From Pseudoxanthomonas mexicana (GTDB taxonomy: Bacteria; Pseudomonadota; Gammaproteobacteria; Xanthomonadales; Xanthomonadaceae), in the NCBI RefSeq assembly GCF_010093385.1, contig NZ_PDWV01000002.1, positions 62,001 through 126,000 on the forward strand: a stretch of DNA of 64,000 nucleotides. The letters run 5' to 3'. Below the pieces are notes generated by a model that did no database searches, was not told the origin of the DNA, and worked only from the letters and a program-made list of their open reading frames with translations. Positions within the stretch are counted from its first letter, which is position 1, and each line of letters opens with the position of its first letter. Positions 1 through 64,000 of this stretch are shown here, piece after piece. The translations under genes were made by a program, and so were the position numbers.

Positions 1-1
1 G

Positions 2-1828
2 CAGGCGATGATGCTGGCCGAGGCGCTGTACCTGGATGTCAACGCGACGATGCCGGTACCCACGCGCGACATGTTCCGCTGGCTGACCTTCCTGGTCAGC
101 ACGCCGGTGGTGTTCTACAGCGGCTGGCCGTTCCTCGCCGGCATGGCGCGCGAACTGCGCGCGCGCCACGTGGGCATGGACACGCTGATCGCCGGCTCCA
201 CCCTGCTGGCCTACTTCGCCAGCCTGGTGGAGACGATCCGCGGCGGCACCCACGTGTGGTACGACGCGGCGGTGATGTTCGTGTTCCTGCTGCTGGCCGC
301 GCGCATGCTGGAGCAGCGCGCACGCAACGTGGCCACCGCGCAGGTGGATGCACTGGCACGGGCGCAGCCGGTGTTCGCGATCCGCGAATGCGACGACGGC
401 ACGCGCGAATCGGTGCCGCCGTCCGCGCTGCGGGTGGACGATGTGGTCTGCGTGTCCGCGGGTGATGGCGTGCCGGCCGACGGCGTGCTGCTCGACGGCG
501 CGGCCGACTTCGAGGAAGCGCTACTGACCGGCGAATCGCGGCCCGTGCGCCGCCACGCCGGCGACACCGTCTACGCCGGCACCACCTGCCGCGAACGGCC
601 GGCCCGCGTGCGCGTCACCGCCACCGGCACCGGCACACGGCTGTCGCAGCTGGCCGAACTGGTCGACCGCGCGCAGGGCCACCGACCGCCGATGGCGCAG
701 TTGGCCGACCGCGTGGGCCGCCACTTCGTGCTGTCGTTGCTGGTGCTGGCGGCCTGCGTCTATGCCGGCTGGCGGATGTACCAGCCCGAGCGCGCATTCG
801 AAGTAACGCTCGCGTTGCTGGTGATCAGTTGCCCCTGCGCCCTGTCGCTGTCGGTGCCGGCGGTGCTCGCCGCCGCGCATGGCGCGCTGGCGCGCTGCGG
901 CGTGCTGGCCACGCGGCCCGAGGCGCTGGACACGCTGGCGCGCGCGACCGACATGGTGTTCGACAAGACCGGCACGCTCAGCGATGGCCGCCCGGCCTGC
1001 GTCGCGGTGGAGGTGTTCGATGGCCTGGACGCGGACGCCGCAGCCCGCATCGTCGCCGCACTGGAAAAGGACAGCGGCCATCCCATCGCGTCGGCCTTCG
1101 CCGACATCGCCACGCATGCCCCGGCGCAGGCCGTGGTGGCACGGCCGGGCCAGGGCGTGGAAGGCGACATCGACGGGCGCCACTGGCGCTTCGGACGCGG
1201 CGACTGGGCGGCCGGCCGCGAGGACGACGGCACCTTGTGGCTGGGCGATGGCGCGCGTGGCGTGGCCCGGTTCACCCTGACCGAGAAGCCGCGCGACGAT
1301 GCTGCCGCGACGATCGCGGCGCTGCGCGGCCAGGGGCTGGCCATCCACCTGGCCAGCGGCGATGGCGAGGGCGCGGTCCGCCGGCTCGCGCACGCACTGG
1401 GCATCACGTCCGCGCACGCCCGGCAGTCGCCGGAGGACAAGCTGGCGGCCGTGCGCCGGCTGCAGGTCGAAGGCCGCATCGTCGCCATGGTCGGCGACGG
1501 CCTGAACGATGCGCCGGTGCTGGCGGGCGCCGACGTGTCCATCGCGATGGGCGAAGGCGCGCCGCTGGCGCAGCAGGCGGCGGACCTGGTCGCCACCGGC
1601 CCCTCGCTGCTGCGCATCGCCGATGCCGTGCGCGTGGCGCGCCTGTCGCGGCGGCTGGTGAAGCAGAACCTGGCCTGGTCGGCCGGCTACAACCTGCTGG
1701 CGGTACCGCTGGCGGCGGCGGGCATGGTCACGCCCTGGATCGCGGCGCTGGGCATGGCGGTATCCTCGCTGGTGGTCACCCTCAATGCGCTGCGGCTGGC
1801 GCGCACCTCCACGGAGATGGCGGCATGA
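2..1828 (+). CDS. ccoI: Copper-transporting P1B-type ATPase CcoI/FixI, 5' end cut by window
   Basis: This is a heavy-metal P-type ATPase that supplies copper for cbb3-type cytochrome oxidase assembly in the inner membrane. The reading frame is open from the window edge, so the N-terminus, where a metal-binding domain is expected, is missing. Counting from the first visible ATG (position 8), TGES of the actuator domain is near residue 173, the transmembrane CPC metal-binding motif (SCPCALS) near 274, the phosphorylation site DKTGT near 319 and GDGLNDAP near 496. The CPC plus DKTGT pair makes the P1B class certain. The assignment to CcoI rather than CopA rests on the ccoS gene, whose start overlaps the stop codon (ATGA), and on the SafE and cydDC genes that follow. 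Confidence 0.93.
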   Translation, partial: QAMMLAEALYLDVNATMPVPTRDMFRWLTFLVSTPVVFYSGWPFLAGMARELRARHVGMDTLIAGSTLLAYFASLVETIRGGTHVWYDAAVMFVFLLLAARMLEQRARNVATAQVDALARAQPVFAIRECDDGTRESVPPSALRVDDVVCVSAGDGVPADGVLLDGAADFEEALLTGESRPVRRHAGDTVYAGTTCRERPARVRVTATGTGTRLSQLAELVDRAQGHRPPMAQLADRVGRHFVLSLLVLAACVYAGWRMYQPERAFEVTLALLVISCPCALSLSVPAVLAAAHGALARCGVLATRPEALDTLARATDMVFDKTGTLSDGRPACVAVEVFDGLDADAAARIVAALEKDSGHPIASAFADIATHAPAQAVVARPGQGVEGDIDGRHWRFGRGDWAAGREDDGTLWLGDGARGVARFTLTEKPRDDAAATIAALRGQGLAIHLASGDGEGAVRRLAHALGITSAHARQSPEDKLAAVRRLQVEGRIVAMVGDGLNDAPVLAGADVSIAMGEGAPLAQQAADLVATGPSLLRIADAVRVARLSRRLVKQNLAWSAGYNLLAVPLAAAGMVTPWIAALGMAVSSLVVTLNALRLARTSTEMAA

Positions 1829-2019
1829 ACATCCTGCTGATGCTGTTGCCGATCAGCCTGGTCCTGCTGGGCCTGGCCATCGCCGCGTTCGCGTGGGCGG
1901 TGCGCAAGGGCCAGTTCGACGACCTCGACACCCCGGCGCTGGACATCCTGGACGACGCACCGCCGCGTCCGTCCACGCCGCCCGCGCCCGCGCTCCGCGA
2001 AGGCGACGATGGGACCTGA
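1825..2019 (+). CDS. ccoS: cbb3-type cytochrome oxidase assembly protein CcoS
   Basis: This is a 64-residue protein with one N-terminal transmembrane helix (about residues 3-25), followed by the CcoS-typical stretch AWAVRKGQFDDLDTPALDIL and a short Pro-rich tail. CcoS proteins are small membrane factors needed for cofactor insertion into cbb3 oxidase. The start ATG overlaps the ccoI stop codon by four bases, so the two are translationally coupled. The end overlaps the next gene by 11 bases. The length is normal for the family and the assignment is secure from sequence and context. Confidence 0.93.
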   Translation: MNILLMLLPISLVLLGLAIAAFAWAVRKGQFDDLDTPALDILDDAPPRPSTPPAPALREGDDGT

Positions 2020-2734
2020 TGTTCCGGTGCTGCTGGCCGCGCTGCTGGCCGGCCTGGTGGGCAGCACGCACTGCGCCGTGATGTGCGGCGGGATCGCCAC
2101 CGGCTTTTCCGCCATGTCGTCCCGCCCGGGCTGGGGCAGCGCGCTGCAGCTCAATCTCGGACGCGTCGCCGGCTACGCGCTGGCCGGCGCGCTGGTGGGC
2201 GCCTTCGGTGGCGGCCTGCTGTCGTTGGCGCGGCACCAGAACGCCGTGCTCGCCATGCGCGTGGGCGTCGGCCTGGCGCTGGTGGTGCTGGCGCTGCGCC
2301 TGCTCGACCAGCGCGGCCGGCTGGACTTCCTCGCCCGCCCCGGCGCGAAGGTGTGGCAGGTGCTGCGCCCGCTGCATGCGCGCGTGCTGCCGGCCGATAC
2401 CGTGCCGCGGCGACTGCTGGCCGGCGCGCTGTGGGGCTGGCTGCCGTGCGGCCTGAGCCTGAGCCTGCTGACGGTGGCCTGGTTGCAGGCCAATGCACGC
2501 GATGCCGCGCTGACGATGGCGATGTTCGGCCTGGGCACGCTGCCGATGATGGTGACCCTGACATGGTCCGGCGCGCGCCTGGGTCGCCACTGGCAGCGCA
2601 CCTCGGTGCGGCGCGCGGCCGCCGTGTTCGTGCTGGCGGCCGGGCTGCTGACGATCGCTTCGCCGTGGCTGATGCAGCATCCCGCCTTGCACGGCGTGCT
2701 GGCGGCGCTCGGATGCCAGCCGCTGCCGACGTGA
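2009..2734 (+). CDS. SafE/UreH-type sulfite exporter-like membrane protein of the cco cluster
   Basis: This is a 241-residue polytopic membrane protein. The N-terminal motif GLVGSTHCAVMCGGI is the signature of the UreH-like transmembrane domain (sulfite exporter TauE/SafE family). Members next to ccoI/ccoS are usually taken to help copper handling or maturation of cbb3 oxidase. The THCxxMCGG cysteines in the first helix could bind copper; that part is inference. A second conserved stretch (GALWGWLPCGLSLSLL) lies near residues 138-153. The gene overlaps ccoS by 11 bases, consistent with one transcript from ccoI. Confidence 0.85.
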   Translation: MGPDVPVLLAALLAGLVGSTHCAVMCGGIATGFSAMSSRPGWGSALQLNLGRVAGYALAGALVGAFGGGLLSLARHQNAVLAMRVGVGLALVVLALRLLDQRGRLDFLARPGAKVWQVLRPLHARVLPADTVPRRLLAGALWGWLPCGLSLSLLTVAWLQANARDAALTMAMFGLGTLPMMVTLTWSGARLGRHWQRTSVRRAAAVFVLAAGLLTIASPWLMQHPALHGVLAALGCQPLPT

Positions 2735-2745
2735 GCGGAAACGCG

Positions 2746-4422
2746 ATGGACGCAGCGACCGGCGCGACGGCGAAGGCGCGCCTGCAGGCATTGGGCGCAG
2801 TCGCGCGCGCGCCCCTGCGCGCCGCCGCGGCGCTGGGCGTGATCGGCGGCGTGCTGGTGGTGCCGCAGGCGGCGCTGATCGCACTGTGCCTGCAGCGCGC
2901 GTTCGTGGAAGCCGTCCCGCCCGCCGCGCTGCTGCCACTGCTCGGCGCCCTGCTGGCAACGCTGCTGCTGCGCGCAGGCATGGCATGGGCGGGCCGCCGT
3001 TTCGCCGACCGCGCCGTCGAACGCATCCGCGTCGACGTGCGCGCGCGGATCGCGCGAGGCCTGGTCGCACGCGGGCCTGTCTGGGTGCGCGCGCAGCAGA
3101 GCGGCGCGCTGGCCGAACGCATGGGCGCGCACGTGGACGCGCTGGAAGGCTATTTCGGCGGCTTCGTGCCCCTGCGGGCGGACGTGGTGGGCGTGCCGCT
3201 GGCGATCCTTTTGGCTGTGTTCTTCGTGGATCGCACCGTCGGCCTGGTGCTGCTGCTGACCATGCCGCTGGTGCCGGTCTTCATGATGCTGGTCGGTTGG
3301 GGCGCGCAGGCCGCCAGCCAGCGCCAGCTGCAGGCGCTCACGCGCATGGGCGGGCATTTCGCCGACCGCCTGCGTGGACTGGGGCTGATCCGCCTGTACG
3401 GGCGCGGGGCATCGGAGCTGCACGGCATCCGCGCGGCGGCCGAGGAACTGCGCGTGCGCAGCCTGCGCGTGCTGCGCATCGCCCTCCTGTCGTCAGCAGT
3501 GCTGGAGTTCTTCGCCTCGCTCAGCGTGGCGATGATCGCGCTCTACCTGGGCCTGACCTACCTGGGCATGCTGGACCTGCGTGCGGCGCCGCTGACGCTG
3601 GGCATGGGCGTGTTCTGCCTGCTGCTGGCGCCGGAGTTCTACGCGCCGCTGCGGCGCCTGGCGATGCACTACCACGACCGCGCCGCGGCCCTGGCGGCGA
3701 TGGACGAGATCGCGCTGGTGCTGGACGACGCACCGCCTGTCGTGGCGAACGACACAGGCGGGGGAACGCCCATCGCCGCAACGCCGCTCGTCAGCGTGCG
3801 CAATGCCACGCTGCGCCATCCCGCCGCCGCGCGCGACGTGCTGTCCGGCCTCACGCTGGACCTGCATCGCGAGCAGCATGTCGCCCTGGTCGGTGCCAGC
3901 GGCGACGGCAAGAGCACGCTGCTGGAAACCCTGGCCGGCTGGCTGCCGCTCCACGCAGGCACCCTGCGGCACGCGCCCGGCCTGCGCATCGGCTATGCGC
4001 CGCAGCGCCCGTTCCTGTTCGCCGGCAGCCTGCGCGACAACCTGCGCATGGCCAAGCCCGACGCCCGCGATGCGGAGCTGGAACAGGCGGCCGAGACCGC
4101 GCAGGTGCTGCGCTTCGCATCGCGCCTGCCGGAGGGCCTGGACACGGTGATCGGCGAACGCGGCTTCGGACTGTCCGGCGGCGAGGCGCGGCGGGTGGCG
4201 CTGGCGCGCGTGTTCCTGCGCGATCCCGACCTGCTGCTGCTCGACGAGCCCACCGCCTTCCTCGACCCCGACACCGAAGCCGCGGTGCTGCAGGCGATCC
4301 GGACGTTCGCCCGCGGCCGCTGCGTGCTGATGGCGACCCACAGCCCGGCCGCACAGGCGGCGATGATGCAGGTCTGGCACGTGCACGACGGTCGCATGCG
4401 TACGCAAGGAGGCATGCCGTGA
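2746..4422 (+). CDS. cydD: Thiol exporter ABC half-transporter CydD
   Basis: CydD pairs with CydC to form the heterodimeric inner-membrane ABC exporter of glutathione/cysteine needed for cytochrome bd and periplasmic c-type cytochrome maturation. The 558-residue product has an N-terminal six-helix transmembrane domain (about 20-320) and a C-terminal nucleotide-binding domain: Walker A GASGDGKST near residue 383, signature LSGGEARR near 476, Walker B LLLLDEPTA near 495. The ATG at 2746 was chosen. A GTG at 2731, which overlaps the upstream stop codon, is in frame and would add five residues. The gene is coupled to cydC by a GTGA overlap. Confidence 0.9.
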   Translation: MDAATGATAKARLQALGAVARAPLRAAAALGVIGGVLVVPQAALIALCLQRAFVEAVPPAALLPLLGALLATLLLRAGMAWAGRRFADRAVERIRVDVRARIARGLVARGPVWVRAQQSGALAERMGAHVDALEGYFGGFVPLRADVVGVPLAILLAVFFVDRTVGLVLLLTMPLVPVFMMLVGWGAQAASQRQLQALTRMGGHFADRLRGLGLIRLYGRGASELHGIRAAAEELRVRSLRVLRIALLSSAVLEFFASLSVAMIALYLGLTYLGMLDLRAAPLTLGMGVFCLLLAPEFYAPLRRLAMHYHDRAAALAAMDEIALVLDDAPPVVANDTGGGTPIAATPLVSVRNATLRHPAAARDVLSGLTLDLHREQHVALVGASGDGKSTLLETLAGWLPLHAGTLRHAPGLRIGYAPQRPFLFAGSLRDNLRMAKPDARDAELEQAAETAQVLRFASRLPEGLDTVIGERGFGLSGGEARRVALARVFLRDPDLLLLDEPTAFLDPDTEAAVLQAIRTFARGRCVLMATHSPAAQAAMMQVWHVHDGRMRTQGGMP

Positions 4423-6092
4423 GCCTGCATCGGCATGACGATGCAACGTCGCTGCACGACGTGCTGGCGAGGCATCGTCCGCGCATCACGCTGGCCGTGG
4501 TCCTGCTCTTGCTGACGCTGCTGGCGGGCACCGCACTGCTGGGGCTGTCCGGACACTTCCTCACCGCGGCGGCCCTGGCCGGCAGCGCCGCGGCCGGCTT
4601 CAACTTCTTCGGCCCGTCGGCCGGCATCCGCGCACTGACCTTCGTGCGCATCCTGTCGCGCTATGGCGAGAAGCTGCTGGGCCACGACGTGACCCTGCGC
4701 ATCGCGCGCGACCTGCGCGCCTGGTTCTTCGCACGCGCGCTGCCGCTGGCGCCGCTGGGGCTGGGCCGGTTCCGCGTCGGCGACCTGATGGCACGGCTGA
4801 TGGCGGACATCGACGCAATCGACGGCTTGCTGGTGCGCGCCATCGGCCCACTGCTCGCGCTGCTGTCGCTGTGCCTGCTCGCCACGGCGGTGACGCTGGC
4901 CGTGCTGCCACTGGCCGGCACCGTGCTGCTGGTCGCGCTGGCAGCGATCGCGGCACTGGCGCCGTGGCTGGCGGCAAGCAGCGTCGCCGCCCTCGAAGGC
5001 GAGCGGGCGCAGGCCCGCACCCGCCTGCGCGCCACCGTGCAGGAAGGCATCGAAGGCCAGCAGGACCTGGTGGCGATGGACGCGACCGCGGCATGGCTGG
5101 CCGCGCTGGATGCGCGCAGCCGCGAGGTCGCGCGCTGGGAGGACCGCCGCAAGCAGCGGCTTGCGCTGGCGACGCTCGCGCATGGGCTGGTCACCGCGTT
5201 CACGCTGCCGACGATGCTGTGGGTGCTGGTGGCGGCCGTGCAGGCGGAACGCATCGGCGCTGCGGCGGCGGGCGGCCTGTTCTTCATGACTGTCGCGGTG
5301 CTGGAAGCCTGCTCCGCCATCGGGCCCGCCTGGCAGGCCTGGCGCGCGGCGACGGTGGCGGCGCAGCAGCTGCAGCAGGTGGTGGATGCACCAGCGGCGC
5401 AGAGCGGTGCCGACGGCTCGCGGATACCGGCAGCCTGCGGTGCGCTCGAACTTCAGGACATCGTATTCGCCTGGCCGGGCACCACGCGGCGCGTGCTCGA
5501 CGGCGCGCAGCTGCGCATTGCGCCGGGCGAGCGCGTGCTGGTGGCCGGCGACAGCGGCGAGGGCAAGTCGTCGTTGCTGGCGCTCGTGCTGGGACTGCAC
5601 GCGCCACAGTCCGGTCGAGTGTCTTTCGCCGGCGACGACCTGCGCACCCTGGACGCGGCACGGTGGCACGCCCGCATCGCCTGGCTGCCGCAGGACGCGC
5701 CGGTGTTCTCCGGCAGCGTGCGCGAGAACCTGCAGCTCGGCGATCCGGATGCCGACGACGCGCGCTTGTGGCAGGCACTGGCGCAGGTGAAGCTGGACAC
5801 GCGCTTCCGCGATACCGGCCTCGACACGTGGGTCGGCGAGAACGGTGCGACGCTGTCGGCCGGCCAGGCGCGCCGCCTGGCGCTGGCGCGCGCCCTGCTG
5901 CGCGATGCGCCGCTACTGCTGCTGGACGAACCGACCGAAGGCCTGGACCAGGACACCGCGGATGCGCTGATGCGCGACATCGCGGCGGTCACCCGGGGGC
6001 GCAGCGTGCTGATCATCAGCCATGCGGCGCTGCCGGATGGCGTGGTGGATACGCGCTACCGGCTGCGGGACGGGAAGTTGATCAAAGAATGA
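4419..6092 (+). CDS. cydC: Thiol exporter ABC half-transporter CydC
   Basis: This is the partner of CydD, 557 residues, with a transmembrane domain followed by an ATPase domain (Walker A GDSGEGKSS near residue 377, LSAGQARR near 479, LLLLDEPTEG near 501). The start is a GTG whose last two bases fall in the cydD stop codon, preceded by a strong AAGGAGG ribosome-binding site at 4404-4410. No cydAB structural genes follow. The cydDC pair is attached here to the cbb3 assembly genes, suggesting it serves cytochrome c / cbb3 maturation at least as much as a bd oxidase. Confidence 0.9.
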   Translation: MSLHRHDDATSLHDVLARHRPRITLAVVLLLLTLLAGTALLGLSGHFLTAAALAGSAAAGFNFFGPSAGIRALTFVRILSRYGEKLLGHDVTLRIARDLRAWFFARALPLAPLGLGRFRVGDLMARLMADIDAIDGLLVRAIGPLLALLSLCLLATAVTLAVLPLAGTVLLVALAAIAALAPWLAASSVAALEGERAQARTRLRATVQEGIEGQQDLVAMDATAAWLAALDARSREVARWEDRRKQRLALATLAHGLVTAFTLPTMLWVLVAAVQAERIGAAAAGGLFFMTVAVLEACSAIGPAWQAWRAATVAAQQLQQVVDAPAAQSGADGSRIPAACGALELQDIVFAWPGTTRRVLDGAQLRIAPGERVLVAGDSGEGKSSLLALVLGLHAPQSGRVSFAGDDLRTLDAARWHARIAWLPQDAPVFSGSVRENLQLGDPDADDARLWQALAQVKLDTRFRDTGLDTWVGENGATLSAGQARRLALARALLRDAPLLLLDEPTEGLDQDTADALMRDIAAVTRGRSVLIISHAALPDGVVDTRYRLRDGKLIKE

Positions 6093-6105
6093 GCGCCCCG
6101 CTCCT

Positions 6106-6243
6106 TGTAGGAGCGACGTAAGTCGCGACCGTAGCAATGAAGCAATCGCGCGCCATCCGGTAAAAAACTCGACGGAGGCGGCGCTTTCCGATCACCCATC
6201 CGTGCTGTCCAAGCCTGCGGTCACGACTCGCGTCGCTCCTACA
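6106..6243. repeat. REPIN: inverted pair of GTAG-type REP sequences
   Basis: Two 26-base units face each other: 6106-6131 begins TGTAGGAGCGAC and 6218-6243 ends GTCGCTCCTACA. They match as reverse complements except at three positions. Each unit is itself a hairpin (GCGAC, 4-base loop, GTCGC). GTAG-headed palindromes of this kind are abundant in Stenotrophomonas, Xanthomonas and Pseudomonas. The pair fills the spacer between the convergent cydC and fnr-like genes. Confidence 0.88.
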
Positions 6244-6255
6244 GAAAGCAGAGCC

Positions 6256-7020
6256 TCAGGCCCGCGCTTCGGCCAGGGCGTCCAGGCGCTTGCGGTTGAG
6301 CAGGCGCACGTGGTGCGGGTCGTCGGTGGCGATGCTGCCTTCCTGGCGCAGGCGGGTGAAGCTGCGGCTGACGGTTTCCACGGTCAGGCCCAGATAATCG
6401 GCGATGTCGGTGCGCGTCATCGGCAGGATGACTTCAGTGTCGTCCTGGCCCTGGCGACGACGGCGCTGGGCCATGTCGACCAGGAAGCCGGCCAGACGCT
6501 CCATCGGGTTGAGACGTGCGAGCGACATCAGGTTGCCGCGGGTGGCGTCCAGTTCCACGCAGGCGCGCTCCAGCAGTTCGCGCTCCAGTTGCGGGTGCTC
6601 CTGGCACAGGCCGCGCATGTCGGCCATCGAGAACTCGCACAGGGTGCTGTCGGTGATGGCTTCGATGGTGTGCTTGTAGTGCGAGGTGCCCGAAAAACCG
6701 ATGAAGTCGCCCGGCATCAGGAAGCCGGCCACCAACCGGCGCCCGTCGGGCAGCAGGCGGATGCGGCGCAGCGCGCCCTTGGTCACGGTGAACACGCCGC
6801 GCCGGGCTTTGCCTTCGCGCACCAGCGGTTCGCCGGCCACCAGGCGGACATCGTCGGCCAGCGCTTCCATCGCATGCGCCTTCTCCACCGGCAGGGCGGC
6901 GCACACGGCCAGGTGCCGGACCAGGCACCCACTGCAGCCGCGCGCGACCTGGCACACCACGCCGTCGCCGGGCGCGGTGGGCACCGGAGCGTCGTTCTGG
7001 CGGAGGATGCGAAGGCTCAT
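6256..7020 (-). CDS. fnr: Fnr/Anr-type oxygen-sensing transcriptional regulator
   Basis: This is a 254-residue Crp/Fnr-family regulator. The N-terminus holds Cys23, Cys29, Cys32 and Cys40, and the sensor domain has Cys128 (STLCEF) at the place of E. coli FNR Cys122, so an oxygen-labile [4Fe-4S] cluster is likely. Spacing in the CX2CX7C group differs from the E. coli CX2CX5C. The cyclic-nucleotide-binding-like beta-roll covers about 50-150. The C-terminal winged helix has recognition residues Glu215, Ser218 and Arg219 (VETVSRS), the set that reads TTGAT half-sites. It lies convergent to the ccoIS-cydDC block. A perfect FNR box in this window is at 15711-15724. Confidence 0.88.
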   Translation of the reverse strand: MSLRILRQNDAPVPTAPGDGVVCQVARGCSGCLVRHLAVCAALPVEKAHAMEALADDVRLVAGEPLVREGKARRGVFTVTKGALRRIRLLPDGRRLVAGFLMPGDFIGFSGTSHYKHTIEAITDSTLCEFSMADMRGLCQEHPQLERELLERACVELDATRGNLMSLARLNPMERLAGFLVDMAQRRRRQGQDDTEVILPMTRTDIADYLGLTVETVSRSFTRLRQEGSIATDDPHHVRLLNRKRLDALAEARA

Positions 7021-7420
7021 GGCGGTCGGCTACGTGGGTCTTCGGCGGCCATGATACGCCCCCGCGTCACGTATTTACCGGCTGCGACAATCGGTCGCGG
7101 ACCCGGGGCTTTCAGGCGCCGTTCCCCCATTCAGGCCCGGATTCGGTTACAGTGCGCGCCGCTTGCCTGCGGCCGTTCGTTTCCCCGATGGTCCGCCGGC
7201 GCCGGGAATCCGCTCTGGTTTCCCGCGCCCGCCCCGCTCCGACTTCTTTCGTTGCGCAAGCTCGGTCGCGCCGTTTTGGCGCCGCCGCACCCCTTCTCGC
7301 AGCGCGGTTTCAGGGAACGCTTCGAGTCACGGCCAGTCCCGCATTCCGCGTGCATGCGCCGCCACACCCGCGTGTGGCGACGGCGCACGCGTCCGGTCGG
7401 CCGCCATTGGAGCCTTACCC
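7021..7420. other. 400-base intergenic region between fnr and the helicase gene
   Basis: This region must hold the divergent promoters of the fnr-like gene and the DEAD-box helicase. I could not place a convincing -35/-10 pair for either. TACAGT near 7147-7152 is a possible -10 for the helicase, which would give a leader of about 260 bases. Long leaders are common for cold-inducible helicases. No FNR box, terminator or repeat was recognised. Confidence 0.4.
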
Positions 7421-8782
7421 ATGACGTTTGAAACCCTTGGCCTTGCGCCCGCCCTGCTGCGCGCGCTGGACGAACAGGGCTACACCCAGCCCACCCCCAT
7501 CCAGGAGCAGGCCATTCCGCTGGCCCTGGAGGGCCACGACCTGCTGGCCGGCGCACAGACCGGCACCGGCAAGACCGCCGCCTTCGGCCTGCCGCTGATC
7601 CAGTACCTGGCCACCACCCCGCAGGAAGTCCAGCGCGGCGCCCCGCGCAGGCCGCGCGCCCTGGTGCTGACGCCGACCCGCGAGCTGGCCGTGCAGGTGC
7701 ACGACAGCCTGCGGGGCTACGGCAAGTACCTGCGCATCCCCAGCACCACCATCTACGGCGGCGTCGGCATGGGCAACCAGCTGGATGCGCTGCGCCGTGG
7801 CGTGGACCTGGTGATCGCCTGCCCGGGCCGCCTGATCGACCACCTCGAGCGCCGCAGCGTGGACCTGTCGGGCATCGAGATCCTGGTGCTGGACGAAGCC
7901 GACCGCATGCTCGACATGGGCTTCCTGCCCTCGATCAAGCGCATCCTGGCCAAGCTGCCCAGGCAGAACCGCCAGACCATGCTGTTCTCGGCCACCTTCG
8001 CCGACCCGATCCGCGAGCTGGCGCTGGAGTTCATGCGCGAGCCGAAGCAGATCCAGGTGACCCCGCGCAACACCGTCGCCGAAACCATCACCCACCGCGT
8101 GCACCCGGTGGACGGCAGCCGCAAGCGCGACCTGCTGCTGCACCTGCTGGCGCAGGACAGCCGCCTGCAGACGCTGGTGTTCGCCCGTACCAAGCACGGC
8201 AGCGACAAGCTGGCGACGTTCCTGGAGAAGAGCGGCATCAAGACCGCGGCGATCCACGGCAACAAGTCGCAGGGCGCCCGCCAGCGCGCGCTCAGCGACT
8301 TCAAGGCCGGCCGCATCAACGTGCTGGTCGCCACCGACATCGCCGCGCGCGGCATCGACATCGACCAGCTGCCGCAGGTGATCAACTTCGATCTGCCGAT
8401 GGTGGCCGAGGACTACGTGCACCGCATCGGCCGCACCGGCCGCAACGGCTCGACCGGCCAGGCGATCTCGCTGGTGGCGCAGGACGAAGCCAAGTACCTG
8501 CGCGCCATCGTCCGCCTGCTCAACCGCGACATGGACCTGCGCGACGTGCCCGGCTTCGAGCCGCAGACGCCGATCCGCTGGGGCAACAGCGCGCCGGGCA
8601 AGGCCGAGCTGCCGGGCGGCGAGCGCACCCCGCGCCGCAACGGCCCGCAGAAGCACGCGCGCCGTCCGCACGGCGACGCACCGCGGCATGCGCACGCCGG
8701 GCCGAAGAAGCACGGCGGCCAGCGCCGTGACGGCGGCCGTTCCGGCGGTGCCCGCCAGGGCCAGTCGCGCCCGGCCCGCTAA
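7421..8782 (+). CDS. rhlE: DEAD-box ATP-dependent RNA helicase, RhlE type
   Basis: This is a 453-residue RNA helicase that remodels RNA in the cytoplasm (ribosome assembly, RNA decay). The Q motif (GYTQPTPIQEQAIP) is at 20-33, motif I AQTGTGKT at 45-52, motif II DEAD near 159, SAT near 190 and motif VI HRIGRTGR near 334. A basic Arg/Lys/His-rich tail follows residue 385, typical of RhlE-like proteins. The frame stays open upstream to 7163, but the family begins at MTFETLGL, and a GGAG sits 12 bases before this ATG. The RhlE subgroup is a judgement from overall resemblance. Confidence 0.88.
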   Translation: MTFETLGLAPALLRALDEQGYTQPTPIQEQAIPLALEGHDLLAGAQTGTGKTAAFGLPLIQYLATTPQEVQRGAPRRPRALVLTPTRELAVQVHDSLRGYGKYLRIPSTTIYGGVGMGNQLDALRRGVDLVIACPGRLIDHLERRSVDLSGIEILVLDEADRMLDMGFLPSIKRILAKLPRQNRQTMLFSATFADPIRELALEFMREPKQIQVTPRNTVAETITHRVHPVDGSRKRDLLLHLLAQDSRLQTLVFARTKHGSDKLATFLEKSGIKTAAIHGNKSQGARQRALSDFKAGRINVLVATDIAARGIDIDQLPQVINFDLPMVAEDYVHRIGRTGRNGSTGQAISLVAQDEAKYLRAIVRLLNRDMDLRDVPGFEPQTPIRWGNSAPGKAELPGGERTPRRNGPQKHARRPHGDAPRHAHAGPKKHGGQRRDGGRSGGARQGQSRPAR

Positions 8783-8792
8783 GCTGTCCCTT

Positions 8793-8822
8793 GCGCGCGG
8801 CACCTGTGCAGGTGCCGCGCGC
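8793..8822 (+). terminator. Perfect 13-bp hairpin between helicase and queD genes
   Basis: A 13-base stem (8793-8805 with 8810-8822) closes a GTGC loop; the arms are fully complementary and very GC-rich. No T-tract follows, so it is not a canonical intrinsic terminator. It lies 10 bases after the helicase stop and 23 bases before the queD start, where it could limit read-through or stabilise the helicase 3' end. Confidence 0.5.
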
Positions 8823-8845
8823 CTCCCCGCTCCAGGAACCGCCGC

Positions 8846-9202
8846 ATGGACATCTTCAAGGTCTTCACCGTCGAAGCCGCCCACCGCCTGCCGCACGTGC
8901 CGGAAGGCCACAAGTGCGCGCGCCTGCACGGGCATTCGTTCCGCATCGAGCTGCACCTGTCCGGCCCGGTCGATCCGCAGGCCGGCTGGGTGATGGACTT
9001 CGCCGACGTGAAGGCGGCCTTCAAGCCCATCTACGAGCGGCTGGACCACCACTACCTCAACGACATCCCCGGCCTTGAAAACCCGACCAGCGAGCAGCTG
9101 GCGCAGTGGATCTGGGACCAGGCCAAGCCGCTGCTGCCGTTGCTGAGCGCCATCGTGGTGCACGAAACCTGCACCTCCGGCTGCCGCTATACCGGCCCCT
9201 GA
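8846..9202 (+). CDS. queD: 6-carboxy-5,6,7,8-tetrahydropterin synthase QueD
   Basis: This is a 118-residue member of the 6-pyruvoyl-tetrahydropterin synthase family. QueD converts 7,8-dihydroneopterin triphosphate to 6-carboxytetrahydropterin, the first committed step to queuosine and other 7-deazaguanines. The zinc-binding histidines are visible in [10 protein letters not shown] (His13) and CARLHGHSF (His30, His32), with the catalytic Cys in [18 protein letters not shown] and the C-terminal [12 protein letters not shown] are also family hallmarks. No other queuosine gene is nearby. Confidence 0.9.
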
Positions 9203-9291
9203 GAGAGATGGAACCGGTTTCATACCACCTCTTACAAGCGCTTGATTTGTAACGGCTCCTGACCGTTCGTCGGATTTCCATACGGCGATTA

Positions 9292-9320
9292 TTGCATTGC
9301 AACATCGATCCGCTTATGCT
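9292..9320 (+). promoter_or_regulatory. Candidate sigma70 promoter of the phasin gene
   Basis: TTGCAT (9292-9297) and TATGCT (9315-9320) are separated by 17 bases and lie 40 bases before the phasin ATG. The surrounding spacer (9203-9291) is AT-richer than the flanking genes. AGGAG at 9349-9353 is the ribosome-binding site. Confidence 0.55.
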
Positions 9321-9359
9321 GCGACGCAACAAACGGGATTCCCCTTTCAGGAGCACGCC

Positions 9360-9752
9360 ATGAACGCGCAATTCAACGAAAGCTTCAGCCAGTTCACGCA
9401 CCAGTTCGCTGCGGCCGCCTCGCGCGCCAACCGCCTGGCCCTGGAAAGCGCCGAGACCGTGTTCGGCGTGCAGCTGAAGACGTTCGAGAAGAACATCGAC
9501 GCCACCACCGCCTTCTTCGGCGAGCTGGCCGAGACCCGCGACCTCGACGGCTACAAGAACCTGTGGCCGAAGGGCCTGCAGGTGGCCAAGGACAACGCCG
9601 AGCGCGTCGTCGCCGCCAGCCAGGAAGTGTTCGGCCTGAGCCTCAAGACCGGCGAAGCCTTCGGCCAACTGGTGAAGAGCCAGTTCGAGAGCGCGACCGA
9701 CAGCGTCCAGGCCTCGGTGGCCAAGGCGACCAAGGCCGCGAAGGCCAAGTAA
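9360..9752 (+). CDS. Phasin family protein
   Basis: This is a 130-residue, mostly helical, Ala-rich protein with the phasin_2 pattern: MNAQFNESFSQFTHQF, then LALESAETVFGVQLKTFEKN, and a C-terminal Ala/Lys-rich tail (ASVAKATKAAKAK). Phasins coat polyhydroxyalkanoate granules. No PHA synthase is in this window, and phasin-like proteins also occur without PHA storage, so its role here is open. It is monocistronic, with its own promoter and terminator. Confidence 0.85.
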   Translation: MNAQFNESFSQFTHQFAAAASRANRLALESAETVFGVQLKTFEKNIDATTAFFGELAETRDLDGYKNLWPKGLQVAKDNAERVVAASQEVFGLSLKTGEAFGQLVKSQFESATDSVQASVAKATKAAKAK

Positions 9753-9820
9753 GCGCGCTTCAACCAAGCTCGCTTCAACCGGTTATTGCGCGGCCCTCCC
9801 CTCCCTCCGCGCAAACCCGA

Positions 9821-9850
9821 CCCGGCAGCCCCCACGCTGCCGGGTTTTTT
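9821..9850 (+). terminator. Intrinsic terminator of the phasin gene
   Basis: An 8-base stem CCCGGCAG/CTGCCGGG (9821-9828 with 9837-9844) and an 8-base loop are followed directly by six T residues (9845-9850). Confidence 0.9.
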
Positions 9851-9887
9851 ATTGCGCGCAGTTTTCCTGGAGGGCCTTCGGGCCCCT

Positions 9888-10556
9888 CTACAGGGGAATC
9901 GCGATGTGCCGGCTGAGTTGTCCGGCGTCGATGTCCGGCGCATGCGGCAACCGTCCCCAGCACGGCACCGGCATGCGCGCCGAGAGCAGGGCGAAGTTCT
10001 CGTCGCGACGCGCCATCGCCGGATCGACTTCGTTGGCGATCCAGCCCACCAGGCGTGCGCCGTCTTCCTGGATGGCGCGCGCGCTGAGCCGCGCATGGTT
10101 GATGCAGCCCAGCCGCATGCCCACCACCAGCACCACCGGCAGACGCAGTTCCTGCACGAGGTGGCGCTGGTCGAGGGTGGCGGTCAGCGGGGCGGCCCAG
10201 CCGCCGACGCCTTCCACCAGCACCATGTCGGCCAGAGGATGCAGGCGCTCGAACGCGGACACCAGCACGCCCAGTTGCACGTCCACGCCGGCATCGCGCG
10301 CGGCGATCTCCGGCGCCAGCGGTGCGGGCAGCGCGTAGGGATTGACGTCATCGTAGGGCGGCCGCGGATCGCTGGCCGCCTGCAGGGCCAGCGCATCCTC
10401 GTTGCGCCACCCCTCGGGCGCGCGTTCGCAGCCGCTGGCGACGGGCTTCATGCCCACCGCACGCAGGCCGCGTGCGCGGAGCGCATGCAGCAGCGCCGCG
10501 CTCGCGACGGTCTTGCCCACGCCGGTATCGGTGCCGGTGATGAACACGCGGTCCAT
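9888..10556 (-). CDS. bioD: ATP-dependent dethiobiotin synthetase BioD
   Basis: This 222-residue enzyme closes the ureido ring of dethiobiotin from 7,8-diaminopelargonate, CO2 and ATP (penultimate biotin step, cytoplasm). The P-loop TGTDTGVGKT is at residues 7-16. MKPVASGCE, with the substrate-binding Lys, and VEGVGGWAAPL are also diagnostic. The frame is open a further 19 codons upstream, but family members begin at the chosen Met, right before the P-loop. The other bio genes are not adjacent. It is divergent from the msrC-like gene. Confidence 0.92.
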   Translation of the reverse strand: MDRVFITGTDTGVGKTVASAALLHALRARGLRAVGMKPVASGCERAPEGWRNEDALALQAASDPRPPYDDVNPYALPAPLAPEIAARDAGVDVQLGVLVSAFERLHPLADMVLVEGVGGWAAPLTATLDQRHLVQELRLPVVLVVGMRLGCINHARLSARAIQEDGARLVGWIANEVDPAMARRDENFALLSARMPVPCWGRLPHAPDIDAGQLSRHIAIPL

Positions 10557-10675
10557 CACGGTCCTGCAGGCGCAAGAGCGCCACTCGGTAAGGCCATCAT
10601 CGTTGTTGGGCATGCCGGTTCACGGCGACGATGATAATCCGGCCGCCATCGGACCCGCGGGGTAGAATCGAGCCC

Positions 10676-11161
10676 ATGTCATTCGCCTCCCAGACGCTCA
10701 CCGGCAGCAAGCCGGAACAATACGCACAGCTCGCCGACCAGGCCCGCGCCCTGTTGGCCGGCGAACCGGACCGGATCGCCAACGCCGCCAACCTCGCCGC
10801 GCTGATCTACCACGCCCTGCCCGACTTCAATTGGGTGGGCTTCTACTTCTTCGATGGCCGGGAATTGGTGGTCGGTCCGTTCCAAGGCTTACCAGCCTGC
10901 GTGCGGATCCCGTTGGACAAGGGGGTCTGTGGAGCCGCCGCACGCACCCGCCAGACCCAGCGCGTGGACGACGTGGACGCCTTCCCGGGCCACATCGCCT
11001 GCGATTCCGCCTCGCGCTCGGAACTGGTGGTCCCGCTGGTGAGGGGGGATGACCTGGTCGGCGTGCTCGACCTCGACAGCCCGCGCCTGGCGCGCTTCGA
11101 TGCCGACGACCAGGCGGGCATGGAGCGCATCGCCGCCATTTTTCTGGATTCGTTGACATGA
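10676..11161 (+). CDS. msrC: Free L-methionine (R)-S-oxide reductase, GAF-domain
   Basis: This is a 161-residue single GAF domain protein of the fRMsr family, which reduces free methionine-(R)-sulfoxide with thioredoxin. The three family cysteines are present at 75 (LPACVRI), 85 (KGVCGAA) and 109 (HIACDS), with SRSELVVPL following. The start ATG at 10676 gives the normal family length. An in-frame ATG at 10631 lies within the divergent promoter region and was not used. The stop codon overlaps the next gene by four bases (ATGA). Confidence 0.9.
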   Translation: MSFASQTLTGSKPEQYAQLADQARALLAGEPDRIANAANLAALIYHALPDFNWVGFYFFDGRELVVGPFQGLPACVRIPLDKGVCGAAARTRQTQRVDDVDAFPGHIACDSASRSELVVPLVRGDDLVGVLDLDSPRLARFDADDQAGMERIAAIFLDSLT

Positions 11162-12144
11162 CAGGCACCAAGCTGCGCAACATCGGCCCCAAATCCGCCG
11201 CCTGGCTCCGCCAGGTCGGCCTGCGCACGCAGGAGGATCTGGAGTCGGTAGGCGCGGTGGAGGCCTTCATCCGGGTCAAGCGGGCGGGGTTCCGCCCCAG
11301 CCTCAATCTGCTCTATGCGCTGGAAGGCGCCCTGCTGAACTGCCATTGGCAGCAGTTGCCGGAGGCCCGTCGTGGCGAACTGCTGGTGGCCTACGATGCC
11401 GCCGCCGCGCTGCTGCCGCCCCCAAGGGGCCGTCCCGCCGCCGGGCCGGTGACCACCACCCATACCGAGCAGGAAGAGGACGCAGGTCCTTCGCTGAACC
11501 TGTTCGACTCGCGCGGCGACGACTGCACCCCGCCATTCGTCGCGTCGAGCTTGCGCGAGATCGCATGCCCGCCGAGGCCGCAAGGCAGCGGAGCAAGCTC
11601 CGCTCTACGCTGGGCCACGATGGCGCACGCTTCCCGTATACTGCGCGCGCTTTCAGGTGACCCGCGGCGTTTCCGCCAAGGGTTGAAACGGGAAGCCGGT
11701 GACCCGCTCAGGCGGCATGCCGGCGCTGCCCCCGCAACGGTAGGCGAAGAAAGCCGCGGCATCGGCCACTGTGCGTCCACGACGCATGGGAAGGCGCCCC
11801 GGCGGAGTGCCCTGCACTCGCTCGCAAGCCCGGAGACCGGCCCGGAAGTCCACTGGTTGCGATGCGGAGGGCGTCGCGGCGTGCCGCGCCGCTTCGCCTG
11901 CGCTGTCCGCTCCGCATTCCTTTCCATCGCGACTCCACGCCGAACAATGCGCGCGGGGCGCGCGATGGAGCAGTTCCGATGCAGAGCCGTACCTTTTCCT
12001 CCCCTTCCCTACTGGCCCTCGCGGTCGCGATGGCGCTGCCATTCGCGGCCCAGGCGCAGGAAGCCACCGATCTCGACGAGGTCGTCGTCTCCGGCACGCG
12101 TACCGAGGTCGCCGTCGAAGACAGCCTGGTGCCTGCGCAGGTGA
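11158..12144 (+). CDS. TfoX C-terminal-domain protein with long unexplained open tail
   Basis: Residues 1 to about 85 match the TfoX C-terminal helix-hairpin-helix domain (LRNIGPKSAAWLRQVGL...GFRPSLNLLYALEGALLNCHWQ), seen alone in small Xanthomonad proteins of unknown role. No stop codon occurs at the expected place (about 11410-11530). The frame stays open for 328 codons through a REP-like repeat, the cobalamin riboswitch and the first 165 bases of btuB. The tail after residue 120 has no recognisable sequence. Either the tail is translated but meaningless, or a base change removed the natural stop. The start overlaps the msrC stop. Confidence 0.6.
   Translation: MTGTKLRNIGPKSAAWLRQVGLRTQEDLESVGAVEAFIRVKRAGFRPSLNLLYALEGALLNCHWQQLPEARRGELLVAYDAAAALLPPPRGRPAAGPVTTTHTEQEEDAGPSLNLFDSRGDDCTPPFVASSLREIACPPRPQGSGASSALRWATMAHASRILRALSGDPRRFRQGLKREAGDPLRRHAGAAPATVGEESRGIGHCASTTHGKAPRRSALHSLASPETGPEVHWLRCGGRRGVPRRFACAVRSAFLSIATPRRTMRAGRAMEQFRCRAVPFPPLPYWPSRSRWRCHSRPRRRKPPISTRSSSPARVPRSPSKTAWCLRR
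11587..11609. repeat. REP-like palindrome AGCGGAGCAAGCTCCGCT
   Basis: A short perfect hairpin (AGCGGAG, 4-base loop CAAG, CTCCGCT) ends in CTAC, i.e. GTAG-headed on the minus strand. This resembles REP units of Xanthomonadaceae. Only one copy was noticed in this window. It lies inside the open tail of the TfoX-domain ORF. Confidence 0.5.
11637..11642 (+). promoter_or_regulatory. Candidate -10 element for the cobalamin riboswitch / btuB transcript
   Basis: TATACT lies 10 bases before the first conserved riboswitch bases. No good -35 hexamer is seen 16-18 bases upstream, so the promoter is probably weak or assisted. Confidence 0.4.
11652..11850 (+). promoter_or_regulatory. Cobalamin (AdoCbl) riboswitch controlling btuB
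   Basis: The hallmark blocks appear in order: AGGTG near 11655; GGGAAGCCGGTG near 11690-11702; the B12 box GCTGCCCCCGCAACGGTA near 11727-11744; GCCACTG near 11766; TGGGAAGGC near 11787; and AGCCCGGAGACCGGCC near 11827-11842. Cobalamin riboswitches bind adenosylcobalamin and repress the downstream gene. Here that is the TonB-dependent receptor starting about 130 bases later, matching the usual arrangement. The exact ends are approximate. Confidence 0.93.
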
Positions 12145-13847
12145 TCGGCCGCGACGCGATCCAGCGCAGCCAGGCGCGCTCGCTGGGCGAGCTGCTGCAG
12201 GGCCGCGCGGGCATCTCGATCGCCAACCAGGGCGGCGCCGGCAAGATCACCACGCTCAACCTGCGCGGCGCCGAATCCGATCACGTGCTGGTGCTGGTGG
12301 ACGGCGTGCGCATGGGCTCGGCGACCGCCGGCCTGCCGGCGCTGCAGGACCTGCCGATCGACCAGATCGACCGCGTCGAAATCGTCCGCGGCCCGCGTTC
12401 GAGCCTGTGGGGCTCGGAAGCGATCGGCGGCGTGATCCAGGTGTTCACCCGCCGCAACACCGGCAAGGTGCGTCCTAACGTCCGCATCGGCGTGGGCAGC
12501 GACAGCACCCGCGAAGCCAGTGCCGGCATCGGCGGCGGCATCGGGCGCGGCTGGTTCGGCGCCGACGTGGCGTACACGCGCACCGACGGCTTCAACGCCT
12601 GTCGCGGCACCGGCGGCGATCCCGCGAACCCGTTCGACGGCGCAGGCTGTTTCACCGACGAGCCCGACCGCGATGGCTACCGCAACACCTCGGCCACCCT
12701 GCGCGGTGGCTATTCCTTCACCGATACGCTGGCATTGGAAGCCAACGCGCTGCGCGCCGAGGGCAAGAGCGAGTTCGACGGCAGCTTCACCAACCGCTCC
12801 GAGACCGTGCAGCAGGTGCTGGGCACCAAGCTGCGTTACACGCCCAGCGACAAGGTCAACCTGCTGCTGAGCCTGGGCCGCAACGACGACAAGTCCAACG
12901 ACTTCCACGACGACATACAGTCCGGCTATTTCCAGACGCGGCGCTACGTGGCCTCGGCGCAGGGCGACTTCACCGTGGCCGCGAACCAGCTGCTGACTGC
13001 GGGCATCGACTGGCAGGACGATCGGGTGGAAAGCACCACCCTGTTCGCCGTCACCCGGCGCGACAACCTGGCCGGCTTCGTCGAGTACCAGGGCCGTTTC
13101 GGCGCGCACCAGCTGCAGGCCAGCGTCCGCAACGACGACAACGAGCAGTTCGGCAACCACACCACCGGCAGCCTGGGCTACGGGTTCGGCTTCGGCAACG
13201 GGCTGAAGCTGACCGCCAGCGTGGCCACCGGCTTCAAGGCCCCGAGCTTCAACGACCTGTACTACCCCGGCTTCGGCAATCCGTACCTGAAGCCGGAACA
13301 ATCCGAGAGCGTCAACCTGGGCATCGCGCGGTACGCGGATACGTGGAACTGGACGTTCAACGTCTACCAGAACAAGGTGGACCAGCTGATCTCCTACGAT
13401 TCTCAGATCTTCCTGCCCAACAACATCGACGAGGCGCGCATCCGCGGCGCCGAGTTCACTGTCGACTTCACGCTGGCCGGCTTCGACATCGCCACCCAGC
13501 TGAGCCATACCGATCCGCGCAACCGTTCGGCCGGCCCCAACCACGACAACCTGCTGGCCCGTCGTCCGCGCAACACCGCGCGCATCGACGTGGACCGCGC
13601 GTTCGGCGACGTCCGCACCGGTCTGACGTTCAACGCCGCGGGCGAGCGTTACGACAACCTGGCCAATACCGATCGACTGGGCGGCTACAGCACGCTGGAC
13701 CTGCGCCTGGAGTACGCCATCGCGCCGGCGTGGACGCTGCAGGCGAAGGTGGGCAACGTGTTCGACCGCGACTACGAAACCGTCGCCTGGTACAACCAGG
13801 CCGGCCGCACCTACGGCCTGAGCCTGCGCTACCAGCCGCAGGACTGA
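11979..13847 (+). CDS. btuB: TonB-dependent vitamin B12 outer-membrane receptor BtuB
   Basis: This is a 622-residue outer-membrane beta-barrel for cobalamin uptake. The signal peptide covers residues 1-26 (cleavage after AQA), the TonB box DEVVVSGT is at 33-40, the plug domain is about 40-160 (LNLRGAESDHVLVLVDGVRMGS, VEIVRGPRSSLWGSEAIGG) and the barrel runs to the C-terminus. The chosen ATG gives a proper signal peptide; the frame is open back to 11862 but that part lies next to the riboswitch. The cobalamin riboswitch in front supports the substrate assignment. The protein ends RYQPQD rather than in the usual terminal aromatic residue. Confidence 0.92.
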   Translation: MQSRTFSSPSLLALAVAMALPFAAQAQEATDLDEVVVSGTRTEVAVEDSLVPAQVIGRDAIQRSQARSLGELLQGRAGISIANQGGAGKITTLNLRGAESDHVLVLVDGVRMGSATAGLPALQDLPIDQIDRVEIVRGPRSSLWGSEAIGGVIQVFTRRNTGKVRPNVRIGVGSDSTREASAGIGGGIGRGWFGADVAYTRTDGFNACRGTGGDPANPFDGAGCFTDEPDRDGYRNTSATLRGGYSFTDTLALEANALRAEGKSEFDGSFTNRSETVQQVLGTKLRYTPSDKVNLLLSLGRNDDKSNDFHDDIQSGYFQTRRYVASAQGDFTVAANQLLTAGIDWQDDRVESTTLFAVTRRDNLAGFVEYQGRFGAHQLQASVRNDDNEQFGNHTTGSLGYGFGFGNGLKLTASVATGFKAPSFNDLYYPGFGNPYLKPEQSESVNLGIARYADTWNWTFNVYQNKVDQLISYDSQIFLPNNIDEARIRGAEFTVDFTLAGFDIATQLSHTDPRNRSAGPNHDNLLARRPRNTARIDVDRAFGDVRTGLTFNAAGERYDNLANTDRLGGYSTLDLRLEYAIAPAWTLQAKVGNVFDRDYETVAWYNQAGRTYGLSLRYQPQD

Positions 13848-13859
13848 CGTGGATGCCGG

Positions 13860-13880
13860 TGACCCGCCTCCCGCGGGTCA
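13860..13880. terminator. Hairpin between btuB and the convergent hypothetical gene
   Basis: TGACCCGC/GCGGGTCA (13860-13867 with 13873-13880) forms an 8-base perfect stem 12 bases after the btuB stop. No T-tract is present on either strand, so termination function is tentative. Confidence 0.4.
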
Positions 13881-13893
13881 TCGGCGCGCGCCC

Positions 13894-14370
13894 TCAATGC
13901 AGCATGCCGTGCCGATGCAAGCCCAGTGAAACGACAGGCTCGCCGCGTACCGCCCGCAGCGTGTGCACGAGCTGGTGATACGTGGATGCCAGCTGCGCGA
14001 ACAGGTCCGCATAGGCGCTGCGCCCGCTGTCGGCCACGCCCTGGTAGGCGCCGCGCCCCAGGTCGATGAAGTACTCCACGCTGACGCGGCGCCGCTGCGC
14101 CAAGGCAGGAAACAGGCCTGCGATCAGCAGGCAGCGGTCGCCGACATCGCGCAAGGCATCGCTGCGTGCGCTGCCCACGCGCAGCTGCGCCTCCAACCAC
14201 TCCAGCGCCTGCGTACGCACCAGCAAGTGTCCGTCGCGCTGGTGCCGCAACAGCACGAACACCAGATAGCTCTCCTGCGCCTCGTCCAGCGCCTGTCCGC
14301 AGCGCGTGCAGGCCTCGCGCACCAGCGACTGCCACAGCTCGGCCGCCGCACCCTGTCGAATCGTATCCAT
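13894..14370 (-). CDS. Hypothetical protein, 158 residues
   Basis: I do not recognise this family. The product is a soluble, mostly helical protein with a CxxC pair near the N-terminus (ACTRCGQ, residues 21 and 24), several Tyr/Leu-rich helices and no signal peptide or membrane segment. It is a convincing gene: it is in the gap between btuB and dinB, its codon use matches its neighbours, and a GAGGGGAGGC ribosome-binding stretch precedes the ATG. It is convergent to btuB and upstream of dinB on the same strand. Confidence 0.7.
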   Translation of the reverse strand: MDTIRQGAAAELWQSLVREACTRCGQALDEAQESYLVFVLLRHQRDGHLLVRTQALEWLEAQLRVGSARSDALRDVGDRCLLIAGLFPALAQRRRVSVEYFIDLGRGAYQGVADSGRSAYADLFAQLASTYHQLVHTLRAVRGEPVVSLGLHRHGMLH

Positions 14371-14492
14371 CGTCTGCCTCCCCTCGGGTTGACGACGCCG
14401 AGACTATCGCCGAAGCGCAGGACGCGCTGGCAGGCGCGCGCAGCGAGTGCCAACGGGCAGCGGCCACGTGCACAACGGCCTCGTGACCGACG

Positions 14493-15563
14493 TCAAACGA
14501 CGGTGTCGAACAGCCCTGGCTGGGTGGCGACCTCGTCGCGATCACGGAAGCCGGACAGGCCCACGCCGACCAGCCGGTAGCGCGTCGAGGCCGGCAGGTC
14601 CACGCGTTCGCGCAGGGCCAGCGCGATATCGACGAACTCCTGTGCCGATGCCGGCGGCGCTTCGGGGGTGAAACTGCGGGTCAGGATGCGGAACTGCGCG
14701 GTCTTCAGCTTCAGTACCACCGTGCGGCCCACGCGCTCGGTCTTGCGGCTGGCCTGCCAGGCCTTCTCCGCGATGCGGACGATATGCGGTTCCAGTTCCG
14801 ACAGCGGCAGGTCGGTCGCGAAGGTGTCTTCGGAGGAGATGGACTGCACCGGCTGCTCGGGTTCGACAGGCCGCTCGTCGATGCCGCGCGCGCGCCGGTA
14901 CAGGCTGCCACCGAAGCTGCCAAAGCGCTGCTCCAGATCGCGCTGGTCGAAGATGCGCAGGTCGCCTACGGTGTGGATGCCGGCCGCATTCAACTTGCCC
15001 TGCATCACCTTGCCCACGCCCGGAATGCGCTCCACCGGCAGCGGTGTGAGGAAGGCCTCCACCTGGTGTGGCCGCAGCACGAACTGCCCATCAGGCTTGC
15101 GCCAGTCCGACGCGATCTTGGCCAGGAACTTGTTGGGCGCCACGCCGGCCGAGGCGGTGAGCTGCGTCTCTTCGCGGATCTGCGCGCGGATGGTTTCGGC
15201 CACGGCGGTGGCCGTCGGCAGGTCGGACTTCGGCGCGGTGACGTCCAGATAGGCTTCGTCCAGCGACAGCGGTTCGACCAGGTCGGTATGACGCAGGAAG
15301 ATCTCGCGCACCTGTCGCGACACCGCCTTGTAGCGTGCGAAGTCCGGCGGCACGAACACCGCCTGCGGACACAGCCGCTCCGCGCGCACGGCCGGCATTG
15401 CCGAGCGCACGCCGAACACGCGCGCTTCGTAGGATGCCGCGCACACCACCGAACGTTCGCCGCGCCAGGCCACCACCACCGGCCGTCCGCGCAGCGACGG
15501 ATCGTCGCGCTGCTCCACCGACGCGTAGAACGCGTCCATGTCGATGTGGATGATCTTGCGCAT
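14493..15563 (-). CDS. dinB: DNA polymerase IV (Y-family translesion polymerase)
   Basis: This is a 356-residue Y-family polymerase. The catalytic acidic residues are Asp8 ([13 protein letters not shown]), Asp102 and Glu103 ([10 protein letters not shown]), with the steric-gate aromatic pair at 12-13. The helix-hairpin-helix and little-finger domains follow. The C-terminus ends [10 protein letters not shown], a likely beta-clamp-binding motif. The frame is open to 15749, but the family begins with [10 protein letters not shown]. No LexA-type box was recognised upstream. It is divergent from fabA. Confidence 0.93.
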
Positions 15564-15710
15564 CACGCGATGATATCGGCCGCCGTACGCGATCGCATGG
15601 AGGCTTTCCGATCCGATGCGCATGCGCGTGCAGAATGCGGGCAGGCTTCGCCAAACCCTTGCCGCAATTGGGTTATGGCGATGGTACGCCGGCGTATGGA
15701 AAAACCCGCG

Positions 15711-15752
15711 TTGATCTGCATCAAGACAAGCGTATGCACATGTGTGCATTAT
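15711..15752 (+). promoter_or_regulatory. Perfect FNR box with class II promoter in front of fabA
   Basis: TTGATCTGCATCAA at 15711-15724 is an exact TTGAT-N4-ATCAA Fnr/Anr site. If its centre (15717.5) is set at -41.5, the start point falls at 15759 and the -10 hexamer at 15747-15752, where CATTAT is found. This is the geometry of an Fnr-activated class II promoter. The fabA ATG is at 15779, and an Fnr-like protein with the matching recognition helix is encoded at 6256-7020. Confidence 0.75.
15735..15748. promoter_or_regulatory. Palindrome TGCACA-TG-TGTGCA upstream of fabA
   Basis: A 6-base inverted repeat with a 2-base spacer lies between the FNR box and the -10 element, overlapping the latter by two bases. 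A protein bound here would compete with RNA polymerase, so it could be a repressor operator. No regulator is identified. Confidence 0.4.
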
Positions 15753-15778
15753 TTGTGCTTCGCAGAACGGACCCCGCC

Positions 15779-16294
15779 ATGAACGCCCCCGCCTCCTTCT
15801 CCCGCGAACAGCTGCTGGCCAGCGCGTGCGGCGAACTGTTCGGCCCCGACAGTGGCCGCCTCCCGAACGACCCGATGCTGATGTTCGACCGCATCACCGA
15901 GATCCGCCAGGACGGGGGCGCGCACGGCAAGGGCATGGTGCGTGCGGAACTGGATATCCACCCGGACCTGTGGTTCTTCAAGTGCCACTTCATCGGCGAT
16001 CCGGTGATGCCCGGCTGCCTGGGCCTGGATGCGATGTGGCAGCTGACCGGCTTCTTCCTGACCTGGATCGGCGCGCCGGGCCGCGGCCGCGCGCTCGGTT
16101 CCGGCGAAGTGAAGTTCACCGGCCAGGTGTTGCCCACCGCCAAGCGCGTCAGCTACGAGATCGACATCAGCCGCGTGGTCAACCGCAAGCTGGTGCTGGC
16201 CGTGGCCGACGGCCGCATGCTCGTGGACGGCCGCGAGATCTACACCGCGCGGGATCTGCGCGTGGGCCTGTTCACCTCGACGGAGAGCTTCTGA
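15779..16294 (+). CDS. fabA: 3-hydroxydecanoyl-ACP dehydratase/isomerase FabA
   Basis: FabA dehydrates beta-hydroxyacyl-ACP and isomerises trans-2- to cis-3-decenoyl-ACP, the branch point of oxygen-independent unsaturated fatty acid synthesis. The 171-residue product has catalytic His70 ([14 protein letters not shown]) and Asp84 ([14 protein letters not shown]), the same numbers as in E. coli. The ATG at 15779 gives the family length, although the frame is open to 15635. Its stop codon overlaps the fabB start (TGATG). The FNR box upstream suggests oxygen control. Confidence 0.95.
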
Positions 16295-17502
16295 TGCGTC
16301 GCGTCGTCATCACCGGCCTGGGCATCACCTCCTGCCTGGGCAACGATGCGGATACCGTGTCGGCCGCGCTGCGTGAAGGCCGTTCGGGCATCCGCCATAT
16401 CCCGCAGTACGCCGAACTCGGCTTCCGCAGCCAGGTGGGCGGCGCGCCGGAGATCGACCTTGAGGCGCAGATCGACCGCAAGCAGAAGCGCTTCATGGGC
16501 GATGCCGCCGCGTTCGCGCACATCGCCCTGCGCGATGCGATCGCCGATGCCGGCCTGGACGAGGCGCTGGTCAGCCAGCCGCGCACCGGCCTGATCGCCG
16601 GTTCCGGTGGCGGTTCGGCGGAATGGCAGATCGAAGCTGCCGACCTGCTGCGCAACCGAGGCATCCGCAAGGTCGGGCCGTACATGGTCCCGCGCACGAT
16701 GTGCTCCACGGTGTCGGCGACGCTGGCCACCGCGTTCAAGATCAAGGGCGTGAGCTATTCGATCTCCGCCGCCTGCGCGACCTCAGCGCCCTGCATCGGC
16801 GCGGCGGCGGACATGATCCGCGCCGGCCGCCAGGACATCATGTTCGCCGGCGGCGGCGAGGAACTGCACTGGGCGCTGACGATGATGTTCGACGCCATGG
16901 GCGCGCTGTCCAGCAAGCGCAACGACGACCCGACCCACGCCTCGCGCCCGTACGATGCGGACCGCGACGGCTTCGTCATCGCCGGTGGCGGCGGCATGCT
17001 GGTGCTCGAGGGCTACGACCACGCGGTGAAGCGCGGCGCGCGCATCCATGCCGAGCTGCTGGGCTACGGCGTGACCTCCGACGGCGCCGACATGGTGGCG
17101 CCGTCCGGCGAAGGTGCCGTGCGCTGCATGCAGATGGCGCTGGAAGGCGTCTCCCGGCCCTTGGACTACCTCAACACCCACGGCACCTCCACCCCGCTGG
17201 GCGACATCATCGAACTCGAGGCGATCCGCACCGCGCTCGGCGACACGCTGCCGCCGATCTCCTCCACCAAGGCGCTGTCCGGCCACTCGCTGGGCGCCGC
17301 CAGCGTGCACGAGGCGATCTACTGCCTGCTGATGATGCGCGACGGCTTCATCGCGGGGTCGGCCAACATCGAGACGCTGGATGAAGGCGCGACGGGCTTC
17401 CCCATCGTGCAGGCGAGCCGCGACGCCACGCTCGACACGGTGATGTCCAACAGCTTCGGTTTCGGCGGCACCAACGCCAGCCTGGTGTTCGGCCGGGTCT
17501 GA
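16294..17502 (+). CDS. fabB: 3-oxoacyl-ACP synthase I FabB
   Basis: This is a 402-residue condensing enzyme that elongates cis-3-decenoyl-ACP made by FabA. The catalytic triad is Cys161 (SAACATSA), His296 ([13 protein letters not shown]) and His331 ([11 protein letters not shown]), and the C-terminus [14 protein letters not shown] is typical. It is translationally coupled to fabA. It converges on the glpQ-like gene with only seven bases between them and no visible terminator. Confidence 0.95.
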
Positions 17503-17509
17503 GTGAGGT

Positions 17510-18595
17510 TCAGCGCGCGCCCACCGCGCGCCGCCCCAGTGCGGGATCGTCGGTGAAGAAGCCGCCGATCCCCAGCGCGAGATACACGCGGATCTCGACA
17601 AGCGCTCCCGCCTCGTTGCGCGTGCTCGGGTCGCCGCCTTCCTGCAGGGCGGCGGGCAGGAACTGGTTCTCCGGCCGGAAGGTATATGGCCACACCTGAA
17701 GGCCCGCCCTGCGCGCATCCGCCATCAATGGCGTCGGCGTCCCCAGTGCGCCGTCCTCCGTCACCGGGATCAGCTGACGCGTCCACGGCCCGATGATGTC
17801 GGCATAGCCGGCGATGTCCTGCAACCCCTCGGGCGTCATCAGGTCTGCGTAGCGTGTCGGCTTTCCCGCCGCCAGCGCATCGCCCGGCTGCGTGTCCGCC
17901 GGACCCAGCAACTGCAGCAGGCGGATGTTCCGGTGCGAAGGCCCAAGGTGCCTGCGCAGCTCGCGCAGGTTCGCCTGTTCGAACGACTGGATCACCACCG
18001 GCACTTCGCGCGTACACGCGTGCCCCTCCAGTGCCTGCAGCAGGCGTTCCTCCATCGGCAGGCCGATGCGCCGGAAGTGGCTGGGATGCTTGATCTCGGG
18101 AATCAGGCCGATCCTGCGACCGGTGTGCGCGGCGTGCTCCGACGCCAGCGCGATGATCTCGTCCAGCGTCGCAATTTCATATCGCCCGTCGTGTGCGGTG
18201 CCACGCAGTCCGGGCAATCGCTCGCGTGCGCGCAGGGTCTTCAACTCGGCCAGGGTGAAGTCTTCGGTGAACCAGCCTTCGAACGCCTCCCCATCGATCA
18301 CCTGCCGGCGCTTGCGGGCGGCGAAATCCGGCCGCTGCGCGACATCGGTGGTGCCGCCGATCTCGTTCTCGTGCCGCGCGACCAGCACACCGTCGCGGGT
18401 GGCGACCAGATCCGGCTCGATAAAGTCCGCACCGTCCTCGATGGCGCGCGCATAGGCCGCCAGCGTGTGCTCCGGCAGCACCGCGCTCGCGCCCCGATGC
18501 GCGATCACGACGGGGCGCCCCGGCGGTTCGTCGGCGATGGCAGGCACCGGTGGCCCGAGGACCATCAGGAGCGGCAGCAACGTGCGGAACGGCAT
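17510..18595 (-). CDS. glpQ: Periplasmic glycerophosphodiester phosphodiesterase GlpQ
   Basis: This is a 361-residue enzyme that hydrolyses deacylated phospholipids to glycerol-3-phosphate and an alcohol. An N-terminal signal peptide (about residues 1-21, VPAIADE) places it in the periplasm. The GDPD active site is complete: His33-Arg34 (IAHRGASAVLPEHT), Glu60 and Asp62 (FIEPDLVATRDG) and His75. KTLRARERLPGLRG and LIPEIKHPSHF are further family blocks. No glpT is adjacent. Confidence 0.9.
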   Translation of the reverse strand: MPFRTLLPLLMVLGPPVPAIADEPPGRPVVIAHRGASAVLPEHTLAAYARAIEDGADFIEPDLVATRDGVLVARHENEIGGTTDVAQRPDFAARKRRQVIDGEAFEGWFTEDFTLAELKTLRARERLPGLRGTAHDGRYEIATLDEIIALASEHAAHTGRRIGLIPEIKHPSHFRRIGLPMEERLLQALEGHACTREVPVVIQSFEQANLRELRRHLGPSHRNIRLLQLLGPADTQPGDALAAGKPTRYADLMTPEGLQDIAGYADIIGPWTRQLIPVTEDGALGTPTPLMADARRAGLQVWPYTFRPENQFLPAALQEGGDPSTRNEAGALVEIRVYLALGIGGFFTDDPALGRRAVGAR

Positions 18596-18650
18596 CGAGT
18601 GGTCCTCATGGTGTCAGCATGCCACGGGCGCGGTGCAGCCCGGAAAGCGC

Positions 18651-18673
18651 AAAGCCCGGCAGGGCCGGGCTTT
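18651..18673. terminator. 10-bp hairpin AAAGCCCGGC-AGG-GCCGGGCTTT
   Basis: This is a perfect 10-base stem with a 3-base loop, resembling an intrinsic terminator. It lies upstream of both divergent genes (glpQ ends transcription away from it, the stress operon starts beyond it), so what it would terminate is unclear. Confidence 0.45.
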
Positions 18674-18809
18674 GGTGCAACGCGGGAGGAGAGAGGTGCC
18701 TCGTTGCGGAGAGGATTGTGCAGGCCGCGTGTTACAGGCGGGAGACAGGCGTCACCGGCGCGTCATGACGACAGCGCCAGCCCCCCTGCCGTCGGTGCCG
18801 CATCGCCGC

Positions 18810-18838
18810 TTGACAAACATTACATGTAAGCAATAGCT
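18810..18838 (+). promoter_or_regulatory. Candidate promoter and palindrome before the stress operon
   Basis: TTGACA at 18810-18815 is a consensus -35. With a 17-base spacer the -10 region is ATAGCT (18833-18838), a poor match, so activation may be needed. A perfect 10-base palindrome TTACATGTAA (18820-18829) fills the spacer and looks like an operator. A start point near 18845 would leave almost no leader before the ATG at 18847. Confidence 0.5.
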
Positions 18839-18846
18839 TTCATTTC

Positions 18847-19488
18847 ATGACAGCCACCCGTCCCGCGATCAAGGCCTCCACGTTGCATGTCCGCAACTAC
18901 CGGGAGCGCATGCGCGAGCAGGGCCTGGTGAAGAAGGACGTGTGGATCCGACCCGAGTACGCCGAAGAGCTGGCCGCCATCGAGAAATCGATGCGCGACG
19001 CCGAGCGCGACGCTGGCATCCCTTACCTGCCGACCCAGCCCGCCGAAGCCGGCTGGACCGTCGCCGCCATCCGCCATGCCCTGCAGCAAGCCAGCACCGT
19101 GCGCGACGGCCGGATCAGCCTGGAGACCATCGAGGGCGCGGAGCCCAGTCTGCATCTGGTGATGCACGAGTACGGCGACCTGTCGGTGTTCCTTGCCGTG
19201 GGCGGCGAGCAGATCCTGGTGGAGGCCTACCTGTGGCCGGTCGAGGACGTCACCGACGTGGCGGCGTTCAACGCCCACGTGCTCAGCACCCACGTGCTGC
19301 TGCCTCTCTCGACGATCGGTTTGCAGCGTATAGGCGGCGTGGCGGGCTACACCATGTTCGGCGCGCTGGATACGCACTCAAGCCTCGCCAATGTGATGTT
19401 CGAGATCGAGACGCTGGCCGAGAACGTCATCAGCGCCACAGAGGCCTATCGCCCCTTCCTGCGGACGGCTACGCGGAGGAAGGCCTGA
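18847..19488 (+). CDS. YjfI-like DUF2170 family protein, first gene of the stress operon
   Basis: This is a 213-residue soluble protein of the DUF2170 (YjfI) family. Its function is not established. The N-terminus (about 1-60) is charged and helical (VRNYRERMREQGLVKKDVWI), followed by an alpha/beta region with HLVMHEYGDLSVFLAVGG and ending FEIETLAENVISATEAYRPFL. In many proteobacteria it is encoded next to a PspA-like protein, as here. Its stop overlaps the start of the next gene (TGATG), so the two are probably made together. Confidence 0.8.
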   Translation: MTATRPAIKASTLHVRNYRERMREQGLVKKDVWIRPEYAEELAAIEKSMRDAERDAGIPYLPTQPAEAGWTVAAIRHALQQASTVRDGRISLETIEGAEPSLHLVMHEYGDLSVFLAVGGEQILVEAYLWPVEDVTDVAAFNAHVLSTHVLLPLSTIGLQRIGGVAGYTMFGALDTHSSLANVMFEIETLAENVISATEAYRPFLRTATRRKA

Positions 19489-20150
19489 TGCCCGACACGC
19501 TGAAGACCCTGTTCAAGCGCATCCAGGAAGGCATGGAAGGCGTCGCCGATGCGGTACTGGGCGACCGTGCCGAACGCTTGCTGGACGAGGAGATCCGCGC
19601 CATCGATGACGCCCTGCACGGCGCACGCGGCGAGCATGCGGCGGCGAAGGCGCGGCGCGTGGCCAACGAGCAGCACCAGGCCGCCATCACCGCCCGCATC
19701 GGCGAAGCGGAGGCCCGGGTGGAAACCGCGCTGAAGCAGGGACGCGCGACGCAGGCGCGCACGGCCGCGGACCAGGTCGTCCACCTGGAGGCCGAACGCA
19801 GCCAGCGGATGCACGAGGGTCATGTGCTGGGCACGCAGGAGCGCCAGTTCGCGCACGTGGTCGAACAGCTCGAGGGCCGCCTGCGCCGACTGAAACACCA
19901 GTTGGATATCCTGCGCGCGTCCAACCGCCTGCAGCGCGCGCAGGCAACGGTGGCGCGGCGCCAGCCCGGCGATGCACTGTATCCGGAGCCCGCGTTCGCC
20001 TCCGCGGCGCGCATGAAACAACGCCGTGCGCCCATTGAGGGGACAAGCGTCACGGGCCAGCGCAAGCACCGCAAGACCGCCGACGATCCGGCACAGGCCG
20101 TGCTGGACCGCGCACGCAAACGCATCACATCGTCCGCGCGCAAGCGCTGA
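19488..20150 (+). CDS. PspA/IM30-family protein (YjfJ-like)
   Basis: This is a 220-residue protein, predominantly coiled coil from about 25 to 165, of the PspA/Vipp1 (ESCRT-III-like) family. It opens with an amphipathic membrane-binding helix (LKTLFKRIQEGMEGVADAVLGDR). PspA proteins coat and stabilise stressed inner membranes. The C-terminal 50 residues are unusually basic (QRKHRKTADD...ARKRITSSARKR) compared with classical PspA. A strong GGAGGAAGG ribosome-binding site precedes the ATG. No pspF, pspB or pspC is nearby, so this is not the classical psp operon. Confidence 0.8.
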   Translation: MPDTLKTLFKRIQEGMEGVADAVLGDRAERLLDEEIRAIDDALHGARGEHAAAKARRVANEQHQAAITARIGEAEARVETALKQGRATQARTAADQVVHLEAERSQRMHEGHVLGTQERQFAHVVEQLEGRLRRLKHQLDILRASNRLQRAQATVARRQPGDALYPEPAFASAARMKQRRAPIEGTSVTGQRKHRKTADDPAQAVLDRARKRITSSARKR

Positions 20151-20166
20151 ATCTGGGGGAGCCACG

Positions 20167-20802
20167 ATGACCGAGTTCCTGAACACCGTCCTGACCTTTC
20201 CCACGCTGGTGTACAGCGTGCTGCTCGCGTTCTGCACGGTGTACTGGTTGCTGGCGGCCACGGGCATTGTCGATTTCGACGCGGTCGATGGCTGGCTGAC
20301 CACCGACGGCGACACGGCCGAACCCAACGTGGTGGCCGGCATGGTGGCCAGGCTTGGCCTGTCCGGCGTGCCGATGATGCTGGTCCTGACGGTCCTGTCC
20401 TTCTTCGGCTGGCTGATCACCTACTTCGCGCACCTGTTCCTGTTGCAGCACCTGCCGGACGGCCTGCGCTGGATCGGCGGTGCAGGCACACTGATCGTCG
20501 CACTGTTGCCCGGTGCGCTGGTGACGTCGCTGCTGCTGCGCCCGCTGGCCGCCGTGATCGCACACCTGCGCCCCCCGGTGCCGCCGTCCGTGCTCGGTCG
20601 CGCCGGCGCGGTGATCTCGCCGTACGCCGATGCCGACACGGGGCGCGCCCAGTTCGACGACGGCGGCGTCGGCCTGATCCTGCAGGTCCGCACGCTGCCG
20701 GGCGAACGCCTGGCGCGCGGCGACCGCGTCGTGCTGATCGAGCACCTGGAGTCCGACAACACCTACCGCGTCATGTCCGAAACCGCCTTCCACCAGCAGT
20801 AA
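20167..20802 (+). CDS. YqiJ-like inner-membrane protein with C-terminal OB-fold
   Basis: This is a 211-residue protein with three or four transmembrane helices (about 10-35, 60-85, 100-130), then a soluble NfeD/OB-like beta domain from about 140 (GRAGAVISPYADADTGRAQF...GDRVVLIEHLESDNTYRV). YqiJ/NfeD-type proteins are the membrane partners of flotillins, and a YqiK-type flotillin gene follows after 30 bases. A GGGGAG ribosome-binding site precedes the start. The in-frame extension to 20026 overlaps the PspA gene and was rejected. Confidence 0.8.
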   Translation: MTEFLNTVLTFPTLVYSVLLAFCTVYWLLAATGIVDFDAVDGWLTTDGDTAEPNVVAGMVARLGLSGVPMMLVLTVLSFFGWLITYFAHLFLLQHLPDGLRWIGGAGTLIVALLPGALVTSLLLRPLAAVIAHLRPPVPPSVLGRAGAVISPYADADTGRAQFDDGGVGLILQVRTLPGERLARGDRVVLIEHLESDNTYRVMSETAFHQQ

Positions 20803-20832
20803 GCACCCGCGCCGTCTACAAGGAGTTCCGCA

Positions 20833-22805
20833 ATGAGCACTGCATCGATCCTTCCCTTCGTCATCGGCCTCGGCGTCCTGCTGGTGCTGGGACTGGGCTT
20901 CATCGGCATCTTCAAGGCTTTCTACAAGAAGGTCGAACAGGGCACGGCCCTCATCGTCAACGACATGAGCTCGCAACCCAAGGTGCATTTCACCGGCGCA
21001 CTGATCATCCCGGTGCTGTACAAGGCCGAGCTGATGAAGATCAGCCTGATCACCTTGCAGGTCGACCGTCGCGGCAAGGAAGGCCTGGTCTGCAAGGACA
21101 ACATGCGCGCCGACATCGCGGTGGCCTTCTACCTGCGTGTCAACGAGACCCCCGGCGATGTGCTGCGCGTGGCCAAGGCGATCGGCGCCGACCGCGCCTC
21201 GGACAGGCACGCGGTGGACGAGTTGTTCAACGCCAAGTTCTCCGAGGCGCTGAAGACAGTCGGCAAGAAGTTCGACTTCACCGAGCTGTTCGACAAGCGC
21301 CAGGAGTTCCGCGACGAGATCGTCGCCGTCATCGGCCAGGACCTCAACGGCTACGTGCTCGAGGACGTCGCCATCGACTACCTGGAGCAGACGCCCAAGC
21401 ACCTGCTCGACCCCAGCAACATCCTGGACGCCGAAGGCATCCGCAAGATCACCGAGCTGACCGCGCGCCAGAACGTGCAGACCAACGAGCTGGAGCAGAA
21501 CGAGAAGCTCGCCATCACCAAGAAGAATACCGAGGCCCGCGAGGCGCTGCTGGCGCTGGAACGCCAGCAGGCCGAGGCCGAAGCGCGCCAGCAGCGCGAG
21601 GTCGAGACCGTGCGCGCCCGCGAGGCGGCCGAAACCGCCAAGGTGATCGAAGAGCAGCGCCAGGTGTCCGAGCGCGCGCGCCTGGAGACCGAAGAGCAGA
21701 TCAAGATCCGCGAGCAGGAACAGCTGCGCCAGGTGGAAGTCGCCGAGCAGAACCGTCGCCGCGCCGTCGCCATCGAACTCGAGCGCGTGGCCCGCGCCGA
21801 GCAGCTGGAACGCGTCAACACCGAGAAGGAAGTGCAGATGCAGGAAGTCGACCGCGACAAGGTGGTCGAGCAGGGCCGCATGGAAGTGGCGAACGTCGTG
21901 CGCGAGCGGACCCAGATCGAGCAGACCGTCGCCGTGGCCGAAGAGAAGATCAAGGAGACCCGCGAGGTCGCCGAGGCCGACCGTGCCAAGCAGGTGACCG
22001 TGCTGGCAGCGGAGGCAGCTGCCCAGGAGACGCTGGTCAAGGACGTGAAGGCCGCCGAAGCGGCAGAGCAGGCCGCGCGCCACCGTGCCGTCGAGATGAC
22101 CGTGCTGGCCGAGGCGGAGCTGCAGGCCGCCGGCAAGCAGGCCGAAGCCAAGCGCGTGCTGGCCGACGGCGTACGCGCCGAAAGCGCCGCGCCCGGCCTG
22201 GCCGAAGCGCAGGTGCGGGAAGCCAACGCCGTGGCCATGGAGAAAACCGGCCTGGCCGAGGCCCGCGTGCTGGAAGCCAAGGCCGACGCCACCTACAAGA
22301 GGGCAATGCCGACGCGCGCGTGCTGACCGAACGCCTGACCGCCGAAGCCGAAGGCGCGCAGAGGCTGGGCCAGGCCAACGCCAGCGCGACACAGGCGATG
22401 GGCGATGCCGAAGCCAGCAACATCGCCAAGAAGATGTCCGCCGAGGCCGAGGGCCTGACCTCGAAGTTCGATGCGATGGGCAAGATGAGCCCGGATGCGC
22501 GCAGCCACGAGGAGTTCCGCATGCTGCTGGAAACCCAGCTGCGCCAGCTGCTGGCGTCGATCGACGCCGGCAAGGCGATCTCGCGCGAGAACGCCGAAGT
22601 GCTGGCCGGCGCGCTGAAGAACGCCAACATCGAACTGATCGGTGGCGACGGCGGCGTGTTCAACGCGCTGACCAAGGGCATCTCGCTGGGCAAGGCGCTG
22701 GAAGGCATCGTCGGCGAGAGTCCGATCGCCTCGCAGCTGCTGGGACGCCTGGCGGGCAGCGGCCTGCCCGCACCCGGTCGGCCGGCGGAAGCCACCGACG
22801 CCTGA
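20833..22805 (+). pseudogene. yqiK: YqiK-type flotillin gene, split by a 1-base deletion near 22299
   Basis: Restored, this encodes a 657-residue flotillin: an N-terminal membrane helix (about 6-30), a band-7/SPFH domain (30-200), a long Glu/Ala/Arg-rich coiled coil (210-510) and a flotillin C-terminal domain. Flotillins scaffold membrane microdomains. As read here, the frame ends at 22326 after ADATYKRAMPTRAC, while the missing C-terminus (LTERLTAEAEGAQRLGQANA...) continues in the -1 frame to 22805. Inserting one G at 22299 restores ADATYKEGNADARVLTERLT. It may be a real mutation or a sequencing error. The ribosome-binding site AGGAG is at 20821. Confidence 0.85.
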
Positions 22806-22892
22806 CGTCCTGTGCCTGAGCCGGGCCGGCGACGATGTGCGCCGGCCCTGATTTCCGCATCGACCGCCCAGGACGGGCGAGGATGAGGTCCG

Positions 22893-25800
22893 ATGTCCGA
22901 TACGCCGAATACCGATGCTCCCTCCGCCGAGACGCAGGTCGACCAGGCCGTCGCCCAGGGCGGCGCCTACGACGTGCTTCGCCGGCGCCTCGACGAGCAG
23001 GGCGCGCGCCTGCGTGCGCTCGTCGAAGCACTGAACACGCGCCGCCTGCAGGAGTTCGGCGACAGCCGCATGGAGGCCATTGGCCGCCTGCGCATACGCA
23101 CCGAGCACAACTCCGTCGGGCGCGACATCGTGCAGGTCGGCGACCTGCTGCTGTTCGGCTTCAACGTCTACATGGGCCTGAAGGCGACCACCTCGGTCGC
23201 CGACGTGTTCGGCATCTACCGGCTGGTGGAGACGGGCGATGGCTACGATGTGGCGCCGGTCGACATCGCGGCGACCTTCCTGGCCGATGATGCGTTCCAG
23301 CGCGACTTCAGCGAGCTGTACAGCTATTACAAGGACGCGCGGCTGCTGCAGCTGATCGTCCGTGACGGCCGCCTGCTGATGGCCTTCCAGATCGGCCTGA
23401 AGAACACGGACGTGCGGGTGTTCCGCTGGACGCTTACGGCCGAGGGCGAGGTGAACTACCTCGATGCACGCGGCGAGCGCGACATCGTGCTGCCGCCTCC
23501 GTTCGATTTCGAATGGACGCGGGCGACCAAGGACATGGAAGTCAGCGGCCGCCACCCGCACCTGAACATCCTCGACACCCTGTTCGTCGAGACCATCGGC
23601 GGCGACCTGACGCTGAAGGTGGAGAACAACACGGAGACCGGCGCGGGCGTCTACAGCGAACCGGTCGAGGACCGCACGCAGTCGCTGGACGACGCGCACA
23701 TCGAGTTCGCGCGCGTGGGCTCGCTGATCCTGCTCAAGGTGCTGCCGTACCGCGAAAGCACGTGGCGCGGACTGGTCTACAACACGCAGACCGGCAAGGC
23801 GACCCGGCTGGACGCCATCGTGCAGGCCTGCATCCAGCTGCCCGAGGACCACGGCATCATCTTCCCGGGCGGCTACTACCTGCAGAACGGCGAACACAAG
23901 GCCTTCGACGCCGCCGTGCAGCACATGCAGTACAAGCGCACGATCCGTTCGCCGAACGGCGAAGACGTGATGTACGTCTTCTACGAGCGCGAGCCCGGCC
24001 AGGCCGCCCTGCTCGTCTACAACCTGGTGCAGCGCCGCCTGCAGCCGCCGGTGCTCGCGCACGGCTATGCGCGCCTGCACGACGGGCGCATGGTGCTGTT
24101 CCGCGCCGAGAACGACGACCCCACTCGCGTCCACCCGATGCAGGTATGGCAGACGCCCTTCAGTTCCGACGAGTTCGCTGCAACGCGCCCGGCGGGCACC
24201 TCGTTCATGGCGAGGCTCGGCAACGCCGAACTGGTGCGCGCGGTCTCGAACCTGTTCGACCTGGCCCGCGAAATCGAACGACCGGACGTGTCCGCGCAGC
24301 GCTACCAGCTGCTGACGCACGGCACGCGACGCCTGTTCGACCTGCACCACTGGATCGACGACGCCCAGTGCGACGGCTTGGCCACGTTGCTGCACGAGAT
24401 TGCCGGCACCGGCGAATCGGTGCTGGACGAGTACGAGAAGGTGCAGGAAATCCGGCGCCAGTCCGAGACGGCAATGGCACAGGCGCAGCGCGACCACCGT
24501 GCCCTGCTCGGCCGGCTGCAGCCGGAGGGATGGAACGGCATCGGCGAGTTCGTCGACGCACTGGGCGCGGTCTCCCGGCTGCGTGGGCACCTGTTGACGC
24601 TGCGCGACTTCCGCTACATCGATACCGCCGCCATCGACGCCATGACGGCCGCGCTGCAGGAGGCGCACGAGCGGGTCGGTGCGGCGACCGGGGAGTTCCT
24701 CGGCGGCGAGAAGGCACTCGCGCCCTTCCAGCAGCGCCTGATCGAGTTGGATGCACGCGCGCAGAAGGCCGCCAGTGCGCGCGAACTGGCCGACGCCATC
24801 GAGGCCATGCAGGGCATGGCCGGCGAACTCGACATGCTGTCCGAGCTGATGGCGACACTGCGGGTGGACGACGCGACCCAGCGCACCCGCGTGGTCGACG
24901 CGCTGTCGGCCATCTACGCCCGCCTCAACCAGACCCGCGCACGCGCCACCCAGCGACGCCGCGAACTCGGCTCCGCCGAAGCCGTCGCCCAGTTCGGGGC
25001 GCAGTTCACGCTCTTCAGCCAGGCCGTGAGCAACGCATTGGCGATGGCCACCACGCCGGAGCGTGCCGATGAGCAGCTATCGCGCCTGATGGTGCAGCTG
25101 GAGGAACTGGAGAGCCAGTTCGGCGAACACGAACAGTTCCTCAGCGATATCCTGTCCAAGCGCGAGGAGATGCTGGACGCCTTCGAGGCGCACAAGCAGG
25201 CGCTGCTCGACGAGCGCCAGCGCAAGGCGCAGTCGGTGCAGGAAGCGGCCAACCGCATCCTGGAGGGCCTCGGTCGGCGTACCGAGCGCTTTACCACGCC
25301 GGATGAACTCAACGCCTTCTTCGCCGGCGATGCCCTGATCCTGAAGCTGCGCGAGCTGGCCGGCCGCCTGCGCGAGCTGAGGGACTCGGTGAAGGCCGAC
25401 GACATCGAGGCGCGGATCAAGGGCGCGCGCGACCAGGCGGTGCGCGCGCTGCGCGACCGCAGCGATCTTTTCGAAGATGGCGGCAATGTCATCCGTCTCG
25501 GTCCGCGCCACCGTTTCAGCGTCAACACGCAGCCCTTGGACCTGACGCTGATCCCGCGCGGCGACACGCTGGCCGTGCACCTGACCGGTACCGACTACCT
25601 GGAGCCGCTGCAGGAACCGGCACTGGATGCACTGCGCGCCTACTGGGACGTCAGCCTCGAATCCGAATCGCCCTCGCTCTACCGCGGCGAGTATCTTGCG
25701 TGCCGTCTGCGGGACGACGCACTGGCGGGCGAAGGCGGACTGCGCGTGCAGGCGCTGGAGCACGCGCTGGCCGATCCCGAAGCGCTCGACAGGATCGTCC

Positions 25801-28217
25801 GCGAGTACGCCGCGCCGCGTTATCGCGAAGGCTACGAGAAGGGCATCCACGACCACGACGCGGCGGCGATCCTGCGCACCTTCCTTCCCTTGCGCAATGC
25901 CGCGGGCACCTTGCGGCACGCGCCGGCCGCGCGTGCGCTGGCGGTCGCCTGGTGGTGCCGCAGCGATGCGATGCCGCAGGAGGCGATCGACCGCATCCGG
26001 GCCTCCCGCGCGATCGATGCCCTGTCGTCGGCGGGCCGCGCCGTGGCGACGCTGCGCGACGAGCTGACGGCCACGATCTGCGAATGGATGCAGCGCGATG
26101 CGCTGCCCTTCGCCACCACCGATGCGACGGCGGCGGCCACGTTCCTGGTGGACACCGTCACCACGGCGACACCGACCTTCCGGTTCCCCCACTACGCCGA
26201 CGCCCTGGCATCCGCGCTCCGCGCGCGCCTGGCCGACGATGCCGGCGGTGCCGTGCTGGCCAGCGCACTGCAACGGCTGGAGGCGAAACCCGCCGCGGCG
26301 TGGTCGCTGCTGCGGCAGGCGCTCGAAGCCCTGACCGCCCTGCCCGACCACGCTCATCTCGCCGCCTACGTGCCGGAAGCGATCGCGCTGCTGCGGCATG
26401 GCCCGCACCTGACCCACGTGGTCGAACACGTCACGCTGATGGCCACCGTCGACGGCCTGCTGGGCGAACACGCGCGCATCCGCGAGGGACGGCTGGCGCT
26501 CGCGGTGGACGACCTGCCGGCCCGCTTCGCCGTGCACCGCGAACAGTTCCTGCCGGCATGGCAGCAGTACCAGGCATTGCGCGGCGAAGTGGCGCAGCGG
26601 GAGCGCGCGGCGATGCGCCTGTCCGAGTTCAAGGCGCGTCCGTTGAGCTCCTTCGTGCGCAACCGGCTGATCAACGACGTCTACCTGCCCGTCATCGGCG
26701 ACAACCTCGCCAAGCAGATGGGCACCGTCGGCGAGAACAAGCGCAGCGACCTGATGGGCCTGCTGATGATGATTTCGCCGCCCGGCTACGGCAAGACCAC
26801 ACTGATGGAGTACGTGGCGCACCGGCTGGGGCTGGTCTTCATGAAGGTCAACGGCCCGGCGCTCGGCCACGAGGTGCGCTCGCTGGATCCGGCGCAGGCG
26901 CCGGATGCGACGTCGCGGCAGGAACTCGAGAAGCTCAACCTGGCGCTGGAGATGGGCAACAACGTGATGCTGTACCTGGACGACATCCAGCACACGCACC
27001 CCGAGTTCCTGCAGAAGTTCATCTCGCTGTGCGACGGCACGCGCCGCATCGAGGGTGTCTGGCGCGGCAAGACCAAGACCTACGACATGCGCGGGCGCAA
27101 GTTCGCGGTGGTGATGGCGGGCAATCCGTACACGGAATCCGGCGAAGTCTTCAAGATCCCGGACATGCTGGCCAACCGCGCCGATATCTACAACCTGGAC
27201 GATGTGCTCGGCGGCATGGAAGACGCCTTCCTGTTGAGCTACGTGGACAACTGCCTGACGTCGAATCCGGTACTGGCTCCGCTCGCCACCCGCGACATGG
27301 CCGACCTCTACCTGCTGGTCGACAAGGCGCGCGGAAAAGACGTCAGCACCAACCAGCTCTCGCATGCCTACAGCGGCGCGGAGATCGGCGAGATCGTCGC
27401 GGTGCTGCAGCGCCTGCTGACCGCGCGCGACGTGGTCTACCGTGTCAACCAGCAGTACATCGCCAGTGCCGCGCAGGCGGACAAATACCGGGTGGAGCCG
27501 CCCTTCCGGCTGCAGGGCAGCTACCGCAACATGAACAAGCTGGCGGAAAAGATCTCGCCGGTGATGAATGCTGCCGAGCTGCAGCAGTTGATCTCCGACC
27601 ACTACCTGGGCGAAGCGCAGCTGCTGACCACCGGCGCAGAGGAGAACCTGCTCAAGCTCGGCGAACTGCGCGGCACGCTGACCGCCGAGGAACAGGCACG
27701 CTGGCAGCAGATCAAGGCCGACTTCCTGCGCAACAAGGCGATGGGCGCGGAGGATGCGGATGTCGGTGGCCGTGTGGTCGCGCAACTTGCCGACATCGCC
27801 GTCGGTCTGCAGCGGCTCGGCGAACCTGTCCCTGTGGAACCCCCTGCCCCTGCGCCATGGGAGGCATTGCTCTCCGCCCTGCATGCACTGCGCACGCCGG
27901 AGACGACCACGCCTTCCACGTCCGCTCCCGTGGCGCCCGTGCTCGATACTGCTCCCGTGCTGGAAGCCCTGCAGCAGACGATGGTGCGGCAGGACCAGCT
28001 CAACGCTGCCCTCGTCGCGCTGGCACAGGCGATGCGCAGCCACGGGCCGGCCCCGGCGCCTGCAGGTACGCGCAAGGCGAAGGCCCGGTCGCCGCGCGAA
28101 GCGGAATTCGACCAGGTCATCGCCAGCCTCGCCTTCAAGGAAGAACGTCCGACGCCCATCCTGGACATATCGCCATCGACGCCCGACACGGATGAAGAAG
28201 GGGAGCCGCGGACGTGA
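22893..28217 (+). CDS. Giant coiled-coil AAA ATPase ('DNA repair ATPase' family), 1,774 residues
   Basis: This very large protein has an N-terminal region (about 1-500) rich in beta-strands, with propeller-like repeated segments (HLNILDTLFVETIGGDLTLKV, ARVGSLILLKVLPY), a long helical/coiled-coil middle (500-1250) and one AAA domain. Walker A is SPPGYGKTT near residue 1294 and Walker B VMLYLDDIQ near 1358. Relatives are annotated as DNA repair ATPases, but I know of no experimental basis for that name, and the operon points to the envelope. The C-terminal tail (about 1650-1774) is Pro/Thr/Ala-rich. A GTGA overlap couples it to the next gene. Confidence 0.85.
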   Translation: MSDTPNTDAPSAETQVDQAVAQGGAYDVLRRRLDEQGARLRALVEALNTRRLQEFGDSRMEAIGRLRIRTEHNSVGRDIVQVGDLLLFGFNVYMGLKATTSVADVFGIYRLVETGDGYDVAPVDIAATFLADDAFQRDFSELYSYYKDARLLQLIVRDGRLLMAFQIGLKNTDVRVFRWTLTAEGEVNYLDARGERDIVLPPPFDFEWTRATKDMEVSGRHPHLNILDTLFVETIGGDLTLKVENNTETGAGVYSEPVEDRTQSLDDAHIEFARVGSLILLKVLPYRESTWRGLVYNTQTGKATRLDAIVQACIQLPEDHGIIFPGGYYLQNGEHKAFDAAVQHMQYKRTIRSPNGEDVMYVFYEREPGQAALLVYNLVQRRLQPPVLAHGYARLHDGRMVLFRAENDDPTRVHPMQVWQTPFSSDEFAATRPAGTSFMARLGNAELVRAVSNLFDLAREIERPDVSAQRYQLLTHGTRRLFDLHHWIDDAQCDGLATLLHEIAGTGESVLDEYEKVQEIRRQSETAMAQAQRDHRALLGRLQPEGWNGIGEFVDALGAVSRLRGHLLTLRDFRYIDTAAIDAMTAALQEAHERVGAATGEFLGGEKALAPFQQRLIELDARAQKAASARELADAIEAMQGMAGELDMLSELMATLRVDDATQRTRVVDALSAIYARLNQTRARATQRRRELGSAEAVAQFGAQFTLFSQAVSNALAMATTPERADEQLSRLMVQLEELESQFGEHEQFLSDILSKREEMLDAFEAHKQALLDERQRKAQSVQEAANRILEGLGRRTERFTTPDELNAFFAGDALILKLRELAGRLRELRDSVKADDIEARIKGARDQAVRALRDRSDLFEDGGNVIRLGPRHRFSVNTQPLDLTLIPRGDTLAVHLTGTDYLEPLQEPALDALRAYWDVSLESESPSLYRGEYLACRLRDDALAGEGGLRVQALEHALADPEALDRIVREYAAPRYREGYEKGIHDHDAAAILRTFLPLRNAAGTLRHAPAARALAVAWWCRSDAMPQEAIDRIRASRAIDALSSAGRAVATLRDELTATICEWMQRDALPFATTDATAAATFLVDTVTTATPTFRFPHYADALASALRARLADDAGGAVLASALQRLEAKPAAAWSLLRQALEALTALPDHAHLAAYVPEAIALLRHGPHLTHVVEHVTLMATVDGLLGEHARIREGRLALAVDDLPARFAVHREQFLPAWQQYQALRGEVAQRERAAMRLSEFKARPLSSFVRNRLINDVYLPVIGDNLAKQMGTVGENKRSDLMGLLMMISPPGYGKTTLMEYVAHRLGLVFMKVNGPALGHEVRSLDPAQAPDATSRQELEKLNLALEMGNNVMLYLDDIQHTHPEFLQKFISLCDGTRRIEGVWRGKTKTYDMRGRKFAVVMAGNPYTESGEVFKIPDMLANRADIYNLDDVLGGMEDAFLLSYVDNCLTSNPVLAPLATRDMADLYLLVDKARGKDVSTNQLSHAYSGAEIGEIVAVLQRLLTARDVVYRVNQQYIASAAQADKYRVEPPFRLQGSYRNMNKLAEKISPVMNAAELQQLISDHYLGEAQLLTTGAEENLLKLGELRGTLTAEEQARWQQIKADFLRNKAMGAEDADVGGRVVAQLADIAVGLQRLGEPVPVEPPAPAPWEALLSALHALRTPETTTPSTSAPVAPVLDTAPVLEALQQTMVRQDQLNAALVALAQAMRSHGPAPAPAGTRKAKARSPREAEFDQVIASLAFKEERPTPILDISPSTPDTDEEGEPRT

Positions 28218-28906
28218 GCCTGCCGCTTCCCCCGGACGCCGACACCCTCGGCGTGGCCGAGCACGCCGCCGCCATCCGCGCATTGGCCCAGGCCGGCGCG
28301 GGCGATCTGCAGGCGACGCTGCGCGACCTGCGTACGGTGCTGCTGTCCGCCGATCCGCGCGCCTTGCGCCGGAGCGTCGGTTTCTGGGGCCGGCTGATCG
28401 GTCGCGACATCCGTCTCGCCGCCGAGGCACGGTCGCTGCGCGAACGCAGCGGCATCCTGCTGCGGCAGGCCGGCTTCGAAGCATCCCGGCTGCGCAACCA
28501 GCACGCAACGCTCGTCACGCATGCGCAGCAGTTGCGCGAGGCCTGTGCGAAGCTGCAGCACGAGATCGACGGACTCGCGCACCAGCAGGCCACGACGGAA
28601 GGCGGCATACCGCGCCTCACGCACCTCATCACCCTGCGCAGCGCCTACGAGGTGACCGCCAGCCAGTTGGACCTCGTCGCCGCCAATGCGCTCGCCATCG
28701 CCGAGCGCCACGCGCAGCAGCTGCCGCGGCTCACCGTGCTGCTGGACCAGCAGCTGGGCGTCGCCGCCGGTGCCGGCCACGGAATGCAGCTATCCTCCGC
28801 CATGCAGACGATAGACGCACTGGAAGCCCATATCGAACACCTGCCCGCGCCGCCCGTCGTATCCGCGACGTCGGCGCGCACCACCCACACCCAGGAGGCC
28901 CCATGA
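28214..28906 (+). CDS. Unknown helical protein of the stress operon
   Basis: I do not recognise this 230-residue protein. It appears almost wholly alpha-helical, with heptad-like stretches at about 75-130 (RDIRLAAEARSLRERSGILLRQAGFEASRLR) and 140-190, and a Pro/Thr-rich C-terminus. There is no signal peptide or transmembrane helix. It starts at a GTG overlapping the ATPase stop and ends in an ATGA overlap with the TelA-like gene, so all three are translationally coupled. This suggests it is a subunit or adaptor linking the ATPase and TelA-like protein (inference). Confidence 0.75.
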   Translation: MSLPLPPDADTLGVAEHAAAIRALAQAGAGDLQATLRDLRTVLLSADPRALRRSVGFWGRLIGRDIRLAAEARSLRERSGILLRQAGFEASRLRNQHATLVTHAQQLREACAKLQHEIDGLAHQQATTEGGIPRLTHLITLRSAYEVTASQLDLVAANALAIAERHAQQLPRLTVLLDQQLGVAAGAGHGMQLSSAMQTIDALEAHIEHLPAPPVVSATSARTTHTQEAP

Positions 28907-30006
28907 CGACGACGAACCCCGAACAGACGCTCGTGCCCGCGGCGCTGTCGCCGCAGTTGCTGACCGACCTGGGCCTGGAAAGCGCCGACATCCCGCGCAT
29001 CCAGGAGGCCACGAAGGCGCTGCAGGACATCGCGCCCGGCAACCTGCACACCTACGGCCGCGAAGCGACCACCAAGACCAGCGCCTTCAGCACGCAACTG
29101 CTGGACAAGGTCCGCAACGCCGATCTGGACAGCAGCGGCGACAAGCTGGGCGAAGTCGTGCGCATCGCCCGCTCGCTCAACCTCGAATCGTTCCATGGTC
29201 GCTCGAAGCTGCCCATCCTCGGCCCGCTGATCGACAAGATGCGCGCGACCAGGGATGACCTGGTCCAGCGCTACAGCTCCACCAATCGCCAGATCGACCA
29301 GCTGATGGCCGACGTCGGCAAGACCCAGCAGATCCAGCAGCAGCGCGTGCGCGAGTACGACCAGATGCACGACATCGTGCTGGAAGAACGCCGCGAGCTG
29401 GGCGTGCATGTGGCCGCCGGCCGCGTGCGCATCGCCGAACTGGAGGCGGAGCTGGCGTCGCTGTCGGGGAAGGAAGATCCGGAATCCCGCACGCGCCGTG
29501 CCGCCCTCGATACCGCACTGCGCCTGATCGACAAGCGCGTGTCCGACCTGCAGGTACTGCAGCACGCGGCCGACCAGACGCTACCGATGATCCGCCTGAT
29601 CCAGGCCAACGCGATCCAGCTGATCGAGAAGTTCAGCGCGGTGCGCGACATCCCCATCCCGATGTGGCGCAACCAGTTCGCCATCCAGCTGTCGCTGGCC
29701 GACCAGCGCAACGCGGTCGAACTGGCCAATGCCATCGACGACGCCAGCAACGAACTGATGCGCAAGAACGCCGAACTGGTCCATTCGACCGCCGTCGGCA
29801 CCGCACGCGCCAACCAGCGCTCGGTGATCGACATCGAAACCCTGCGCACCGTCAACGAGACCCTGATCCGCACGGTGGAGGAAGTCCGCGAGATCCACCG
29901 AGAAGGCATGGCCAGGCGCAGGCAGCTTTCGACGGAGCTCGTCGACATGCGCGAGGACCTGGAGAAGCGGTTGGCGCTGCCGACGGCGGGCAACGGCACG
30001 CCGTAG
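28903..30006 (+). CDS. TelA-like toxic anion resistance protein
   Basis: This is a 367-residue member of the TelA family (tellurite/toxic anion resistance, also linked to colicin and phage resistance), all helical. Characteristic blocks are FHGRSKLPILGPLIDKM near 105, MHDIVLEERRELGVHVAAGR near 150, IPMWRNQFAIQLSLADQRNAVE near 250 and the C-terminal TVEEVREIHREGMARRRQ. TelA proteins act with Ter/Psp-type membrane-stress systems by an unknown mechanism. The start ATG is preceded by AGGAGG. It is the last gene of the operon. Confidence 0.87.
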   Translation: MTTTNPEQTLVPAALSPQLLTDLGLESADIPRIQEATKALQDIAPGNLHTYGREATTKTSAFSTQLLDKVRNADLDSSGDKLGEVVRIARSLNLESFHGRSKLPILGPLIDKMRATRDDLVQRYSSTNRQIDQLMADVGKTQQIQQQRVREYDQMHDIVLEERRELGVHVAAGRVRIAELEAELASLSGKEDPESRTRRAALDTALRLIDKRVSDLQVLQHAADQTLPMIRLIQANAIQLIEKFSAVRDIPIPMWRNQFAIQLSLADQRNAVELANAIDDASNELMRKNAELVHSTAVGTARANQRSVIDIETLRTVNETLIRTVEEVREIHREGMARRRQLSTELVDMREDLEKRLALPTAGNGTP

Positions 30007-30300
30007 CGCGCGTAGGATGCACCCGCTGCCGGCCAGGTCCACGCATCGCCGCATTGGCAGTGCGCGTGGACGGCGAAGATCGGCGTGTGCGCCTTTCCGG
30101 ATTCGATGCTGGCGACGTGGGCTGCGGCATGGCGGAGCCTGTCGACGCCACTGCGTCACGTCACATCACGTTATCGAAGATTTCTTCGGCACCGACGCTG
30201 CACTTCCTCCTCTAGCCACATCCAACGCGCTCCCGCGCGGTTAAACTGGCCCGCCGCACGGATGACCGCGCCGGGACAGCATCGGATCGAAGAGAAGAAG
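30007..30300. other. Intergenic region between TelA-like gene and cyanophycin cluster
   Basis: About 290 bases without a convincing gene. A small palindrome CGAAGA-TT-TCTTCG lies at 30175-30188, and TAAACT at 30242-30247 could be a -10 element for the cyanophycin genes, but no matching -35 is seen. No T-tract terminator for the stress operon was found. Confidence 0.4.
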
Positions 30301-30417
30301 ATGAGCGACGACGCCTATGTCACCTCCCGTCAGGCCAGTGGGTTGAAGGCCTGGGCATGCCATCCTGACAAGCGCCTGCTGGCAGGAAGCATGGACAGGA
30401 CGATCGACCGCCGATGA
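30301..30417 (+). CDS. Possible 38-residue ORF coupled to the isoaspartyl dipeptidase gene
   Basis: An ATG at 30301, after a purine-rich GAAGAGAAGAAG stretch, opens a short frame (MSDDAYVTSRQASGLKAWAC...). Its stop codon overlaps the start of the next gene (ATGA). It could be a translated leader that couples expression, or the remnant of a longer gene. It matches no family I know. Confidence 0.35.
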   Translation: MSDDAYVTSRQASGLKAWACHPDKRLLAGSMDRTIDRR

Positions 30418-31589
30418 CGACCACCCTGATCCGCAACGCGGAGGTGTACGCGCCCGAATCGCTGGGGCGCCGTGATCTGCTGCTCGGCGGCGGCAAGGTG
30501 CTCTGGATCGGGACCGATGCACCCGATCTTCCCGCCGCCTTCGGCGCGCAGGTGCTGGACCTCGGTGGCCGTCGGCTGCTGCCGGGGCTGATCGACGGCC
30601 ACGTGCACGTCACCGGCGGCGGCGGTGAGGCCGGCTTCGCCAGCCGGGTGCCTGCGCCGACGCTGTCGCGCTATACCCGCGGCGGCGTGACCACGGTGGT
30701 CGGCCTGCTGGGCACCGACGATGTCGCCCGCGGCACGCGCGAACTGCTGGCCCACGTCAACGCACTGCGCGAGGAAGGCCTGTCGGCCTGGGGATATGCC
30801 GGCGGCTACCATCTGCCGCCGGCCACCCTGACCGGCAGCGTGCGTGCGGACCTGGTATTCATCGACTGCCTGATCGGCGTGGGCGAGCTGGCGATCAGCG
30901 ATCACCGCTCCAGCCAGCCGACGCTGGACGAACTGCTGCGGATCGCGTCCGAAGCGCACGTGGCCGGGCTGATGACCGGCAAGGCGGGCATCGTCCACCT
31001 GCACCTGGGCGACGGCTCGCGCGGCCTGGACCTGGTGCGGCGCGCGCTCGACCAGAGCGAGCTGCCGCCGCGGGTGTTCAACCCGACCCACGTCAATCGG
31101 CGCAAGGCACTGTTCGAGGAAGCCATCGCGCTGGCGCGGCGCGGCTGCAGCATCGACATCACCGCCTTCCCGGTGGACGAAGGCGAGGACGCGTGGAGCG
31201 CGGCCGATGCGCTGGTCCGCTACCTCGACAGCGGCGCACCGCGCGACCGGGTCACCGTCAGTTCCGACGCCGGCGGCTGCCTGCCCTGCTTCGATGCGCA
31301 GGGCCGCGTGTGCAGCATGGACGTCGGCCACTCCGGCGCGCTGGTCGACACGCTGCGCGAGCTGCTGGCCCGCGGCATCGCCCTGCAGGACGCGCTGCCG
31401 GCCTTCACGTCCAACGTCGCCGGGCTGCTGCGGCTGCCGGGCAAGGGCCGCATCGCGGTGGGTGCCGACGCGGACCTGGTGGCGCTGGACGCCGACGGCA
31501 CGGTGACCGACGTGTTCGCCGGTGGCCGCCCGCACCTGCGCGATGGCGCGGTGCTGCGGCGTGGTACGTTCGAATCGCAAGACACCTGA
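30414..31589 (+). CDS. iadA: Isoaspartyl dipeptidase of the cyanophycin cluster
   Basis: This is a 391-residue amidohydrolase that splits beta-Asp-Arg (and other isoaspartyl) dipeptides, the last step of cyanophycin degradation. Metal ligands are seen as His63/His65 (DGHVHVTGG), His197 (HLHLGDGS), His226 (NPTHVNRR) and Asp285 (SSDAGG). The bridging position, Lys162 (carboxylated) in E. coli IadA as I recall it, is Glu158 here (GVGELAISDHRSS). The neighbouring cphB and cphA genes fix the pathway role; CphI is another name used for cluster-associated enzymes. Confidence 0.9.
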   Translation: MTTTLIRNAEVYAPESLGRRDLLLGGGKVLWIGTDAPDLPAAFGAQVLDLGGRRLLPGLIDGHVHVTGGGGEAGFASRVPAPTLSRYTRGGVTTVVGLLGTDDVARGTRELLAHVNALREEGLSAWGYAGGYHLPPATLTGSVRADLVFIDCLIGVGELAISDHRSSQPTLDELLRIASEAHVAGLMTGKAGIVHLHLGDGSRGLDLVRRALDQSELPPRVFNPTHVNRRKALFEEAIALARRGCSIDITAFPVDEGEDAWSAADALVRYLDSGAPRDRVTVSSDAGGCLPCFDAQGRVCSMDVGHSGALVDTLRELLARGIALQDALPAFTSNVAGLLRLPGKGRIAVGADADLVALDADGTVTDVFAGGRPHLRDGAVLRRGTFESQDT

Positions 31590-31605
31590 AGCACCGGAGC
31601 ACTCG

Positions 31606-32445
31606 ATGCCAAGCAAGCCCGTCAACGGGGAACACCGCGGCTGGATCATCCCGATCGGCGGCGCAGAGGACAAGGACACCAACCCGCGCATCCTGGCGCG
31701 TTTCGTCGAACTGAGCGGCGGCGCCGACGCCGACATCGTCGTCATCCCGACCGCGAGCCGGCTGAAGGATTCCGGCACCCGCTACGAGACGCTCTTCCAG
31801 GGCTTGGGGGCGGCGCGGGTCGAGGTGCTGGACTTCGACACCCGCCGCGACTGCCAGGAGGAAGGCCGTCTGGCACGGCTGGCGGAAGCCAGCGGCATCT
31901 TCTTCACCGGCGGCAACCAGCTGCGCCTGTCCACCATCCTCGGTGGCACCCAGGTGGCGCGCTGCATCCGCCTGCGCAACGCCCAGGGGGTGACGGTGGC
32001 CGGCACCAGCGCCGGTGCCGGGTTCCTGAGCGAGCACATGATCGCCTTCGGTGCCGAGGGCTCGTCGCCGCGCGCCAGCAGCGTGCGCCTGGCGCCGGGG
32101 CTGGGCCTGACCAACCGCTTCGTGATCGACCAGCATTTCCGCCAGCGCGATCGCCTGGGCCGCCTGACCGCGGCGCTCGGCTACAACCCGTTCGCCATCG
32201 GCATCGGCCTGGACGAGGACACCGCCGCCTTCATCTCCCCCGACGATACGCTCGAGGTCGAAGGCAGCGGCGCGGTCACCGTGGTCGACGCCCACGACCT
32301 GCAGTTCTCCTCGATGGCCCAGGCCGGCGAGGACGACCCCGTCTGCCTGCTGGGACTGGGCGTCCACATCCTGATCGCCGGCGCCACCTTCAACCTGCAT
32401 ACGCGGCGGGCTTCGGCCGGCCGACTGGCGACCCGCAAGACCTGA
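31606..32445 (+). CDS. cphB: Cyanophycinase CphB
   Basis: This is a 279-residue serine peptidase of the S51 type that cuts cyanophycin (multi-L-arginyl-poly-L-aspartate) to beta-Asp-Arg dipeptides. The nucleophile is Ser135 in VAGTSAGAGFL. Other family blocks are IPIGGAEDK near 16-23, FFTGGNQLRL near 100 and GIGLDEDTA near 205. No signal peptide is seen, so it acts on intracellular granules. The ATG at 31606 follows a GGAG. It sits 16 bases after the dipeptidase gene, in one operon with cphA. Confidence 0.93.
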   Translation: MPSKPVNGEHRGWIIPIGGAEDKDTNPRILARFVELSGGADADIVVIPTASRLKDSGTRYETLFQGLGAARVEVLDFDTRRDCQEEGRLARLAEASGIFFTGGNQLRLSTILGGTQVARCIRLRNAQGVTVAGTSAGAGFLSEHMIAFGAEGSSPRASSVRLAPGLGLTNRFVIDQHFRQRDRLGRLTAALGYNPFAIGIGLDEDTAAFISPDDTLEVEGSGAVTVVDAHDLQFSSMAQAGEDDPVCLLGLGVHILIAGATFNLHTRRASAGRLATRKT

Positions 32446-32466
32446 TCCGACAAGGGGACATCCTGC

Positions 32467-35265
32467 ATGCGCATTCTCGAACGCTCCGTCTACGTTGGCC
32501 CCTCGCAGCATGCGCACTTCCCGGTGATCCGGCTGCTGCTGGACCTGGGCGACCTGGAACAGTGGCCCACCGCGCGCCTGGGCCCCGGCTTCATCGATGG
32601 CCTGGTGGCCGCGGTGCCCAGCCTGGCCGAGCACGGCTGCTCCTACCGCGAGCCCGGCGGCTTCCTGCGCCGCATGCGCGAGGGCGAAGGCACCTGGCTG
32701 GGCCACGTGCTCGAGCACGTGGCGATCGAACTCCAGAACATCGCCGGCGAGGACGTCACCTTCGGCAAGACCCGCAGCGTCGACGGCCGTCCGGGCGTCT
32801 ACACCGTGGTCTACGAATACGCCCAGCGTGAGGAAGGCATCGCCGCGGGCGAACTGGCGCTGCGCCTGCTGTGCTCGCTGCTGCCCGAAGGCATCCGCCC
32901 CGCCGGCAGCATGCCGGCGGACTGGGACTGGGAACCGGCGCGCGACGACTTCATCCGCTACGCCCAGCGGCGCGCACTGGGGCCGTCCACCGCCTCGCTG
33001 GTGCGCGCGGCCGAGGAGCGCGGCATCCCCTGGCTGCGGCTCAACAATCAGTCGCTGGTGCAGTTCGGCCATGGCAAGTACCAGCAGCGCATCCAGGCCA
33101 CCATCACCGGCAAGACCCCCCATATCTCGGTCGAACTGGCCAGCGACAAGGAAGAGACCAACAAGATCCTCGGCTCGCTCGGCCTGCCGGTGCCACGCCA
33201 GCATCTGGTCACCAGCCAGACCGAAGCGATCAAGGCCGCGCAACGACTCGGCGGGCCGGTGGTGCTCAAGCCCTACAACGGCAACCATGGCCGCGGCATC
33301 ACCATCAACATCACCGGCGAAGACGAGATCCGCGCCGCATTCGACGCCGCCCGCGAGCACTCGCGCTCGGTGATCGTGGAGACCTTCCAGGAGGGCGCCG
33401 ACCATCGCCTGCTGGTGGTCAATGGCGAACTGATCGCGGCGACCCGGCGCACGCCCGGCCACGTGGTCGGCGACGGCAGCAGGACCATCACCGAGCTCGT
33501 CGAGATCGTGAACCAGGACCCGCGCCGCGGCGTCGGCCACGAGAAGGTACTCACGCGCCTCGAACTCGATCGCGAAGCGAACCTGATGATGGAACGCGTC
33601 GGCTACACGGCCGACTCGGTACCGAAGGAGGGCGAAGTGGTGTTCCTGCGTTCCACCGCCAACCTGTCCACCGGCGGCACGGCCACCGACGTCACCGATG
33701 TCATCCACCCCGACAACCGCGACATGGCGGTGCGCGCAGTACGCGCGATCGGCCTGGACGTGGGCGGCGTGGACTTCATCAGTCCCAACATCGCCGAGAG
33801 CTACAAGAACATCGGCGGCGCGATCTGCGAGGTCAACGCCGCGCCCGGCTTCCGCATGCACGTCGCGCCCAGCGAAGGCACGCCGCGCGACGCCGCCGGC
33901 CCGGTGATCGACATGCTGTTCCCGCCGGGCACGCCCTCGCGCGTACCGATCGCGGCGGTCACCGGCACCAACGGCAAGACCACCACCGCGCGCATGCTCG
34001 CCCACATCACCAAGATGGCCGGCTACACGCCGGGCCTGACCACCACCGACGGCGTCTACATCGACGGCCAGCGCACGGTGGAAGGCGACATGACCGGCCC
34101 GGTGTCGGCGCGGATGGTGCTGTCCGATCCGCACATCGACCTGGCGGTTCTGGAGACTGCGCGTGGTGGCCTGCTGCGCGCCGGCATGGGCGTACCCGAA
34201 GTGGACGTGGGCGCGGTACTCAATATCGCTGCCGACCACCTGGGCCTGAAGGGCATCGACACGCTGGAACAGCTGGCGGAGATCAAGCGCATCGTGGTCG
34301 AGGTGGCCAAGGACTGCGCGGTGCTCAACGCCGACGACGTCAACGTGCTGAAGATGTCGGGCTATACCGATGCGAAGACCATCTGCTACGTGACGATGAA
34401 CCCGTCGCATGCGCTGGTGCGCGAGCACATCCGGGCCGGTGGCCGCGCCTGCGCACTGGAGGCCGGCGTCAACGGCCACATGATCACGCTGTACGACAAG
34501 GGCAGCCATATCCCGCTGATGTGGACGCACCTCGTCCCGGCCACGCTCGAAGGCCGTGCGCTGCACAACGTGCAGAACGCCATGTTCGCCGCGGCCATGG
34601 CGTTCTCGCTGGGCATCAAGCTCGACGCGATCCGCCAGGGCCTGCGCACCTTCGACACCACCTTCTTCCAGGCCCCGGGCCGGATGAACGTGTACGACGA
34701 GCATCCGTTCAAGGTGGTGATGGACTACGCGCACAACGCGCATGCGGTGGGAATGATGGCCGACCTGGCCCAGCGTCTGGACGTGGCCGGGCGTCGGATC
34801 GTGGTGGTGGCCGCCCCGGGCGACCGTCGCGACGAGGACATCCAGGACATCGCCCGCGCGGTGGCCGGTCGCTTCGACCACTACGTGGTCAAGCGCGACG
34901 ACAGCCTGCGCGGCCGCGATGGCGACGAGGTGCCGCGGATCATCGCCCGCGCGCTGCAGGCGGCGGGCGTGGCGGAGACGGCGATCACACAGATCCCCGA
35001 CGAGCAGCAGGCCATCGACGCCGCGTTGCGCATGGGCAGACCCGGCGACCTGCTGCTGGTGTTCGCCGATGCCCTGGCCCGCTCGTGGAAGCAGATCACC
35101 AAGTTCACGCCCGAAGGCGCCGAGCCGCGCAGCGCCCGTACGGTCGAATTGCCGTCGCTGGCGCCGGCGCCCAGCGCCGACGAGGCGGCGGTGGCGGCGA
35201 TGGAGGGCGTGATCCGCGAGGAGCGCGGACTGGTGTTCGCACGCCACGACGAGGACAGCGATTGA
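32467..35265 (+). CDS. cphA: Cyanophycin synthetase CphA
   Basis: This is a 932-residue polymerase that alternately adds Asp to the backbone and Arg to its side chains, with two ATP used per unit. The N-terminal domain (about 1-160) is followed by an ATP-grasp domain (about 220-470; VLKPYNGNHGRGITINI) and a C-terminal Mur-ligase domain (P-loop GTNGKTTTARM near 500; LETARGGLLRAGMG; YAHNAHAVGMM). It is slightly longer than many CphA1 enzymes. It is part of the iadA-cphB-cphA operon, with a 21-base gap from cphB. Confidence 0.95.
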   Translation: MRILERSVYVGPSQHAHFPVIRLLLDLGDLEQWPTARLGPGFIDGLVAAVPSLAEHGCSYREPGGFLRRMREGEGTWLGHVLEHVAIELQNIAGEDVTFGKTRSVDGRPGVYTVVYEYAQREEGIAAGELALRLLCSLLPEGIRPAGSMPADWDWEPARDDFIRYAQRRALGPSTASLVRAAEERGIPWLRLNNQSLVQFGHGKYQQRIQATITGKTPHISVELASDKEETNKILGSLGLPVPRQHLVTSQTEAIKAAQRLGGPVVLKPYNGNHGRGITINITGEDEIRAAFDAAREHSRSVIVETFQEGADHRLLVVNGELIAATRRTPGHVVGDGSRTITELVEIVNQDPRRGVGHEKVLTRLELDREANLMMERVGYTADSVPKEGEVVFLRSTANLSTGGTATDVTDVIHPDNRDMAVRAVRAIGLDVGGVDFISPNIAESYKNIGGAICEVNAAPGFRMHVAPSEGTPRDAAGPVIDMLFPPGTPSRVPIAAVTGTNGKTTTARMLAHITKMAGYTPGLTTTDGVYIDGQRTVEGDMTGPVSARMVLSDPHIDLAVLETARGGLLRAGMGVPEVDVGAVLNIAADHLGLKGIDTLEQLAEIKRIVVEVAKDCAVLNADDVNVLKMSGYTDAKTICYVTMNPSHALVREHIRAGGRACALEAGVNGHMITLYDKGSHIPLMWTHLVPATLEGRALHNVQNAMFAAAMAFSLGIKLDAIRQGLRTFDTTFFQAPGRMNVYDEHPFKVVMDYAHNAHAVGMMADLAQRLDVAGRRIVVVAAPGDRRDEDIQDIARAVAGRFDHYVVKRDDSLRGRDGDEVPRIIARALQAAGVAETAITQIPDEQQAIDAALRMGRPGDLLLVFADALARSWKQITKFTPEGAEPRSARTVELPSLAPAPSADEAAVAAMEGVIREERGLVFARHDEDSD

Positions 35266-35317
35266 GCGGTGGCGATCCGCAACCGCCCGACCGCGCTCTC
35301 CACCCACGACCTGCCGC

Positions 35318-37105
35318 ATGAGTGAATCCGTTCCCTTGCCGTTCGACGACCTGCGCCGCCTGACCGGGCCCAACCTGTACTTCGCTGGACCCGGCGCTGT
35401 GCTGGAGACAATGGTGGGTGCCCCGGTTCCAACCGCCCTGATCGAAGACTGGAAGCGGCGCATCGCCCGCGCGCGCGCTGCCCTGGGCTGGCCGGATGGC
35501 CCGGTGACGGTGCGGGAGCACGCCAGCGGCGCCAGCCTCGCCTTCGCCGCACCCGGCGACATGCTGTACACCGCCGCCGACGTGGACGAATGGGCGTGGC
35601 TGTCCGCCCTTGCCGCGGCCGGGAGGGGCATCGGCGAACCCGCGCTGCAGCCGGGCCATCCCTCGTTCGTCGACGAAGACGCGGACCTGCGCCTGCTGCG
35701 CGCCATCGCTGCGACCGAAAGCCTTCCGCGACTGCCCGCCCTGCAAGAAGCCGCACGCGCGCACGGCGTGCCGCTGCTGCTCGACGACGAGCACCTGTCC
35801 CTTGGCATGGGCAGCGGCAGCCGAACCTGGGACAACCCCGCCCTGCCGATGCCCGATGATGTGCCGTGGCAGGACCTGCACGCGATTCCCGTGGCGTTGG
35901 TCACCGGCTCCAACGGCAAGACCACCACCGTGCGCCTGCTCACCGCGATCGCCATCGCCCACGGCTGGCACACCGCCAACAGCTGCACCGACGGCCTCTA
36001 TCTGGACGGCGCCCTGATCGAGGGGGGCGACTACTCCGGCCCCGGCGGCGCGCGCAGCCTGCTGCGCGATCGCCGCACCCAGGCTGCGATCCTGGAGACC
36101 GCGCGCGGCGGCCTGCTGCGCCGCGGCCTGGCGATCGAACGCGCCGACGTGGCCGTGGTCACCAATGTCAGCCCCGACCATTTCGGCGAATACGGCATCC
36201 ACGACCTCGAGGGCCTGGCCGAGGTGAAGCTCACCGTGGCCCGCGCCATCGACGCCGATGGCATGCTCGCGCTCAACGCCGACAATGAACTACTGCGCCG
36301 GCATGCCGCCCGTCTTGAGGTGCCGCTGGCCTGGTTCTCCACCGACGACGACCATCCGCTGTTGCGGCAAGCGCGCGCCGAGGGTCGCCGCAGCTGCGGC
36401 GTGCGTGACGGCCACCTGTGCCTGTTCGACGGTACCCGCACCCACGATCTCGGCGCGATCGCCGACATGCCGCTGACCCTCGGCGGCCTGGCCGCGCACA
36501 ACGTGCAGAACGGCGCCGCCGCCGCCCTCGCCGCCAGCGGGCTGGGCATCGCCCCGGCGACGATCGCGGCCGTGCTCGCCCGCTTCGGCCGCGACAACCG
36601 CGACAACCCCGGCCGCCTGCAGCGCTGGGTGCTCGGCGGCGGCGTGCAGGTCTACGTGGACTACGCGCACAATCCCGACGGCCTGGCCCAGTTTCTCGAT
36701 CTGGTGCGCCAGGCTCACCACGACGGTGGCCGCCTGCACCTGCTGCTGGGCCAGGCCGGCGACCGCAGCGACGAGGCCATCGCCGACCTCGCTGCCACCG
36801 CCGCGTCGTTCCATCCCGACCACGTGGTGCTCAAGGACATGGAAGGCTATATGCGCGGACGCGAAAGCGGCGAGGTGGGCCGGGTGCTGCGCGCGGCGCT
36901 GGTGCGCCACGGCGTGGCCGACGCCGCCATCGAGGAATGCCGTGACGAAACCGAGGCCGTACGCGCGATCCTGTCCGCCGCCCGCCCCGGCGACAGCCTT
37001 GCCCTGCCGGTGCACGGCGTCGCCGCGCGCGAACGCGTCAACGCCCTGCTCGACCGCCTGCAGGCGCAGGCGTGGTCGGCCGGCGATCCCGTCGCCGGCG
37101 ACTGA
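35318..37105 (+). CDS. Second cyanophycin-synthetase-like Mur ligase, lacking ATP-grasp
   Basis: The 595-residue protein has a Mur-ligase module closely resembling the C-terminal half of CphA (P-loop GSNGKTTTVRLL near 197, LETARGGLLRRGLA near 260, YVDYAHNPDGLAQFL near 447). Its first 170 residues carry no ATP-grasp domain. Such truncated CphA-like proteins occur beside cphA in several bacteria, and their reaction is uncertain. Having only the module that in CphA adds arginine, it may ligate Arg or a related amino acid to an aspartyl acceptor (inference). It lies 52 bases after cphA and abuts the convergent glmS stop codon. Confidence 0.85.
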   Translation: MSESVPLPFDDLRRLTGPNLYFAGPGAVLETMVGAPVPTALIEDWKRRIARARAALGWPDGPVTVREHASGASLAFAAPGDMLYTAADVDEWAWLSALAAAGRGIGEPALQPGHPSFVDEDADLRLLRAIAATESLPRLPALQEAARAHGVPLLLDDEHLSLGMGSGSRTWDNPALPMPDDVPWQDLHAIPVALVTGSNGKTTTVRLLTAIAIAHGWHTANSCTDGLYLDGALIEGGDYSGPGGARSLLRDRRTQAAILETARGGLLRRGLAIERADVAVVTNVSPDHFGEYGIHDLEGLAEVKLTVARAIDADGMLALNADNELLRRHAARLEVPLAWFSTDDDHPLLRQARAEGRRSCGVRDGHLCLFDGTRTHDLGAIADMPLTLGGLAAHNVQNGAAAALAASGLGIAPATIAAVLARFGRDNRDNPGRLQRWVLGGGVQVYVDYAHNPDGLAQFLDLVRQAHHDGGRLHLLLGQAGDRSDEAIADLAATAASFHPDHVVLKDMEGYMRGRESGEVGRVLRAALVRHGVADAAIEECRDETEAVRAILSAARPGDSLALPVHGVAARERVNALLDRLQAQAWSAGDPVAGD

Positions 37106-38932
37106 TTACTCCACCGTCACCGACTTCGCCAGGTTGCGCGGCTTGTCCACGTCGGTGCCGCGGGCCAGGGCGGTGTGGTAGGCCAGCAGCTGCACGGGGA
37201 TGGTGTGCACGATGGGACTGAGCACGCCCACGTGGCGCGGGGTGCGGATGACGTGCACGCCTTCGGACTCGCTGAAGTGGCTGTCCTGGTCGGTGAACAC
37301 GAACAGTTCGCCGCCGCGCGCGCGCACTTCCTGCATGTTGGATTTCACTTTCTCCAGCAGCACGTCGTTCGGCGCGATCACCACCACCGGCATGTCCGCA
37401 TCCACCAGTGCCAGCGGACCGTGCTTCAGCTCGCCGGCCGGATAGGCCTCGGCGTGGATGTAGGAGATTTCCTTCAGCTTGAGCGCGCCTTCCAGCGCGA
37501 TCGGATAATGCAGGCCGCGGCCGAGGAACAACGCATCCGACTTCGGTGCGAAACGTTCCGCCCACGCAGCGATCTGCGGCTCCAGGTTCAACGCGTGCTG
37601 CACGCTGCCCGGCAGATGGCGTAGCTGCTCCAGGTAATCGGCTTCCTGCTCCGGCGTGACCTTGCCACGCAGCTTGCCCAGCACGACGGTCAACTGGAAC
37701 AGCGCCGCCAGCTGGGTGGTGAAGGCCTTGGTGGACGCCACGCCGATCTCGGCGCCGGCACGCGTGTAGCAGACCAGCTCGCTGGCGCGCGGGATGGCGC
37801 TCTCCGGCACGTTGCAGATCGACAGCGTGTGCTCATGGCCCAGCGACTTGGCGTACTTCAGCGCCTCCATCGTGTCCAGCGTTTCGCCGGACTGGGAAAT
37901 GGTGACGATCAGGTGCTTGGGGTTCGCGTACGCGGCGCGGTAGCGGTATTCGCTGGCGATCTCCACGTTGCACGGCACGCCGGCGATGGCTTCCAGCCAG
38001 TAGCGCGCGGTCATGCCGGCGTAGTAGCTGGTGCCGCAGGCGAGGATCTGCACGCCCTCGATGTCCTTCAGCGCCGCTTCGGCGTTGGCGCCGAACAGCG
38101 CGGGCGAGAAACCGCCATCGACCACGGCCTCGATGGTGTCGGCGATCGCGCGCGGTTGCTCGTGGATTTCCTTTTGCATGAAGTGGCGGTACGGGCCCAG
38201 CTCCAGCGAGGCCAGCGACACGTCGGAGACGTGCACGTCGCGCTGCACGGGCTGGTCCTTGCCGTCGAACACCTTGACCGACGCGCGCGTCACTTCGGCG
38301 GTATCGCCCTCCTCCAGGAAGATCACCCGGCGCGTGGCCTGGATGATCGCGGAGACGTCGGAGGCGATGAAGTTCTCGCCTTCGCCCACGCCGATCAACA
38401 GCGGGCAGCCCATGCGGGCGCAGACCATGCGGTCCGGCTCCTGGCGGCTCACCACGGCCAGCGCATAGGCGCCGGTCAGTTCCTTCACCGTGCGCTGCAG
38501 CGCCGCCAGCAGGTCGTCGCCGCCCTTCAGATGGTGGTGCATCAGATGCGCGATGACTTCGGTATCGGTCTGCGACTCGAACACGTAGCCGAGGGCGCGC
38601 AGCTTCTCGCGCTGTTCCTCGTGATTCTCGATGATGCCGTTGTGCACCAGCGCCACACCATGGCTGATGTGCGGATGCGCATTGGCCTCGGTGACGCCAC
38701 CGTGGGTCGCCCAGCGCGTATGGCCGATACCCAGGCTCGCGTTGAAGCCCTCGGCAGCGGCGGCGCCCTCCATTTCGGCCACGCGCCCGGTGCGGCGCAC
38801 GCGGCGCACGTCCTGCTGATCGACCACCGCGATCCCCGCGGAATCGTAGCCCCGGTATTCCAGCCGCTTCAGTCCTTCGATCAGTACCGGCACCACGTCG
38901 CGATCGGCGATCGCGCCCACAATTCCGCACAT
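37106..38932 (-). CDS. glmS: Glutamine-fructose-6-phosphate aminotransferase GlmS
   Basis: GlmS makes glucosamine-6-phosphate from fructose-6-phosphate and glutamine, the entry to UDP-GlcNAc, peptidoglycan and LPS. The 608-residue product has the N-terminal nucleophile Cys2 (MCGIVGAI), a glutamine amidotransferase domain (about 2-240) and two SIS domains ([25 protein letters not shown]-terminus [11 protein letters not shown]). glmU, which acts later in the same pathway, is in this window at 48458-49819. The stop codon directly abuts that of the Mur-ligase-like gene on the other strand. Confidence 0.96.
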
Positions 38933-38964
38933 AGGCCTGCTTCTTCCTTCTGAGTGAAACGAGC

Positions 38965-39045
38965 GGACATTCTACGTGTCCGGTACTGGACAGGCCCTGT
39001 CCGGCGAGTGTCCGCGGACACCCGGACAGCCTTCAGCGCCGGACA
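38965..39045 (+). promoter_or_regulatory. Cluster of TGTCC/GGACA half-sites: putative enhancer for the sigma54 regulator
   Basis: Eight half-sites lie in 81 bases: TGTCC at 38977, 38998 and 39009; GGACA at 38965, 38988, 39016, 39024 and 39041. Two form strong palindromes: 38977-38992 (TGTCC-N6-GGACA) and 39008-39021 (GTGTCCG/CGGACAC, perfect). They sit about 30-110 bases upstream of the -24 element at 39075, where enhancer-binding proteins usually bind, and between the divergent glmS and ABC-exporter genes. Confidence 0.65.
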
Positions 39046-39072
39046 ACCCCCTTTTGAATCAATCATTTGCGT

Positions 39073-39089
39073 TTGGCACGCATCCTGCT
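39073..39089 (+). promoter_or_regulatory. Sigma54 (-24/-12) promoter of the ABC exporter operon
   Basis: TTGGCACGCATCCTGCT matches the sigma54 consensus: GG at 39075-39076 and GC at 39087-39088 with exactly ten bases between. Transcription should start near 39100, 18 bases before the first ATG of the adaptor gene. A sigma54-activating response regulator is encoded in the same cluster at 45093-46430. Confidence 0.8.
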
Positions 39090-39117
39090 GAGTACGGCAG
39101 GTCATTCCAAACAACGC

Positions 39118-40395
39118 ATGCCGACGATGATTCGGGACACCTCCGCGCAAGACCGAGTGCTCAGTTCCACCCAGGCCCGCCCGGCCTGGCGCCGTTGGGT
39201 ATGGCCCGCCGCGGGCGGCGCCCTGCTGCTGGCCGGCATCGTGTTCGCCGCGCGCGGCTGGCTGGCCGGCACCACGTCGGTCGACGGCGCCCGGCTGCGG
39301 GTCGCCGAAGTCACCCGGGGCGACCTGGTCCGCGACATCGCCGCCGATGGCCGCGTGATCGCCGCCAACAGCCCCACCCTGTACGCAGTGGCGGGCGGCG
39401 TGGTCACGTTGAAGGTGGTCGCCGGCGACAAGGTGACCCAGGGCCAGCCGCTGGCCGAGATCGACAGCCCGGAGCTGCGCAGCAAGCTGGCGCAGGAGCA
39501 GACCACGCTGGCCGGCCTGGAAGCCGAAGCCAGCCGCGCCACGCTGGATGCCAGCGTCACCCGTGCCAATGCGCAGAAGGCGCTGGACCAGGCCGGGATC
39601 GAGCGCCAGGCGGCCGAGCGCACCCTGCAGCGCTACCAGCGCGGATTCGAGGGCGGCGCGGTGCCGCAGGTCGACGTGCTGGAAGCGCAGGACAACCTGC
39701 GCAAGGCCGAGATCGCGCTGGCCCACGCGCGCAAGGACGCGGGCCTGCAGGGCCAGGGCGCGGGCCTGGATGCGCGCAACAAACAGCTGCTGGCCGAACG
39801 CCAGCGCGCGGTGGTGGCCGAAGTGCAGCGCCAGGTGGATGCGCTGACCCTGCGCGCACCGTTCGATGGTCAGGTCGGCCAGATCCAGGCCGTGCAACGC
39901 TCCAACGTGGCGATCAACGCGCCGGTGCTGAGCGTGGTCGACCTGTCGGTGTTCGAGGTCGAGATCAAGGTGCCGGAAAGCTTCGCCCGTGACCTCGCCA
40001 TCGGCATGCCGGCCACGCTGACCAGCGCCGGCCAGCCCTACCCGGGCGAGATTTCCGCGGTGTCGCCGGAAGTGGTGAACGGCGAGGTCGTCACCCGCCT
40101 GCGCTTCTCCGACAAGCAGCCGCCCGGCCTGCGCCAGAACCAGCGCCTGTCCGCACGCATCCTGATGGAGACGCGCCGCAACGTGCTGATGGTCGAACGC
40201 GGCCCGTTCGTCGAACAGGGTGGCGGCCGCCAGGCCTACGTCATGGACGGCAGTTCCGCGGTGCGTCGCCCGGTGCAGCTGGGCGCCAGCAGCCTGAGCC
40301 ACGTCGAAGTGCTGGGCGGCCTGCAGCCCGGCGACAAGGTGGTCGTCTCCGGCAGCGACCAGTTCGGCGACGCCGAGCGCGTCTCAATCAACTGA
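39118..40395 (+). CDS. Periplasmic adaptor (membrane fusion) protein of ABC exporter
   Basis: This is a 425-residue HlyD/MacA-type adaptor that bridges inner-membrane permeases to an outer-membrane channel. One N-terminal transmembrane helix (about 30-52) is followed by a split lipoyl/barrel-sandwich domain (GDLVRDIAADGRVIA; LRAPFDGQVGQIQAV), a coiled-coil hairpin (about 135-235) and a beta-barrel region. ATGs at 39118 and 39127 are both possible starts. No outer-membrane factor gene is in the cluster. It is the first gene downstream of the sigma54 promoter. Confidence 0.85.
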   Translation: MPTMIRDTSAQDRVLSSTQARPAWRRWVWPAAGGALLLAGIVFAARGWLAGTTSVDGARLRVAEVTRGDLVRDIAADGRVIAANSPTLYAVAGGVVTLKVVAGDKVTQGQPLAEIDSPELRSKLAQEQTTLAGLEAEASRATLDASVTRANAQKALDQAGIERQAAERTLQRYQRGFEGGAVPQVDVLEAQDNLRKAEIALAHARKDAGLQGQGAGLDARNKQLLAERQRAVVAEVQRQVDALTLRAPFDGQVGQIQAVQRSNVAINAPVLSVVDLSVFEVEIKVPESFARDLAIGMPATLTSAGQPYPGEISAVSPEVVNGEVVTRLRFSDKQPPGLRQNQRLSARILMETRRNVLMVERGPFVEQGGGRQAYVMDGSSAVRRPVQLGASSLSHVEVLGGLQPGDKVVVSGSDQFGDAERVSIN

Positions 40396-40472
40396 TCCGC
40401 ATCACCCGCCTTCCCCACGCGTCCTCCCCTGCGTCATTCACTCCGCACCCGACCCCGAATAAGGAACCCGCC

Positions 40473-41195
40473 ATGCTTGAGATGCGCCAAGTCGCCAAGG
40501 TCTACCGCACCGAACAGGTGGAAACGCATGCGCTGCGTTCCCTCGACCTGCATGTCCGCGAGGGCGAGTTCGTCGCCGTCACCGGTCCGTCGGGTTCGGG
40601 CAAGACCACCTTCCTCAACATCGCCGGCCTGCTGGAGACCTTCACCGGCGGGCAGTTCCTGCTCGACGGCCAGGACGTCAGCCACCTGGGCGACGACGCG
40701 CGCTCGCGGCTGCGCAACCAGAAGATCGGCTTCATCTTCCAGGGCTTCAACCTGATCCCCGACCTCAACCTGTTCGACAACGTCGACGTGCCGCTGCGCT
40801 ACCGCGGCATGCCCGCCGCCGAACGCAAGCAGCGCATCGAAGACGCGCTGGCGCGCGTCGGCCTGGGTTCGCGCATGAAGCATTACCCGGCCGAACTGTC
40901 GGGCGGACAGCAGCAGCGCACCGCGATCGCACGCGCCCTGGCCGGCAGCCCGCGCCTGCTGCTGGCGGACGAACCGACCGGCAACCTGGACTCGCAGATG
41001 GCCCGCGGCGTGATGGAGCTGCTGGAGGAGATCAACCGCCAGGGCACCACCATCATCATGGTCACGCACGATCCCGAACTCGCCGCACGCGCGCAGCGCA
41101 ACGTGCACATCGTGGACGGCATGGCCACCGACCTGTCGGTGGAGCCCGCCCTGATCCGCGCGGCGCATGCCGCCGAAGCCAACGCCTCCGCGTAA
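40473..41195 (+). CDS. ABC transporter ATP-binding protein, MacB/LolD type
   Basis: This is a 240-residue ATPase: Walker A GPSGSGKTT at 38-46, Q-loop GFIFQGFNLIPDL near 88, signature LSGGQQQR near 143, Walker B LLLADEPTGNLDS near 163 and a switch His in VTHDPELA. The sequence is of the LolD/MacB class that powers mechanotransmission-type exporters with FtsX-like permeases, three of which follow. An AAGGAA ribosome-binding site is nine bases before the ATG. Confidence 0.9.
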   Translation: MLEMRQVAKVYRTEQVETHALRSLDLHVREGEFVAVTGPSGSGKTTFLNIAGLLETFTGGQFLLDGQDVSHLGDDARSRLRNQKIGFIFQGFNLIPDLNLFDNVDVPLRYRGMPAAERKQRIEDALARVGLGSRMKHYPAELSGGQQQRTAIARALAGSPRLLLADEPTGNLDSQMARGVMELLEEINRQGTTIIMVTHDPELAARAQRNVHIVDGMATDLSVEPALIRAAHAAEANASA

Positions 41196-41239
41196 GGCGG
41201 CCCCCCGGCCCACCGCAGACAGCATCCAGACGACCACAT

Positions 41240-41262
41240 GGTGGGCCAGGGCCCACCCTACG
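41240..41262. repeat. Single REP unit of the GTGGGCC family
   Basis: The palindrome GTGGGCC-AGG-GCCCACC followed by CTACG is the same unit found in pairs at 50955-51014, 53352-53407 and 61440-61500. Here it is alone, in the spacer between the ATPase and first permease genes, and ends at the ribosome-binding GGAG of the latter. Confidence 0.8.
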
Positions 41263-41271
41263 GAGCCAAGC

Positions 41272-42582
41272 ATGTTCGGCTACTACTTTTCCCTCGCGCT
41301 GCGCAGCTTCAAGCGCAACAAGGCGCTGACCTTCCTGATGGTGCTGGCGATCGCGCTGGGCATCGGCGCCAGTATGACCACGCTGACCGTGTTCTATGTG
41401 CTGTCCGGCGATCCCATCCCGCAGAAGAGCGACAAGCTGTTCTACCCCCGCATCGACCCGCGCTCGGCGAATGGCTTCACCCCCGGCGACGAGCCGGAGG
41501 ACCAGTTCACCCGCTACGATGCCGAACGCATGCTGCGCGACAGGAAGGGCGACCGGCAGGCCTTCATGACCGGTGGCGCTTCTTCGATCGAGGCCGAAGA
41601 CGGCAGGATCGAACCCTTCCGCATCGATTCGCGCTACACCACGGCCGATTTCTTCCCGATGTTCGATGTGCCGTTCCGCTACGGCAACGGCTGGTCGGCG
41701 GCGGATGACGAATCGCGTGCACGCGTCGCCGTCATCTCCAAGGCGCTGAACGAAAAGCTGTTCGGCGGCGCCAACAGCGTGGGCCGCGAGATCAAGGCCT
41801 CCGGCGCGACGTTCCGCGTGATTGGCGTGCTGGACGAGTGGCGGCCGGCTCCCAAGTTCTACGACATGACCCAGGACCGCTTCACCGAGGTGGAGCAGCT
41901 CTTCGTGCCGTTCTGGACGTCGCGCGCGCTGAAGATGGGCACCCAGGGCAACATGAACTGCTGGGGCGACTCCAGTGCGGAAGAAGAGGGCTCGCAGGGT
42001 CCGAATGCGCCGTGCTCGTGGCTGCAGTACTGGGTCGAGCTGGGCACGCCTGAGAAGGTCGAGGCCTACAAGCAGTACCTGAAGAACTATTCCGACCAGC
42101 AGCGTGCAGCGGGCCGTTTCGAGCGCCCGACCAACGTGGACCTGCACAACGTCATGCAGTGGCTGGACAAGCAGGGCGCGGTGCCCAGCGACGTCCGCCT
42201 GCAGGTATGGCTGGCGTTCGGCTTCCTGGCGGTCTGCCTGCTCAACACCGTGGGACTGCTGCTGGCGAAGTTCCTGGGCCGCGCGTCGCAGATCGGCGTG
42301 CGGCGCGCCCTGGGTGCGACGCGCAAGGCCATCTTCGCGCAGTGCCTGGTGGAAGCGGGCACGGTCGGCCTGGTCGGCGGCGTGCTCGGCCTGGTGCTGG
42401 CCTGGCTGGGCTTGCTGGCCGTTCGCCAGCAGCCCGCCGGCTATGCCGACCTCGCGCACATGGATCTGAAGATGCTGCTGGCCACCTTCGCGCTGGCGAT
42501 CGTCGCCAGTCTGCTCGCCGGCATGCTGCCCGCGTGGCGCGCCATGCAGGTGACGCCCGCGATCCAGCTCAAGAGCCAGTGA
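41272..42582 (+). CDS. MacB/FtsX-like permease 1 of ABC exporter
   Basis: This is a 436-residue type VII-like ABC permease: one N-terminal transmembrane helix (about 20-45, LTFLMVLAIALGIGASMTT), a large periplasmic domain (about 50-300) and three C-terminal helices with the FtsX pattern GRASQIGVRRALGATRKAIF. The ATG at 41272 was chosen because it follows GGAG and starts at the expected cytoplasmic MFGYYFSLALRSFKRN. The substrate is unknown. Confidence 0.87.
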   Translation: MFGYYFSLALRSFKRNKALTFLMVLAIALGIGASMTTLTVFYVLSGDPIPQKSDKLFYPRIDPRSANGFTPGDEPEDQFTRYDAERMLRDRKGDRQAFMTGGASSIEAEDGRIEPFRIDSRYTTADFFPMFDVPFRYGNGWSAADDESRARVAVISKALNEKLFGGANSVGREIKASGATFRVIGVLDEWRPAPKFYDMTQDRFTEVEQLFVPFWTSRALKMGTQGNMNCWGDSSAEEEGSQGPNAPCSWLQYWVELGTPEKVEAYKQYLKNYSDQQRAAGRFERPTNVDLHNVMQWLDKQGAVPSDVRLQVWLAFGFLAVCLLNTVGLLLAKFLGRASQIGVRRALGATRKAIFAQCLVEAGTVGLVGGVLGLVLAWLGLLAVRQQPAGYADLAHMDLKMLLATFALAIVASLLAGMLPAWRAMQVTPAIQLKSQ

Positions 42583-42605
42583 CCCATCCATCCAAGAGGC
42601 ACGTC

Positions 42606-43829
42606 ATGGACATCCGCCCCATTCTCTCCACCCTGGCCCGCCACAAGACGGCCGCCGCGCTGATCGTGCTGGAAGTGGCGCTGTCGTGCGCCATCATCTG
42701 CAACGCGGTCTTCCTCATCACCCAGCGCCTGGAGCGCATCGACCGCCCCACCGGCATGGCGAACGAGGAGATCGTGCGCATCAGCATGGGCAACCTCGGC
42801 GACAACCCCGAGGCCGACGCGCTGGTGAAGCAGGACGTCGCCAGCCTGCGTGCGCTGCCGGGCGTGAAGGCCGCAGGCAGCATCAACCACGTGCCGTTCG
42901 ACAACTCGTCGTGGAACAGCTCCATCCAGCTCGCTCCCGAGCAGGAACGTCCCAGCGCGCAGGCCAACATCTACCTGGGCGACGCCGTGGTGGAAACGCT
43001 GGGCCTGAAGCTGGCTGAAGGTCGCGACTTCAACCCGGACGAGTATTCCAACTGGACCGAGATGAACAAGCAGAACGCCCGGGGGAACCTGCCCGCGGTG
43101 ATCCTGAGCCGCGATTTGGCGGAGAAGCTGTTCCCGGGCGAGAGCGCCATCGGCAAGAACATCTATTCGTGGAATGCCGACAACACGCCGCACCGTGTGG
43201 TCGGCGTGGTCGATCGGTTGATCCGCACCAACGACAACGGTGGTCCTGCCGAAGCCGGTTACACGATGATCCTGCCGGCCAGGGATCTCACCATGGGCAC
43301 CTTCGTCCTGCGCACCGCACCGGAGCGTCGCACGGAGGTGCTGAAGGCGGCGCTGGCGACACTGGAGAAGAACAGCGCCCGTCGGCTCGTGCTTCGCGAC
43401 GGCACGTTCGAGGACATCAAGCAAAACTACTATCGCGGCGACCGCGCGATGGCCTGGCTGCTGCTGACCGTGATCGTCTCGCTGCTGGTCGTCACCGCGC
43501 TGGGCATCGTGGGCCTGGCCAGCTTCTGGGTACAGCAGCGCACCAAGCAGATCGGCATCCGTCGTGCGCTGGGCGCGACCAAGGGCCAGATCCTGCGCTA
43601 CTTCCAGACCGAGAACTTCCTGCTGGCCACGCTGGGTATCGTCATCGGCATGATCCTGGCCTACGGCATCAACCAGATGCTGATGGGCAAGTACGAACGG
43701 CCGCGCCTGCCGCTGCTCTACTTGCCGATCGGGGCCGTGCTGCTGTGGCTGCTGGGCCAGGCGGCCGTGTACGGTCCGGCCCGTAAGGCCGCCTCGGTGC
43801 CGCCGGCGGTCGCCACCCGCACCGCCTGA
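42606..43829 (+). CDS. MacB/FtsX-like permease 2 of ABC exporter
   Basis: This is a 407-residue paralogue of the preceding permease: N-terminal helix (about 17-40), periplasmic domain (MacB_PCD-like, about 45-280) and three C-terminal helices with QQRTKQIGIRRALGATKGQILRYF. Permeases 1 and 2 could form a heterodimer with a dimer of the shared ATPase. It begins 23 bases after permease 1. Confidence 0.87.
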   Translation: MDIRPILSTLARHKTAAALIVLEVALSCAIICNAVFLITQRLERIDRPTGMANEEIVRISMGNLGDNPEADALVKQDVASLRALPGVKAAGSINHVPFDNSSWNSSIQLAPEQERPSAQANIYLGDAVVETLGLKLAEGRDFNPDEYSNWTEMNKQNARGNLPAVILSRDLAEKLFPGESAIGKNIYSWNADNTPHRVVGVVDRLIRTNDNGGPAEAGYTMILPARDLTMGTFVLRTAPERRTEVLKAALATLEKNSARRLVLRDGTFEDIKQNYYRGDRAMAWLLLTVIVSLLVVTALGIVGLASFWVQQRTKQIGIRRALGATKGQILRYFQTENFLLATLGIVIGMILAYGINQMLMGKYERPRLPLLYLPIGAVLLWLLGQAAVYGPARKAASVPPAVATRTA

Positions 43830-43886
43830 GCCTTGCGCTCCCTGCCGCGCACGCCCCGCCGGCGTGCGCGGCCCCTCGGGGTTTCC

Positions 43887-45089
43887 ATGTCTTCCTTCCT
43901 GCTGCTGGGACGCCACCATGCGGGCATCGGGTGGATCGCGCTGCAACTGGCGATCGGCGTGGTGCTGTGCCTGCAGGCGTGGCAGGCGCTCGTCGGGCTG
44001 CATGTTGCGCGTACCACACCCGACGGGATCGACGACACCGGCCTGCTGCTGGTGCCGTGGATGCAGATGGCGCCGGCATCGGATCCGGGCGTGGCCGATG
44101 TGCTTGGCCGGTTGCGCAACGTCCCGGGCGTGCTGTCGGCCACCGCGGCCAACCAGGCGCCATATGACGCCACCGCGTGGAGCGTGCAGGTCTGGACCGC
44201 GACGCATCCCGCAACGAAGCACGTCGTGTCGGTCTTCCTCGGCGACGAGGACTTCGCCTCCACACTCGGCATGGCGACGTCCGCAGGGCGACATTTCATG
44301 ACAGATGAATTCCGCGACTACCGTGGCGACCAGACCGATCTGCAGGCGGGCACCCAATCTGTCCTCGTGTCCTCGGCTCTGGCCTCCCGGCTCTACGGCA
44401 GATCGGATCCGCTTGGGCGCCCCTTGCTGATGGCCCCGGGCGCGCGGCTGCGCGTGGTCGGTGTGTTCGAGCGCCTGCCTCCACCGGCGGGCGCCCGCGA
44501 TACGGGTGACCTGGCCGTGGTGCTGCCGGTGCGGATGTCGCGGGCAGCAGACGCCCGATTCATCGTCCGCCATGCAGCCGATCCGGAGAGCGTCGCAACG
44601 CGCATCCGGGCCGCGCTGGCGGCAGCGCATCCCTCCGTCGTGGTGGCCCATCCCGTGGACATGGCCGCGCTGCGCGAAGCGTCCCTGCATGCGCCGCGAT
44701 CCCGCGCATGGTGGTGGTCGGGCGCCTGCATCGCATGGTGGCTCTCGACACTGGGCCTGCTGATGCTAGGCGGACAGCGCTGGGTGCAGGAACATGCACG
44801 GGAATTCAGCCTGCGCCGCGCGGCTGGCGCCACCGGCCGCCAACTCGCGCGACGGTTGCGTCTCGAGTACCTCGGCCTGGCCTGCGCGGCGGCGTCGGTC
44901 GGGCTGGCGGGTGGACAATGGCTGTTGCCCCATCTTGTGCGCGGGTCTGCCCCGCCCTCGCACGGGGCCCTGGTGGCCGCTGCCGCGTGGGCGATGCTGG
45001 CCGTGCAGCTGGCCGCCGCATGGCCGGCCCATCTGGCCCGCCGCATTCCGCCGCACCTCGTGAGCCGCACCCCTTCGGTTAGGCTATAG
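43887..45089 (+). CDS. Divergent FtsX-like permease 3 of ABC exporter
   Basis: This is a 400-residue protein with the same outline (N-terminal helix about 12-35, periplasmic domain, three C-terminal helices, FSLRRAAGATGRQLARRL), but with much weaker conservation than permeases 1 and 2. The ATG at 43887 was chosen; a TTG at 43833 is in frame but has no family support. The ribosome-binding site is poor. It ends three bases before the response-regulator gene. It may be an accessory or decaying paralogue. Confidence 0.78.
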   Translation: MSSFLLLGRHHAGIGWIALQLAIGVVLCLQAWQALVGLHVARTTPDGIDDTGLLLVPWMQMAPASDPGVADVLGRLRNVPGVLSATAANQAPYDATAWSVQVWTATHPATKHVVSVFLGDEDFASTLGMATSAGRHFMTDEFRDYRGDQTDLQAGTQSVLVSSALASRLYGRSDPLGRPLLMAPGARLRVVGVFERLPPPAGARDTGDLAVVLPVRMSRAADARFIVRHAADPESVATRIRAALAAAHPSVVVAHPVDMAALREASLHAPRSRAWWWSGACIAWWLSTLGLLMLGGQRWVQEHAREFSLRRAAGATGRQLARRLRLEYLGLACAAASVGLAGGQWLLPHLVRGSAPPSHGALVAAAAWAMLAVQLAAAWPAHLARRIPPHLVSRTPSVRL

Positions 45090-45092
45090 CGC

Positions 45093-46426
<1,334 letters not shown>

Positions 46427-46430
<4 letters not shown>

Positions 46431-47764
46431 TCCGCCGCTCGCTCGCCGGCCGCGTACTGTCCTGGCTGCTGCCGCTACTGGCGGTGGCGCTGGTGCTGCC
46501 GGTCGCCCTGTCGCATGCGCTGCAGGACGACGTGCTGGCTGTGCTGCTGTCGGCGATCATCGTGCTGCCGCTGGCGGCCTGGGCGATCCATCGCGGCCTG
46601 CGCAGCACACGATCGCTGTTCCGCGCGTTGTCCGGCAGCGTCAACAGCTACCGCGACGGCGAATACAACTTCGGCATCCACTGGCAGGGCAGCGACGAAC
46701 TCGCCGAGCTCGTGCGTTCGCACGCCGCCCTGGGCGAAGTCCTGCGCGAGCAGCGGCAGACGCTGGTGCAACGCGAACTGCTGCTCGACACGATGGTGCA
46801 GAACACCCCCGTGGCGATGCTGCTGGTGGCGCCCGGGGGCGACGGCGTGCGGCGCGTCGTGTTCGCCAACGTCGCCGCACGCAAGCTGCTGCACGGCGGC
46901 TGGAAACTGGAAGGCCAGGACTACGACAGCCTGCTGTCCGCCTCGCCGGTGGAGATGCGCGAGGCGCTGGCCCGCAGCGGCGACAGCCTGTTCGCCATCG
47001 GAAGCGAGGAGGAAGACGGCGAGGAGCAGGTCTACCACCTGGCCCGCCGCAATTTCCGGCTCAACGGATGCCCGCACGAACTGCTGCTGCTGCGCTTGCT
47101 GACCAACGAACTGCGCCGGCAGGAAGTGATGACGTGGAAGAAGGTGATCCGCGTGATCAGCCACGAGCTCAACAACTCGCTGGCACCCGTGGCGTCGCTG
47201 GCGCACTCCGGCGCGGAACTCGTCCGGCGCGGCAAGCATGAGCGGCTGGAGGAGGTCTTCGGCACCATCGAGGATCGCGCACGCCATCTGGAAGGCTTCA
47301 TCCGCGGCTATGCGCGTTTCGCCAAGCTGCCCCAACCGCAGCTGCAGACGGTGCGCTGGCGCGGCTTCCTGGAGGGACTGCGGCGCCAGATCGGCTTTGA
47401 GCTGGAGATGCGCGATGCCGACGTCGAAGGCCGCATCGATCTGGCGCAGATCGAGCAGGCGCTGCTGAACCTGCTGAAGAATGCGCACGAGTCAGGCACC
47501 TCCGCCGACGGCGTGTCCGTGCGCGTCAGCCGTCTGCCGGGCTGGGTGCGCATCGAGGTGATGGACCGCGGCACCGGCATGAACGACGCGGTACTGCAGA
47601 ACGCGCTGGTGCCGTTCTATTCCACCAAGCGCAACGGCACCGGCCTGGGGCTGGCGCTGACACGCGAGATCATCGAAGCGCACGGCGGCCGCCTGTCGCT
47701 GCACAACCGCGATGGCGGCGGCCTGTGCGTGGCGATCCAGTTGCCGGACGCGCCGGCGGCGTAA
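46427..47764 (+). CDS. Membrane sensor histidine kinase, NtrY-like
   Basis: This is a 445-residue kinase: two N-terminal transmembrane helices (about 10-32 and 38-55) with almost no periplasmic loop, a HAMP/PAS-like region (60-230), phospho-acceptor His246 (VISHELNNSLAP) and a catalytic domain with N box LLNLLKNAHES, G1 VMDRGTGMND and G2 GTGLGLAL. Lack of a periplasmic sensor suggests it senses a membrane or cytoplasmic signal, or the transporter itself. The HELNNSLAP motif is like that of NtrY kinases. It is the last gene of the exporter cluster. Confidence 0.9.
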
Positions 47765-47784
47765 TGGCGGGCATCTAGTGTCCG

Positions 47785-48444
47785 CTACGTCGATGATTCC
47801 GTACCGTTGCGACCGTTGTACCTCCACCTCCTTTCACTCAGCCAGAGCGAAGGTTCGGTGGTGCTGCCGCAGCGTTCCTTGAGCAGCCTAATCCACATAT
47901 CGCGACGTGCGACTGCGCCAGCGAACAGGCTCCCCTTGTGAATTAACAGCAGTTCCGCCCTCCGCACCTTCAACACGTCGACCGAGAGCAGGGCATGTGA
48001 TACGCGCATCCAGAAGGCTTCTCGTCCAATCCTGTGCATTGCTCTGCACATCGCCGCGAATTCCCGCTTGATTGGCCGATCCAGGTAGCCGAGCGCAGCT
48101 CGCTCCAATCGCGACCGCGCAAGATCGGAAAGTGGACAGTGCACCAGCCATCGCCAGAGGTACTCCTTGAGATAGCCCGAACGGAAATGGATCGGGTCTG
48201 CAAGCAAGAAAGTGACCGCCGTCTCCAGCGCATGGGGATCATGCTGCCTGACGCGATTAAATACGGCGCATCCACCGGGATACATCAACGAGTCGAAGCG
48301 CTCATGAAACTCGCGACAGGCTTCCAGATGCTTATCGAGGGACGCCGGATCGGATGCCCGACGACCACGCGACGCGACATGGATCCGCTCGCTCAACCTG
48401 TTGAGCTCTTCCGAGTTCCTGAGGATGTGCTTGGAGCTGACCAT
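47785..48444 (-). CDS. Orphan hypothetical protein, 219 residues
   Basis: I do not recognise this protein. It is basic and helical, rich in Arg, His, Cys and Trp (LKEYLWRWLVHCPLSDLARSRLERAALGYLDRP), with no signal peptide or membrane helix. Its base composition is visibly less GC-rich than its neighbours and codon choice is relaxed, suggesting recent acquisition. It lies 13 bases downstream of glmU on the same strand and converges on the histidine-kinase gene. No mobile-element gene is adjacent. Confidence 0.6.
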   Translation of the reverse strand: MVSSKHILRNSEELNRLSERIHVASRGRRASDPASLDKHLEACREFHERFDSLMYPGGCAVFNRVRQHDPHALETAVTFLLADPIHFRSGYLKEYLWRWLVHCPLSDLARSRLERAALGYLDRPIKREFAAMCRAMHRIGREAFWMRVSHALLSVDVLKVRRAELLLIHKGSLFAGAVARRDMWIRLLKERCGSTTEPSLWLSERRWRYNGRNGTESST

Positions 48445-48457
48445 GCCAATGCGACGG

Positions 48458-49819
48458 CTATTTCTTCATCGGCCGCTGCCAACCCTCGACCGTCATCTGG
48501 CGCGCGCGCGCGACCGTCAGCTTGTCGGCCGGCGCGTTCTTCGAGATCACCGAACCGGCGCCGATCGTCGCGCCATCGGCCAGCGTCACCGGCGCGACCA
48601 GGGACGAGTTCGAGCCGACGAACACGCGGTCGCCGATCGTCGTGGTGGACTTGTTCACGCCGTCGTAGTTGCAGGTGATGGTACCGGCGCCGATGTTGGT
48701 GCCCGTGCCGATGACGGCGTCACCGAGATACGTCAGATGGTTCGCCTTGCTGCCCGTACCGATGCGCGCGTTCTTCGTCTCGACGAAGTTGCCCACGTGC
48801 ACGCCATCAGCGAGGACGGTGCCCGGGCGCAGCCGCGCATAGGGACCGATCAGCGCCGCGCCTTCGCTGACGACGCCCTCCAGGTCACAGTGCGCGCGTA
48901 CCTGCGTGCCCGCGGCGAGGGTCACGTCCTTCAGGCGGGTGAACGGGCCGATGACCACGCCATCGCCCAGTTCCACCCTGCCTTCCAGCACCACGTCGAC
49001 ATCGATCTGCACGTCGCGACCGACGGTCACCGTGCCGCGCTGGTCGAAGCGCGCCGGGTCGACCAGGCGTGCGCCCTGCACGCACAGCGCACGCGCGGCG
49101 CGCAGCTGATAGGCGCGCTCGAGCTGCGAGAGCTGCCACGGATCGTTGGCGCCCTCGGCCTCGATGGGCTCGCCGACCAGCACCATTTCCGCCGGGGTGA
49201 ATTCCTCGGCCGCCATCGCGAAGACGTCGGTCAGGTAGTACTCACCCTGCGCATTCGCGTTGGACAGGCGGGCCAGCCAGCCCTTCAGCGCGCTGCCATC
49301 GGCGGCGATGATGCCCGTGTTGATGGTGCGGATGCGGCGCTGCTCCTCGTCGGCGTCCTTGTGCTCGACGATGGCGGCCACGCGGCCAGCCTCATCGCGC
49401 ACGATGCGTCCGTAACCGGAGGGATCGGCGGGTTCCGCGACCAGCACCGCCAAGCGGCCCGGCGCGTCCAGCAGGCGTTGCAGCGTCTCGCTGCGGGTCA
49501 GGGGAACATCGCCGTACAGCACAAGCACGCGTGCGCCGTCCGGCACGTCCGGCATCGCCTGCATGACGGCGTGGCCCGTGCCGAGCTGCTGCGCCTGATG
49601 CGCCCAGTGCAGGTCCGCCTGGTCGGCGAAGGCCGCTTGCACCTGGTCGCCGCCGTGGCCGTAGACCACGTGCACGCCCGCCGGCGACAGCGCGCGCGCC
49701 GCTTCGATCACGTGCGCCAGCATCGGCCGCCCGGCGATGGGCTGCAGCACCTTGGGCAGCGCGGACTTCATGCGCTTGCCCTCACCGGCGGCGAGGATGA
49801 CGACGTGGAGTGGTTTCAT
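48458..49819 (-). CDS. glmU: Bifunctional GlcN-1-P acetyltransferase / GlcNAc-1-P uridyltransferase GlmU
   Basis: GlmU makes UDP-N-acetylglucosamine in two steps. The 453-residue product has an N-terminal nucleotidyltransferase domain ([19 protein letters not shown] at about 8-26; [17 protein letters not shown]) and a C-terminal left-handed beta-helix with hexapeptide repeats (about 250-440; [57 protein letters not shown]). The length is normal. It is downstream of the atp operon, as commonly seen in gammaproteobacteria, but a GtrA-like gene on the opposite strand lies in between. Confidence 0.96.
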
Positions 49820-49940
49820 GTGACGTGTCCTTGTGGCTGTGCGGCGTCGCGATGTCGTCGCATGGTAACAATTCCCCCTTCAACGCAGATCGTGCCCGCG
49901 AGGTGCCATCGGCCCTCACCCCGGCAGGTACCATGCACGC

Positions 49941-50345
49941 ATGAACCCTTCCTCTCCACGCCAGCTGCTGTTCCGCCAAGGCGGCAGCTTCATCGCCATC
50001 GGCCTGGCACAGTTGCTGTTGGACTGGCTGGTCTTCGTCGGATTGACCGCGCTCGGTGTGCCGGCAGCGTCCGGCAACCTGGCCGGGCGCATCAGTGGCG
50101 CGCTGCTCGGCTTCTGGTTGAACGGGCGCGTGACGTTCGCGCGGTCGGGCGAGGTTCGACTGGGCTGGTGGCGTTTCGTGAAGTTCCTGCTGGTCTGGAT
50201 ACCGCTGACCGTCATCAGCACGCTGGCCGTCACCTGGGTCGCGGGGTCGCTGGGGCTGGCACACGCCTGGCTGGCCAAGCCCCTGGTGGAGGGTGCATTG
50301 GCCGTGGTCGCGTTCTTCCTGTGGCGGCACGTGGTCTACCGCTGA
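49941..50345 (+). CDS. GtrA-family membrane protein
   Basis: This is a 134-residue inner-membrane protein with four transmembrane helices and the GtrA pattern (LLFRQGGSFIAIGLAQLLLDWLVFVGL, NLAGRISGALLGFWLNGRVTF, KPLVEGALAVVAFFLWRHVVYR). GtrA proteins are thought to flip or help move lipid-linked sugars for surface polysaccharides. It is a single gene between the glmU and atpC ends. No glycosyltransferase is adjacent, so the substrate is unknown. Confidence 0.85.
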   Translation: MNPSSPRQLLFRQGGSFIAIGLAQLLLDWLVFVGLTALGVPAASGNLAGRISGALLGFWLNGRVTFARSGEVRLGWWRFVKFLLVWIPLTVISTLAVTWVAGSLGLAHAWLAKPLVEGALAVVAFFLWRHVVYR

Positions 50346-50355
50346 TCGACCCCGT

Positions 50356-50458
50356 GTAGCGTGCGCCATGCGCACGATGCCTTGACTGGGTCGCGGTGCG
50401 CCAGGGGACGCCGAGCGCGAGGTTGGTATCGCCAGGTCGTGCGCATGGCGCACGCTAC
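50356..50458. repeat. REPIN: inverted pair of GTAGCGTGCGC palindromes
   Basis: Unit 50356-50376 starts GTAGCGTGCGCCATGCG and its reverse complement is at 50438-50458 (ends CGCACGCTAC). Each unit is internally palindromic (CGTGCG-C..G-CGCACG). The pair lies between the convergent GtrA-like gene and atpC, just outside the atp terminator. This is a third GTAG-headed REP family in the window. Confidence 0.85.
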
Positions 50459-50461
50459 GAA

Positions 50462-50489
50462 ACAAAAACGCCGGCACTGGGCCGGCGTT
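50462..50489 (-). terminator. Intrinsic terminator of the atp operon
   Basis: On the minus strand a 9-base stem AACGCCGGC/GCCGGCGTT (50481-50489 with 50467-50475) and a 5-base loop are followed by TTTGTTT. It lies 26 bases after the atpC stop codon. Confidence 0.85.
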
Positions 50490-50514
50490 GTCGATGGTGC
50501 GGAAGCGATAGACC

Positions 50515-50937
50515 TCAGTGCTTGAGGTTCTTGCGCAGGCGCTCCAGCGCGCTGAGCTGGGCGATGCTCATGGCCAGCTGGGCCTGGGCTTCTTCCACGC
50601 TCATCTTCGGGTCCTTGTGGGACAGCACGCGCTCGGCTTCTTCCTTCGCCTTGCGCACCTGCGCCTCGTCGATGTCCGACGCGCGCACGGCGGTGTCGGC
50701 CAGCACGGTGACGACCTGCGGCTGCACTTCGAGGATGCCGCCGGAGATGGCGAAGTCCAGCTGCTCGCCGCTGGCCAGCGTCACCACCACCTTGCCCGGC
50801 TTCAGGCGGGTGATCAGCGGCGCATGCTTCGGCGCGATGCCCAGCTCGCCCAGTTCGCCGGTGGCGACGACCAGGGTGGCTTCACCGTGGAAGATCTCCT
50901 GCTCGGCGCTGACGATGTCGCAACGGATGGTGCTCAT
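50515..50937 (-). CDS. atpC: F1Fo ATP synthase epsilon subunit
   Basis: The 140-residue epsilon subunit is part of the F1 central stalk and regulates ATP hydrolysis. The N-terminal beta-sandwich ([42 protein letters not shown]) and two C-terminal helices ([31 protein letters not shown]) are both present. It is the last gene of the atp operon. The spacer to atpD contains a REPIN. Confidence 0.95.
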
Positions 50938-50954
50938 GGAACTCTCTTTGCCGT

Positions 50955-51014
50955 GTAGGGCGGGCCTTGGCCCGCCGCCGGTTGCCGCGAAGGTGGGCCA
51001 GGGCCCACCCTACG
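50955..51014. repeat. REPIN between atpD and atpC
   Basis: Two GTGGGCC-family REP units face each other: 50955-50976 (GTAGGGCGGGCC...) and 50992-51014 (...GGCCCACCCTACG). One edge is three bases from the atpD stop codon and the other is 17 bases before the atpC start. The transcript should fold into two strong hairpins between the coding regions. Confidence 0.88.
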
Positions 51015-51017
51015 TGC

Positions 51018-52436
<1,419 letters not shown>

Positions 52437-52463
52437 CTAGATGAATTCTTGTGACTACGCGCG

Positions 52464-53327
52464 TCAGACTGCCGCCGCGCCGCCGACGATTTCGGAGATT
52501 TCCTGGGTGATCGCCGCCTGGCGGGCCTTGTTGTAGACCAGCTGCAGGGTACCGATGAGCTTGCTGGCGTTGTCGCTGGCGGCCTTCATGGCCACCATGC
52601 GCGCCGCATGCTCGGACGCGATGTTCTCCAGCACGGCCTGATACACCAGCGACTCGATGTAACGCGTGATCACGTGGTCGAGCACGGTCGCGGCATCGGG
52701 TTCGTAGATGTAGTCCCAGTCGTGGCGGGCGACCTGCGTTTCAGCGGCGGGAAGCGGCAGCAGCTGGTCGAACGCGGCGCGCTGGGTCATGGTGTTGACG
52801 AAGTCGTTGTAGACGACGAACACGCGGTCCAGCTTGCCTTCGGTGTAGGCGTCCAGCATCACTTTGATCACGCCGATCAGCTGGTCCAGCTTGGGCGTGT
52901 CGCCCAGGTGGGACACGCTGGCCAGCATGTTGACCTTGACCCGGCGGAAGTACACCGAAGCCTTCTGGCCGATGGTGACCACGTCGACCTCGACGCCCTT
53001 CTCGTTCCACTGGCGGATCTCGCCCAGCATCTTGCGGAACAGGTTGTTGTTCAGGCCGCCGGCCAGGCCGCGGTCGGACGACACGATGATGAAGCCGACG
53101 CGCTTGACGTCCTTGCGATCCACCATGAAGGGATGCTGGTAATCGGTATTGGCCTGGGCCAGGTGGCCGATCACCTGCTTCATCGCGCGCGCGTACGGAC
53201 GCGAGGTCTTCATGCGGTCCTGCGCCTTGCGGATCTTGGAGGCCGAGACCATCTCGAGCGCGCGCGTCACCTTGCGGGTGTTCTGCACGCTCTTGATCTT
53301 GGTTTTGATTTCGCGTCCGCCTGCCAT
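52464..53327 (-). CDS. atpG: F1Fo ATP synthase gamma subunit
   Basis: This is the 287-residue rotor shaft of F1. Terminal coiled-coil helices are seen in [23 protein letters not shown] (N-terminus) and [29 protein letters not shown] (C-terminus), with the Rossmann-like middle ([21 protein letters not shown]). Its start lies 24 bases after a REPIN that fills the spacer from atpA. Confidence 0.97.
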
Positions 53328-53351
53328 GCTCTGCTCGCTTGATTCGTCTTC

Positions 53352-53407
53352 GTAGGGCGGGCCTGGCCCGCCGCCTTCACGAATGGTGGGCCGGGGCCCA
53401 CCCTACG
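53352..53407. repeat. REPIN between atpA and atpG
   Basis: GTGGGCC-family REP units at 53352-53373 and 53385-53407 face each other. The outer edge is one base from the atpA stop codon and the other is 24 bases before the atpG start. The arrangement is the same as in the atpD/atpC and aceF/lpd spacers. Confidence 0.88.
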
Positions 53408-53408
53408 C

Positions 53409-54956
<1,548 letters not shown>

Positions 54957-55002
54957 GGGTAAGTCCTGTGTGCCGGCTCGCGCGCGGCGGTTCAATGGGA
55001 AT

Positions 55003-55530
55003 TCAGTGCGTCAGCGCCGACTGCAGGCGCGCCAGCTTGCCTTTCAGCGAGCCGTCGATCACCACGCTGCCGGCATCGATCACGGCGCCGCCGATCAGCG
55101 AGGCGTCGATGGCCGTTTCGACCTCGACCTCGCGACCGAAGCGCTTCTTCAATGCCGCCTTGATCACGTCCAGCTCACCATCCGGCATCGCCGTGGCGGA
55201 GGTGACCTTCGCCTTCACGACGTGCTCGGCTTCGGCGCGCAGCTCCTCGAACAGGCCGGCGATTTCCGGCAGCTGCGGCAGGCGGCGCGCATCGGCGAGG
55301 ATGCCGAGGAAGCGGGTGAACGCCTCGCTGGCGCCTTCCGGCGACAGCAGCGACACCGCATCGGCGGGCAGCAGCTGCGGATTGGGCAGCAGCGCGGCCA
55401 CGCGCGGGTCCGCCGCGGCGTGCGCGGCGAAACCCAGCGCCTGCGACCAGGCGGCGAAGTTGCCTTCGTCGCGCGCCGTCGCGAAGGCGGCGCGGGCGTA
55501 GGGGCGGGCGACGGTCAGGGCCTGGCTCAT
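55003..55530 (-). CDS. atpH: F1Fo ATP synthase delta subunit
   Basis: This is the 175-residue peripheral-stalk subunit that joins F1 to the b dimer. The N-terminal helical domain ([19 protein letters not shown]) and C-terminal [32 protein letters not shown] are typical. It lies in the usual order after atpF, with a 17-base gap. Confidence 0.96.
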
Positions 55531-55547
55531 CGATCAGCTCGTCCGGA

Positions 55548-56018
55548 TCAGATTTCGGCGGCGAGTTCGTCGAGCAGCGCCTTGTGGGCGTTGGCGTCGA
55601 TCTCGCGCTTGAGCAGCTTCTCGGCACCGCTGACGGCCAGCGCGGACACCTGCTTGCGCAGGTCCTCGCGGGCACGCGTGGCGGCGGCCTCGATCTCGGC
55701 CTGGGCCAGTTCCTTCTGGCGGTTGGCTTCGGCGATCGCCTCGTTCTTGGCCGCGTCGACGATCTGGTTGGCGCGCGCGTGGGCCTGGTCGATGATCTCG
55801 TTGGCCTTGACGCGGGCTTCCTTCAACGCTTCGTTGACCTTTTCCTGCGCCTGCGCCCGGTCCTTCTGGCTGCGATCGGCCGCGGCCAGGCCTTCGGCGA
55901 TCTTCTGCTGGCGTTCTTCGATGGCAGCCAGCAGCGGCGGCCAGATTTTGGTCGCAATGATCCAGATCAGGCCGGCGAAGGCCAGCGCCTGGGCGAACAG
56001 AGTGAGATTGATATTCAT
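55548..56018 (-). CDS. atpF: F1Fo ATP synthase b subunit
   Basis: This is a 156-residue subunit: one N-terminal membrane helix ([30 protein letters not shown] is the membrane and neck region, residues 1-30), then a long charged dimerising helix. The ATG at 56018 is the family start; eleven extra in-frame codons upstream were not used. It forms the peripheral stator with AtpH. Confidence 0.96.
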
Positions 56019-56123
56019 CGTAAACCTGCCGGTGATGAAGGGCCTGCGCACATCGCGCCGGCCCAGCTACGCCTGGTGACTGACCGCGGGCCGGGGCCCG
56101 TGGTCAGGCGTGCACGCGACGGA

Positions 56124-56486
<363 letters not shown>

Positions 56487-57284
56487 TCAGTGACTGTCTT
56501 CCGACAGGCTCAGGTAGACGATCGACAGCATCATGAAGATGAACGCCTGCAGCGGGATGACCAGCAGGTGGAACAGCATCCAGCCCAGGCCGAACGTCGC
56601 ACCGCCGAGCATGCCGAGGATGCCGGCGCCGCCCAGCACCCAGATCAGCAGGAAGACGATCTCGCCGCCGAACATGTTGCCGAACAGTCGCATCGCCAGG
56701 GAGATGGGCTTGCTGACCCACTCGACGATGTTGAGGATCAGGTTGAACGGCATCATCCACTTGCCGAACGGCGCCGTCAGGAACTCGTGGGTGAAGCCGC
56801 CCAGGCCCTTGGAGCGCAGCGCGAAGACGATCATCAGGAAGAACACGCTGATCGACATGCCCAGGGTGGCGTTGACGTCGGCGGTGGGCACCGGCTTCCA
56901 GTAGTGCACGCCCATCAGTTCGAGCGGCTTGGCGATGAAGTCCGCCGGGATCATCTTCAGCAGGTTCATCATCAGGATCCAGAAGAAGATGGTGATCGCG
57001 ATGGGCGTCACCAGCTTGCTGGTCCCGTGGTAGGTGTCGCGGGCCTGCTTGTCGACGAATTCCAGCATGATCTCGACGAAGGCCTGCCACTTGCCCGGCA
57101 CGCCGGCCGTGGCCTTGCGGGTGGCCAGCCAGAACGCGAACACGATCAGCAGCCCCATCAGCACGGCCGTCACGAAGGTGTCGACATTGATCGTCCAGAA
57201 GGGACCCTCGCCGCCGACCTGGGCCGTGAGGTTCTTCAGGTGGTGCTGGATGTAGGTGGTGGGAGTAAGCGCCTCGCCCGCCAT
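56487..57284 (-). CDS. atpB: F1Fo ATP synthase a subunit
   Basis: This is a 265-residue proton-channel subunit with five or six membrane helices. The essential Arg is in SLAMRLFGNMFGGEIVF, and the C-terminal helix has GWMLFHLLVIPLQAFIFMMLSIVYL. It is normal in length and position, 29 bases after the disrupted atpI. Confidence 0.96.
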   Translation of the reverse strand: MAGEALTPTTYIQHHLKNLTAQVGGEGPFWTINVDTFVTAVLMGLLIVFAFWLATRKATAGVPGKWQAFVEIMLEFVDKQARDTYHGTSKLVTPIAITIFFWILMMNLLKMIPADFIAKPLELMGVHYWKPVPTADVNATLGMSISVFFLMIVFALRSKGLGGFTHEFLTAPFGKWMMPFNLILNIVEWVSKPISLAMRLFGNMFGGEIVFLLIWVLGGAGILGMLGGATFGLGWMLFHLLVIPLQAFIFMMLSIVYLSLSEDSH

Positions 57285-57313
57285 GTGTCGGAAACCTTTC
57301 GTCTAGATTGGGT

Positions 57314-57684
57314 TTATCGCTGCTTGCCAACCGCAACCAGCATCTGTGCCACCAGTCCGGCGACCACGCCTGCCAGGAGGGACAGCGGGGGCAGCTTGTA
57401 CAGCCCCGCGCCGATCCCCAGCACGCCGATCACCACGACCCACTTCACCACCACCCGCCGACCAGCCGGAGGACCGCCGAGACGGCCCCCAACACGCCGC
57501 CGCCGAAGGCCAGCCAGGCCGCCAGCAGCGCACCGGCCACGATCGCCAGCCCCCCGACGGCCGCCGCCACTGCCTGGGGCACGCCCCGGAGCAGGAACAA
57601 CAGCGCGACCAGCAGCACCGCTGCCGTCTGCCAGACGGCGGCGCGCAACACCAGCCGCCGGCCCGCAGCGACGGAATTCAGCAC
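57314..57684 (-). pseudogene. atpI: ATP synthase assembly factor AtpI, split by a 1-base deletion
   Basis: AtpI is a small membrane protein that helps c-ring assembly. The frame from 57684 encodes MLNSVAAGRRLVLRAAVWQT... through two membrane helices, but stops at 57445 after LRLVGGWW. The last two helices (VVVKWVVVIGVLGIGAGLYKLPPLSLLAG) continue in the shifted frame to the stop at 57314. Restoring one G in the GGG run at about 57455-57457 joins them into a 123-residue protein of normal AtpI size. It may be a genuine mutation (atpI is dispensable in some bacteria) or a homopolymer sequencing error. Confidence 0.82.
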
Positions 57685-57743
57685 ACGAAAGCCCTACGGA
57701 ATTGGCGGGTACAAGGCAGTAAAGCGCCCCGCCGAGCCGCAAA

Positions 57744-57773
57744 AGTATAGCAGCGGGGCAATTTCAGGGACAA
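57744..57773 (-). promoter_or_regulatory. Candidate sigma70 promoter of the atp operon
   Basis: On the minus strand TTGTCC (57768-57773) and TATACT (57744-57749) are separated by 18 bases. The start point would be near 57737, about 50 bases before the atpI start codon. Confidence 0.6.
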
Positions 57774-57960
57774 CCGCCAAAGGTCGAAGTGCAGGCAGCC
57801 GCCCCCGGCCCGCCGGCAAGCCTTGTGCGGCCTGCATGTAACCGTTTCCCCTATTCAGAATTTTCTTCCCGGTTTTCCGGAACTTTGGAAAATCGGGCCT
57901 GTCAGTCCCTGTAGGCCTGCTGCTCAACTTCCTCGTCCGATGCTCCGTTGCAGGCCTCTC
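57774..57960. other. Intergenic region upstream of the atp promoter
   Basis: About 190 bases without a convincing gene. It is locally AT-richer (57840-57900) and has an inverted repeat TTTTCC-N8-GGAAAA near 57873-57892. A 77-codon minus-strand frame overlapping the atp promoter was not accepted. A plus-strand terminator follows, so a small RNA is possible. Confidence 0.35.
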
Positions 57961-57992
57961 CGAAGCCCCGGCTGCCCCCGGGGCTTCGCCTT
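57961..57992 (+). terminator. Orphan intrinsic terminator upstream of the OMP gene
   Basis: A perfect 11-base stem (57961-57971 with 57978-57988; CGAAGCCCCGG/CCGGGGCTTCG) and a 6-base loop are followed by CCTTTTC on the plus strand. No plus-strand gene precedes it, so it may end a small RNA or act as a leader attenuator for the gene at 58094. Confidence 0.65.
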
Positions 57993-58093
57993 TTCTGCGC
58001 CCCCGGGCCGACGCCGGCGTGGTTCAGCCACTTCACCCGCTGTCGACCCGTCTGCCGCCACGGTAACGGCTCCCCCCTGTTTCGCATGGAGCC

Positions 58094-58915
58094 ATGATGA
58101 CCCCCGCCTTCCCCCGCCGCCGCGCCACCCTCTTCTGCTGCCTGTCGCTGGCGCTCGTCGCCTCCACCGCGCACGCCGCCGACACCGACGACCGCTTCAC
58201 GCTGCGCCTGGGCGCCATGAATGTCGATGCGCAGGGCGAACTGCGCGGCAGCACGGTCTTCGAGGGCAACGACCTGGCGTTCTCCGAGGATTTCGACTTC
58301 GGCAGCAAGGAGTGGGTGCCGCGGGTGGACGGGGTGTTCCGCATGGGCGAGCGCCACCGGCTGATCTTCGATTACTTCCAGTACGACAAGTCGCAGCGCG
58401 CCACGCTGAGCGAAGACCTGTCCTACGACAACGTGACCATTCCCGCCGGCAGCTTCGCCAAGGGCGAGGTCGAGTTCCAGCTGGCCAGCCTGATGTACGA
58501 CTTTGCGGTGGTGGAAACCGAGCGCTCGAGCATCGGCCTGCAACTCGGGGCCGAGTGGGCCAAGCTCAAGGGCAGCGTGTATGCCGAGGCCGGCGAGGAC
58601 AGCTACCGGGACAGCCGTAGCGAGACCGGTTACGCGCCGGTGGTCGGCGTGCGCTTCACCACCCGCCCGTCGGACAAGTGGCTGCTGAACCTGCAGGGCC
58701 AGTACCTGGATGCGGGATGGGGCGATTTCGGCGACTACGACGGCAGCATCACCCGCGCCAACGCCCTGGTGGAATACCGCTTCACCGAGAAGTTCGGCGC
58801 GTTCGTGGGCTACGACTGGTTCAAACTGGACGTCGAACAGGCCGGCAGCGACGGCCTGCTGGGCCTGGACCAGCGCTTCAAGGGGCCGGTGGCGGGCGTG
58901 ACGCTGGCGTTCTGA
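58094..58915 (+). CDS. Outer-membrane beta-barrel protein
   Basis: This is a 273-residue protein with a signal peptide (about 1-29, STAHAADTDD) and alternating amphipathic strands (DRFTLRLGAMNVDAQG, HRLIFDYFQYDKSQ, SSIGLQLGAEWAKLKG), ending VAGVTLAF with the terminal Phe used for BAM recognition. It resembles small OmpA/OmpW-like barrels of unknown role. ATG at 58094 or 58097 could be used. It is monocistronic. Confidence 0.8.
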   Translation: MMTPAFPRRRATLFCCLSLALVASTAHAADTDDRFTLRLGAMNVDAQGELRGSTVFEGNDLAFSEDFDFGSKEWVPRVDGVFRMGERHRLIFDYFQYDKSQRATLSEDLSYDNVTIPAGSFAKGEVEFQLASLMYDFAVVETERSSIGLQLGAEWAKLKGSVYAEAGEDSYRDSRSETGYAPVVGVRFTTRPSDKWLLNLQGQYLDAGWGDFGDYDGSITRANALVEYRFTEKFGAFVGYDWFKLDVEQAGSDGLLGLDQRFKGPVAGVTLAF

Positions 58916-58922
58916 GCCTCCA

Positions 58923-58937
58923 ATAGACAACAGCTAT
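58923..58937. promoter_or_regulatory. OxyR-like motif ATAG-N7-CTAT
   Basis: ATAG (58923-58926), seven bases and CTAT (58934-58937) match half of the tandem OxyR consensus. The second half (expected seven bases further on) is poor. It lies 80 bases upstream of the DUF2061 gene. Confidence 0.4.
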
Positions 58938-58985
58938 CGATTCGAACGGATCGTTTCATTGGACGGGGCGCACGCCCACCCCATA

Positions 58986-59002
58986 ATGAGATCAATTCTC
59001 AT
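58986..59002. promoter_or_regulatory. Fur-box-like inverted repeat ATGAGA-N5-TCTCAT
   Basis: A perfect 6-base inverted repeat with a 5-base AT-rich centre lies 14 bases before the GTG start of the DUF2061 gene. It resembles Fur boxes built from AATGAGAA...TTCTCATT halves. Binding here would block transcription or initiation. Confidence 0.5.
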
Positions 59003-59016
59003 CTGGAGGCCCCGTC

Positions 59017-59220
59017 GTGAACAAGACCCTGAGCTTCGCGATCCTGCACTTCTCGGTGGCCTTCACCCTGGGCTACCTGTTCACCGGCAGCCTGCTGGTG
59101 GGCGGCATGCTGGCGCTGGTCGAACCGGCGACCAATACCGTGGTGTTCCACTTCCACGAGAAGGTGTGGAAGCGGATCGAGGCCAGGCGTGCGGCGCGCG
59201 CGACCGCGTTGCCTGCCTGA
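59017..59220 (+). CDS. DUF2061 small membrane protein
   Basis: This is a 67-residue protein of the DUF2061 family: MNKTLSFAILHFSVAFTLGY...GSLLVGGMLALVEPATNTVVFHFHEKVWKRI. It has two short membrane segments and a His-containing motif (HFHEKVW). The function is unknown. It starts at a GTG with GGAGG 8 bases upstream. The OxyR-like and Fur-like sites just upstream suggest regulation by peroxide and iron. Confidence 0.8.
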   Translation: MNKTLSFAILHFSVAFTLGYLFTGSLLVGGMLALVEPATNTVVFHFHEKVWKRIEARRAARATALPA

Positions 59221-59242
59221 GCCACGGCCGCGCAAGCAAAAG

Positions 59243-59268
59243 AAAGGCCACGCATCCGCGTGGCCTTT
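59243..59268. terminator. Bidirectional terminator between DUF2061 gene and lpd
   Basis: An 11-base perfect stem AAAGGCCACGC/GCGTGGCCTTT (59243-59253 with 59258-59268) with an ATCC loop. The minus strand continues into TTTCTTTT, making it a good terminator for lpd; the plus strand reads CGGTTT. Confidence 0.8.
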
Positions 59269-59293
59269 CGGTTTCCGCCCGTCTGACGGTCGG

Positions 59294-61426
59294 TTACTTC
59301 TTCTTCGGGATGTACAGGTCGGTGATGGTGCCCTCGTACACCTCGGCCGCCATCGCCACCGTTTCGCCGAGCGTCGGGTGCGGGTGGATGGTCGCGCCGA
59401 TGTCGCCGGCCTCCGCGCCCATCTCGATGGCCAGCGCCAGTTCGCTGATCAGGTCACCGGCATGCACGCCCGCGATGCCTGCACCGATGATGCGGTGGGT
59501 GTGCTCGTCGAAGATGAGCTTGGTGAAGCCCTCGCCGCGCCCGATGCCGACGGCGCGCGCCGACGCCACCCACGGGAACTTGCCCACGCCGATCTTCGGA
59601 CCCTTGGCCTTGGCTTCGGTCTCGGTCACGCCGACCCAGGCGATTTCCGGATCGGTGTAGGCGACGGACGGGATCACCCGCGCCACCCACTCCTTCTTCT
59701 CGCCGGCGGCCACTTCCGCCGCCAACTTGCCCTCGTGCGTGGCCTTGTGCGCCAGCATCGGCTGGCCCACCAGGTCGCCGATGGCGAAGATGTGCGGCAC
59801 GTTGGTGCGCATCTGCGCATCGACCGGGATGAAGCCGCGGTCGGTGACCGTCACGCCGGCCTTGTCGGCATCCAGCTTGCCGCCGTTGGGCGAACGGCCC
59901 ACCGCGACCAGCACGCGGTCGAACGTGCCCGATTCCAGCTCCGGCTTCTGGCCTTCGGTGGCGCTCTCGAAGTGCACGGTGATGCCCTTCTTCGACGCCT
60001 CGACCTTGGCGGCCTTGGTCTTCAGGTGGACGATGACGCCCTGCTTCTTCAGACGGTCGGCCAGCGGCTTCACCAGGTCCTTGTCGGCACCCGGCATCAG
60101 CTGGTCCATGAACTCGACAACGGTGACCTCCGCGCCCAGCGCGCGGTACACGGTGGCCATCTCCAGGCCGATGATGCCGCCGCCGACGACGAGCAGCTTC
60201 TTGGGCACCTCGGCCAGCTGCAGCGCGTCGGTGGAATCCATCACGCGCGGGTCGTCCCACGGGAAGTTCGGCAGCTTCACCGCCTGTGAACCGGCCGCGA
60301 TGATGCACTGCTCGAAGCGCAGCAGCTGCGTACTGCCGTCGCTGCCGACGATCTCCAGCTCGTTCGGCGAGACGAACTTCGCCACGCCGGTGACCGTGCG
60401 CACCTTGCGCTGCTTGGCCATGCCGGCCAGGCCCTTGGTGAACTGGCCGACCACCTTGTCCTGCTTGAAGCCGCGCAGCTTGTCCAGGTCGATCTTCGGC
60501 TTGCCGAAGCTGATGCCGATGTCGTCGGAATGCGCCGCTTCATCGATCAGGGCCGCCGCGTGCAGCAGCGCCTTCGACGGGATGCAGCCCACGTTGAGGC
60601 AGACGCCGCCCAGCGTTTCGTAGCGTTCGATGAGGACGGTGTCCAGGCCAAGGTCGGCGGCGCGGAACGCCGCCGTGTAGCCGCCCGGACCGGAGCCGAT
60701 CACGACGATGCGGCATTCGATATCGGCCGGCTTGCCGGTGCCCAGCGCGGGCTTCGGCGCCGACGTGGCGGGCGCAGCAGGCGCGGCGGGCGAGGGCGTG
60801 ACCGGTGCGGGCTTGGCGGGCGCGACCGCAGCGCCCTCGCCTTCGATGATCGCCACCAGGCTGCCCTCGGCGAGTTCGTCGCCGAGCTTGACCTTGATCG
60901 CCTTGATCACGCCGGCGGCGGGCGACGGGACTTCCATCGTCGCCTTGTCCGATTCCAGCGTGACCAGGCCCTGGTCCTTCTTCACCGTGTCGCCGACCGC
61001 GACCAGGATCTCGATGACCGGCACGCCATCGTAGTCGCCGATGTCGGGGACCTTGGCTTCGATCAGGCCACCGCCGCCGACAGCAGCCGGCGCTGCGGCA
61101 ACAGGCGCGGGTGGAGCGGCGGGCGTCGGCGCAGGCGCGGCGGGAGCAGCAGGCGCGGCCGGTGCCGGCGCGGACACTGCAGCACCTTCGGTTTCCAGCA
61201 CGGCCACCACACTGCCTTCGGACAGCGTGTCGCCCAGCTTGACCTTGAGTTCCTTCACCACGCCTGCGGCCGAGGACGGCACTTCCAGCGTGGCCTTGTC
61301 CGATTCCAGCGTGACCAGGCCCTGGTCTTTCTTCACCGTGTCGCCGACGGCGACCAGGATTTCGATGACCGGCACATCGCTGTAATCGCCGATGTCGGGG
61401 ACTTTGACTTCGATCGTGTTCGCCAT
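59294..61426 (-). CDS. lpdA: Dihydrolipoyl dehydrogenase (E3) with two N-terminal lipoyl domains
   Basis: This is a 710-residue flavoprotein that reoxidises dihydrolipoyl groups of pyruvate dehydrogenase with NAD+. Two lipoyl domains precede the E3 core: residues 3-78 (lipoyl Lys44) and 121-196 (Lys161), each followed by an Ala/Pro linker. The E3 part has the FAD motif GSGPGGYTAA near 244, the redox disulfide Cys276/Cys281 (GGVCLNVGC) and the C-terminal active-site His in TIHPHPTLGE. Most E3 proteins have no lipoyl domain, or one. Encoded 77 bases after aceF, with a REPIN in the spacer. Confidence 0.95.
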   Translation of the reverse strand: MANTIEVKVPDIGDYSDVPVIEILVAVGDTVKKDQGLVTLESDKATLEVPSSAAGVVKELKVKLGDTLSEGSVVAVLETEGAAVSAPAPAAPAAPAAPAPTPAAPPAPVAAAPAAVGGGGLIEAKVPDIGDYDGVPVIEILVAVGDTVKKDQGLVTLESDKATMEVPSPAAGVIKAIKVKLGDELAEGSLVAIIEGEGAAVAPAKPAPVTPSPAAPAAPATSAPKPALGTGKPADIECRIVVIGSGPGGYTAAFRAADLGLDTVLIERYETLGGVCLNVGCIPSKALLHAAALIDEAAHSDDIGISFGKPKIDLDKLRGFKQDKVVGQFTKGLAGMAKQRKVRTVTGVAKFVSPNELEIVGSDGSTQLLRFEQCIIAAGSQAVKLPNFPWDDPRVMDSTDALQLAEVPKKLLVVGGGIIGLEMATVYRALGAEVTVVEFMDQLMPGADKDLVKPLADRLKKQGVIVHLKTKAAKVEASKKGITVHFESATEGQKPELESGTFDRVLVAVGRSPNGGKLDADKAGVTVTDRGFIPVDAQMRTNVPHIFAIGDLVGQPMLAHKATHEGKLAAEVAAGEKKEWVARVIPSVAYTDPEIAWVGVTETEAKAKGPKIGVGKFPWVASARAVGIGRGEGFTKLIFDEHTHRIIGAGIAGVHAGDLISELALAIEMGAEAGDIGATIHPHPTLGETVAMAAEVYEGTITDLYIPKKK

Positions 61427-61439
61427 ACCACTCTCTTTC

Positions 61440-61500
61440 GTAGGGTGGGCGTGGGCCCACCGTGGTTTGTTCGGGTCGGTGGGCCGGGGCCCACCCTACG
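61440..61500. repeat. REPIN between aceF and lpdA
   Basis: GTGGGCC-family REP units at 61440-61461 and 61478-61500 face each other. The outer edge is three bases from the aceF stop codon, and the other is 13 bases before the lpdA start codon. Confidence 0.88.
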
Positions 61501-61503
61501 GAC

Positions 61504-62931
61504 TTACAGCAGCACGCGGCGCATGTCGGCCAGCAGCTGGGCGAGATAGGCGGTGAAGCGCGCGGCGGCGGCGCCGTCGATCACGCGGTGGTCGTAGCTC
61601 AGCGACAGCGGCAGCATCAGGCGCGGCTGGAACTGCTTGCCGTCCCACACCGGCTGGATCGAGGACTTGGACACGCCGAGGATGGCGACTTCCGGTGCGT
61701 TGACGATGGGCGTGAACGCCACGCCGCCGATGCCGCCCAGCGAGGAGATCGAGAAACAGCCGCCGGACATCTCGGCCGGGCCGAGCTTGCCCTCGCGCGC
61801 CTTCCTGGCCAGCTCGCCGCTTTCCTGGGCGATCTCGTTGACGCCCTTCTTGTCGACGTCGCGGATCACCGGCACGACCAGACCGTTCGGCGTGTCGGCG
61901 GCGAAGCCGATGTGGAAGTACTTCTTCAGCGTGAGGTTCTCGCCGCTGGCGTCGAGCGAGGCGTTGAAGTCGGGGAACTTCTTCAGCGCGGACACGCTAG
62001 CCTTCATCAGGAAGGCGAGCATGGTCAGCTTGATGCCGGCCTTTTCGTTTTCCTTGTTCAGCGCCACGCGCAGCGCTTCCAGGTCGGTGATGTCGGCGTG
62101 GTCGTGCTGGGTGACGTGCGGGATCATCGCCCAGTTGCGCGCCAGGTTGGCGCCGGAGATCTTCTTGATGCGCGACAGCGCGACGACTTCGGTCTCGCCG
62201 AACTTGCTGAAGTCCACCTTCGGCCACGGCAGCAGGTTGAGCCCGCCCCCGGCGGCGACCGGCGCTCCCGCGGCGGCCGGTGCGGCCACGCCACCTGCCA
62301 GCGCGCCCTTGACGTACTTCTGCACGTCTTCCTTGCTGATGCGGCCACCGCGCTCGCTGCCGTTGACCTGGTTGAGGTCCACGCCGAGTTCGCGCGCGAA
62401 CAGGCGCACGGCCGGGCTGGCGTAGGCGACCTTCTCCGGCAGCACGCGATCGGCGTTGAATTCGACCGGCGGCGTGCGCGGCGGCGAAGCTTCGGGATCG
62501 ATGCCCGGCTTGTCGTCCAGCACGCGCGAGGCCGCGGGCGCGACGGCCGGTGCGGCGCGCTCCTGCGCGATCTCCCGCTGGGCGATCTTGTCGGGGGTCG
62601 GCGATACCGCGACCGGTTCGACCTTCGCGCCGGTTTCAGCCGTGGCGGTCGGTGCGGGTGCAGCGGCGGGCTTCGCCTCGGCGGCGCCTTCGCTGACTTC
62701 GATCAGCGCCACGACCGCGCCTTCGGCGATCTCGTCGCCCAGCTTGACCTTGATCTCCTTCACCACGCCGGCGAATGCCGACGGGACTTCCATCGTGGCC
62801 TTGTCCGATTCCAGCGTGACCAGGCCCTGGTCCTTCTTCACCGTGTCGCCCACGGCCACCAGGATCTCGATCACCGGCACGCCGTCGTAGTCGCCGATAT
62901 CGGGGACTTTGGCTTCCTTGATGTCGGACAT
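61504..62931 (-). CDS. aceF: Pyruvate dehydrogenase E2, dihydrolipoyl acetyltransferase
   Basis: This is a 475-residue core subunit that transfers acetyl groups to CoA. One lipoyl domain (residues 3-78, Lys44), an Ala/Pro linker, a peripheral-subunit-binding domain (PAVRLFARELGVDLNQVNGS, about 158-195) and the catalytic domain, with the active-site His in LSYDHRVIDGAAAARF. The start at 62931 was chosen since MSDIKEAKVPDIGDY is the domain start; the frame is open to 63120. aceE is not adjacent in this window. Confidence 0.95.
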   Translation of the reverse strand: MSDIKEAKVPDIGDYDGVPVIEILVAVGDTVKKDQGLVTLESDKATMEVPSAFAGVVKEIKVKLGDEIAEGAVVALIEVSEGAAEAKPAAAPAPTATAETGAKVEPVAVSPTPDKIAQREIAQERAAPAVAPAASRVLDDKPGIDPEASPPRTPPVEFNADRVLPEKVAYASPAVRLFARELGVDLNQVNGSERGGRISKEDVQKYVKGALAGGVAAPAAAGAPVAAGGGLNLLPWPKVDFSKFGETEVVALSRIKKISGANLARNWAMIPHVTQHDHADITDLEALRVALNKENEKAGIKLTMLAFLMKASVSALKKFPDFNASLDASGENLTLKKYFHIGFAADTPNGLVVPVIRDVDKKGVNEIAQESGELARKAREGKLGPAEMSGGCFSISSLGGIGGVAFTPIVNAPEVAILGVSKSSIQPVWDGKQFQPRLMLPLSLSYDHRVIDGAAAARFTAYLAQLLADMRRVLL

Positions 62932-62968
62932 GGCGTTACTCCGGTGCGTGCGTGAAGAGGGAACCCCT

Positions 62969-62997
62969 ATTGTGTCCGCAGCGGCGCCACGCGCCAA
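62969..62997 (-). promoter_or_regulatory. Candidate promoter of aceF-lpdA
   Basis: On the minus strand TTGGCG (62992-62997) and CACAAT (62969-62974) have a 17-base spacer. The aceF start codon is about 38 bases downstream, with GGAG before it. This is a moderate match only. Confidence 0.35.
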
Positions 62998-63206
62998 CCA
63001 TCCATTGCGGCCGATCGATGTCTCCACCGGGACATCGGGGCCCGCATCGCGCGCAGTGGTATCGCTTTGGTCGGGCCGCCACACGATTCCCATGCGGCAA
63101 TACGCACCCGCACTGTTCATCCACGACGCCCTGCCGCGCGTATCTGGATGCGGCGTTCACAGGCCCGTGCCTAGGATCGCCCCCCCATCCGCAAGAGGAG
63201 ATACCC

Positions 63207-63956
63207 ATGCGCTGGCTCGTCCTGCTGTTGTCGCTCGCCATGCCCGTCGTGTCCTGGTTTTCCCAGCAGGGCGTATTCGGGCCGACCAATGGCGCCATCT
63301 CGGACCGCTACCCCACGCTCATCGTGGCCGCAGGCTATGCGTTTGCGATCTGGGGCCTGATTTTCCTGTGGGACATGGTGTTCGGTGCGTGGCAGGCGTT
63401 CTCGCGACGCGCGGCGACGGACCCACTTGCGGGGATCCGCACCTGGGCGGCGGCGGGGTTCGCGCTGACGGCGATGTGGATGCCGGTGTTCTCGCAGCAG
63501 CTGTTCTGGCTGGCGCTGCTCATCATCTGGTCGGCGTTGGCGTGCCTGCTCACCTGCGCGCTCAAGCTGTCGACCGCGCGTATCACCGCACCCGGCCTGA
63601 CGGCCTGGGCATGGGCACCGCTGTCGCTGCACGCAGGCTGGCTATCGTTGGCCGCCTTCCTCAACACCGCGCAGGTGATCGTGGCATACCGCCTGCTGCC
63701 GACCGACGCCATGCTGCCGTGGACGCTGGTGCTGTTCGCCCTGGCGACCGCGCTGCTGCTGTGGGCCAACCACCGCATGCGCGGCAACCTGCCGTTCTTG
63801 GCGGCGGCGCTCTGGGCGCTGGCCGCGGTGTACGTGAAGCAGTCCGGTTGGCGCCTCCCCGGCAGCGATACTGCCGCGATCGTGGCGGTCGTGGTAGGGC
63901 TCGTGCTGGCGGTGCAGACCGTCTGGCTACGCCTGCGCCCGCAGCCCCGTCCCTGA
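63207..63956 (+). CDS. TspO/MBR-related polytopic membrane protein
   Basis: This is a 249-residue protein with about seven hydrophobic helices. The start MRWLVLLLSLAMPVVSWFSQ and the block GAISDRYPTLIVAAGYAFAIWGLIFLWD resemble the Trp-rich TspO/MBR family pattern (YPT...P/AAGxAFxIWGLIY). It is longer than classical TspO (about 160), with extra C-terminal helices. The ligand and role are unknown; tetrapyrrole or stress links are only by family analogy. A strong AGAGGAG precedes the ATG. Confidence 0.7.
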   Translation: MRWLVLLLSLAMPVVSWFSQQGVFGPTNGAISDRYPTLIVAAGYAFAIWGLIFLWDMVFGAWQAFSRRAATDPLAGIRTWAAAGFALTAMWMPVFSQQLFWLALLIIWSALACLLTCALKLSTARITAPGLTAWAWAPLSLHAGWLSLAAFLNTAQVIVAYRLLPTDAMLPWTLVLFALATALLLWANHRMRGNLPFLAAALWALAAVYVKQSGWRLPGSDTAAIVAVVVGLVLAVQTVWLRLRPQPRP

Positions 63957-64000
63957 GCCCTCCCGCCACGGCGCCAGCACGCTCCAGGCCTCCCGCAGCG
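63929..64000 (-). CDS. Possible C-terminus of a minus-strand gene cut by the window end
   Basis: A frame open from the window edge encodes ...LREAWSVLAPWREGSGTGLRAQA and stops at 63929-63931, overlapping the end of the TspO-related gene by 28 bases tail to tail. The amino-acid composition looks protein-like, but 23 codons are too few to identify it. Confidence 0.3.

Follow-up and report, generated by a model that had tools for sequence, protein, structure and literature searches.

A conserved sigma54 promoter and half-site array suggest a two-locus regulon for an FtsX-type exporter operon in Xanthomonadaceae

What switches on an exporter operon that ends in genes for its own response regulator and sensor kinase, and does that switch reach further than the operon itself? 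The locus that raises this question lies in a 3.97-Mb genome (G000), in a stretch of 64,000 nucleotides that was analysed as a whole and is here called the window; coordinates are window positions unless another locus or contig is named. Among the best 80 of 459 regulator matches, the closest named relatives are Pseudoxanthomonas, and the regulator is 96% identical in Pseudoxanthomonas sp. Root630. The reading that we favour, with a probability of roughly 80%, is that the kinase–regulator pair drives its own exporter operon and an unlinked small protein through sigma54.

The operon runs on the forward strand, divergently from glmS (37106-38932, reverse strand; TIGR01135, 870 bits, above cut-off). 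It opens with a periplasmic adaptor, or membrane fusion protein (39118-40395; HlyD_3, E 1.1e-16; above the RND_mfp subfamily cut-off), whose start is more likely to be ATG 39127 (MIRDTS) than ATG 39118, since several order-level relatives show an ATG at that place. An ABC ATPase of the MacB/LolD/FtsE type follows (40473-41195; ABC_tran, E 7.3e-32), and then three permeases with MacB_PCD and FtsX domains (41266-42582, 42591-43829 and 43833-45089). The third permease diverges fastest, with best matches of 23-69% in the named loci drawn from the best 80 of 459. The response regulator (45093-46430) has NtrC-type architecture, with a receiver domain (Response_reg, 9.7e-21), an AAA+ domain (Sigma54_activat, 1.1e-65) and a Fis-type helix-turn-helix (HTH_8, 5.3e-12). 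Its GAFTGA loop takes the variant form GAYTGA and its receiver motif QDMNF is invariant, both in 81 of 81 sequences (80 loci plus the window). The sensor histidine kinase (46427-47764) carries a HELNN H-box, kept in 80 of 81 sequences. We predict that it lacks a periplasmic sensor domain because its two N-terminal hydrophobic segments lie only 4-15 residues apart (median 9 across 81 kinases, by a hydropathy heuristic). The GAYTGA-bearing NtrC-family regulator and the kinase without a periplasmic sensor that an earlier note had read from this cluster are both borne out. A 3-nt gap separates the third permease from the regulator, whose frame shares its last 4 nt with that of the kinase, which fits a single transcript. 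Scanning 38900-48500 for sigma70-type promoters gave none against 0.6 expected by chance, a weak pointer, and the genome encodes two rpoN genes scoring above the TIGR02395 cut-off. The order adaptor, ATPase, permeases, regulator, kinase recurs in Pseudoxanthomonas, Stenotrophomonas and Xanthomonas.

Several features of the surroundings vary. Between the kinase and glmU lies a 219-aa open frame (47785-48444, reverse strand) with no Pfam or NCBIfam match; among 110 loci, its only homolog is in L034 (59%). When the frames of 12 relatives' operons were read, some showed alternating arrays of P1/P2-type FtsX permeases (for example L109, L096, L051 and L045), with seven permeases upstream of the regulator in the covered part of L109 and six in L096. 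A DUF4440 gene precedes the regulator in three tested relatives (L047:9459-9929, L053:9444-9965 and L096:9359-9874); the window's operon has none between permeases and regulator.

The earlier note had also placed a -24/-12 promoter behind eight TGTCC/GGACA half-sites, and this description holds. The predicted sigma54 promoter TTGGCACGCATCCTGCT occupies 39073-39089 on the forward strand, 32-108 bp downstream of the half-sites, with a predicted +1 at about 39100. Its GG (39075-39076) and GC (39087-39088) stand at canonical spacing, giving the GG-N10-GC signature of a sigma54-dependent promoter, and it is one mismatch off TGGCACN5TTGCW. The motif alone is weak evidence: allowing two mismatches, the window yields 33 matches where 34.4 are expected, and a stricter form with one mismatch yields 6 where 3.1 are expected. 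The array is another matter. Its half-sites span 38965-39045, with TGTCC at 38977, 38998 and 39009 and the inverse, GGACA, at 38965, 38988, 39016, 39024 and 39041. No other 105-bp piece of the window is as dense in them; 0.48 would be expected from a first-order Markov model of the same region, and none of 5,000 simulations reached eight. Within the array, GTGTCCGCGGACAC (39008-39021) is a perfect 14-bp palindrome that continues into a third half-site as GTGTCCGCGGACAC-C-CGGACA (39008-39028, forward strand). On these counts and on the conservation described below, we take the array to be the predicted binding region of the regulator.

Phylogenetic footprinting, which the earlier note had proposed with loss of the -24/-12 bases in relatives as the outcome that would speak against it, showed no such loss. 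We sampled 30 close-relative loci found via the adaptor and 80 named loci found via the regulator (the best 80 of 459); the two sets share genomes, hence regions were dereplicated at 90% similarity. Ten of the 110 loci were dropped for a missing glmS or adaptor: nine are cut by contig or flank ends (L046, L049, L051, L058, L085, L096, L103, L106 and L109), and L023, which is uncut, was read separately. TGGCAY-N6-TGC is kept in all 100 glmS–adaptor intergenic regions, a count that includes four regions longer than 260 nt (L030, L062, L081 and L100) placed outside the dereplicated alignment. It is likewise kept in 48 of 48 dereplicated regions, where the TGGCA and TGC bases, including the GG and GC positions, are invariant. 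The bases interior to the -24/-12 elements show 33-65% identity there, apart from the first at 88%. Across the same 48 regions, mean identity is 93% over the core GTGTCCGCGGACAC-N-CGGACA, 42% over the 44-nt spacer between core and promoter, 43% downstream of the promoter and 49% upstream of the core; every region holds at least two half-sites at 35-90 nt upstream of the promoter. The pattern is that of two constrained, presumptive protein sites amid unconstrained DNA.

A search of the genome for further promoters of this kind yielded a second candidate target. TTGGCAC-N6-TGC occurs 14 times, against 6 for a reversed-pattern control. Counted over the 35-90 nt before each of them, half-sites number five at the exporter site, four at a site on contig C34 (L121), two at L127 and none at the eleven others. 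L127 is sigma54-like and its half-sites are scattered; its position inside a kinase coding frame led us to reject it. Behind the C34 site is an open frame (C34:26292-26672, equivalent to L131:1501-1881) for a 127-aa protein. Inspection by eye suggests a signal peptide, and the protein contains three imperfect IVDLPxVTVxPxAEDLAxY-type repeats; a Pfam search gave nothing significant (best E 0.13). Looser genome-wide patterns were less informative. The palindrome TGTCCN{2,7}GGACA matched 29 sites and its reversed control 16, so it is too unspecific to delimit a regulon; of six other palindromes fetched (L111-L116), none belongs to a cluster. GGACAN{20,50}TGGYRYN5YTGC returned 18 rows (10 forward and 8 reverse; control 2 and 7), of which two belong to the exporter promoter and one to the small-protein promoter; the other 15 were judged unconvincing by eye.

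The second promoter is conserved too. Of 37 genomes of the genus, 36 encode a homolog of the small protein; the remaining one (G005) has regulator and exporter though no small-protein match. A sigma54 site is kept 163-186 nt before the small-protein ATG in 29 of 30 fetched loci, and 20 of 20 dereplicated promoters hold 2-5 half-sites at -90 to -35 of it; L153 lies outside this alignment and count and was read separately. By profile search, the protein is found in 16 of 18 genomes of named loci (Stenotrophomonas, Xanthomonas, Pseudoxanthomonas and MAGs), the two misses (L075 and L110) both being MAGs. The sigma54 site is present in all 16, with at least two half-sites in 15 and one in L179. Neither the single sequence nor the profile found the protein in any of 24 order-level genomes. 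The small protein and the exporter are not obligate partners, because at least 9 of those 24 genomes have exporter and regulator.

Between this sigma54 site and the small-protein gene lies a near-invariant element, GGTGTACTACCTTACTACCACACC (C34:26238-26261, equivalent to L121:1614-1637), whose pattern has its sole exact match in the window's genome at this place. The GGTGTAYTACNTTACTACCACACC-type element (GGTG-N16-CACC) is present in 16 of 16 profile-found loci, including L189, and reads GGTGTTTTAC in one Pseudoxanthomonas relative. It is probably a second, separate control and looks like the operator of another regulator; it is, tentatively, reminiscent of YtrA/GntR boxes. The parts of the HpaR1 paper that were covered (PMC4730234) do not give the motif.

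Comparing the two promoters refines the predicted binding site. In the window's genome, the small-protein promoter has GGACA in a single orientation, at -80, -68, -55 and -48 from TTGGCAC; the half-sites of the exporter promoter include TGTCC at -75 and -64 and GGACA at -57 and -49. In Xanthomonas and Stenotrophomonas, the arrangement TGTCC-GGACA-N1-2-GGACA is frequent at small-protein promoters. Common to both putative targets is a CGGACA pair about 48-57 nt upstream of TTGGCAC, and the palindromic TGTCC partner varies. The description of the array as a palindromic enhancer covers only part of this, the inverted TGTCC partner being common and not universal. IHF commonly assists sigma54 promoters, and an IHF-like site, AATCAATCATTTG (consensus WATCAANNNNTTR), lies at 39057-39069 on the forward strand, just upstream of the -24 element. 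The relaxed form TCAANNNNTTR occurs in 27 of 48 exporter promoters (Markov mean 0.34), in 26 of these at 15-16 nt 5' of TGGCA, and in 16 of 20 small-protein promoters (Markov mean 0.18). The strict consensus is matched in 7 of 48 exporter and 10 of 20 small-protein promoters, and even the relaxed form is absent from 21 of the 48 exporter promoters.

Does the regulator encoded in cis travel with the promoter? From 24 order-level genomes, we took the best adaptor operon of 15, all of other families (G057, with a strong adaptor match, was left out). A sigma54 site lies within 350 nt before the adaptor in nine (L194-L199, L201, L206 and L207). Seven of these promoters have at least two exact half-sites upstream, L196 has one and L199 none, with degenerate CGGACG repeats visible. 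The other six loci (L200, L202-L205 and L208) have no such sigma54 site and at most one half-site. Orthologs of the regulator (64-70% identity) occur in exactly the nine promoter-bearing genomes, against a best match of 46% or less in the six promoter-less ones (9 with both, 6 with neither; Fisher p 2.0e-4). One of the nine regulators (G048) has no exact GAxTGA. The nine and the six are not independent because the split follows families (f2, f3, f11 and f12 with; f4, f7, f9 and f10 without); counted by family, co-occurrence is 4 versus 4, with p about 0.014 by our own arithmetic.

The regulator sits inside the fetched adaptor stretch in five of the nine genomes, about 19 kb away on the same contig in G056, and 1 Mb off or on another contig in G038, G055 and G046. 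Since it is distant in these last three, the match between regulator and promoter is not mere linkage. Within 1.5 kb of the three distant regulators we found no permease match, and in the 1.5 kb upstream of them no half-sites; the G055 regulator has one loose sigma54-like match at -1445. The predicted feedback loop is thus not visible in these three lineages, and the earlier picture of a closed circuit does not always apply: the putative activator is encoded within the exporter operon in Pseudoxanthomonas, Stenotrophomonas and Xanthomonas, and apart from it in 3 of 9 order-level genomes.

Loss within the closer relatives offers a further view. The reduced genome G034 (2.0 Mb, 94% complete, 360 contigs) has no regulator ortholog (best match 39%) and no adaptor ortholog (best E 2.6e-13). 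Its small-protein gene and GGTG-N16-CACC element are intact, and the sigma54 site before that gene has eroded to TTGGAACG (L153:1335-1350), with one exact half-site left, at -56. This decay goes in the direction expected if the regulator serves the small-protein promoter; it is a single case, and the losses are perhaps partly assembly gaps. Two other genomes, G022 and G002, gave no adaptor match either, but they do encode the regulator (at 92% and 82%) and carry the small-protein promoter (L138 and L158).

These data bear on who reads the array. It could be that the sigma54 promoter is real and that some other enhancer-binding protein, with its gene elsewhere, reads the array; the cis regulator would then act on other genes. 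The genomes searched do encode many further NtrC-type regulators, but the ortholog of the cis regulator tracks the promoter in 15 of 15 fetched order-level genomes, and both the sites and its helix-turn-helix (GVIAQAAAELGLSRQALYRR with close variants) show high conservation. We consider another activator decidedly unlikely. Another alternative assigns the array to glmS, or to some other regulator of cell-wall precursors, and makes the sigma54 site incidental or separate; the hint of a cell-wall input had come from the same neighbourhood. The array does lie in the shared intergenic region. In 71 of 80 named loci (the best 80 of 459) the adaptor has glmS as its neighbour, and contig or flank ends truncate the remaining 9; among the 30 close-relative loci, glmS faces the adaptor in 29. 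A candidate glmS -10 box, TAGAAT (38969-38974, reverse strand), is overlapped by the distal half-sites in the window; the box reads ATTnTA in 40 and AGTGTA in 7 of the 48 dereplicated regions, and in 26 of them the candidate -10 to -35 span shares bases with a half-site.

Against this, the same half-sites stand before the sigma54 promoter of the unlinked small-protein gene, and conservation is highest in those proximal to that site rather than in those on the glmS side. The exception among the close relatives, L023 (G010), which is of the same genus, has no glmS match in the 1.5 kb upstream and still keeps its sigma54 site, preceded at -90 to -35 by four half-sites; order-level exporter promoters with half-sites likewise come without glmS in the fetched stretches. 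The cell-wall hint is thus not sustained, and an array belonging to glmS strikes us as very improbable. A milder version, in which the regulator also represses or tunes glmS from the array so that one signal trades glucosamine supply against export, would account for the distal half-sites on the candidate glmS -10/-35 region in the window and in 26 of 48 regions. The overlap is missing from the other 22, however, and L023 and the order-level stretches keep the promoter without a glmS partner, which makes such tuning unlikely. As an observation in its own right, the overlap of half-sites with the candidate glmS -10 region in the window (38969-38988) may allow cross-talk.

Returning to the kinase–regulator pair as the driver of both loci, we infer the following sequence of events. 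The membrane kinase, without a periplasmic sensor domain, would phosphorylate the NtrC-type regulator, as the gene pair suggests. The regulator would then bind the TGTCC/GGACA array, which lies 55-135 bp before the predicted start, a step strongly supported by the observed co-inheritance, and activate sigma54-containing RNA polymerase at the -24/-12 elements, whose bases are strongly constrained. Adaptor, ATPase, permeases, regulator and kinase would be transcribed, and the feedback should be positive because regulator and kinase lie within the transcribed operon. The same regulator would also turn on the unlinked small secreted repeat protein, whose sigma54 promoter carries these half-sites as well. 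The module probably answers some envelope-acting compound or stress, and the exporter would then remove or secrete something.

How does this proposal relate to what has been described? In Gammaproteobacteria, Opitutia and Bacteroidia, according to PMC12316311 (PLoS One 2025), predicted sigma54 promoters are enriched at permease genes of COG0577, and the authors claim the first evidence for such a link. That analysis is a genome-wide COG enrichment, and its covered part names no operon, activator, enhancer motif or second target. The claim that few MacAB-like exporters are known under sigma54 control needs two qualifications: 'MacAB-like' is a loose label here, and the link between FtsX-type permeases and sigma54 already has a statistical form in the covered part of PMC12316311. 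Our proposal turns that statistical link into one concrete circuit with an activator, a binding motif, a promoter, an exporter and a second target. The exporter is widespread in Xanthomonas, Stenotrophomonas and Pseudoxanthomonas and uncharacterised, and what it responds to becomes directly testable. The small secreted repeat protein emerges as a candidate partner or cargo that gene neighbourhood alone did not reveal. In their covered parts, sigma54 papers on Xanthomonas campestris (PMC7280030) and Xylella (PMC3224663) do not mention the operon, and the covered part of PMC11237479 has nothing on the circuit.

Set beside curated families, the exporter shares with MacA-MacB a periplasmic adaptor, a MacB-type ATPase and MacB_PCD/FtsX permease domains. 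It differs in scoring 69 bits against a MacA cut-off of 342 and 219 against a MacB cut-off of 966, and in having the ATPase and three permeases as separate genes. The duplicated permease ADOP (TIGR03434, cut-off 622 bits, two halves per chain) contrasts with three separate chains of 113-196 bits, and against the darobactin exporter DarBCD, too, the scores stay below the cut-offs (DarC 45 versus 450, DarD 263 versus 375 and DarB 26 versus 700 bits). By these scores, the exporter is related to the MacAB, ADOP and Dar families and passes none of their curated cut-offs. The two-component pair shares with NtrY/NtrX and NtrB/NtrC a REC-AAA+-HTH_8 regulator with a sigma54 interaction domain and a HELNN-type kinase. 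It falls under every cut-off among the 25 best of 89 NCBIfam matches (ntrC, 325 versus 559 bits), and differs in its GAYTGA in place of GAFTGA and in its linkage to an exporter.

The Bce-type system of Bacillus subtilis, BceAB-BceRS, couples an FtsX-type ABC transporter to a two-helix kinase with almost no extracellular loop, and the transporter is itself under feedback from this kinase; the regulators of such modules are of the OmpR type, and BceB contains ten helices. The kinase described here resembles that design in its two membrane helices and short loop, as judged by the hydropathy heuristic only. Its regulator is NtrC-type rather than OmpR-type and is paired with a sigma54 promoter, and its permeases carry MacB_PCD and come with a periplasmic adaptor. 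By analogy with Bce, the kinase may read the transporter. We hold as possible, though doubtful, the fuller picture of a Xanthomonadaceae two-locus sigma54 regulon in which an intramembrane-type kinase reads the state of the exporter, Bce-like in its input and NtrC/sigma54 in its output, and the small protein is cargo or a periplasmic partner. Our search of the open-access literature, with subscription papers outside its coverage, found no description of the operon, the regulator, the small protein or the circuit; the parts are standard, and it is their specific, conserved two-locus combination that this search did not find described.
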